A stretch of 36,130 bases of DNA, taken from contig CALLDH010000127.1 in assembly GCA_937998345.1 (NCBI GenBank), positions 1 through 36,130 on the forward strand. Reading direction: 5' to 3'. Position numbers and translations under genes: made by a program. How positions within the stretch are numbered: position 1 is the stretch's first letter; every line of letters starts with the position of its first letter. The notes below the pieces were generated by a model. The model did no database searches. It was given only the letters and a program-made list of their open reading frames with translations, and was not told the DNA's origin. Origin of the DNA: an uncultured bacterium (GTDB lineage: Bacteria > Myxococcota_A > Polyangia > Polyangiales > Houyiibacteriaceae). This document shows positions 1 to 36,130 of this stretch, one piece after another.

Positions 1-1
1 C

Positions 2-268
2 CTCTCCACCGTGGGCTGCGCCGGCTTTGGCGTCCAACAGGGGTCGAGCCTCACGGCGCAGTTCCAAAATGAACGCGGCTTCGACAACCTTTGGACGTCC
101 AGCGAAGAGACGCCCACGCCTGGGATCGAGGCACCACTCTACGCAGACCAGGGTCTCGGAGATTTGTGGAGCCCCCGGGAGAACGGGCAGGAGGCCGAGG
201 CCAGCGGCGGCGAAACGGGTTTTTACGTGACCCAGCGGCTCGGAAACCTTTGGAACTCGTCCATGTGA
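2..268 (+). CDS. C-terminal part of a small protein with LGDLW-type repeats (5' end outside window)
   Basis: I do not recognise this protein. The frame is open from the window edge to a TGA, so the start is probably upstream; the GTG in the ORF track is only the first possible start inside the window. The visible N-terminus, LSTVGC, could be the end of a lipoprotein signal with a weak lipobox. Three short repeats are visible, GFDNLW, GLGDLW and RLGNLW, about 25-28 residues apart, separated by acidic and Pro/Gly-rich spacers. The protein ends five residues after the last repeat. Such regularly spaced aromatic motifs often serve as short docking or anchoring motifs, but no function can be assigned. 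The P450 starts about 65 bases downstream with its own likely promoter, so the two need not be co-transcribed. Confidence 0.45.
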   Translation, partial: LSTVGCAGFGVQQGSSLTAQFQNERGFDNLWTSSEETPTPGIEAPLYADQGLGDLWSPRENGQEAEASGGETGFYVTQRLGNLWNSSM

Positions 269-295
269 GAGGAACCAAATTTACAAACTGTTAAG

Positions 296-331
296 TTGCA
301 GGGCCGGAGTGATAAGTTTACATTATGTAAA
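296..331 (+). promoter_or_regulatory. Putative P450 promoter with a 15-bp operator palindrome
   Basis: The sequence TTTACAT-T-ATGTAAA (317-331) is a perfect 7-bp inverted repeat around one central base and ends two bases before the P450 ATG. A possible -35 (TTGCAG, 296-301) and -10 (TACATT, 319-324) are separated by 17 bases, so the palindrome would cover the -10 and the transcription start. That geometry fits a repressor site, for example of a TetR-type regulator, and implies a leaderless or nearly leaderless mRNA. The palindrome is seen directly; the promoter and regulator are inference. No regulator gene is adjacent. Confidence 0.45.
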
Positions 332-333
332 TC

Positions 334-1767
334 ATGACGCTGCTTGTCGATGCCCAAGAAGATCTGGCCCCGCCCAAGCCCATGCCCCGGCACAAGGGGC
401 ACTGGCTCTGGGGCGGCACTTTCGATTTCAAGCGAAATCCGGCCGAGTTCTTGCTCGAAGCACACGAGGAATACGGCGACGTGTTCGTGACCCGGGTGCT
501 CACCGGTTCGTCGTACTTCATTCGTGATCCAGAAGTCGTCAATGCGATCAACGTCACGCACGCGAAGCACATCTACAAGCCAAAGGTGGTGAAACAGATG
601 TGGAAGCCGTTTCTCGGGAACGGGCTGGTGCCAAACGATGGTGAGTCGTGGAAGCGCCAACACAAGTTGATCATGCCCGGCTTCCACAAGATGCGCGTCG
701 ACGCCTACGCGCCCACAATGGGCGACTACACGCGCGACATGATTCGCGCTTGGAAAGATGGTGAGCAACGCGATTTTCGAGACGAGATGGTGCAGCTCAC
801 GCTCCGCATCGTTGCGAAGACCCTGTTCGACACGGATCTCGCGCACGATTCCGAGACCGTGCACGATGCGATGCAAGCCATCATGGAGGCGCTGATCGAC
901 CACGCGCAAACGCCGATCCCCGCACCACGATGGTGGCCTTCGGAGCGCAACCGGCGAATGGTTCGCTCGCTCGACGCGATGGATGGCGTCATCGAACGCC
1001 TGGTCGCTTCCCGGCGCCAACAGCAGAAGGATCGTGGTGACCTCATGTCGCACATCGTGTTTGCCACTGATGAAGAGGGGAGCATGTCCGCCCAGCAAAT
1101 GCGCGACGAGCTGATGACGCTCATTTTTGCGGGCCACGAGACCACGGCGCACACTCTCACCTGGGCCTGGTATCTACTGGCGACCCACCGCGACAAGCTG
1201 GCGAAGGCGCAGCGAGAGATCGACGAGACCATCGGCGACAGGTCGATCGGCGTCGATGACTTGCGAAACCTGCCGTACCTCGAAATGTGCCTCAAAGAAT
1301 CGCTTCGCCGTCTCCCCGCGGTGTGGATCTACGGCCGCGAGGCGCAGACGGATCTCAATCTCGCCGGCTACTTCTTCCCGAAGGGCTCGATCCTCGCGGT
1401 CAGCCCTCTGGCCACGGGGCGCAACGCCAAGTACTTCGACAAGCCCTTGGAGTACCGGCCCGAGCGCTGGACCCGCGATTTTGAGCGCCAGCTCCCGAAG
1501 GGGGCGTACGTGCCATTCGCCGCGGGCCCCCGGGTTTGCCTCGGGAAGCAATTCGCGATGATGGAGATGCGCCTCATCCTCGGCACGCTGATCCAGAACG
1601 TGGACGTCAACCTCCTCGAGGGCTTCGAGCCCGATATCGTTCCCCAGATATCGCTGAATCCGGGCGAGCGCGGCATGCAGATGAAGGTCCACTTCCGTGA
1701 TGGAGCGCCGGTCTTGACCGGCGACCACAGCCGGCCGCAGGAGGCTTCCAGCCCGCACGCGGCCTGA
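334..1767 (+). CDS. Cytochrome P450
   Basis: This is a haem-thiolate monooxygenase of 477 residues, a normal length for the family. All hallmark motifs are present in order: the C-helix WKRQ around residue 107, the I-helix oxygen-activation motif AGHETTAH around 269, the K-helix ExxR as KESLRR, PERW in the meander, and the haem loop FAAGPRVCLG near residues 395-404 with the axial Cys near 402. There is no N-terminal membrane anchor and no fused reductase, so electrons must come from separate ferredoxin or reductase proteins, none of which are nearby. The substrate cannot be read from the sequence; the overall pattern resembles the bacterial P450s related to fatty-acid and terpenoid hydroxylases. 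The ATG lies immediately after a palindrome, with no clear ribosome binding site. The gene appears monocistronic. Confidence 0.97.
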   Translation: MTLLVDAQEDLAPPKPMPRHKGHWLWGGTFDFKRNPAEFLLEAHEEYGDVFVTRVLTGSSYFIRDPEVVNAINVTHAKHIYKPKVVKQMWKPFLGNGLVPNDGESWKRQHKLIMPGFHKMRVDAYAPTMGDYTRDMIRAWKDGEQRDFRDEMVQLTLRIVAKTLFDTDLAHDSETVHDAMQAIMEALIDHAQTPIPAPRWWPSERNRRMVRSLDAMDGVIERLVASRRQQQKDRGDLMSHIVFATDEEGSMSAQQMRDELMTLIFAGHETTAHTLTWAWYLLATHRDKLAKAQREIDETIGDRSIGVDDLRNLPYLEMCLKESLRRLPAVWIYGREAQTDLNLAGYFFPKGSILAVSPLATGRNAKYFDKPLEYRPERWTRDFERQLPKGAYVPFAAGPRVCLGKQFAMMEMRLILGTLIQNVDVNLLEGFEPDIVPQISLNPGERGMQMKVHFRDGAPVLTGDHSRPQEASSPHAA

Positions 1768-1873
1768 GCCTAGCGTCGAGTGTTCACGCCATGAATCAGG
1801 ACTGCGGGTGCCGGCGGTCGAGTATTCTCGCATTCGAGCATGGGGGAATCGTTGGGTTTTCATCGGCGAATAG

Positions 1874-1905
1874 CAATATTGTTAGAATTTTGCAGTATTA
1901 ATACT
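1874..1905. promoter_or_regulatory. AT-rich intergenic island with two perfect palindromes
   Basis: The 234-base gap between the P450 and the next possible gene contains an AT-rich patch in otherwise GC-rich DNA. It includes CAATATTG (1874-1881) and the 12-bp perfect palindrome AGTATTAATACT (1894-1905), whose centres are 22 bases apart, about two helical turns. This could be a regulator binding site for the small gene downstream. No convincing -35/-10 pair is visible, and no clear terminator for the P450. Confidence 0.3.
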
Positions 1906-2001
1906 TGACGCAGTGCGTTGCCGCACCCATGCTGGTGTGTATCAGGAACCCGAGTGGCCTGCCCCAGCACGTGGCTCGCGGGACCGGATCGGGGGTTTCC
2001 C

Positions 2002-2154
2002 ATGGACACTGCATTGCTCGTCGTCATCATGTCTCTCGTCGCGCTTCACGTCGCTGCCCTTGCCGGTGGCGGCCTGGCGCTGTTCGTGATGCGCCTTCTA
2101 GGTCGTGGGCCCGAGAGTATCTCCGGCACCGAGGGCCGAGAGTCGATTCCCTGA
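2002..2154 (+). CDS. Possible 50-residue single-helix membrane protein
   Basis: The ATG at 2002 opens a 50-residue frame, MDTALLVVIMSLVALHVAALAGGG and onwards, with one strongly hydrophobic helix of about 25-30 residues followed by a short polar tail. The longer ORF-track version starts upstream in sequence that does not look like protein. A G-rich stretch (GGGGG, 1991-1995) could act as a weak ribosome binding site. It is placed after an AT-rich palindromic region that could be its control region. I do not recognise the family. A small membrane protein is plausible, but such ORFs also occur by chance in GC-rich DNA. Confidence 0.35.
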   Translation: MDTALLVVIMSLVALHVAALAGGGLALFVMRLLGRGPESISGTEGRESIP

Positions 2155-2184
2155 GCCCAGTGGGCCTGCGCCGCCTGGCCTAGG

Positions 2185-2880
2185 TCAGCACCAGGAGGCC
2201 TGGTGCTCCGGCTGTTCTAGGAGCTCGCGCAGGTTTGCCGAGACGACCCGATAGCCGACGTTGCCGTAGAGCTTCTGCCTACCCTGGTTGAGGTAATAGG
2301 TCGGACTACCTTCGATCTTGTTTTCGTCGCGCAGCTCGATGTCGCGGCACATCTCGGCCATCGCTTCGCCGGAGCTCAGCTTAGCTTCGATGGCGTCGGT
2401 CGGTAGTCCGACCTGACGGAGCACGTCCAGAAGCACCTGGCGGTCGGAGATGTCCCGCGCGTGCTCGAAGAAGGCCGAGCGAATCTGCCAGGTCGCCTCC
2501 TCGAAGAGGGTGCGTCCACCGAGGTCCCCGCGGCGCGCCGCGTCGATGACTCCTTCCTGGGTGAGTAGTCGCGCCGCACAGAGTACTTCGTGCGCCGCCG
2601 AGGAAGTCGTTGGCGCGACTTTGCTCCAGACGCGCGCGTTCACCGTGACGTGCGGGAAACCCTCGGCGACCTTCCGAACGTGTTCCCCGAACCCCGCGTA
2701 TCCGCCTCGGTCCTTTCGACCTTCGGCGATGCGATGGCGAGTGGCGCCGAAAATGGGGATGAAGCGGTATTCCAGCTCGACCGAGGAGCCGAACTCCTTG
2801 CGCACCTCGTCCAAGCGAACCTCGGCAACGTAGGCCCAAATGCACAAAACATCGGAAACGTAGGAGATGTGGAGCGTCAT
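2185..2880 (-). CDS. DsbA-family thioredoxin-fold oxidoreductase / isomerase
   Basis: A 231-residue cytoplasmic protein with the DsbA/2-hydroxychromene-2-carboxylate isomerase-type fold: beta-strand start MTLHISYVSDVLCIWAY, a long helical insert, and the cis-proline motif GSPTYYLN near residue 190. The active site has one Cys followed by IWA rather than CxxC, so it is unlikely to be a classical disulfide oxidase; a glutathione-S-transferase kappa-like or isomerase role is as likely. There is no signal peptide. I chose the ATG at 2880 because it overlaps the stop of the preceding gene by 4 bases (ATGA); the longer ORF-track N-terminus is the end of that neighbour read in another frame. It is the last gene of a three-gene operon with a zinc ribbon protein and a rhodanese. 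Confidence 0.85.
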   Translation of the reverse strand: MTLHISYVSDVLCIWAYVAEVRLDEVRKEFGSSVELEYRFIPIFGATRHRIAEGRKDRGGYAGFGEHVRKVAEGFPHVTVNARVWSKVAPTTSSAAHEVLCAARLLTQEGVIDAARRGDLGGRTLFEEATWQIRSAFFEHARDISDRQVLLDVLRQVGLPTDAIEAKLSSGEAMAEMCRDIELRDENKIEGSPTYYLNQGRQKLYGNVGYRVVSANLRELLEQPEHQASWC

Positions 2881-3092
2881 TCGAACACCACGTAGGCAAT
2901 GCCTGCGATGAAGAGAAGCGCGAAGACGACCAGCCACTGGCGCCAGATGTCGCTTTGAAGCGCGGAGTCGTCGGCCGGCTCTACGGCTTCGGTTCGGCTG
3001 CACTTCGGACAGCGAGGATCGTCGCCGGCTTCTTTGGGGACGAACTCATGGTCGCAATCGGCGCAGATGTAGTGTGCCGACACGGCGCTCAC
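2877..3092 (-). CDS. Small zinc-ribbon protein with C-terminal membrane helix
   Basis: This 71-residue gene is hidden inside a longer ORF-track entry. It begins at a GTG whose last two bases start the rhodanese stop (GTGA overlap) and ends in an ATGA overlap with the DsbA-like gene, which fixes both boundaries. Residues 8-32 form a zinc ribbon with two Cys pairs, CADC and CPKC, 15 residues apart; a membrane helix spans about residues 51-70 near the C-terminus. It is therefore probably a tail-anchored metal-binding protein facing the cytoplasm. The family resembles small hypothetical membrane zinc ribbons, whose role is unknown. The tight coupling to two sulfur/thiol proteins suggests that it helps them at the membrane, but that is inference. 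Confidence 0.8.
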   Translation of the reverse strand: MSAVSAHYICADCDHEFVPKEAGDDPRCPKCSRTEAVEPADDSALQSDIWRQWLVVFALLFIAGIAYVVFE

Positions 3093-3436
3093 CACTGCCC
3101 GATGCCGCCCAGGTCGTGAACGTTCGCGAAGCCTTTGCTTTCGAGCAATCGCTTTGCCATCGCACTGCGGTTGCCGCTTTGGCAGTAGACGACGATCTGA
3201 CCCGTCTTGTCGCCTAGCTCGTCGAGCCGTCCGCTGAGCTCCTGAACCGGGATGCTGATGGCGCCTTCGATGTGCCCCCCGGAGAACTCCCCGGGGCTGC
3301 GAACGTCGAGAAGGATCGCCCCCTTCGTGACGAGCTCGCGCGCCTCGCCTCCCGAGATTCGTACCGCCGAGAAACGCATGTAGAGCACGGCCGCAACGAT
3401 GATGACCAAGACGACCAAGATGAGCTTTGAAAGCAT
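3089..3436 (-). CDS. Membrane-anchored rhodanese-like sulfurtransferase
   Basis: A 115-residue protein with an N-terminal membrane helix (about residues 4-20) followed by a single rhodanese domain. The active-site loop is CQSGNRS, with the catalytic Cys near residue 85 and the usual downstream Arg. Other family marks are LLDVRSPGEFSGGHI and the terminal LGGIGQW, the usual end of single-domain rhodaneses. It transfers sulfane sulfur to a thiol acceptor. The domain should sit on the periplasmic side if the N-terminal helix is a normal signal anchor. It is the first gene of a minus-strand operon and is divergent from glnS, with 87 bases between the start codons. Confidence 0.92.
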   Translation of the reverse strand: MLSKLILVVLVIIVAAVLYMRFSAVRISGGEARELVTKGAILLDVRSPGEFSGGHIEGAISIPVQELSGRLDELGDKTGQIVVYCQSGNRSAMAKRLLESKGFANVHDLGGIGQW

Positions 3437-3523
3437 GGGCCCAAGGATAGTCGCGCGACGTGGGCGCGCCAGAGGCCGGACGCAAAGGCGGCATCAGGGC
3501 GAAAAGCGCGCTAGACCTGCCGC

Positions 3524-5230
3524 ATGAGCGAGCCGAAGGGCAAGGCCGAAGGCCAAGAGAACGCGCCCAACTTCATCCACGACCTGGTTGAAGCCGACAT
3601 CCGCGAAGGGAAGCACGGCGGCCAGGTCGTGACGCGGTTTCCCCCCGAGCCCAACGGCTATCTGCACATCGGGCACGCCAAGTCGATCTGTTTGAACTTC
3701 ACGACTGCGGAGCTCTCCGGTCAGGGGCGCTGCCATCTTCGCTTCGACGACACGAATCCGGAGGCTGAGGATACCGAGTACGTGGAGTCGATTCGCGAAG
3801 ACGTGCGATGGCTCGGATTTGATTGGGGGAGCCATGAATACTTCGCGTCAGACTACTTCGAGCGGCTCTACGATTGTGCGGTGGACCTGGTCAAGCGTGG
3901 GTTCGCGTATGTCGATAGTCAGAGCCCCGAAGAGATCCGCGAGGGCCGCGGTGACTTTTACAGGCCCGGGGTGAACGGTCCGTTTCGGGATCGAAGCGTC
4001 GAGGAAAATCTGGACCTGCTGGCTCGGATGCGAGCCGGCGAGTTCGACGAGGGCGCTCACGTATTGCGCGCGAAGATCGACATGGCGTCCAAGGACGTCA
4101 ACCTTCGCGATCCGCTCATGTACCGCATTCGCAAAGTGACGCATCACCGCACTGGCGACGACTGGTGCATCTACCCGATGTACGACTACGCGCATCCGAT
4201 GTCGGATGCGTTCGAGGGGATCACCCACTCCGTCTGTACATTGGAGTTCGCGCACCACAATCCGCTCTACCAGTGGTTCGTGTCGCACTTCGACTTCGAC
4301 CCGATGCCTTGGCAATACGAGTTCGCGCGCTTGAACCTAACCTACACGGTGATGAGCAAGCGCCTGCTCAAACGGCTCGTCGAGGAAGCGCGCGTCAGCG
4401 GCTGGGATGACCCCCGGATGCCTACGGTAGCCGGGATGCGCCGTCGCGGGTACACGCCTGCAGCGATTCGCCGCTTTGCGGAGCGCATCGGCGTGTCGCG
4501 GCGAGACAGCGTCGTCGATGTCGGGCTCCTCGAGCATGCTCTTCGCGAAGATCTCAATGTCACCTCGCCGCGAACCATGGCGGTTCTGCGGCCGTTGAAG
4601 CTGGTGATCGAGAACTTCCCCGAAGATGAAGAGGTCGAGCTCGTCGCGCCCTTCAGCCCGAACGACGAGAGCTTCGGATCGCGAACACTCCACCTCACGC
4701 GCGAGGTGTTCATCGAACGCGACGACTTCATGGAAGAGCCGGTCAAAAAGTGGTTCCGCCTCGCGCCCGGCAAGGAGGTCCGCTTGCGGTATGGCGCGCT
4801 GGTTACCTGCAACGAAGTCGTCAAAGACGACGCGGGCAACGTCGTCGAGCTCCGCTGCACCTGGGACCCGGAGTCCAAAGGCGGCAACGCCCCGGATGGA
4901 CGCAAGGTGCGCGGCACGATCCACTGGGTCAGCGCGAAATACGCGGTCGATGCCGAGGTGCGCCTCTACGACCGCCTCTTCAACGATGAAAACCCACTCG
5001 ACGAAGCACACGAAGGCGACTTCACCGATCGCATCAACCCGTCCTCTCTGGAAGTACTACCACACGCGAAGCTCGAGCCCAGCCTAGCCGCTCGCGGCCC
5101 CGGCGAAAGGGTCCAGTTCGAACGCCTAGGCTACTTCGTCGTCGACCCCGACAGCACCCGAGCCCACCCCGTCTACAACCGCACCATCCAACTCAAAGAC
5201 TCCTGGTCCAAACAAGCCAAACGAAATTAA
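3524..5230 (+). CDS. glnS: Glutaminyl-tRNA synthetase
   Basis: A class I aminoacyl-tRNA synthetase that charges tRNA-Gln directly. At 568 residues it is close to the usual bacterial length. The signature PEPNGYLHIGHAKS places the HIGH motif near residues 47-50, and the second motif is VMSKRLL, the MSK form typical of GlnRS. DDTNPEAED follows the first motif as in the GlnRS/GluRS family. The C-terminal anticodon-binding barrels end with the usual FERLGYFVVDPDS. Its presence indicates the direct route to Gln-tRNA. The gene stands alone and ends at the REP-like hairpin at 5229-5260, which could terminate it. Confidence 0.98.
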   Translation: MSEPKGKAEGQENAPNFIHDLVEADIREGKHGGQVVTRFPPEPNGYLHIGHAKSICLNFTTAELSGQGRCHLRFDDTNPEAEDTEYVESIREDVRWLGFDWGSHEYFASDYFERLYDCAVDLVKRGFAYVDSQSPEEIREGRGDFYRPGVNGPFRDRSVEENLDLLARMRAGEFDEGAHVLRAKIDMASKDVNLRDPLMYRIRKVTHHRTGDDWCIYPMYDYAHPMSDAFEGITHSVCTLEFAHHNPLYQWFVSHFDFDPMPWQYEFARLNLTYTVMSKRLLKRLVEEARVSGWDDPRMPTVAGMRRRGYTPAAIRRFAERIGVSRRDSVVDVGLLEHALREDLNVTSPRTMAVLRPLKLVIENFPEDEEVELVAPFSPNDESFGSRTLHLTREVFIERDDFMEEPVKKWFRLAPGKEVRLRYGALVTCNEVVKDDAGNVVELRCTWDPESKGGNAPDGRKVRGTIHWVSAKYAVDAEVRLYDRLFNDENPLDEAHEGDFTDRINPSSLEVLPHAKLEPSLAARGPGERVQFERLGYFVVDPDSTRAHPVYNRTIQLKDSWSKQAKRN

Positions 5231-5260
5231 AGGGGACAGTCCCCTTTTTCAAAGGGTTAA
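5229..5260 (+). repeat. REP-like palindrome, copy A; also terminator-like for glnS
   Basis: The core GGGGAC-A-GTCCCC (5232-5244) is flanked by AAA and TTTTT, then a tail ending in AAAGGGTTAA. The hairpin followed by five T residues looks like an intrinsic terminator for glnS, and its minus-strand reading also ends in T residues, suiting the convergent Rieske gene. The same 32 bases occur once more, inverted, at 10458-10491, so this is a dispersed repeat and not just a terminator. The form resembles the REP-type palindromes mobilised by single-strand transposases of the RAYT family; no such gene is present here. Confidence 0.85.
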
Positions 5261-5284
5261 GAGTTGACGAATGCCAGCACCTCA

Positions 5285-6430
5285 TCACTCCGCCTCGATG
5301 CGGCGTGTCAGCTCTTCATGCCACCATTGAATCGGCGCTTCTTCGATGCCGTAGGTGAGAAACTCGTTGGCACCGCTCCTGAGCCCTTTCTGAATCTGCT
5401 CGCAAACCCACAAGTCCTCGCCTTTGAATACGCCGTTCTGGATCAGCTCATAGTTGACCTCCCAATGCTCGCGCGCCTTTTCGGTTGTGGGCGCCTCGGG
5501 GATGATCAAGTCGTGCTCCCAATAGATTTCATCGAGGGCAGTTGGGTACGCCGTCGCGCGGCTCACGAAACCGGGCTGCGCCACGAAGATCGTATTGGGG
5601 AAAATGACGTACGTCGGTGTGGCGATGTCGCGAATGTCATCGATGGACCCGCTCGCCGCAGCTTCGAGAAAACCACCGCGGCCGACAATCGCGCGAACAT
5701 GCGGACCGGTGAGCTCGGAGTAGCTCCGATGGTCCTTGAAGTAGGGCCCGACGGTCTTATGGTGGAGATGCCGCACATGGTAGCCATCGAGAAAGGCTTC
5801 CATGACGATCTTCCAGTTCGTGCGCGCTGTCGTGGTGGCGCGCCGGAATACGACGTGGCTCTCCAGGTTCAAGGGACCGAGATCCGGTTGCAGGGGGTCG
5901 AGAAACGCATCGAAGTCGTACTCCGCCGCAGGGCTGGCGACGACCCACACGAAGCCGAAGCGTTCTGTCACAGGCAGCGAGATCAAGTTGTACTCGTTCC
6001 TATCGAGCGTCGGAAACAGCTCCTGCCTCGGCACGTCGAGTAGCTTGCCCTCGATGTCATACGTCCAGCCGTGGTAGCGGCAATGAAAGCCTTTTCGCAA
6101 CTTGCAGAAACCGGATTCCTCCACGAGGCGCGTCCCACGATGCCGGCACACATTGAGCATCGCGTGGAGCTCGCCTTCACGGTCCCGAGTCACCATGATG
6201 GGAACGCCGAGTGCATCGTGTACCAGACAGGATCTGGCCGTTTGGAGCTGAGACACATGCGCGACGGCCATGGGAAGCGCGCGCAGTAGACGGCGCTCAG
6301 CCTGGAGCTGGAGTTCATCGGTGTAGGCGGCGGCGGGCATCTGGAAGTCCGTCAGCCCAGGGTCCAACCCGCCTTCGTACACGCGCACGAGTTTCTGGAG
6401 CAGGTGTTCGTAGATCGGCGGATTCTTCAT
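5285..6430 (-). CDS. Rieske non-haem iron oxygenase, alpha subunit
   Basis: A 381-residue ring-hydroxylating-oxygenase-type protein. The Rieske [2Fe-2S] ligands are CRHRG and, about 16 residues on, CRYHGWTYD, near residues 95-120. The catalytic domain has EAFLDGYHVRHLHH, matching the conserved E-x-x-x-D/E-x-YH-x(4)-H mononuclear-iron motif, and a late acidic ligand in EDLWVCEQIQKGL. The ATG at 6430 precedes the expected N-terminal helix; the longer ORF-track version runs into the divergent upstream region. No reductase or ferredoxin partner is adjacent. Relatives attack aromatics but also quaternary ammonium compounds, so with an amine oxidase divergent from it an N-demethylating role is possible. 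Substrate unknown. Confidence 0.93.
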   Translation of the reverse strand: MKNPPIYEHLLQKLVRVYEGGLDPGLTDFQMPAAAYTDELQLQAERRLLRALPMAVAHVSQLQTARSCLVHDALGVPIMVTRDREGELHAMLNVCRHRGTRLVEESGFCKLRKGFHCRYHGWTYDIEGKLLDVPRQELFPTLDRNEYNLISLPVTERFGFVWVVASPAAEYDFDAFLDPLQPDLGPLNLESHVVFRRATTTARTNWKIVMEAFLDGYHVRHLHHKTVGPYFKDHRSYSELTGPHVRAIVGRGGFLEAAASGSIDDIRDIATPTYVIFPNTIFVAQPGFVSRATAYPTALDEIYWEHDLIIPEAPTTEKAREHWEVNYELIQNGVFKGEDLWVCEQIQKGLRSGANEFLTYGIEEAPIQWWHEELTRRIEAE

Positions 6431-6505
6431 GTCGTCTCCGGGATCGGGACAGGACGCCTCTTTCAGTACCACATGCGCATCCGCACCTGCGGGGAAAGCT
6501 CTGTT

Positions 6506-7180
6506 ATGCTCGCGCCCGCGATGCGCATCTTCATCACGGTCATGGCGCTCATCGTCCTTGCTGGCGTCGGGTCCGCAACCTGGCTCATGACACGCCAACC
6601 TAGCGTAGCGCAGGCGGCTCGCATTGCCGCGGTGCTCGAGAGCACGGCCCCTCCCGGCGAACCTGCTGCATTTGCGCATTGCGCGTCGTGCCATTTGCAC
6701 GACGGGAGCGGGAGGCCCGACGGTTCGATACCGCGACTCACAGGACAACGGCGCTCGGTGTTGGAGAACAAGCTCTATCGTTTGCGGGCCGGGATCTTGC
6801 GCATGCCCGTCATGGACCCATTCGCGCGAACATTGGTACCCAGTGAGATCGCCCAAATCGCCGAGTACCTATCTGACCTGCCTGCGGCGGCGGCGCCGAG
6901 CGACGCCACTGAAGAGGAACGAGCCCAGGGAGCCTTGCTTTACGCGGAGCATTGCGCCTCTTGCCACGGGGCGAACGGAGAAGGCCAAGATGAACTGTTC
7001 GCGTCGCGGCTGTGCGGCCAGTACGCCGGCTACCTCAACCGCCGGCTCGCAGAGGTTGCAGCAGGGACCCGGGGCGATGCCGATGCGGTCATGCAAGACG
7101 CGATCGATGCGGTGCCAGTCGATGACCTTCGCGCCATCGTGGCCTGGCTGGCGGCCGGGAACGGATGCACGTCGCCATGA
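6506..7180 (+). CDS. Di-haem cytochrome c, exported or membrane-anchored
   Basis: About 224 residues with an N-terminal hydrophobic helix (MRIFITVMALIVLAGVG) and two CASCH haem-binding motifs, each starting a c-type cytochrome domain. The first domain has a Met-rich sixth-ligand region (LRMPVMDPF), while in the second the distal ligand is less clear. This fits the two-domain cytochrome c4/c553 type of periplasmic electron carrier. I start at the ATG at 6506, which has GGGGA ten bases upstream; an ATG five codons later is an alternative. The stop overlaps the next ATG (ATGA), so translation with the amine oxidase is coupled. It probably takes electrons from that flavoenzyme. Confidence 0.9.
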   Translation: MLAPAMRIFITVMALIVLAGVGSATWLMTRQPSVAQAARIAAVLESTAPPGEPAAFAHCASCHLHDGSGRPDGSIPRLTGQRRSVLENKLYRLRAGILRMPVMDPFARTLVPSEIAQIAEYLSDLPAAAAPSDATEEERAQGALLYAEHCASCHGANGEGQDELFASRLCGQYAGYLNRRLAEVAAGTRGDADAVMQDAIDAVPVDDLRAIVAWLAAGNGCTSP

Positions 7181-8649
7181 GTGATCGGCTTGGGCGCAGA
7201 CGATTCGTGCGATTGAGTGGGGGTGCTGCGGTCGCGGCCTCGCTCGGTTCACCGGGTTTGGTTCGCGCCGCCGCGGGGGAAGCTACCGGTCCTGCCGCGC
7301 GGCATGTCAACGTGATCATCATCGGTGCGGGGCTCTCGGGTCTGATGGCGGGCCGCGAGCTACGCCGGCGCGGAGTGGATTCGTTTCTCGTGCTCGAGGC
7401 AAGCGATCGCGTAGGCGGACGCACGCTCAACATGCCCATTGGCGGCGGGCATATCGTGGAGGTCGGCGGGGAGTGGATCGGTCCTGGCCAGGACAGCGTG
7501 GCTGCCTTGATCGGCGAGCTCGGCATCGGCTCCTTCGATGCCTACTACGAAGGCGACACCACGTACGACATCGAAGGCGCGATCTCTCGCGGTTTTTTGC
7601 CGCACGTCAGTCTCGCCGAAGCCGCCGACTTCGCGAAGGTCGCCTGGCAGCTCGACCGTCTCTGCAAGAAGATGCCGGTTGGTGAACCATGGCGCATGGA
7701 TGGCGCCGCTAGCCTCGATCGCACGACGCTCGGGGATTGGCTCCGCGAGCACGCAGCGACGAGCTTCACGCCGTCGGTTTTCCGTTTGATCACCCGCGCG
7801 GTCTGGGCCGGCTATCCGGAGCGCATTTCGCTGCTTTGGGTCTTGCACTACCTGCGCGCGGCCGGTGGCTTGTTGCCAGTGATCCTCAACGACGGAGGTG
7901 CTCAGGATCAACGAATCGTTGGTGGTTCTCAAATCATCTCGGAGCGCATGGCGTCCCAACTCGGAGATCGTGTCCTTCTCCGCCGACCCGCTCTTCGCAT
8001 CGAAGACCATGACCCGAAACGCATGCGCGTGATGACCCCAGTCGAAACCTTCACCGCCGATCGAGTCATCGTCGCGATGGCGCCCGCCGACACCCTGCGA
8101 ATCGAGTTCACGCCGGCACTGCCGAAGCCGCGCCAGGATTTGGCCGCTGGCTGGGCTCGCCTACCTCGCTTGCCCTTGGTCAAAGCCGCCGTGTTGTATG
8201 AGAGCCCATTCTGGCGTGCGGACGGTCTCAACGGCGCGATGCAGAGCGACCGGAGCCCGATTCAGCTCGTCTTCGACAACTCACCCGAAGATGGCTCGAT
8301 GGGTGTTCTCAGCTGCTTCCTCTCGGTCGTGGAGTGCCCTCATCTCGCAGACCGCAAGGCCCGCGAGGAAGGGTTGCGAGACGAGCTCGCACGCTACTTC
8401 GGTTCAACAGCCCTCGACGCGACCGGCTACGTCGAAAAGGACTGGGCTGCCGACCCCTGGAGCACTGGTTGTATCAGCCCGCTGACACCCGGTGTCCTCA
8501 CCGCCGCCGGCGAGTATTTGCGCAAGTCCACGGGCCGAATTTTTTGGGCCGGCACCGAGAGCGCCAAGCGCTGGTGCGGCTACATGGACGGGGCGATTTC
8601 GGCGGGTGCGAGGGCCGCAAGCGAAGTTCACGCCTCGTTGAAGGCTTAA
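7177..8649 (+). CDS. Tat-exported flavin-dependent amine oxidase/dehydrogenase
   Basis: About 490 residues, of the flavin monoamine oxidase family. The N-terminus has a twin-arginine signal (RRRFVRLSGG followed by a hydrophobic stretch), so the folded, FAD-loaded enzyme is sent to the periplasm. The FAD dinucleotide-binding motif is VIIIGAGLSGLMAGREL followed by ASDRVGGRT. The C-terminal FAD motif FWAGTESAKRWCGYMDGA corresponds to the AGTET...GYMEGA motif of monoamine oxidases; the covalent-flavin Cys of mammalian enzymes is not recognisable. The start at 7177 gives the best Tat signal and a 4-base overlap with the cytochrome c gene. That pairing suggests a dehydrogenase passing electrons to cytochrome c, as shown for the nicotine enzyme NicA2 with CycN. 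The amine substrate is unknown. The gene overlaps the end of the convergent carboxylase by 4 bases. Confidence 0.92.
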   Translation: MSDRLGRRRFVRLSGGAAVAASLGSPGLVRAAAGEATGPAARHVNVIIIGAGLSGLMAGRELRRRGVDSFLVLEASDRVGGRTLNMPIGGGHIVEVGGEWIGPGQDSVAALIGELGIGSFDAYYEGDTTYDIEGAISRGFLPHVSLAEAADFAKVAWQLDRLCKKMPVGEPWRMDGAASLDRTTLGDWLREHAATSFTPSVFRLITRAVWAGYPERISLLWVLHYLRAAGGLLPVILNDGGAQDQRIVGGSQIISERMASQLGDRVLLRRPALRIEDHDPKRMRVMTPVETFTADRVIVAMAPADTLRIEFTPALPKPRQDLAAGWARLPRLPLVKAAVLYESPFWRADGLNGAMQSDRSPIQLVFDNSPEDGSMGVLSCFLSVVECPHLADRKAREEGLRDELARYFGSTALDATGYVEKDWAADPWSTGCISPLTPGVLTAAGEYLRKSTGRIFWAGTESAKRWCGYMDGAISAGARAASEVHASLKA

Positions 8650-10427
8650 CGCAGCGCGATCGCACTCGAGATCCAACGGCGCGACTCGATCGGATCGATG
8701 ACCGCATCGATTTCGAAGTGGGCGGCCATGTTCACTGCCTTTCCGCGCTCATAGAGTTTGTCCACCATCTGCTGGAACATTTCGTCGCGCGCATCGGGGT
8801 CGCTGATCGACTCGAGCTCCTTGCGAAAGCCCAGTTTGACCGCGCCTTCGAGGCCCATGCCTCCGAACTCACCCGTTGGCCAGGCAATCGTGAAAACGGG
8901 GGCTCTAAAGCTGCCCCCGGCCATCGATTGCGCGCCGAGACCGTACCCTTTTCGTAGAACAATCGTGCAGAACGGAACGTTTAGTGAGGCCCCGGTGGTG
9001 AAAAGCTTCGCGGCCCGTTTCACGAGGCCCGTCTCTTCAGCCTCCGGACCCACCATGAATCCCGGTGTGTCACACAGAAACACGAGCGGAATGCCGAACG
9101 TGCTGCAGACGCGCATGAAGTTGCTCGCCTTGTCCGCGGCCTCTCCGTCGATCGCGCCTCCGAGGTGCATCGGGTTGTTCGCGATGATGCCGACCGGCTC
9201 GCCGTCCATTCGGGCTAGCGCGGTCACCATGCCAGGGCCGAAACCTCCCGTGAGCTCGAGCACCGAGTCTGTGTCTGCCAAGGTTTCGATTACTTTGCGC
9301 ACGTCATACACACGGAGACGATTCTCCGGGATCGCCGAGCGAAGCAGGCGTTGGTCTGCGCACTCCCAATCGGGGAGGGCGCCCTGGAAGTACGAGAGGT
9401 ATTTCTTCGCCGCTGCGACTGCTTCGGCGTCGTCGTCGACGAGCACGTCGATGACACCATTGCGATACTGAGATGCCGAGGGCCCGATTTCCTCGGGTGC
9501 AAACACGCCCAGACCCCCACCTTCGATCATGGCAGGGCCGCCCATGCCGATGTTCGAGGCCTTGGTGGCGATCACGACGTCGCAGCAACCGAGGAGCGCC
9601 GCGTTGCCCGCGAAGCACCGGCCCGAGTTGACGCCAACCAACGGCACCTTCCCCGAAAGCTCGGCGAAGTATTGAAACGCACGGCAGTCGAGGCCCGCGA
9701 CGATTGCGTGATCAGTGTCGCCGGGGCGGCCACCTCCTCCCTCCGAGAACAGGACGACAGGAAGCGCACGCTGCTCCGCGAGCTCGAACATGCGGTCCTT
9801 CTTCAGGTGATTCATCGTGCCCTGAGTGCCGGCAAGCACCGTGTAGTCATAGGACATCGCCACGCACTGCGTGCCTGCGTCGCCGAAGACGTCGCCGTTT
9901 ACGCGTCCGATCCCTGCGACCATGCCGTCGGCCGGTGTGCGGCGGATCAATTCTTCGATCGGCCGGCGCCTCCGCTGAGCGGCGATCACCAGTGCGCCGT
10001 ACTCGACGAGCGTTCCCTCGTCGATGAGGTCGGTGATATTCTCGCGCGCACTGCGCTGCCCCGTCTTGCGACGCTTCGCGAGTGCATCTGGCCGGTTCTC
10101 ATCGAGTCCAAAAGCATGCCGCTCGCCCACTTCGGCGAGGTCAGCGCGTATCTGGTCGAGCGAAGGTCTCTCGTCCTCGTCCACCGCAGCCTCCCCGTGC
10201 TCCGCCGGTCGCAACAGCATCAACGGGTCTCCGGCCGCTACCATTCCGTCGGGGCGAACCAGAATCCGCTCGACGATGCCGCTCTGCTCGGCGGTGACGA
10301 TGTGTTCCATCTTCATCGCCTCGAGGATCACGAGCGTTTGGCCCGGCGAAACCACTTGGCCGATTTCGGTTCGGATGCTGACCACCAGCGCCTGCATGGG
10401 CGCCCGAACCTCGAAGCTATCGACCAT
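8646..10427 (-). CDS. Biotin carrier-carboxyltransferase fusion of an acyl-CoA carboxylase
   Basis: A 593-residue protein in two parts. Residues 1-75 form a biotinyl domain with the biotin-attachment motif EAMKMEH (Lys near residue 40). The rest is a carboxyltransferase of the acetyl/propionyl/methylcrotonyl-CoA carboxylase beta-subunit type, with its N- and C-terminal crotonase-like halves; GGGRPGDTD, SGRCFAGNAALLG and CDTPGFMVGPEAE are typical. It would transfer CO2 from carboxybiotin to an acyl-CoA. The biotin carboxylase part is missing both from the protein and from the neighbourhood, so it must be supplied in trans. The carrier placed before the transferase domain is unusual, since the carrier is usually fused to the carboxylase. 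The acyl-CoA is unknown. Confidence 0.93.
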   Translation of the reverse strand: MVDSFEVRAPMQALVVSIRTEIGQVVSPGQTLVILEAMKMEHIVTAEQSGIVERILVRPDGMVAAGDPLMLLRPAEHGEAAVDEDERPSLDQIRADLAEVGERHAFGLDENRPDALAKRRKTGQRSARENITDLIDEGTLVEYGALVIAAQRRRRPIEELIRRTPADGMVAGIGRVNGDVFGDAGTQCVAMSYDYTVLAGTQGTMNHLKKDRMFELAEQRALPVVLFSEGGGGRPGDTDHAIVAGLDCRAFQYFAELSGKVPLVGVNSGRCFAGNAALLGCCDVVIATKASNIGMGGPAMIEGGGLGVFAPEEIGPSASQYRNGVIDVLVDDDAEAVAAAKKYLSYFQGALPDWECADQRLLRSAIPENRLRVYDVRKVIETLADTDSVLELTGGFGPGMVTALARMDGEPVGIIANNPMHLGGAIDGEAADKASNFMRVCSTFGIPLVFLCDTPGFMVGPEAEETGLVKRAAKLFTTGASLNVPFCTIVLRKGYGLGAQSMAGGSFRAPVFTIAWPTGEFGGMGLEGAVKLGFRKELESISDPDARDEMFQQMVDKLYERGKAVNMAAHFEIDAVIDPIESRRWISSAIALR

Positions 10428-10457
10428 CCCCTCCTGATAGCAGCTTCCGGCAACGAA

Positions 10458-10491
10458 TTAACCCTTTGAAAAAGGGGACTGTCCCCTTTTT
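10458..10491 (-). repeat. REP-like palindrome, copy B (inverted relative to copy A)
   Basis: On the minus strand this is the same sequence as the copy at 5229-5260, identical over 32 bases including the tail after the hairpin. On the plus strand the palindrome is GGGGACTGTCCCC followed by TTTTT. It lies between two divergent start codons (10427 minus and about 10518 plus), where a terminator is not expected, which argues that it is a mobile repeat. Promoters of both neighbours must share or avoid it within about 90 bases. Confidence 0.85.
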
Positions 10492-10517
10492 CGGGGGGCT
10501 TGGGTTAAGGTGTGCGG

Positions 10518-11558
10518 ATGGAGCGCACGGAGAAGAATGTTCGGTTGGGGATGACTCTGCCGGTGGGTGGGGCGGATCACGCGGTGGGGCTTGCTAGGAC
10601 GGCCAGAGAGCGTGGGTACGACGAGATTTGGATGGCGGAGGTCAATGGGGGGGACTCGTACGCCCTCGCTGGGGCGGTCGCGCAGGGCGTGCCCGGGATG
10701 CGTATCGGGACCGCGGTGGTTCCCGCGCAGACGCGGACGCCGATGATGCATGCCATGGCAGCGATGACGCTGAGCCAGCTGACCGAGGGCAACTTCATCC
10801 TCGGGATTGGGCTTTCGTCCCCGAATATCGTGCGTGATTGGGCGGGCCAGCCCTTCAACAAGCCGGTCACGCGCATGCGCGAGCACATCGAAGTGCTGCG
10901 ACAAATGCTGAGGGGCGCGAAGACGACGTACGAAGGCAGGACGCTCTCGGTGAAAGGGTTTCGTCTCGGTGGCGCGACGGTCGGCGAGGTGCCGATCTAT
11001 CTCGGTGCGCTCAATAAGCGAATGTTGCGATTGACAGGCGCCCTTTGCGATGGCGTCTGCCTCAACATGGTGCCCGAGTCTGCGCTCTGCCAGGTCCTGG
11101 GCGAGGTACGCGCTGGCGCCGAAGAAGCAGGCCGTGATCCGAACGCCATCGAGGTCGTGGCTCGGCTGCACGTGGTGATGGCGGATGACCCGGCCATGGG
11201 ACGGAATCTGATCCGGACGGTCTTTGGCGCGTACGCGGCGACCCCCGGCTACAACAAGTGCTTCGAATGGATCGGCTTTGGAGACGAGGCCCGGCAGATC
11301 CGCGAAGCGTTTGCCGAGGGTGACCGGGCCGGTGTCGCCATGGGGGTCACCGACCGGCTCTGCGACGCGATGGCTGTCGTGGGCGATCGCGAGACAGTTC
11401 GGGCGCGAATTCGCGCCTACGCAGAGATGGGCGTCGATGTTTGTGTGGTCAATCCCATCGCCGACTCCTCAGCGGTCCCGCAGGTGCTCGAGGAGATTTC
11501 GGGCTGCCTCGACGGCCTGGACCTCCGGAATAGCGGCGTCATGCGCGCTACCGCGTGA
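10518..11558 (+). CDS. LLM-class (luciferase-like) flavin/F420-dependent oxidoreductase
   Basis: A 346-residue TIM-barrel protein of the bacterial luciferase-like monooxygenase superfamily. It resembles the F420-dependent N5,N10-methylenetetrahydromethanopterin reductase type: the N-terminal GMTLPVGGADHAVGLARTARERGYDEIWMAE, then GTAVVPAQTRTPMMHAMAAMTL and FILGIGLSSP are typical. FMN or F420 cannot be separated on sequence alone. I choose the ATG at 10518 because AAGG lies seven bases upstream; the ORF-track GTG two codons earlier is possible. Only 25 bases separate it from the TRAP binding protein, so the three following genes probably form one transcript. Substrate unknown. Confidence 0.9.
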   Translation: MERTEKNVRLGMTLPVGGADHAVGLARTARERGYDEIWMAEVNGGDSYALAGAVAQGVPGMRIGTAVVPAQTRTPMMHAMAAMTLSQLTEGNFILGIGLSSPNIVRDWAGQPFNKPVTRMREHIEVLRQMLRGAKTTYEGRTLSVKGFRLGGATVGEVPIYLGALNKRMLRLTGALCDGVCLNMVPESALCQVLGEVRAGAEEAGRDPNAIEVVARLHVVMADDPAMGRNLIRTVFGAYAATPGYNKCFEWIGFGDEARQIREAFAEGDRAGVAMGVTDRLCDAMAVVGDRETVRARIRAYAEMGVDVCVVNPIADSSAVPQVLEEISGCLDGLDLRNSGVMRATA

Positions 11559-11583
11559 GGGCTCTTGAGGGAGGGGCCGGTTC

Positions 11584-12618
11584 GTGCTCTCGTGGAGGAT
11601 GCGTCGCTTCTTTCTCCTGTTGCCTCTGTTGCTGATTGGTTTGCTAGTCAGCGGCGATTCGTTCACCAGTGGGGCCAGCGCGGAGGCTAGTCCCGAGCCT
11701 GAGCACCAGCTTCGAATCGCGACCCTGGCGCCCAGGCAATCCGGGCTCGGCAAGGCGTTTCAACAGATCCGCAAGGAGCTCAAGGAGCGTACCGGGGGGC
11801 AAGTCAATCTCAAGATGTACGACGGCGGCGTCGCCGGCGACGAGTTGACCGTCGTTCGAACAATGCGCGTGGGTCAGCTCGACGGCGCGTTGTTGACGTC
11901 GACAGGCCTCGGTGCGCTCGTCCCGCAGGTGCTGGTTCTGCAGGCGCCAGGGCTAATCACCAGCTACCCCGCGCTCGACGACGTTCGCGACAAGCTCGGC
12001 CCCGATCTCGAATCGCTCTTCGACAAAGCCGGCTACGCGCTGATCTCCTGGGGAGATTCTGGCCAGATCCGGATCTTCTCCAAGCACAAGATCCAACATC
12101 CCGATGACCTACGAAATGTCCGACCCTGGGTCTGGCGTGGCTCTCCGACGATGCGGTCGTTCATCGAAGCCGCTGGGGCCAACGGCGTGACGATGGGGCT
12201 GCCCGAGGTCTTCTCCGCCCTTCAGACCGGGATGGTAGACACGGTGATCGCATCGTCGATCGGCGTCCTTGCCTTCCAATGGCACACGCGGCTCAAGACG
12301 ATGACCAAGCCCCCAGGCGGGATCGTAGTCGGCGCTTACGTCATCAAGAAGGACCGGCTCGCCCTGCTTCCGAAAGAGGCCCAGGATTACATTCGGCAAG
12401 GCGCGATCGATAATGCGGCGGCGTTCCGCGAAAGTGGGCGAAAGCTCGACGAGGAGGCAAGCGAGGCGCTCGCTAGCCGACTCAAGTCCGTCAACCTTTG
12501 GCGTAACCAGCATGCCTGGCAGGCGGTTCAGCGTGAGGCTCGGGCCTCGCTCGCAGGGCGGCTGTATTCGAAGTCCTTGCTGATCCGGGTGCAGGAGATT
12601 GTGGGCAAGAACTACTGA
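11584..12618 (+). CDS. TRAP transporter substrate-binding protein, DctP family, orphan
   Basis: A 344-residue exported binding protein. The N-terminus is a signal peptide (RRFFLLLPLLLIGLLVSG), followed by LRIATLAPRQSGLGKAF and then DctP-family features, including the substrate-gripping region with the conserved Arg (IRIFSKHKIQHPDDLRNVR) and GLPEVFSALQTGMVDTV. The GTG at 11584 has a GGGAGGGG site five bases upstream and is preferred; an ATG five codons later has its GGAGG directly abutting. TRAP systems need DctQ and DctM membrane subunits, and neither is adjacent. The protein may work with a distant transporter, or bind a ligand for another purpose. The stop overlaps the next start by one base (TGATG). 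Confidence 0.9.
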   Translation: MLSWRMRRFFLLLPLLLIGLLVSGDSFTSGASAEASPEPEHQLRIATLAPRQSGLGKAFQQIRKELKERTGGQVNLKMYDGGVAGDELTVVRTMRVGQLDGALLTSTGLGALVPQVLVLQAPGLITSYPALDDVRDKLGPDLESLFDKAGYALISWGDSGQIRIFSKHKIQHPDDLRNVRPWVWRGSPTMRSFIEAAGANGVTMGLPEVFSALQTGMVDTVIASSIGVLAFQWHTRLKTMTKPPGGIVVGAYVIKKDRLALLPKEAQDYIRQGAIDNAAAFRESGRKLDEEASEALASRLKSVNLWRNQHAWQAVQREARASLAGRLYSKSLLIRVQEIVGKNY

Positions 12619-12989
12619 TGAGTACGATGCTTAGACTGTGTGCTGTATTGCTTCTGTCGAACGCAGGCGCGTTCGGTTGCGGCGACGATGCCGCCGGTAA
12701 CATGGTGCTTGAGCCGGGCCCGACCTGCATCGCGTTCTGCGACAAGGCGGCGGCCGAATGTGGGGTCTACGCCGCTGACGAAGCCGCGTGTGCGCAAAGT
12801 TGCGAGCAAGACTTGGCAGGAGGGCAAGCGGCGTCAGAAGCTTGCGGCGACGCGATCGAGGTGGCGCTTCAGTGCGCCACCGAGCTCGACTGCCAGGAGA
12901 TCATCGACCGGCTCAATGGGGAACCGATCGAGCTGTATCCATGTCGGTCCGAGGTCGAGGACGTCGATGAAATCTGCCTGCTGAACTAG
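12618..12989 (+). CDS. Cys-rich putative lipoprotein
   Basis: A 123-residue protein with a signal peptide ending in the lipobox AFGC (lipidated Cys near residue 21). The mature part has eight further Cys residues in regularly spaced pairs (CIAFC, CGVY, CAQSC, CGDA, CATELDC, plus PC and CLLN near the end), suggesting several disulfides outside the cytoplasm. I do not recognise the family; similar small Cys-rich lipoproteins are common in myxobacteria. Translational coupling to the DctP-type binding protein suggests a joint role in the envelope, but nothing in the sequence shows what that is. Confidence 0.8.
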   Translation: MSTMLRLCAVLLLSNAGAFGCGDDAAGNMVLEPGPTCIAFCDKAAAECGVYAADEAACAQSCEQDLAGGQAASEACGDAIEVALQCATELDCQEIIDRLNGEPIELYPCRSEVEDVDEICLLN

Positions 12990-13027
12990 AAGAGGGCGCT
13001 GCACGATGCGGGCGGGCCCGTTGACGC

Positions 13028-13055
13028 AAAAACCCGCGAGCCGAAGCTAGCGGGT
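13028..13055 (-). terminator. Intrinsic terminator with UUCG tetraloop
   Basis: Read on the minus strand, a stem ACCCGC/GCGGGT closes an inner GCT/AGC stem across one mismatch, with a C-TTCG-G tetraloop, one of the most stable RNA loops, followed by TTTTT. It lies about 40 bases after the stop of the minus-strand lipoprotein gene (13094-13912) and should end its transcript. Being placed between convergent genes, it may also slow transcription from the plus-strand lipoprotein gene. Confidence 0.85.
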
Positions 13056-13093
13056 CCCTGCGGATTCGAGCCTTAGGAGCTCGGCCTACCCCA

Positions 13094-13912
13094 CTACGGG
13101 ATCGTGAGGCAGACCTGACCTGAGGTCGCTTCTGGCGTGAGGATCGGATCCTCCAAGTTGATGTCTATCTGATTGGCCGGTTCGCACGCGAACACCACGT
13201 CGAGGACGAATGGATCCGTGATCTTCAAGCCGAAGGTGATTCCCGTCGAGAGGTTGAAACATGCCTCGGTGCCACTTGCTGCAAACGTGTAGGTTCCGTT
13301 GTTGGGCACGAAAGGAAGTGGGAATGGTCCCTTAATGCCGTTGTTGTTCGGATCCGAGGTCAAGTCCAGCTCGATCTCGGGCAAGGTCACGATGACGTCC
13401 GGCCCGGTCGCACCCGAAAGTGCGGTGACTGGAAGGGTGGCTCCTGGCAGGACCTCTGCGGTGTTGAGGGGGCCCACCACGCCTTCGGCGCCCTCGATGA
13501 ACGCTTCGCTCACGACAAAGAAACCGTCGAAGCCTACGTCGAACGCGCCGCCTCCTGTGGTTGCCTCGTCCGGAGCGACCTCCAAAACGGCCGCGAATCC
13601 AAACGTGTTGCCGAGAGCCTGACAACCATAGTCGCAGTCCACGAGGCTGGCGGGGTCGCTACAGGTGGGGTCGCCTTCAGCCTCTCCGTCGCAACACGCG
13701 CACGAGTTCGAGAACTCTGCAGTGCTCGGAATACAGCCTTCAGCTGCACCGCCGGTACCGCCACCGCCGGTGCTGCCACCAGTGCCGCCGCCCTGGGTTT
13801 TGCAGAGTCCCGTCTCCGGATCGATTTGGCATCCCTGGATGGGAGGGCCGATATTGCAGGCCGTGGCCGCGCCAGCCAATGCGAGAACCCAAATGAGATT
13901 GCTTAGTTTCAT
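13094..13912 (-). CDS. Lipoprotein with Gly/Thr-rich linker, unknown function
   Basis: A 272-residue protein. The signal MKLSNLIWVLALAGAATAC ends in a plausible lipobox with Cys 19. A low-complexity linker follows (GGGTGGSTGGGGTGG), then a Cys-rich patch (CACCDGEAEGDPTC) and a long beta-rich domain with many acidic and Gly/Thr residues. Glycine-rich linkers after the lipid anchor are common in myxobacterial surface lipoproteins and probably act as spacers. The ATG at 13912 has AAGGAA seven bases upstream; the longer ORF-track version begins in the neighbouring gene. No enzyme motif is visible. It lies downstream of a large outer-membrane-like protein, 32 bases away, and probably shares its transcript. 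Confidence 0.82.
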   Translation of the reverse strand: MKLSNLIWVLALAGAATACNIGPPIQGCQIDPETGLCKTQGGGTGGSTGGGGTGGAAEGCIPSTAEFSNSCACCDGEAEGDPTCSDPASLVDCDYGCQALGNTFGFAAVLEVAPDEATTGGGAFDVGFDGFFVVSEAFIEGAEGVVGPLNTAEVLPGATLPVTALSGATGPDVIVTLPEIELDLTSDPNNNGIKGPFPLPFVPNNGTYTFAASGTEACFNLSTGITFGLKITDPFVLDVVFACEPANQIDINLEDPILTPEATSGQVCLTIP

Positions 13913-13944
13913 GGGATCGGTTCCTTTCTGTTGGCCACACCCGG

Positions 13945-15879
13945 TTAGAAGATCATGGCTGCGCGCAGCTGTACGGTCCAGAGCCAGGCGTCGTTGAAGC
14001 CGGCGTTTGTAAAGGCTTGTTTCGGTTGCATCATGCCCGTTTCGAGGTCGACCCAGATGATGTCCTTGGCACCCATCTTCGCACGAATGGCGAGGTCGGC
14101 CTCCCAGCCCATGAAGCAGCCCGGGTCGAAGCCACATTTACCGTTTTGGTTGCCTGTGCCGTATATCGTCGAATCGAGTGCACTGGCCCAAGCGATCAGG
14201 AACTGCGTGTGCACCTCGAGCCCCGGGACAACCGTGAAACGGAAACTCGGCATCAAGTACTTCGAGTTCCAGACGCTGCCATTGGCGCCAAGCTCCTGGG
14301 CGCCAAGCGGGGCAAGGGCCTGATACGTCAGTGCCTTGAGCGCAACCTGGTACATCAACATCCCTACCTTGACGTTCTCGTTGAAGCCCCGGGTAGTGAG
14401 TTTCTTGCTTCCCGGGTCCTCGGTGAAGGAGAGGACGCTCGAGTCGCCCGATGACCAGCCACCATCGAGGTTGGTAGCCCAGCTGCCCTCGTTCAAGAGG
14501 CCGATCCGGGCCATTACATTGTGGATGCCCGCGTCGCCCCTGGGACAGACATCGATGGTACAAACTTGACCTGGCCCGACGCCGGTGAAGGCCAATGCGC
14601 CACTATGACCGAGGATCGTGTGCCACTCGCCCTCGGTCGTGATCGCCAAGTTCCGTTTCTTCTTCAACGTGTGCTTCAGTCGCCATGACACGTCAGGGAT
14701 GATGATCCGGCTCTGGGTTGAACGCTGCCATCGATACACGACGTAGGCTCCCGCGAACAGCTCGTCGGTTGCGCCGCGGCCATAATCTTCATCGAACCAG
14801 GCGAGGACGTTGACGATCTCGCTCGTGCGCCGGTCGAGGTTGGTCAAGTAAGCCAGCGGAAACGTCGAGCGCTCGTCCCAGGTAGTATGGAACGGCTGGA
14901 CGTTGGGCTGGGCGCTTGGCGGGTCTGGAAAGGAGGTGACCGCACCGACGATCGGATCCTGCGAGAGTCGGTCGTAGACGAACGCATAGAGAAGCGGGGT
15001 CGAGCGCGTGTCGCCCTTGCTGATGCCTCGCGCCAGTGTGACCGGTCGTGTGGCGAACAAGATACGGTCGAACGTCTCGCCTCGGTAGAACTCACCCCAT
15101 TCGGCGAGGCCGTTGCCCGCGTGCGTCAGTTGGCCCATGCCCCAGTGTGATTCCATTCGGCCGACTCGGATTTGACCGATGGGGACCAAGAACTCGATCC
15201 AGGCACGCTCCAGCTTCAGCGACTCGGTGAGATCGAAACCATTGCGGTCGGTCTTGGACTGGTCGACCGCGAAGAGCGGAACGCCGAATACGCGATTATT
15301 GTCGCCGTACACGACGTTGTCCAAGCCGTCGATCGTGAAGCGTAGACGCGCGATCGGAAGGTCAGGGTTCGGGCCGTAGGTGACTTCCGGATCGAGACGC
15401 AGTCGCATCTCGCCGTACGAGGCGTTCTTGCTCGGGAAGGCCGATTCGCTGGGGATGCTTCCCTTCGGCATCGGTGCGTTGCCGATCCAGTTGTAGCGAG
15501 TGCGGTAGTATCCGTGGAACTTGAACTGAAGCGGGACCGCGTCTTCGCCTTTCTGGCGAACGCTTTGTCCGACCTCGCCCATGCTGCTGCGAATCCTTTC
15601 TCGCTCAGCCGCCTCGGTGCCCATCCCGGCCTCACCGACTTTGGCCGGCGTACTCGCGCTCACCGGCCGGGCGCCGACGACCGTTGGCGTTTCGGAGTCG
15701 GCTTCCATGGCCCTGATCTTGTCGAGCTCCGACATCGGCTCTTCGGCTTCCGTGGCTTCGGCCGCAGGCGCGTCTGGCGGAGATTCATCCTTGTTGTCGC
15801 CTGCGTACTGCGCGGCAGCCGGGCCGGTTGACAACAACGCCGCCATGAATGCGACGAGTGCGATCCATCCATACTTCAC
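13945..15879 (-). CDS. Large putative outer-membrane beta-barrel protein
   Basis: About 644 residues from the GTG at 15879, preferred because GGAGG lies six bases upstream; the ATG seven codons earlier has no such site. The signal peptide ends at GPAAAQ. A charged, Glu/Ala-rich segment with coiled-coil character (about residues 30-110, ELDKIRAMEADSE) leads into a long beta-rich region of alternating aromatic and polar strands, ending in AAMIF, a terminal Phe as in many outer-membrane barrels. RVGRMESHWGMGQLTHAGNG resembles motifs of porin-like proteins. It may match an uncharacterised myxobacterial family of such proteins (possibly TIGR04551), but I cannot confirm that. Function unknown. Confidence 0.8.
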   Translation of the reverse strand: MKYGWIALVAFMAALLSTGPAAAQYAGDNKDESPPDAPAAEATEAEEPMSELDKIRAMEADSETPTVVGARPVSASTPAKVGEAGMGTEAAERERIRSSMGEVGQSVRQKGEDAVPLQFKFHGYYRTRYNWIGNAPMPKGSIPSESAFPSKNASYGEMRLRLDPEVTYGPNPDLPIARLRFTIDGLDNVVYGDNNRVFGVPLFAVDQSKTDRNGFDLTESLKLERAWIEFLVPIGQIRVGRMESHWGMGQLTHAGNGLAEWGEFYRGETFDRILFATRPVTLARGISKGDTRSTPLLYAFVYDRLSQDPIVGAVTSFPDPPSAQPNVQPFHTTWDERSTFPLAYLTNLDRRTSEIVNVLAWFDEDYGRGATDELFAGAYVVYRWQRSTQSRIIIPDVSWRLKHTLKKKRNLAITTEGEWHTILGHSGALAFTGVGPGQVCTIDVCPRGDAGIHNVMARIGLLNEGSWATNLDGGWSSGDSSVLSFTEDPGSKKLTTRGFNENVKVGMLMYQVALKALTYQALAPLGAQELGANGSVWNSKYLMPSFRFTVVPGLEVHTQFLIAWASALDSTIYGTGNQNGKCGFDPGCFMGWEADLAIRAKMGAKDIIWVDLETGMMQPKQAFTNAGFNDAWLWTVQLRAAMIF

Positions 15880-16071
15880 AACGCACCTCCACCTGCTCAT
15901 CGAGAGCGTACCGAATCGGGGGCCCGGAATCGTTGTGGACCCCGGTGCAACGGAGAATGCACAAAGGCGCAACGTTCTGTCTACCCTCTTCTTTGTAGGT
16001 TAGCGGTGAACGCAGATTAAACGTGAGCACGCGCACATTCTGCGCCTGTCGCCGTTCGGCACCGGCAGCTC

Positions 16072-17811
16072 TCATCGGTCGGAGCGTACGAGTATCCACT
16101 GCCGGTTACCCACGCTCGCGTGAACCTGGACCGGCGCCGCGCCGAGAGCCTCCGCCCACGCGGGGATCGTTGGTTCCGCGATGAAGGCGACTCTATAGCC
16201 TTCGAGCGCGTTGTTCAACACCGAACGGAAGAACACCTGCGCATCCATATCGGCCTGGGCGCGTTTCCCGACGGCCGCCTCGGCCATGCCGTTGCCGAGC
16301 TGCCGTGGAATGAACTCCTGCGCAGTGGACTCGGGGACGACGAGCACCTCGGGTTTGCGAACGCGCACGTCGCCGTACGGCGCGTCGATCTCTTCCGAAC
16401 CGACGAGCGGATTGCGCTCTGGGATCGGCCTTCGGCTGACTCGCTGCAGGCGATAGGGCGCGTCGCCGGATACATCAAAGTGCGGAAGATGAACCAGCCA
16501 CCCGTACGTTTCGACCACCGTGCCTTCATCCAAACCGTCCAGGTACGCCCGCACTTCGTTCCGCGCGTCGCCGTGCTGAGTCAACTGCACCTCGAAGCTG
16601 TGCCCGGCGGCCCACACCACGAGCGCCGCGAGGACCCCCTGCGCCGCGCGGAGCGCGTGTCCATCCGTCGAGGCGAAACGCGAGAGCAGCGCTGCCGACG
16701 CCACACCGCCGTAGTACGCCAGCCAGAACCCAAAGGGCAGCACGAAGCGATGCTCGCAACGCCCAACGACGAGAGTAAAGAACAGGATGCTGCTCATGCC
16801 CGCGCAGAGAGGCAGCAAGCGGAACGTGCGCGAACGGACACCTTCGCCGCCGCGGTTGACGATGACGATGCCAACCCCGACCCAGCAAAGCGCGACGACC
16901 AACCACGGCCAGTAATAGGTCTCTTGACCAAGTCCGATGTCGATGATGTTGGTGAGGACGCCCTTGGGTGTTCTCGCATAGCTCATCCAGTCCTGGCTGG
17001 CGCCGCCCGTAAGCTCGCGAAGCCGGGCGACGAAACCAGTTGGGTTGAGGAGACCCCCGCCGAGGAGACCCAGAGAGAGCGCGCCGGCCAAAGTCGCAAA
17101 AGCCGTGTTCCGGTAGTGTGCTGCACGCGGGCCGAAGGGTTGATCGCTTCGCAGCGGCAACAACAGAACGTAGATCAGGCCGGGCAGCACGAAGCCGGCG
17201 TACGCCTGATCTTTGGTCGCTACCGCTGCACCGGCGAGGACTCCAAAGAGGATGTAGTCGCGGCGATTCCGTGTTTCGGCGACGGCCAGGAGCCGGTCGA
17301 TCGCGAGCGCCGTCCACATCAAGTAGGGCCCGTCGAGGTTGCTGACCCGGCCGTAGTACGCGAACGACAGGCAGGTGGCAGCCCACACCGCTGCCCAGCG
17401 GCCAGCCTCGGCGTTCACCGTTCGCCGCGCGATCCGCGCGAGCACCAGCAAGGCGATGCAGGCCATGATCACGCCCACGAGCTTCGCGACGAGTGAGCAA
17501 CCGGTCATCACCGGCACGGTGAGGATCTGATCCATCAACGCTGGCAGTGTCCATTCCTCTGCCCCGAGTGCGGCGGGCAAGAGGATCGGGATGCAGAGCA
17601 GCGCGATCACCGCGTTGTGAAACAGTGGGTATCGATGCCCTTGTCCGGGGGTCAGATTGATCGCCAGACCCGCAAAGAAGTCGCGAGGCGCGATGCCGTC
17701 ATTCTCCCAGCCGTACGCGCCGGGCAAGTCCCAGCCCACCGCGATCAGCTGAGAGAGCGCGAAGATGAGGACGATCCAGCCGACCGTTCGATCTTCCCGT
17801 ATGAGCTTCAT
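16072..17811 (-). CDS. Polytopic GT39/PMT-like glycosyltransferase
   Basis: A 579-residue membrane protein with about 9-11 hydrophobic helices, then a soluble C-terminal domain of roughly 150 residues. The first periplasmic loop, following VGWDLPGAYGWENDGIAPRD, carries acidic residues as in the PMT/ArnT family (GT-C fold), which transfer a sugar from a polyprenyl-phosphate donor outside the cytoplasm. The start ATG overlaps the stop of the upstream GT2 gene by 4 bases. That gene is a polyprenyl-phosphate sugar synthase type, which supports the assignment: donor made by one, sugar used by the other. Acceptor (protein, lipid or polysaccharide) unknown. Confidence 0.85.
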   Translation of the reverse strand: MKLIREDRTVGWIVLIFALSQLIAVGWDLPGAYGWENDGIAPRDFFAGLAINLTPGQGHRYPLFHNAVIALLCIPILLPAALGAEEWTLPALMDQILTVPVMTGCSLVAKLVGVIMACIALLVLARIARRTVNAEAGRWAAVWAATCLSFAYYGRVSNLDGPYLMWTALAIDRLLAVAETRNRRDYILFGVLAGAAVATKDQAYAGFVLPGLIYVLLLPLRSDQPFGPRAAHYRNTAFATLAGALSLGLLGGGLLNPTGFVARLRELTGGASQDWMSYARTPKGVLTNIIDIGLGQETYYWPWLVVALCWVGVGIVIVNRGGEGVRSRTFRLLPLCAGMSSILFFTLVVGRCEHRFVLPFGFWLAYYGGVASAALLSRFASTDGHALRAAQGVLAALVVWAAGHSFEVQLTQHGDARNEVRAYLDGLDEGTVVETYGWLVHLPHFDVSGDAPYRLQRVSRRPIPERNPLVGSEEIDAPYGDVRVRKPEVLVVPESTAQEFIPRQLGNGMAEAAVGKRAQADMDAQVFFRSVLNNALEGYRVAFIAEPTIPAWAEALGAAPVQVHASVGNRQWILVRSDR

Positions 17812-18512
17812 GTCCCGGCGAAGCGGAGCTTGTATGCGTAGAGCCGGCCCAGGTGGCGAAGGAAGTTCAGCTGCTCCTTGAGCGAGAGCTTGCTTTCGCC
17901 GTGTTGCCGGTCCGCGAAGTGGATTGGGACTTCGCTCGCGTGGTTGAAATCACCCTTCACGAAAATCTCGAGGGCGATCTTATAGCCGATGGGAGAGAGG
18001 CGGCCCGCATCCGGCATCTCGGCGCGACGGAAGGCGAAGAAGCCGCTCATCGGGTCTTTGAGGGGGCAGAGCGGTCGCGCGAGGAGCGAGGGGATGATGG
18101 AGTTCAGCTGGCGAAAGAAGCTCCAGTCATCGTGAATCGAGCCTCCTTGGACATAGCGTGAGCCGAGCACGAAATCGCTTTCACCGCGTTGCAGCCGCTC
18201 GACCATGGCTGGGATCGCGCTCGGCGGATGGGAGAGGTCGGCGTCCATCACGACGACGATGTCTCCCGACGAGACCGCGATTCCGTGAATCACCGCAGTA
18301 GCTAGGCCGCGCTCGCCCTTTCGAACCACGATGCGAACCGGAAAGCGCTCGGACAGCTCGGCGCAGATCTCCTCGGAGCCGTCTTGCGAGTCGTCATCGA
18401 TGAACAGAAGCTCGTAATCGTCTGCGAGGCCGGCGCAGGCCTCGTCCACGGCTTTGGCCACGTGCGGCAAGTTTGCGGCTTCGCGGTACGTTGGCACGAC
18501 GATGGAAATCAC
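17808..18512 (-). CDS. GT2 polyprenyl-phosphate sugar synthase (DPM1-like)
   Basis: A 234-residue GT-A glycosyltransferase of family 2. It has the start VVPTYREAANL, the nucleotide-binding FIDDDSQDGS, and the metal-binding MDADLSHPP (DxD, near residue 92), then LGSRYV and DPMSGFFAFRR, all typical of dolichol/polyprenol-phosphate mannose synthases. It lacks the C-terminal membrane helices of some relatives, like the short DPM1-type enzymes. It should move a hexose from a nucleotide sugar to a polyprenyl phosphate at the inner face of the membrane. Translationally coupled to the GT39-like gene. It is divergent from the DXD glycosyltransferase, with 95 bases between the genes. Confidence 0.92.
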   Translation of the reverse strand: MISIVVPTYREAANLPHVAKAVDEACAGLADDYELLFIDDDSQDGSEEICAELSERFPVRIVVRKGERGLATAVIHGIAVSSGDIVVVMDADLSHPPSAIPAMVERLQRGESDFVLGSRYVQGGSIHDDWSFFRQLNSIIPSLLARPLCPLKDPMSGFFAFRRAEMPDAGRLSPIGYKIALEIFVKGDFNHASEVPIHFADRQHGESKLSLKEQLNFLRHLGRLYAYKLRFAGT

Positions 18513-18607
18513 GGAGGGCCCTCTAGCACAATTCCGCTTCAGCGTGGGGTCTGGCTCAGTGGCACGGCCTGAGTGCCTGGGTTAGAAGTCCTGTTGAGGT
18601 TGGCGGC

Positions 18608-19564
18608 TTGATTCCTTCGATTGCGCACTTTGTTTGGTACGGAACCAGGCTGCCGTATCTGCACGCCCTGGCGATTCGCTCCGCCGCGACGCACGGCGGG
18701 TTCGACGCGGTGCGACTTCATCATACCGACCCGCTCGAAGAGCTTCCGCACGTTCGTGACCTGTATGAGCTCTCCAACGTCGAGCTCGTTGCGCTCGACG
18801 ACCGCGCGCTTTGTGAGGAGGCCAGTGGGCCAGCGCTTGCCAACCTGATCAGCAAGTTGAAGTCGCCCGTTGCTCGCTCGAACCTCGTGCGTACCGCATT
18901 GGTCTATCGTGACGGTGGCGTATATCTGGACATGGACACGCTCACGATTCGGCCGTTCGATGAAGTTCGGGCGCGCGCACCTGGATTTCTCGGGGAGGAG
19001 CACATCGTGTTTCCCGAGGAAGTGGTTACGTCCTGGGACCCGCGAGTTCAGGTCAAAGCGTACCTCAAGACCACGGTTCGCGACGTGTTTCGCCGACTCC
19101 CGCACGGCTATCGCCACTTCCCTCGCATCGAGCAGCACTACCATCGGGCGGTCAATGGGGCGATCATGGGCGGCGTGTCAGGGCATCCGTTCTGCGCGGA
19201 GTACCTCACCGCCATGACGCAGGTGCCGCAGGCTCGCTGGAACAAGCCCCACGCGCTCGGCACTCATCTGCTGCAGTCGGTATACAAACGCTACACCGGA
19301 GACGACCTGCACACTTTTCCTCCACCGTATTTCTACCCTCTGTCACCCGAGATTAGTGCGCACTGGTTTCGCTTCTACCGGAATGGGGTCGACCCGATGG
19401 AAGCACTTGCACCGTCGACGTGCTGTGTGCATTGGTACGCATCGGTTCGCACCAAGAAGATCGTAGCGACGATGGACGAGGCGGAGCTGCGGCGTGTCGC
19501 GGGTCAGCAGCTCTTTGCGGCTCTGGCGGCCCGTGTGCTCGATGGCGAGCTCATCGATCAATGA
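18608..19564 (+). CDS. Glycosyltransferase with DXD motif (Gly_transf_sug type)
   Basis: A 318-residue soluble protein beginning IPSIAHFVWYG, with the central motif VYRDGGVYLDMDT (DMD near residue 115), characteristic of the DXD sugar-binding family that includes capsular and Och1-like mannosyl- and galactosyltransferases. The C-terminal HWYASVRTKK is also a family-type ending. The start is a TTG, supported by GAGG eight bases upstream and by the family's usual N-terminus; no ATG or GTG fits as well. Its 3' end overlaps the convergent asparagine synthetase by 14 bases. It probably acts in surface polysaccharide or glycolipid synthesis. Confidence 0.88.
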   Translation: MIPSIAHFVWYGTRLPYLHALAIRSAATHGGFDAVRLHHTDPLEELPHVRDLYELSNVELVALDDRALCEEASGPALANLISKLKSPVARSNLVRTALVYRDGGVYLDMDTLTIRPFDEVRARAPGFLGEEHIVFPEEVVTSWDPRVQVKAYLKTTVRDVFRRLPHGYRHFPRIEQHYHRAVNGAIMGGVSGHPFCAEYLTAMTQVPQARWNKPHALGTHLLQSVYKRYTGDDLHTFPPPYFYPLSPEISAHWFRFYRNGVDPMEALAPSTCCVHWYASVRTKKIVATMDEAELRRVAGQQLFAALAARVLDGELIDQ

Positions 19565-21422
19565 ACTCCCGATACCAAAGTTCGAGCATCATGAGCGCCC
19601 AAATTTGATCGCCGCGTGGCTCTCCGCGCTGGTGCTGCCGGAGCAGTGCCTCGATGGCAGCCGGCTCGAAGATTCCGCGCTCGCGTGCTGTCTGGTCGAG
19701 CAAGACGTCACGCGACAGCGGTGCGAGGTCTTCCTTCATCCAGCGATCGACTGGCAGGCCGAAACCTTGCTTTCGCCGTGTCAGGATCTTTTCCGGGAGG
19801 AGCGGCTTGGCGACTTCCCGGAGGATGAGCTTGGTCGTGAGTCCGCGGAGCTTCATCGCGCCTGGTACGGACGCCGCGAAGGCCATCAGCTCCTGGTCGA
19901 CGAGCGGACATCGCACCTCCAGGGAGTGCGCCATCGACGCGATGTCGACCTTTGTGAGAATGTCATCACTGAGGTAGGTCTGGATGTCGAGGTCGAGAAG
20001 GCGGTTGACCGGGTCCGGGGCCGTCGATGCCGCGTAGAGCTCGCCAAAGCGGCGCGCAACGAGGTCCTCGGCGAAGCGCTCGCGCATGGCAGGCCCGTAG
20101 AGAGCGACGCGGTCTTCATGCGGGATGTGCGCCGCCAGACCGAGGAAGCGCACGTGCTCCGGCTCCATGAGTCGGCGACCGTAGTCGCGCACTTGCGTTG
20201 CGGCGGGGATCGGGATGCTGCCAAGCGCCTTCGCGAGCGCCTTGGGCAGTGGTCCGGGGAGTCCTCGGAGCAAACGCGCCGTGCGCGAGTGCGAATAGCG
20301 GCGGTAGCCGGCAAACGCCTCGTCGGCACCGTCGCCGCTGAGCGCAACGGTGACGCCGGTGCGCGTGTACTGACATAGGTACCAGGTCGGGAGCGCCGAG
20401 CTGTCGGCAAAGGGCTCGCCGTAGTGCCGAACGAACTCGGGGATGACGGAAGCCATGTCGGGCTCGACCACGATTTCGTGGTGATCGGTGCTGTAGCGAT
20501 CCGACACCATCTTTGCGTACGGAAGCTCGCTGAAATCCTTGCTGGTGAAGCCCACTGAGAATGTCTTGACCGGCTGTGACGACTGCATCGCCATCATCGC
20601 CACGATGAGCGACGAGTCGAGACCACCCGAAAGAAACGCCCCGAGCGGAACATCCGACACCATGCGAACTCGAACCGCGTCCTCGACCTGCGCGTGCAGG
20701 CGTTCGGTCAGCTCAGCGAGGGAACCAGTCGCGGGTTGGTCGAAGCGAAGTTGGAAATAACGTTCCGGCTCCCTGATGCGCCCCGCCTCGCAGATCAGCC
20801 GGCAGCCGGCTGGTAGCTTTCGGACACCTTCGAATGCGGTCCACGGGGACGGCACGTACTGCAGCGAAAGGAACGCGTCGATCGCATCGATGCGGGGGCG
20901 TCGCTCGAAACGACCGGACTCTGCCAGGGCCCCGAGCTCGGAAGCAAACACGAGACCGCGGGGATCCACGTGATAGAAGAGGGGCTTCTTGCCGAATCGA
21001 TCGCGAGCGAGCACCAGCCGGCGGCGCGGTCCGTCCCAGAGCGCGAGAGCGAACATTCCGCGCAGGTGATCGAGGAAATCGACCCCCTTTTCCTCGTAGA
21101 GGTGGACGATCACTTCGGAGTCGGAACGGGACTTGAACGTGTGACCCTTAGCCTCCAGGTCGCGGCGAAGCGCTTGGAAGTTGTAGATCTCGCCGTTCAC
21201 GATGACCGCGACCGAGCCGTCCTCGTTGGTCATCGGCTGGGCGCCCTCCGGCCGGAGGTCGATGATCGACAGTCGCCGATGACCGAGCACGCAGGGGCCG
21301 TCGGTCAGGTATCCGTGATCGTCGGGCCCGCGATGAACCATCGCGTCGCACATTCGCTGGACGGCTTCGCCATCTGGCGTCGCGTTCCGGTCGACCGCAA
21401 GCGTGCCCGCGATGCCACACAT
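19551..21422 (-). CDS. asnB: Asparagine synthetase (glutamine-hydrolysing), AsnB type
   Basis: A 623-residue two-domain amidotransferase. The mature N-terminus after Met removal is Cys 2 of MCGIAG, the class II glutaminase nucleophile; HRRLSIIDL and NGEIYNF belong to the glutaminase domain. The synthetase domain has the PP-loop SGGLDSSLI near residue 265. The paralogues found in polysaccharide and natural-product clusters often amidate a sugar acid or another carboxylate instead of making free asparagine. Here the gene is last in an operon with an MMPL exporter (4-base gap) and a patatin lipase, which favours a special role. The substrate cannot be read from sequence. Confidence 0.93.
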   Translation of the reverse strand: MCGIAGTLAVDRNATPDGEAVQRMCDAMVHRGPDDHGYLTDGPCVLGHRRLSIIDLRPEGAQPMTNEDGSVAVIVNGEIYNFQALRRDLEAKGHTFKSRSDSEVIVHLYEEKGVDFLDHLRGMFALALWDGPRRRLVLARDRFGKKPLFYHVDPRGLVFASELGALAESGRFERRPRIDAIDAFLSLQYVPSPWTAFEGVRKLPAGCRLICEAGRIREPERYFQLRFDQPATGSLAELTERLHAQVEDAVRVRMVSDVPLGAFLSGGLDSSLIVAMMAMQSSQPVKTFSVGFTSKDFSELPYAKMVSDRYSTDHHEIVVEPDMASVIPEFVRHYGEPFADSSALPTWYLCQYTRTGVTVALSGDGADEAFAGYRRYSHSRTARLLRGLPGPLPKALAKALGSIPIPAATQVRDYGRRLMEPEHVRFLGLAAHIPHEDRVALYGPAMRERFAEDLVARRFGELYAASTAPDPVNRLLDLDIQTYLSDDILTKVDIASMAHSLEVRCPLVDQELMAFAASVPGAMKLRGLTTKLILREVAKPLLPEKILTRRKQGFGLPVDRWMKEDLAPLSRDVLLDQTARERGIFEPAAIEALLRQHQRGEPRGDQIWALMMLELWYREFIDR

Positions 21423-21426
21423 TCGG

Positions 21427-23790
21427 TTATGCCCTCTTGGCCTGCTGAGGTGGGCACCAGGCCCGGAGCCAGATCAGGTTCACCGCCAGAGAGATGCCGA
21501 GGCCGATCACCCCGACCTGCCCCAGCGACCGAAGCCCGGGGCTGTCGGCGGTCATCAGGGCGCCAAACGCAACCATCGAAGTGAGCGTGGACGCGGCGAC
21601 CGCCTTGTAGGTCGCGTACTGCTGCCGCGGGCTGTCGTAGTCGTGTGCCCAGCGGACATGGACGGCGCCGTCGACGGTCAGACCGACGGTGACCGGCACC
21701 GCGAGAAGGTTGTAGAGATGGAGGTCGATCCCAAAGACAGCCAGGGTCGCCGCAAAGAAAACCGTGCTCAATGCCGTCGCGAGGAATACGTCGCGGGTCA
21801 CCACGAACGACCGGCTGGCGACGCCGGTGGCGACGATCAGGCCAAGGAATACCAGGGCAAGGATCCACGGCGCGTCTGCGATCAGGGCCGGGGTGACCTC
21901 GCCGAGGAGCGCGGCCCCCGATGCAAAGGTGACTTTGGGGTGCGCCTCTCGCAGTTGGTCGAGCCATGCGGCCAGCGCTTCCATGGCTCCGGCGTCCGAG
22001 CCCCGCAACGGGACGTAGATGACTCCGCTCTTGCCGACCGAGCCGTCTTTCAGGACCAGCGTTGCGGCGAGCCATTGGGGAATCTGATCCGGTTGTGGCG
22101 GCCCGTCGATGTCGACCCAGGGTTCGAGCTCGTCGAGCTCGTCGAGGAGCTCGCTGTCCTCGCGCTCGATCGCTTTCTCCCTCGCGCGTTCGATGGTTGT
22201 CTTGAGGTCAGCCAAGAGCTCGGTCTTCTCGTCGGAGTCCTCAGGGAAGATCACCTGCGCCGAGACCACGATCGGTTCGACGCCGAGTGCTTCCACGCCG
22301 CCCGCGGTCATCAGATCGTCATCGATCGCTGCGCTTACCGCTTCGCGCGACTCACCGATGTAGAGGGCGTTGATGTTCCCGCGGGCGCGCATCAAGGAGG
22401 CGTCGATGCCGTGTCCGACGCCTTTGGGCTGAAGCTTGCCCAAGTTGGGTTCAAAGCCGACCTGCAACGCGAACGGAACGGCCAAGAGCCCCGCTGCCAG
22501 CACGATCACGGCGAAGCGACGCGCGCTTCGGTCCTTTGCTGCCGGCGGTTGATGCACCGTGCTGCTGCCGGGGAGCAAGCGGACCATGTTCGGGAACACG
22601 GCGAGCGTCCAGAGCAGGGTCACGATGATGCCGAGCGAGGCCATCCATCCCATCTGCGCGAAACCCTGGAAATCGGTCATCGAGAGGGCGCCGAAGCCAC
22701 ACGCGGTGGTCAGGCCTGCGACCAGGAGCGACACCCATAACTCTTGCACGCTCGCCTTCGCCGCCGCGGCCGGCCCCAGGCCCTCTGCACGGGCAGACTG
22801 GTAGTGCATCAAGAGGTGAATGCCAAAGTCGATCGCCATGCCCGCGAGGATCGCAAGCGCGGCCGCACTGATGATGTTGATCTTGGGCTCGATGAGCGCG
22901 ATGAGACCGACGGCGACGGCAAGACCGCTCAACATGGGGACCATCAGCTGTACGACCGCCGTGAGATCTCGGAAGAACACCAGCACCATGAGCAGCGATC
23001 CCAGAGCAGCGAGGATCGACACCAGGCGAAGGTCGTTCAGGATGATACCGTGCTCGAGTGGAGCCACACGGTAGCGGCCGATGACTTCGATGCGCGTGCC
23101 CTCTGGCTGTGACTGCACCAGCGGGACGGTGATCGCTTCGGCGCGCTCCTTGATCATCCGGGCATAGCCGAGGTCCCCTGGAGAGCCGCTCAACATGACC
23201 TGTACGGCGCACACCGAGCCTTCGTCGTTGCATAGCGCTTGCGGACCTTCGTCTCCCTCTTTGCCGCCGCTGGCCTGCTTCGCGGATTCGCCGGTGAGCT
23301 GCCGGAGCACGATTCCGGCGGGGGAGATGTCGACCGCCTCTCGGACGGCGTCGCTGTCGGGAAGCTCCGGTGGGTCCGCGATGGTCACACAGAGCGGCGA
23401 TGCCTTGCAGACCTCCCAGTCGAGCGCCTCTTCCGCCAGCTCGTTCCACTCGTAGAGAGTGTCAGCATCGACGTAGTAAAGAGCGCGCTCAGTCAGCGCA
23501 TCTAGGCCGTAGCCGGTCATGACCCAGACGGTTTCGGGCCACTCCGCGAACGCCTCCGCGAGCTGATCGACGAGCGCCAGGTTGCGGTCCCGGTCGTCCG
23601 ATTCGACGAGGATCGTCAGGGGCTCTTCTAGCCCGAGCTTGTCGCGGGTGGCCTCGATCGATAGCACCGACACGGAATCGCTCGGAAGAAGGGCCTCGAG
23701 CCCCGTATCGAGCTGGAGGCCTCTTGCAATCCAAACCGCGAGCGACGCGAGACCGAGCGCAACGACGAGTGTCAGGAGTGATCGCGCCAC
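21427..23790 (-). CDS. MMPL/RND-family exporter
   Basis: A 787-residue membrane protein with two halves, each with a hydrophobic helix, a large periplasmic loop and a bundle of five or six helices. The first half has the family motif GMAIDFGIHLLMHY, the second VPVTVGLTVDGAVHVRWAHDY, both with the proton-relay Asp typical of MMPL and HpnN-type lipid exporters. The first periplasmic loop has four Cys (in CKASPLC and CNDEGSVC), which could form disulfides. It starts at a GTG and overlaps the patatin gene by 19 bases. Relatives export lipids, hopanoids or lipid-linked metabolites. The neighbouring patatin supports a lipid cargo, but that is inference. Confidence 0.92.
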   Translation of the reverse strand: MARSLLTLVVALGLASLAVWIARGLQLDTGLEALLPSDSVSVLSIEATRDKLGLEEPLTILVESDDRDRNLALVDQLAEAFAEWPETVWVMTGYGLDALTERALYYVDADTLYEWNELAEEALDWEVCKASPLCVTIADPPELPDSDAVREAVDISPAGIVLRQLTGESAKQASGGKEGDEGPQALCNDEGSVCAVQVMLSGSPGDLGYARMIKERAEAITVPLVQSQPEGTRIEVIGRYRVAPLEHGIILNDLRLVSILAALGSLLMVLVFFRDLTAVVQLMVPMLSGLAVAVGLIALIEPKINIISAAALAILAGMAIDFGIHLLMHYQSARAEGLGPAAAAKASVQELWVSLLVAGLTTACGFGALSMTDFQGFAQMGWMASLGIIVTLLWTLAVFPNMVRLLPGSSTVHQPPAAKDRSARRFAVIVLAAGLLAVPFALQVGFEPNLGKLQPKGVGHGIDASLMRARGNINALYIGESREAVSAAIDDDLMTAGGVEALGVEPIVVSAQVIFPEDSDEKTELLADLKTTIERAREKAIEREDSELLDELDELEPWVDIDGPPQPDQIPQWLAATLVLKDGSVGKSGVIYVPLRGSDAGAMEALAAWLDQLREAHPKVTFASGAALLGEVTPALIADAPWILALVFLGLIVATGVASRSFVVTRDVFLATALSTVFFAATLAVFGIDLHLYNLLAVPVTVGLTVDGAVHVRWAHDYDSPRQQYATYKAVAASTLTSMVAFGALMTADSPGLRSLGQVGVIGLGISLAVNLIWLRAWCPPQQAKRA

Positions 23791-24662
23791 TGCGCGGAAC
23801 TATAGGCCTCGCGTCCCAGAACACAACTCCGGCTGAACGCCCGACCGTCCTCCAGGCCGAGCTCGAAGGTTTCTTGCAGCCCGTCGGGGTTTGCGTAGTC
23901 GAACTTGTCGATCGTGATCGGCTTCGACGGTTGCACCCAGGTGACCCGGTCCGCTTCGGGGAGCTTGCGCTCATACTTGCGGCTGAGCAGAACGAGAGTC
24001 TCACCGGGCTGGTCGGCCGCGAGCCGTACGGGGATGTTCTCGATCAGGCCACCGTCGAGCACCTTTCGGCCTCCGAAGCAGCCCTCTGGCAGAATGGGAG
24101 GTATGCACGATGCCGCCAATATCATGCTGATGTAGTCCTGCAGCGTGTGGCAGTCGGTCACTCGTCCGATGAGCGGTTTGAAGCCAGCTTTCGCCGGCCA
24201 CTTGGGGTGGATTGGATCTTTGCGGAGCGTGTTTTCGAGCCCGTAGATGCAAAGTGCGGCGGTTGCGCCGATCGTCCCGCCGAGCCACTTCGGGTATCCG
24301 CTCATCAGGAAGTGAACCGAAGTATTTTTCAAGATCTCCAAATCGTCCGGTCCAATGAGCTCCTTCAGCGCTTCGCGGTACATGCGAGCGTGCGGAAGCA
24401 GAGTGCCCTGCTTGAACGGACTGAGGTTGCGCCAGTGAATGTTCCTCGGATTCTGTGCTGTGAAGTCTTTGAAGAGATCCAAGGCGTAGTGTGACCGGTC
24501 GAGGACTGCGGCCGTTGCCATCGCACAACCCGCGCTCGTCGAACCCGCGAACTTCACAGAGCTCTGGAGATCGAGCCCCGCTTCCTTCGCGCCTTCCCAG
24601 AAGCCGAGTTGCCAAAAGCAGCGGCTGCCTCCGCCGGCAAAGATCGCGTTCCGAAACTTCAT
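23772..24662 (-). CDS. Patatin-like phospholipase / acyl hydrolase
   Basis: A 296-residue Ser-Asp dyad hydrolase. The oxyanion-hole glycines are [17 protein letters not shown] near residues 8-24, the nucleophile elbow is GSTSAG (Ser near 44), and the catalytic Asp is in [14 protein letters not shown]. There is no signal peptide. I chose the ATG at 24662 because the family starts just before the glycine loop; the ORF-track extension lies in the divergent promoter region. It is the first gene of the patatin-MMPL-asparagine synthetase operon. Likely substrate is an ester-linked acyl lipid. It is divergent from thrH, 124 bases away. Confidence 0.93.
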
Positions 24663-24786
24663 TAACTCGCAATTCGTGACCCGCCGCCGGCCTCCTGTCG
24701 AGTCGAAGCGAGTTGCCTCACCCGGAAAATCGGGTAGACGAAGCGCCCTCGGGCAGCTGCCCCGCCCGGGCCTCGGAGTACCTGTC

Positions 24787-25386
24787 ATGCCGCCACTCGT
24801 CGTTTGCCTCGATCTAGAAGGAGTCCTCATCCCGGAGGTCTGGATTGCGTTCGCCGAGAAGACCGGAATCGACGCCCTGCGGCGCACCACTCGCGACGAG
24901 CCGGACTACGACAAGCTCATGCGCGGCCGCTTGGAGATCCTCGACGAGCACGGGTTCAAGCTGTCCGACATCGACGAGGTGATCGGTACGATGGAACCAC
25001 TGCCAGGCGCGAAGGAGTTTCTCGACGAGCTTCGCGACCGAACGCAGCTGATCATCCTGAGTGACACCTTTTACCAGTTTGCCGCGCCCTTCATGCGCCA
25101 ACTAGGCCAGCCGACGCTCTTTTGCCACGAGCTCTTGACCGACGAGACCAATCGGGTGACCGACTACCGCCTCCGGATTCCCGACGGCAAGCGCAAGGCT
25201 GTCGCGGGGCTCAAGAACATCGGGTTTCGGGTGCATGCCGCCGGTGACAGCTACAACGACACGACCATGCTGAAGGAAGCGGACCGGGGCATTTTGTTCC
25301 GGTGCCCGGACAACGTTGCCGAGGAGTTCCCGCAGTTTCAGCGTACGGACTCGTACAGCGAGCTACTGCCGGCGCTCCTCGACTAA
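24787..25386 (+). CDS. thrH: ThrH-type phosphoserine phosphatase / homoserine phosphotransferase
   Basis: A 199-residue HAD-superfamily protein very similar to ThrH of Pseudomonas: [42 protein letters not shown], and [12 protein letters not shown]. As in that family, the first motif is DxE rather than DxD. The Pseudomonas enzyme dephosphorylates phosphoserine and can pass the phosphate to homoserine. I take the ATG at 24787, which gives the expected family N-terminus; the longer track version adds non-family sequence. No cap domain insertion beyond the normal small helix bundle. The gene overlaps the convergent btuF-like gene by 24 bases at its 3' end. Confidence 0.95.
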
Positions 25387-26313
25387 TCCTTGGATTCCGT
25401 CGCCGTACACGACCGCGTGCACCGCCTCGGCGGCTTGCAGGATTCCCAACCCAGGATCGGTGAGCAGTTGCGTTTCAATGCTGCGAACCTGGCCCGACCG
25501 GCACGCCGAGAGCGATTCGAAGCCCGGGTGGCGGCAAAGAGAGCGCTCCGTCCCTGGGTTGGTGATGATCCATGGGGGGTCGAGGCTGAGTAGCTGCTCG
25601 TTGGTGAATGCAGGCCAGCCGTGGAATCCCGCTTCTGCCGCCATGTCGATGAGGCCCCCGGCGACGAGGACGTCATGAAAGCTGGTTCCAGCGGTTCCGC
25701 CATACAGCCGGTCTCCGTGAATCCCGACGTAGAGGCCGCGCCGCCTATCCTCCGCCGCGACGTCCGCGGACACGGCTTCGAGCTTTCGCAAGAGGTCATC
25801 CGCAAGCTCCTCGCCGCGTGCGGCCACATCGAGCACGGCCGCGAGCCGCCGGATGTTCGGCAGCAGCGTCTCCAGCCCCCGCATCTCCCCCATGTCGAAC
25901 ACATTCAGGCCGGCGTCCTTGAGGCGCTCGACCTGGCGTCGATCGATGAAGTTGTTGATGAACACGATATCAGGCCGGAGCTCGATGATCGTCTCGATGT
26001 CGCGTGCGTGCTCGACGCCGATCTTGTCTTGGTACGCGCGAGACTCCTGGGTGCGGAGCGTATGACCGCTCACGGCCAGCAGCCGGTTCGGCTCGATGAT
26101 CTCGATCAACACCTGATCTGCGACGATACTCGTGCTGACGATGCTTGCGTACTCGCGAACCGCGATGCGTTCGCCTGTCGCATCTTCGACAGTGCGCACA
26201 CCACCGCCCCGATCGTCGAGGGGAGCCCTCTTCGAGACGGCGCCGGTGAGCACTACACCCAGGATCAACGCAGCGACCAGGAGCGCAGCATTGACTTCAT
26301 TGACCCGCTTCAT
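25363..26313 (-). CDS. btuF: ABC cobalamin-type substrate-binding protein (BtuF-like)
   Basis: A 316-residue periplasmic binding protein of the helical-backbone type (PF01497-like, used for B12, haem and siderophores). An uncleaved or cleavable N-terminal helix ([18 protein letters not shown]) is followed by [12 protein letters not shown], the two lobes and a long linking helix. [16 protein letters not shown] and [14 protein letters not shown] are standard family segments. There is no lipobox Cys, so it is probably soluble or signal-anchored. It lies directly behind the ATPase, one base away, and with btuD and btuC forms an operon. The B12 assignment comes from the neighbouring cobalamin riboswitches and TonB receptor, not from the binding residues. 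Confidence 0.88.
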
Positions 26314-26314
26314 A

Positions 26315-27145
26315 TCACTCAGTGCCAGTGCCAGTGCCAGTGCCAGTGCCAGTGCCAGTGCCAGTGTCCGCGTCGGTGCCTGGTGCGAAGCCGATTCGGG
26401 CGTTCTCGATGAGCTTCACGCCGTAGACCGCTCGAATCGGTTTTGGGCTGACCACGTCTCCGGTACTCCCCTGCTCGACGACACGGCCCTCCTGCAACAA
26501 GAGCGCGCGGTCGGTCGTGCTGAGGGCATCGGCCAGGTCGTGCAGCACTACGATCAAAGTGTGCTTGCGTGCCGCGAGCGTTCTGATCAAGCGCAGGACC
26601 GCCATCCCTTCGCCGACGTCGAGCGCCGCGGTCGGCTCGTCGAGCAAGAGAATTGGTGCGTCCGACGCGAGCGCGCGGGCGAGCAATACGCGTTGCTGCT
26701 CTCCGACCGACAGTTGGGTAAAGATGCGATCGCGGAGAACGTCGGCATGTGCGGTTTGGAGCGCATGGTTGATCGCGTCTCTGTCGTTCTTCGACATTCC
26801 GCCAAAGCTGCCGCCGTGGACATACCTGCCTAGTGCCACCACTTCCTCGACCGACAACGCAGAGCGAAGCAGGCTGCGTTGCGGCACGTATGAAACTCGT
26901 TTCGCCCTTGCCCGGCTAGAAAGCGAAGCGACGTCGGCGCCCGCGATCTCCACGCGGCCTTCGTATGGTAGCAAGCCGGCCAGGGCTTTGAGCAGCGTGC
27001 TCTTGCCAGCACCGTTGGGTCCAAGAAGTGCGAGCACTTCACCGGGGTTGGCTTCGAGGCTCACGTCGCGTAGCACGCTCCGCCCGCCGAGGGTGACGCT
27101 TACGCCCTGGGCACGAAGGCCCAAGTGTCCGTCGCCGTTACGCAT
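26315..27145 (-). CDS. btuD: ABC transporter ATPase (BtuD-like) with a TG-repeat tail
   Basis: A 276-residue ATPase. Walker A is LLGPNGAGKSTLLKAL, the signature is LSVGEQQRV (a variant of LSGGQ, with Val in place of the first Gly), Walker B is ILLLDEPTAAL, and the switch His is in VLHDLADAL. It belongs to the FecE/BtuD group for iron complexes and B12. The protein ends in a run of eight Thr-Gly pairs and Glu, encoded by the hexanucleotide repeat; family members usually end around ENARIGFAPG or earlier, so the tail is an addition. It overlaps btuC by 8 bases. Confidence 0.92.
   Translation of the reverse strand: MRNGDGHLGLRAQGVSVTLGGRSVLRDVSLEANPGEVLALLGPNGAGKSTLLKALAGLLPYEGRVEIAGADVASLSSRARAKRVSYVPQRSLLRSALSVEEVVALGRYVHGGSFGGMSKNDRDAINHALQTAHADVLRDRIFTQLSVGEQQRVLLARALASDAPILLLDEPTAALDVGEGMAVLRLIRTLAARKHTLIVVLHDLADALSTTDRALLLQEGRVVEQGSTGDVVSPKPIRAVYGVKLIENARIGFAPGTDADTGTGTGTGTGTGTGTE
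26321..26368 (+). repeat. Hexanucleotide tandem repeat (AGTGCC)n at the 3' end of btuD
   Basis: Seven perfect copies of AGTGCC (26321-26362) plus one degenerate copy, ending three bases before the btuD stop on the minus strand. Being a multiple of three, changes in copy number would keep the frame and only lengthen or shorten the Thr-Gly tail. The same motif family occurs in the FadL-like gene at 32125-32352. Confidence 0.95.
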
Positions 27146-28112
27146 AGGCCCGCTCCCGACGAAGCCTGATCAGGAGCAGCAAGAACAGCGGCGCACCGAT
27201 CAAGCCGGTGACCACGCCGAGCGGGATCTCGCTCCGCGACGGGATGACGCGCGCGATGATGTCGCAGGCGACCAGAAAGACGCCTCCCGCTAGGGCGGCG
27301 GCAGGGATCAGCCGTTGATGCTTCGTCCCAGCAAATGGGCGCAGCATGTGTGGCACGACCAGGCCCACGAAGCCGACGTTGCCACCCACGGACACCGCAC
27401 CAGCGACCAGTACGCTCACCCAAATCGCGGACCACCAGCGCACCGCACCGACATTGGCGCCCATCGACTGCGCCTCCTCTTCGCCGCTCAGAAGAAGGTC
27501 GAGAGACCTGCCCCAGAACCAGCACGCGACGAGCGCTACGGCGATCAGCGGGAGCGCAAACGCCAGCTGCCGAGGGCCGGTTCCGCTCACCGAGCCGAGC
27601 GAGAACGAGACGACCGCTCGGCCCAGCTCCCAGGTTTCCTGGGCGACGCTGGTTACGAATGCACTCAGGCTCAAAAAGAGCGCGCTCAAGACGAATCCCG
27701 TGAGCAAGAGAGCGAGAAGATCCTGGGTGACCCGCAAGAAGAGCAGGAGAACCGCGAGAGAAACCAACGCGCCAATGAAACAACCGATCGGCACGGTCAT
27801 CTCCGGAACGACGAAGCTGCCGCCGACACCGGCAAGCCCGTAGGTGAGTAGGGCGACTTGCCCTCCGAAGCTCGCGCCTGCGGTCGTCCCGAGCACCGAA
27901 GGGCTTGCAAGCGGGTTGCGGAACAACCCCTGCACGACGACGCCGCCGACGGCCAGCGCTGCGCCGGCGAGAAACGCCGCGGCTAACCGATAGCCGCGGA
28001 GCTTCAGAAACGTATCGCGGAGCTCCGGGTCCGTGAGATCACCCGATCCGACGAGCACGGCGAGTGCTCCGGCGACGAGCAACAGTAAGAACAGCAAGGG
28101 ATACAGCCGCAC
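27138..28112 (-). CDS. btuC: ABC transporter permease (BtuC/FecCD type)
   Basis: A 324-residue permease with about ten membrane helices. Marks of the family include RLAAAFLAGAALAVGGVVVQGLFRNPLASPSVLGTTAGA near the N-terminus and FVGLVVPHMLRPFAGTKHQRLIP with the coupling helix toward the ATPase. GVVTGLIGAPLFLLLL closes the C-terminus. The start is a GTG with AAGGAGG four bases upstream. It is the first gene of the btuCDF operon, divergent from the riboswitch-controlled receptor. No B12-box sequence lies in the short minus-strand leader that I can see, so it may not share the riboswitch. Confidence 0.92.
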   Translation of the reverse strand: MRLYPLLFLLLLVAGALAVLVGSGDLTDPELRDTFLKLRGYRLAAAFLAGAALAVGGVVVQGLFRNPLASPSVLGTTAGASFGGQVALLTYGLAGVGGSFVVPEMTVPIGCFIGALVSLAVLLLFLRVTQDLLALLLTGFVLSALFLSLSAFVTSVAQETWELGRAVVSFSLGSVSGTGPRQLAFALPLIAVALVACWFWGRSLDLLLSGEEEAQSMGANVGAVRWWSAIWVSVLVAGAVSVGGNVGFVGLVVPHMLRPFAGTKHQRLIPAAALAGGVFLVACDIIARVIPSRSEIPLGVVTGLIGAPLFLLLLIRLRRERAYA

Positions 28113-28171
28113 CGCGCCTCCTTACCACGCGGTTTCAGCTCGATCGACACGCTTCCTCGACGATTGACGGT

Positions 28172-28365
28172 GTAAGAGGGATCGGTCATCGTCCGGCCAA
28201 GCAGGGAAGTCGGTGAGAGGCCGGCGCGGACCCGCCACGGTATGTGACTGAATGTTCTGTCGTGATGCCACTGGGCGCTGAGCCTGGGAAGGTGACAGGA
28301 CCTGGGGTCGCGAGCCCGGAAACCTGCGAACGCACTTTTTGTGTCTATCACCTCGGGGACGGTGA
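28172..28365 (+). ncRNA. Cobalamin riboswitch 1, upstream of the TonB receptor
   Basis: The conserved cobalamin-aptamer pieces are present: GGGAAGTCGGTG (28204 onward), GCGGACCCGCCACGGT, TGCCACTGGG, and the B12 box GAGCCCGGAAACCTGC (near 28312-28327). The order and spacing match the known class. Just downstream a hairpin TCACC/GGTGA (28348-28365) has a TCGGGGAC loop whose CGGG could kiss CCCG (28231-28234) in the L5 region, the expected L5-L13 contact. About 50 bases later TTCCTG (28382-28387) is complementary to CAGGAA (28414-28419), which contains the start site's Shine-Dalgarno; B12 could therefore switch translation. The 5' limit is approximate. Confidence 0.93.
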
Positions 28366-28425
28366 GAGTCGCGCGTCGGGATTCCTGTCTCGTTCGATCG
28401 ACCGTTTCCGAGTCAGGAACGGGTT

Positions 28426-30462
28426 TTGGTCGACATCCGGCAGTACGGGAGTGAGCGACAGCGGTGGTGCACACACACCGGCGTGGGAGTCTCCGTGCTG
28501 ATCTGCGCCGTTGCGATTCTCGCAAGATCTGCGGATGCGCAGTTCGGCGAAACCGCGGAAGTCGAACGTCTGATTCCGGCCACCAACTCACTCGATGCCA
28601 CGGCCGCGGGGAGCGAGATTCTCGTTCGAGATCGCATCGTTCCGCAGACGACCGAGCAGCTGCTTCAGGAATCGGCAGGGACGCGGGTGGTTTCCGCCGG
28701 GGCCCCGGGTAGTTTCTTTTGCCTCCGTCTACGCGGCGTGGCCTGTGAGCAGTCGACCGTGATGCTCGGGGACGTGCCGATCAGTAATCCCGACACGGGG
28801 TCGTTCGACCTGAGCTTGATACCGCTTGAAGCGGTGGACGGCTTTCAGGTCTTCCGAGGTGGTGCACCCGCCTGGCTCAACGACGGTTCGGTCGGGGGGG
28901 TCCTGCGATTCATGCCGCGCACATACAAGGAGAACGAGGTTGGCGGACGTGTTACAGCCGGCAGCTTCGGGTCCTGGCGTGCCAACCTGTTCGGCGCCGC
29001 CGCAGGAGAGAAGGTGCAGTTCTTCGGCACCGCCGGAGCGGCGGGGGCCCGCAATGATTACCCGTACCTCGATGACAACGGAACCCGATTCGACCCCAGC
29101 GATGACGTCGAGCGCGCCCGCGAGAACGCAGATTTCCTCGAAGGTTTCGGCTTCGCCAATCTCGTCGCTGAGACCAGCGACTCGAGCCAGTTGGATCTGA
29201 TCTTCCTGGGGCTCGGAAGAGACCGAGGTGAGCCGGGGCCGGGCTCGAGTCCTGCACTTCAAGCCCGGACCAAGGCCACACACCTCATCGGTTCGGCTTC
29301 ATGGCTGCAGGAGAAGGGCGGCGAGCACCCGTACCGTCTCCAGGTCGCGGCGAACTACGACTACGGCAGGAACCGATTCATCGACGAGTTCGCGGAGATT
29401 GGCAACGGCGGTCCGCAACGAACGAACGATCAGACTCACGCGATTTTCGGACGCGTGGCGGGGTCGGTGGAGGTCATGCCCTGGCTCGAGATCACGACCA
29501 TTGGCTCAGCCCGTTATCAAGCCTTCGATCCGCAAGACGAGCTTTCCACGATTTCCGATCAGGCATCCGATCGCCTCTCTGCAGCCGGCACCCTGGAGAC
29601 CCGTTTCTACGGCGAGCTTGGCAAGGTGGCGCTGGAGCTTCGGCCGAGCGTTCGCCTGAGCTGGACGCGCGCGTCGATTCGGCAGACTCAACTCGGGGGG
29701 CCGACCGAGAGCCAGTCTTCAGAGTTCCTTCCGACGTATCGAGTGGCCGGGGCGGTCGCGCCCCTGGAGTGGCTTGCGTTCCGAGGATCGGTCAGCAGTG
29801 GCTACAAACTGCCGTCGCTGGTTCAGCTCTTTGGCAACCGCGGGACGGTGGTCGGTAACCCCAATCTGGTTCCGGAACGGGCCCTCGCGTACGACGCCGC
29901 CGTCACCGTTCGAGGTCACAAAGGAGTCGTCAGTGGCTACGCATCGATAGGAGCGTTCCTGACCCATATCGACGACGCGATTCGGTTTCGCAGGACGTCT
30001 CAGTTCACGGTGATCGCAGAGAACATCGATTCGGCGCGGAGTCGGGGCGTCGAAGTAGAGCTGCGCGGAGGCGTCACGCAGCACTTCGTTGTCCAGAGCG
30101 AGATGACCTGGACACAGGCAATCGATAACACGAGTGGCGCCCAGCTGCCGGGGCAGCCCGAGTGGGTCGCCTTTGCGCAGCCCGAAGCTCACTCCGGCAC
30201 ACTGTCGAAGTGGGTGTCCGACATCATGGCGTTCTTTCAAGTCTCCTACATCGGCAGGAGCTATGCCGATCCCGCGAACCTCGTCGAGATTCGCGCACGC
30301 ACCGTCCTCGCGACGGGTTGCGGTGTCGACCTGTTCGAGGGCAGCCTGGGATTGAGCTTTCGAGTAGACGACTTGCTCGACGTGCGCGGTGACGATCTGC
30401 TGGGCTTTCCGCTGCCCGGTCGTCGATACACCGGTCGGCTGAGCTACCGCTACGCCTGGTAG
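28426..30462 (+). CDS. btuB: TonB-dependent outer-membrane receptor (BtuB-like)
   Basis: A 678-residue receptor. The signal is VGVSVLICAVAILARSADAQ, and the plug domain has EILVRDRIVPQTTEQLLQES, then FFCLRLRGVACEQSTVMLGD and PLEAVDGFQVFRGGAP, ending before a 22-strand-type barrel of alternating aromatic strands. The last strand, GRLSYRYAW, ends in an aromatic residue as required for barrel insertion. The TTG start has AGGAA six bases upstream. A B12 riboswitch immediately upstream and BtuCDF genes on the other side make B12 or a relative the probable ligand. TonB, ExbB and ExbD are not in the window. Confidence 0.92.
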   Translation: MVDIRQYGSERQRWCTHTGVGVSVLICAVAILARSADAQFGETAEVERLIPATNSLDATAAGSEILVRDRIVPQTTEQLLQESAGTRVVSAGAPGSFFCLRLRGVACEQSTVMLGDVPISNPDTGSFDLSLIPLEAVDGFQVFRGGAPAWLNDGSVGGVLRFMPRTYKENEVGGRVTAGSFGSWRANLFGAAAGEKVQFFGTAGAAGARNDYPYLDDNGTRFDPSDDVERARENADFLEGFGFANLVAETSDSSQLDLIFLGLGRDRGEPGPGSSPALQARTKATHLIGSASWLQEKGGEHPYRLQVAANYDYGRNRFIDEFAEIGNGGPQRTNDQTHAIFGRVAGSVEVMPWLEITTIGSARYQAFDPQDELSTISDQASDRLSAAGTLETRFYGELGKVALELRPSVRLSWTRASIRQTQLGGPTESQSSEFLPTYRVAGAVAPLEWLAFRGSVSSGYKLPSLVQLFGNRGTVVGNPNLVPERALAYDAAVTVRGHKGVVSGYASIGAFLTHIDDAIRFRRTSQFTVIAENIDSARSRGVEVELRGGVTQHFVVQSEMTWTQAIDNTSGAQLPGQPEWVAFAQPEAHSGTLSKWVSDIMAFFQVSYIGRSYADPANLVEIRARTVLATGCGVDLFEGSLGLSFRVDDLLDVRGDDLLGFPLPGRRYTGRLSYRYAW

Positions 30463-30534
30463 CTTGACTTCGTTTTGCCACAAACTACCGTGACCCCTCT
30501 TGCGAGGGTCGAAGGCGGCTTCATCGAAGTCGTT

Positions 30535-30732
30535 GGAGATAGGCCGGCGGAGAGAAATCCGTTCGGTTGAACAGGGAAGTCGGTGAGAGGCCGACGCGGA
30601 CCCGCCACGGTATGTGACTGAATGCGCTGCCACTACGCCACTGGGTGAAAACCTGGGAAGGCGGCAGAGCCTAGGGTCACGAGCCCGGAGACCTACCCAT
30701 CGTGAGCTCACCCAGATCGCCTCGGGGATGGC
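30535..30732 (+). ncRNA. Cobalamin riboswitch 2, upstream of the lipoprotein
   Basis: The aptamer core from CAGGGAAGTCGGTGAGAGG (30572 onward) through GCGGACCCGCCACGGTATGTGACTG is nearly identical to riboswitch 1, so the two are recent duplicates. GCCACTGGG and the B12 box GAGCCCGGAGACCTAC (30681-30696) follow. A short hairpin GCC/GGC with loop TCGGGGAT lies at 30719-30732, again complementary to CCCG in L5. Before the start codon, CTTCC (30786-30790) can pair with GGAAG (30803-30807) of the Shine-Dalgarno. A possible promoter is TTGACT (30464) with TACCGT 16 bases on, just after the receptor stop. Limits approximate. Confidence 0.93.
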
Positions 30733-30810
30733 AGGTAGCTACATGGTTACAGTTCTACGTTTGAACGCGCCTTGTTTCTGTCCGTCTTCCGCCGAAGCTG
30801 GAGGAAGCAA

Positions 30811-32082
30811 ATGGAACGGGAATTCGCGAACACACTTCTAGTCTGCGCCGCGCTCGCAGCGGTCGGCTGCGGGGACAGCAACTCGGCGCTCCGTCCCCTC
30901 GATGCAACGCCGCGATACGCGGTGGTCAGCTCCGACTACAGCAGCTCGTCCATCGCAATGCTCGACGAGGATTTCGAGGTCATCGACGAAAGCTGGCTCA
31001 ACTCCGGGACGACGTACCCAGGGCTGGTCGCTGCCTTGTCCGGCGACGTCGTATTGCCGAATCGGCAAGCCGGCGACGAAACATTCGCTGTCATCGATCG
31101 GCTTTTCACCGATGTCGTCACGCGCTTCTTCGTGCCCAGCGGAAATCTCAACGGGCAGGCGCGTACCCATGGAGAGGTGGGCGACACCGGCTTCTCCTCG
31201 AACCCGCAGGACTTCATCTTCGTCGATGCGGATAGCGCCTGGGCGCCGCGCTACGACTCCAACTTCAATCCTGCAGCCCCCCCGGAAAACCAAGGGAACG
31301 ACCTGTTCGAGATCAACCCGACCGACATGAGCGCCACCGGGGCCCGAATCGACCTCTCCTCTCTCGATACGACCGCCACCATCATGACGGACGACGGCCC
31401 CGTCGAAGTCGATGTCTTTGCACGGCCGAGCCGAGGCGTGCTCGTAGGGTCGAGGATCGTGGTCGGTCTCGATCGCATCAGCGGGAGCTTCGACGCAGCC
31501 GGCGATGGAATGGTCGCGATCGTCGACCTCGAGGAGGAGTCGGTGCAAGGCCTGGAGCTTGCCGGGCTCAAGAGCTGCGGGAACGTCGTTCCGGTGCCTG
31601 GAGCGCCCAGCAAGGTCGTCGTGGCGTGCGTCGGTTTCGCGCAGCCCTACGGGGACGAGCCGCAGGTACGCGCCTCATCGGGCGTCGTTTTGCTCGACGT
31701 GGCGGCAGCTGAGGTCACGATCGAGCGGCTTTGGCGAGTGGCCGATCACCCCGGGTCCGCAATTGCTGTGAACTCCGTCATCGCGATCGACGCGGAGCGA
31801 GTTGTCGGTGTGGCGAACCCCGACTCGACGAGGACCCTCGATGCCTTGTACGAGACGGATCTCGCGACCGGAGTGCAAGAGCTCGTTCACGAGTCCGGCG
31901 GCTCCTTCGTCGTCGGCCTCCCGGCCTACGATCCAGACAGCGAGATGCTCTACGTGCCGGATGCGGCGGAGAATGGTGTCGTCGAGTTTGCCTCTGAGAA
32001 CGGAACCTTCGTCGAAACGGGTTCCACCAGCATCGCTCCCGGCCTCGGCCTCCCGCCGACAAAGGTCTACTTGCTCGACTGA
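30811..32082 (+). CDS. Riboswitch-controlled lipoprotein, propeller-like (possible B12-binding surface protein)
   Basis: A 423-residue protein. The ATG at 30811 has GGAGGA five bases upstream and starts a lipoprotein signal ending in AAVGC (Cys near residue 20); the ORF-track start is upstream of this. I do not recognise the family. The mature part has about seven segments with a blade-like pattern of hydrophobic residues around Asp, for example SIAMLDEDFEVID, FAVIDRLF, MVAIVDLEEESV, GVVLLDVAAAEV, YETDLATG and GVVEFASENG, suggesting a seven-bladed propeller. Many acidic residues in loops could bind calcium. The gene stands behind its own cobalamin riboswitch next to a BtuB-like receptor, so a role in capturing B12, like BtuG of Bacteroides, is a reasonable inference. 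Confidence 0.85.
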   Translation: MEREFANTLLVCAALAAVGCGDSNSALRPLDATPRYAVVSSDYSSSSIAMLDEDFEVIDESWLNSGTTYPGLVAALSGDVVLPNRQAGDETFAVIDRLFTDVVTRFFVPSGNLNGQARTHGEVGDTGFSSNPQDFIFVDADSAWAPRYDSNFNPAAPPENQGNDLFEINPTDMSATGARIDLSSLDTTATIMTDDGPVEVDVFARPSRGVLVGSRIVVGLDRISGSFDAAGDGMVAIVDLEEESVQGLELAGLKSCGNVVPVPGAPSKVVVACVGFAQPYGDEPQVRASSGVVLLDVAAAEVTIERLWRVADHPGSAIAVNSVIAIDAERVVGVANPDSTRTLDALYETDLATGVQELVHESGGSFVVGLPAYDPDSEMLYVPDAAENGVVEFASENGTFVETGSTSIAPGLGLPPTKVYLLD

Positions 32083-32091
32083 CGTCCAGCG

Positions 32092-33855
32092 CTACTGCGG
32101 CTCCGCCGGTGACTCCTCCGGGGGAGTGTGAGTGTCAGCGTCAGCGTCAGTGCCAGCGTCAGTGCCAGCGCCGGTGTCAGCGTCAGTGCCAGCGCCAGTG
32201 CCAGCGCCAGTGTCAGTGCCAGCGTCAGTGCCAGCGTCAGCGTCAGTGTCAGTGCCAGCGTCAGCGTCGGTGTCAGCCCCAGCGCCAGCGCCGGTCTCAG
32301 TGCCAGCGCCGGTCTCAGTGCCAGCGTCGGTGTCAGTGCCGGCGTCCGTGCCACTCGGGGCGTCCGGGTCCTCCTCGGCGTTGCCGTTTTTCTTCTTGGC
32401 CTTCTTCTTCTTGTACTTCTGCTGAACGTCTTTCGCGCCCTTGCTCGCGACCGAGACGGCGCCGGCGACGTACAAGACGAGGGCGGAGATGGTGGCTTTG
32501 GTTCGCTCGTAGCCGCTCACCTGCGCGTCGGGATCGATTTTGAATGACAGGGCGTCTCCCTTTCCGAAGTACCCGTTCGCACCGAGGGTGAGGCGATATC
32601 CATGCGTGTCGACGCCTATCGAGAAAGCGGCGCCAAACATGTTGACCTGGTCCGGCGCGTACACGGTCGAGGTAGCGGGCACGTCGGGCGCCGAGGAGAT
32701 GTTGGTGAACAGGCCGCCGGCCACCACGACCTTGCCGAACATGTGCTCGGACCCGACCGCGACGTTTGGCGTCCAACGCCGTTCGGTCGAGTTCGCGTAG
32801 TAAACACCGAGGTTGCCAGGGACGTCTGCGATTTGGTCAGGGCGATCGAAGACGGCCTGTGTGCGCACGGGGCCCGTGACCGAGGCATCCACGGATAGGA
32901 CCGTCGTGGCATTTGCCTTGAACTCGAAACCCGTCCGCAGCTCGAACGGGATCGGTATGTTCGTCGAGAGGTCGCCTTTATCGAACACGAAATACGAGTC
33001 GTTCCCGTCCACCGCTGTCGTGGTGCGCCGAAACACGTTGCCCTTCTGCGTCACGGGAATGCCGGGCGGCTGGACCATATAGCCCATCTGCCAGCGCGGG
33101 TTGATGCGATGGAGCACGCCCACTCTGAAGACGAGGTGGTACGTGTCCACCCCGATTCCGGTGCTTGATGTTATCGAGTTGCCACCTATCCGTAGACCGC
33201 TCTCCTCGATCGTTCCGCCGGACGCGAGTCCGATGTCTTCGTTATAGTTCCCGCTCTGGTCTGCGAGGAAACCGCTCAGCCCAATGGCGACCTTCTTGGC
33301 GACGTGTGCCGCGAACGAAACCCCGTACCACCTCGTCTTGAAATTGTTGCTCAGGCGTAGGTCGAGACTGGCCTGGGCCTCGACCTGGGTCGAGCCGGCG
33401 CCAAAGCTCTCACGCGCAACCTCGAACGTGCTGTACCCGACGGCAAACTGGTGATCGCCAAATCGCTTGCGTCCCATCTTCACGACTGTCCCGATGAAGG
33501 ACGGGAGAGTCGTCGTGCCCGTGGACGTGAAGTCCGTATCGAGGTTCGTCGAATCGAACGCGTTCTCGACGGTGCGCCGGGTGAACACGATCGAGCTCAG
33601 GCTGCCCATGAGCTGGAAACGACCGCCCGTTACGATGCCTGCCGGGTTGTAGTACGTCGCCGATGGGTCGTTTGCGATGCCAGTGTACGCGCCACCGAGC
33701 CCCATGGCACGCTCGCCGATGGGGATGCTTCTGTAGTAGAGGGCCTGCGCTTGGGAACGATTCGGCGTAAAGGCAGAGCCGAGACAGATGGTGGCGACGA
33801 CGGCCGTCAAGGCGAACGATCTCACCCTCCGTGTTCCGCTGTGTGAGGCCCGCAC
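32092..33855 (-). CDS. FadL/OmpP1-like outer-membrane protein with repeat-coded tail
   Basis: A 587-residue protein with a signal peptide (about SFALTAVVATICLGSAFTPNRSQAQA) followed by RSIPIGERAMGLGGAYTGIANDPSATYYNPAG, the typical N-terminus of the FadL/OmpP1/TodX family of hydrophobic-compound channels. A beta-barrel runs to about residue 470. Then come a lysine-rich segment (KYKKKKAKKKN) and a long tail of alternating Thr/Ala and Asp/Gly/Glu, coded by 38 hexanucleotide units. A barrel should end near its last strand, so this charged tail is an unusual extension. The GTG start is taken from the ORF track; a GTG ten codons on is also possible. Confidence 0.9.
   Translation of the reverse strand: MRASHSGTRRVRSFALTAVVATICLGSAFTPNRSQAQALYYRSIPIGERAMGLGGAYTGIANDPSATYYNPAGIVTGGRFQLMGSLSSIVFTRRTVENAFDSTNLDTDFTSTGTTTLPSFIGTVVKMGRKRFGDHQFAVGYSTFEVARESFGAGSTQVEAQASLDLRLSNNFKTRWYGVSFAAHVAKKVAIGLSGFLADQSGNYNEDIGLASGGTIEESGLRIGGNSITSSTGIGVDTYHLVFRVGVLHRINPRWQMGYMVQPPGIPVTQKGNVFRRTTTAVDGNDSYFVFDKGDLSTNIPIPFELRTGFEFKANATTVLSVDASVTGPVRTQAVFDRPDQIADVPGNLGVYYANSTERRWTPNVAVGSEHMFGKVVVAGGLFTNISSAPDVPATSTVYAPDQVNMFGAAFSIGVDTHGYRLTLGANGYFGKGDALSFKIDPDAQVSGYERTKATISALVLYVAGAVSVASKGAKDVQQKYKKKKAKKKNGNAEEDPDAPSGTDAGTDTDAGTETGAGTETGAGAGADTDADAGTDTDADAGTDAGTDTGAGTGAGTDADTGAGTDAGTDADADTHTPPEESPAEPQ
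32125..32352 (+). repeat. Hexanucleotide repeat array (38 units, AGYGYC type)
   Basis: Thirty-eight units of six bases, mainly AGTGCC, AGCGTC, AGCGCC and AGTGTC, with no interruption in register. All reading frames across it are open, which explains several shadow ORFs. On the minus strand each unit codes two residues, giving 76 residues of the FadL-like tail. It is the same repeat family as the one at 26321-26368, with more sequence drift. Confidence 0.95.
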
Positions 33856-33919
33856 AAGGCGATACTAGCCAGCGTTTGCTCTTTGTCGATCCCCGTGAAG
33901 CCCACAATCGGGCGCCCGA

Positions 33920-34375
33920 TCAGTCGTCGTTCGCGCGAATCTTGCCGCGTGCCTTCTTCTGTTCGCCTCGTCGCCGCTTGTCGTCGAGGCGTCTGCGCCT
34001 CGACGCGCGCGTTGGCTTCGTTGCCACACGGGACTTCGGCGGCACGAGCGCTTTGCCGATGAGCTTGCGCAACCCGTCTCGCGCACGTTCGAGGTTCTGC
34101 CTCTGCGAGCGTTCGGCTTGTGCATTGATCATGAGCGCACCCTGGGCGTCGATCCGCTTGCCCGCCAGCTTCCGAAGCCGGACTTTCTGCGCGCGGCTCA
34201 ATGCCTCGGTGCCGCGAAGGTCGAAACGAAGGGTCACCTTCGTCGCGACCTTGTTGACATTCTGCCCGCCAGGGCCGGACGCCCGGCTGGCCGTCCAAGA
34301 CAGATCTCCAGCAGGGATGATCACCCGATCATTGATGACGAGGTCCTTGCTTCTTGCCGCGGGTTCGGTCGTCAT
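33920..34375 (-). CDS. arfB: Alternative ribosome-rescue factor (ArfB/YaeJ-like peptidyl-tRNA hydrolase)
   Basis: A 151-residue protein with the release-factor GGQ motif in SRASGPGGQNVNKVATKV near residues 30-47 and no codon-recognition domain. A strongly basic C-terminal tail (RASRRRRLDDKRRRGEQKKARGK) follows, which in E. coli ArfB enters the empty mRNA channel of stalled ribosomes. It releases peptides from ribosomes stuck at the end of an mRNA. Length and tail match the family (about 140 residues). It follows rmlD by 27 bases on the same strand and may be transcribed with the rhamnose genes, but no functional link is expected. Confidence 0.95.
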   Translation of the reverse strand: MTTEPAARSKDLVINDRVIIPAGDLSWTASRASGPGGQNVNKVATKVTLRFDLRGTEALSRAQKVRLRKLAGKRIDAQGALMINAQAERSQRQNLERARDGLRKLIGKALVPPKSRVATKPTRASRRRRLDDKRRRGEQKKARGKIRANDD

Positions 34376-34378
34376 CCT

Positions 34379-34409
34379 AGGTTAAGCCCCTCGGCGAGCG
34401 GATTAACCT
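34379..34409. repeat. Inverted repeat between rmlD and arfB
   Basis: AGGTTAA and TTAACCT are perfect 7-bp arms around 17 bases, which themselves contain the palindrome CTCGGCGAG. One arm includes the rmlD stop codon. It could form a hairpin at the end of the rml operon, but lacks a T run, so a terminator is doubtful; it may be a processing or regulatory structure. Confidence 0.5.
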
Positions 34410-35245
34410 TCGACTCGAGCCAGCACGTCACGAACGCGATCTTCCCACGGAATCAGCGGGCCGACGAGCTCTTCGGTCGCGGAAATGTCGAGCACGCTGT
34501 ACGCGGGCCGAGGTGCAGGACGCGGGAACTCCTCACTTGAGCACGGTTCCACGCGACAGTCGGGATTCACGACTCCAGCGATCAGCGCGGCAAGCTCGAA
34601 CCAGCTGCATTCCCCTGCGTCGGTCACGTGGAATACCCCCCGGCGGCCCTTTTCGGCCAGTGCCAGGCTGACCTCGGCGAGCTTTCGGCTATCCGTCGGT
34701 CGGCCTCGCTGGTCGCCGACCACTCGAAGGCTGTCGCGATACTTGGCGAGCTCGCGGATCGTGAGGACGAAGTTCTTTGCCCAAGGAGCGTACAGCCAAC
34801 TGCTCCGCACGAGGAGGTGCTCCACCCGGGAGCGCTCGATCAATTCCTCCCCGAGCGCTTTGCTTCGGCCGTAGGCGTTCACGGGGTTTCGGGCATGACC
34901 CGTCGGGTAGGGCGTCGTCGCGGTTCCGTCGAACACGTAGTCGGTGCTGTAGTGAAGGAGCTTGGCTCCGACGGTTTGGCAGCGCTCCGCCATGCGTCCC
35001 ACCGCGTATCCATTCACCTCGTTGGCGAGCGCCTCGTGTTCCTCCGCCGCGTCGACGAGGGTGTACGCCGCGCAGTTCACGACCCACTCCGTTCCCGGCT
35101 CGATGAAGCTGTCCACGGCCGAAGAGTCGCGGATGTCCAGCTCGGCGAGCGTGGTCGCTACGTGCCCGATGCCTCGGGCGGTCAAGAGCTCGGTCCAGCA
35201 GCGCCCGAGCATCCCGTCGGCTCCGATGATGACGATGTCACTCAT
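34403..35245 (-). CDS. rmlD: dTDP-4-dehydrorhamnose reductase
   Basis: A 280-residue short-chain reductase-type protein performing the last step of dTDP-L-rhamnose synthesis. The NAD(P)-binding motif is IIGADGMLGRCWTELL (GxxGxxG type), followed by VVNCAAYTLVDAAEEHEALANEVN and the catalytic YSTDYVFDG and YGRSKALGEE (YxxxK). SSWLYAPWAKNFV and the later GDQRGRPT are typical RmlD segments. The ATG at 35245 was chosen because the family starts there; it overlaps rmlC by 8 bases. Third of three rhamnose genes in one minus-strand operon. Confidence 0.95.
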   Translation of the reverse strand: MSDIVIIGADGMLGRCWTELLTARGIGHVATTLAELDIRDSSAVDSFIEPGTEWVVNCAAYTLVDAAEEHEALANEVNGYAVGRMAERCQTVGAKLLHYSTDYVFDGTATTPYPTGHARNPVNAYGRSKALGEELIERSRVEHLLVRSSWLYAPWAKNFVLTIRELAKYRDSLRVVGDQRGRPTDSRKLAEVSLALAEKGRRGVFHVTDAGECSWFELAALIAGVVNPDCRVEPCSSEEFPRPAPRPAYSVLDISATEELVGPLIPWEDRVRDVLARVEG

Positions 35246-35792
35246 AGCGTGGGAGCGCGTCGACCGGGATGTCCCTGAGCCGTCGGTTCTGTAGATCTTT
35301 GGCCGAAAGACGTGGCGATTGAATCGGCCATTGGATCCCGATCTCGGGGTCATCCCAGGCCACCCCTATCTCGTTCGGTGCGGAGTAGAAGTCGGTGCAC
35401 TTGTACGAGAACATCGCCCGCTCGCTGAGCACGCAGAAACCATGCGCGAACCCTGGAGGAATGTAGAGCTGCCGTTTGTTCTCCGAGGACAGGGCCACGC
35501 CCTCCCACTGACCGAACGTCGGAGAGCCAACCCGAACGTCAACCGCGACGTCGAACACTTCGCCTTCGAGAACGAAGCAGAGCTTGCCCTGAGCCTTCGG
35601 GTGCTGAAGGTGCAGGCCGCGCAAAATGCTTTTGGTGGACAGCGACAGGTTGTCTTGAACGAACTCGCCAGCAACACCCGCCTCCGCGTAACGGTCTCGC
35701 GAGTACGACTCCATGAAGAAGCCTCGATCGTCACCGTAGACCGGCGGCTCGATGATCAGCAGGCCCGGAACTCTCGCAGTCTCCACCTTCAT
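35238..35792 (-). CDS. rmlC: dTDP-4-dehydrorhamnose 3,5-epimerase
   Basis: A 184-residue cupin of the usual family length. PVYGDDRGFFMESYSRDRYAEAG, FVQDNLSLSTKSILRGLHLQHP and the cupin line GQWEGVALSSENKRQLYIPPGFAHGFCVLSE are typical. His in RGLHLQ is the catalytic base, and the later Tyr in SYKCTDFYSAPNE is the expected partner. It converts the 4-keto sugar to its L-lyxo form. The ATG at 35792 overlaps the rmlA stop by one base; the ORF-track extension reads the rmlA gene in another frame. Confidence 0.96.
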   Translation of the reverse strand: MKVETARVPGLLIIEPPVYGDDRGFFMESYSRDRYAEAGVAGEFVQDNLSLSTKSILRGLHLQHPKAQGKLCFVLEGEVFDVAVDVRVGSPTFGQWEGVALSSENKRQLYIPPGFAHGFCVLSERAMFSYKCTDFYSAPNEIGVAWDDPEIGIQWPIQSPRLSAKDLQNRRLRDIPVDALPRYE

Positions 35793-36130
35793 CAGATGTC
35801 CAACCCTGCGGCCAAGGCACGCAAGTACTGACCGTACTCGGTTTTCTCTAGGGGCTCGGCAAGCCGCGCGAGCTGCTCGGCATCGATCCAGCCCTGTCGG
35901 AAGGAGATCTCCTCGGGACACGAAGCGCGCAAGCCTTGGCGCTCCTGAATCGTCTGCACGAAGCTTGCCGCCTGCAGTAGGGTCTCCGGCGTACCGGTAT
36001 CGAGCCAGGCCACTCCCCGCCCAAACTTTTGCAATCGAAGCTTGCCGGCACCGAGATACCTGCGGTTGAGGTCGGTGATCTCGAGCTCGCCCCTTGCGGA
36101 CGGTTTGAGCGCCTTGGCGTGAGCGACGAC
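35792..36130 (-). CDS. rmlA: Glucose-1-phosphate thymidylyltransferase, C-terminal part (cut by window)
   Basis: The frame is open to the window edge, so only about 112 C-terminal residues are present. [19 protein letters not shown], then [31 protein letters not shown] and [12 protein letters not shown], are characteristic of RmlA, the first enzyme of dTDP-L-rhamnose synthesis. The M-start shown in the ORF track is internal (a TTG). One-base overlap with rmlC fixes the stop. rmlB is not visible and may lie upstream, outside the window. Confidence 0.95.

Follow-up and report, generated by a model that had tools for sequence, protein, structure and literature searches.

Does the close packing of a patatin-like phospholipase, an MMPL/RND transporter and an AsnB-type glutamine amidotransferase in an uncultured member of the Polyangiales reflect one pathway, or a looser association of genes around an exporter? 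The three lie in a window of 36,130 nucleotides (the whole stretch of DNA that was analysed), on a contig of a genome that is 79% complete; among named records, the closest are metagenome-assembled genomes labelled Myxococcales, Polyangiaceae or "Deltaproteobacteria". Open reading frames and Pfam matches agree with the preliminary description in calling these three genes on the minus strand, the first two overlapping by 19 bases and the last two separated by 4 (Table 1). Comparisons of the window with congeners gave between-species dN/dS values of 0.07-0.21 for patatin, MMPL and AsnB, indicative of purifying selection on all of them.

Table 1. Coordinates of the genes and junction elements of the patatin-MMPL-AsnB locus in the window
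Feature	Position	Strand	Remarks
Patatin-like phospholipase, 296 aa	23772..24662	-	Pfam Patatin E 3e-18
MMPL/RND transporter, 787 aa, GTG start	21427..23790	-	Pfam MMPL E 3e-18
AsnB-type glutamine amidotransferase, 623 aa	19551..21422	-	Pfam GATase_6/7 + Asn_synthase E 2e-102
Patatin/MMPL overlap, 19 bases	23772..23790	-	4 bases in most relatives
MMPL to AsnB gap, 4 bases	21423-21426	-	same length in nine of nine genomes
-10-like hexamer TATAGT	23799..23804	-	ends 8 nt before MMPL GTG; coincides with patatin codons TAT (Tyr) and AGT (Ser)
Weak -35-like hexamer TTGTGT, 16-nt spacer	23821..23826	-	kept in most, not all, genomes
Purine-rich ribosome-binding stretch (aagaggg) + MMPL stop + 4-nt gap before AsnB ATG	21423..21438	-	
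GT32-like glycosyltransferase (DXD)	18608..19564	+	convergent with AsnB
GT2 polyprenyl-phosphate-type glycosyltransferase	17808..18512	-	
PMT_2/ArnT-like membrane glycosyltransferase	16072..17811	-	

The MMPL gene was recovered in 18 of 19 species-level genomes of the genus, and in most of them it is syntenic, with TIGR04551-PMT-GT2-GT32 on one side and thrH-btuFDC-TonB on the other. Among these 18 MMPL-bearing congeners the patatin is at the locus in 11 and AsnB in nine, some of the absences in such counts possibly stemming from incomplete assemblies; all three genes occur together in seven (G000, G017, G008, G015, G006, G014 and G003, the last counted though its trio is split over two contigs). 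Patatin and MMPL are found without AsnB at the locus in G005, G012, G007 and G013. The first two of these also lack GT32 there, and in G013 the MMPL match is limited to the N-terminal half (~396 residues; L133:8291-9868); the rest of the reading frame differs, as do the genes downstream. An antisense GT4 gene separates patatin from MMPL in G015 and G007. The patatin of G010 survives only as N- and C-terminal remnants (L120:1606-1788) next to an intact MMPL start and TATAGT hexamer, and the G001 locus has no patatin, AsnB or GT32. In a deep branch of the genus (G009, G016 and G018) GT32 is directly convergent with MMPL and both patatin and AsnB sit elsewhere, the patatin (L096, L097) following paired DUF1592/DUF1552 (PSCyt/HXXSHH) genes. 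Patatin and AsnB each also occur at other loci in congeners, and some AsnB carriers, G017 for example, lack the GT2, PMT and GT32 genes. Rather than a fixed triad, the three genes form a reshuffled, genus-level neighborhood of known enzyme types, in which the patatin is a detachable neighbor, dispensable for retention of the MMPL gene.

A search of 318 genomes of the class, about 300 of them from outside the genus, found no non-genus contig with relatives of both patatin and MMPL; three genomes (G026, G029 and G032) carry both, on different contigs. Patatin relatives at 51-61% identity are present in Halieaceae and in one other Myxococcota genome, and at these non-genus loci there is neither an adjoining MMPL gene nor any neighbor common to all. 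With none in the class genomes and none at these patatin loci, a conserved triad beyond the genus was ruled out; a literature search for a patatin-MMPL operon returned no relevant paper. The preliminary description had looked to gene order kept outside this genome, and to conserved co-occurrence, as marks of a real association: both are seen among congeners, patchily and within one genus, and co-occurrence does not extend to the roughly 300 other genomes of the class.

The junction between patatin and MMPL proved informative. The length of the overlap is specific to the window: relatives mostly have GTGA at the MMPL start, yielding a 4-base overlap, and because this has become GTGG in the window the patatin is extended by five codons. 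No Shine-Dalgarno sequence was found upstream of the MMPL GTG. Instead, TATAGT is positioned 8 nt before this codon in 13 of the 14 genomes outside the deep branch, G012 having lost it. Five genomes lack an intact patatin abutting MMPL (G015, G010, G007, G004 and G001); across them the identity of the hexamer is 1.00, against about 0.3-0.5 for its flanks, and the positions from -100 to -45 before MMPL are only about 0.3 identical. Retention of the hexamer in these genomes too suggests that MMPL probably has its own promoter, situated within the final codons of the patatin gene ahead of it and probably giving rise to a leaderless mRNA. A consensus promoter scan did not report the site because its -35 element is weak.

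This element leaves its imprint on the patatin itself, whose conserved tail EAYSSAQ is its translation by way of TAT and AGT, both minority codons in the window (44 TAT versus 150 TAC for tyrosine; 23 AGT versus 133 AGC for serine). Patatins that do not adjoin MMPL lack the AYSSA tail, and synonymous differences amount to 0.28 over the codons of the element versus 0.42 over the rest of the gene. The region upstream of MMPL in G001 looks like the 5' flank of the window's patatin (acccgatttt...ggcaactcgc) fused to the TATAGT block, as would be expected had the patatin been excised or not yet inserted. A promoter-like element between patatin and MMPL, combined with the patchy presence of the patatin, speaks against the single three-gene operon that had been proposed, and the location of the element in the patatin tail warns against assuming that overlapping genes share one transcription unit. 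The second junction is of a different kind: the gap between MMPL and AsnB is exactly 4 nt in nine of nine genomes, most with a Shine-Dalgarno-like sequence in the MMPL 3' end, at synonymous divergence of 0.6-1.3. By these signatures MMPL and AsnB are a tight, presumably coupled pair, such that in half of the species AsnB would be translated together with MMPL.

The patatin exceeds the Pfam gathering score (PF01734, 67.1 vs 27.7 bits) and appears to be cytosolic, with no signal sequence seen. Its predicted sites are Ser43 in STSAG, Asp203 in DGG and the oxyanion motif GGGSR; Ser43 and Asp203 are invariant in 20 sequences, and in the STSAG elbow the first glycine of GxSxG is replaced. In Foldseek the predicted structure (pLDDT 84) is similar to those of PlpD, CapE/CapV and patatin (E 1e-6 to 1e-3). 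A role in anti-phage defence, suggested by the CapV/CapE fold match, was set aside, as PADLOC gave no match.

The transporter is likewise above its gathering score (PF03176, 66.5 vs 20.5 bits), and Asp321 in TM4 and Asp707 in TM10 are invariant. Its predicted structure (pLDDT 45) had too shallow an alignment and was left out of the analysis. AsnB combines a glutaminase domain with the Cys2 nucleophile (MCGIAG) and a synthetase domain with an intact PPi loop (SGGLDSS) and the motif SGDGADE, an architecture also present in the TIGR03108/WbpS type. TIGR03108 is its best NCBIfam match (595.9 bits over a full-length alignment), below the curated cut-off of 816.9 bits. WbpS and WbqG, amidotransferases that act on sugar carboxylates to make uronamides, have been placed in this family (PMC7468200). 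Two AsnB lineages are seen in the genus, the at-locus one and another that in several genomes lies amid GT4, WecA-type and epimerase genes, and G010 carries both. A UDP-sugar dehydrogenase is encoded in 17 of 19 genus genomes. Exosortase (TIGR02602) reached its cut-off in none of the 19, and an XrtA/PEP-CTERM context was discarded on this ground.

What these proteins act on can be narrowed by weighing alternatives. Export of hopanoids or sterols by MMPL, in the manner of HpnN or BstA, would fit the best NCBIfam match (HpnN, E 2e-44) and the nearest solved structures, HpnN 5KHN (the best PDB match) and 6WU0; yet this match reaches 152 bits against a cut-off of 751.85, no characterised transporter being matched above cut-off, and squalene/oxidosqualene cyclase is found in 4 of 19 genus genomes versus 18 of 19 for MMPL, leaving this substrate class so improbable that we rejected it. 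That AsnB is an ordinary asparagine synthetase, with no relation to its neighbors, is also rather unlikely, even though it surpasses the cut-off of the generic asparagine synthase family (TIGR01536, 487.4 vs 267.1 bits), retains intact glutaminase and PPi-loop motifs and is the sole full-length Asn_synthase found in G000. Against this, AsnRS (asnS) is absent from all 19 genus genomes, gatA of GatCAB is present in all 19, and an Asn_synthase domain is missing altogether from G001, G004 and G013; therefore translation does not depend on free asparagine, and the supply role of the TIGR01536 type does not agree with the gene content. Moreover, AsnB has SGDG where E. coli AsnB (1CT9) has SGEG, a comparison drawn from the 1CT9 alignment alone because nothing on Glu-348 of E. 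coli AsnB turned up in a literature search. AsnB is thus probably not a housekeeping enzyme; amidation of sugars or other envelope components is a likelier role for it than asparagine supply, in keeping with its earlier label of amidotransferase. Action on a sugar carboxylate is the best reading, though a tentative one given the TIGR01536 score.

The same weighing applies to the arrangement as a whole. If the genes were neighbors without functional link, packed by genome compaction, the fluid gene order in the genus and the occurrence of each gene without the others would follow naturally; this is nonetheless unlikely in the face of an invariant MMPL-AsnB gap maintained at such divergence, mostly with a ribosome-binding-like sequence. 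At the other extreme, a single three-gene pathway, with lipid processing by patatin, amidation by AsnB and export by MMPL, draws on contiguity of the trio in several species, purifying selection and conserved junctions, but appears quite unlikely when a minority of congeners has all three genes, four genomes with patatin and MMPL lack AsnB at the locus, patatin is absent or decayed in two, GT4 intervenes in two and the patatin relatives at non-genus loci are not beside MMPL. We tentatively prefer, at somewhat less than even confidence, a genus-specific locus for export of an envelope glycolipid or glycan, with AsnB amidating a sugar carboxylate. Its core would be MMPL as an inner-membrane exporter, probably of a lipid or glycolipid; AsnB would most likely use glutamine-derived ammonia to convert a carboxylate to a carboxamide as WbpS does, most plausibly on a uronic-acid sugar made with the neighboring GT2, PMT and GT32 genes, and the patatin, by hydrolysing acyl chains, may serve to trim the exported lipid or to recycle it. 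A more ambitious version, decidedly improbable as a whole, would have the exporter's substrate both carboxamidated by the translationally coupled AsnB and acyl-trimmed by patatin, a new amidated envelope glycolipid pathway of uncultured Myxococcota with the exporter's promoter captured as patatin coding tail. To our knowledge, MMPL exporters beyond the mycobacteria are mostly without known substrates, and a coupled amidotransferase would offer a handle on the substrate of one of them.

Elsewhere in the window, two cobalamin riboswitches (Rfam RF00174) lie on the plus strand at 28172-28345 and 30524-30714, each preceding a gene: that for the TonB receptor in one case, that for an unknown 423-aa protein (30811-32082) in the other. 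Together with btuFDC they constitute a B12-uptake locus, possibly with the 423-aa product as a new B12-related protein of the cell surface. Two repeat arrays are also present: a perfect (CAGTGC)n hexamer array of 7.8 copies (26320-26366), translated as a Thr-Gly tail on the BtuD-like ATPase, and a 12/18/36-bp array (32131-32353) within the C-terminal region of a 572-aa protein whose N-terminal part weakly resembles PorV.

Compared with known systems, the patatin resembles PlpD, patatin-17 and the CapV/CapE fold in its domain, modelled fold and predicted Ser-Asp dyad, and differs from them in having STSAG for GxSxG, no sequence match in PDB and no PADLOC defence match. The transporter shares with the HpnN/HAE3/MmpL3 group of RND lipid transporters the MMPL domain, the RND-type layout and the relay aspartates, whereas it scores only about 150 bits to HpnN, has no link to hopanoid synthesis and, at 787 aa, has its own class-level relatives at 35-40%. 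AsnB has the class II glutaminase and Asn_synthase domains and the glycosyltransferase neighbors of WbpS, WbqG and the XrtA-associated eps_aminotran_1 family (TIGR03108); it departs from them in a score under the cut-off of 817, in a genus without above-cut-off exosortase and in the apparent coupling of its gene to that of an MMPL transporter.
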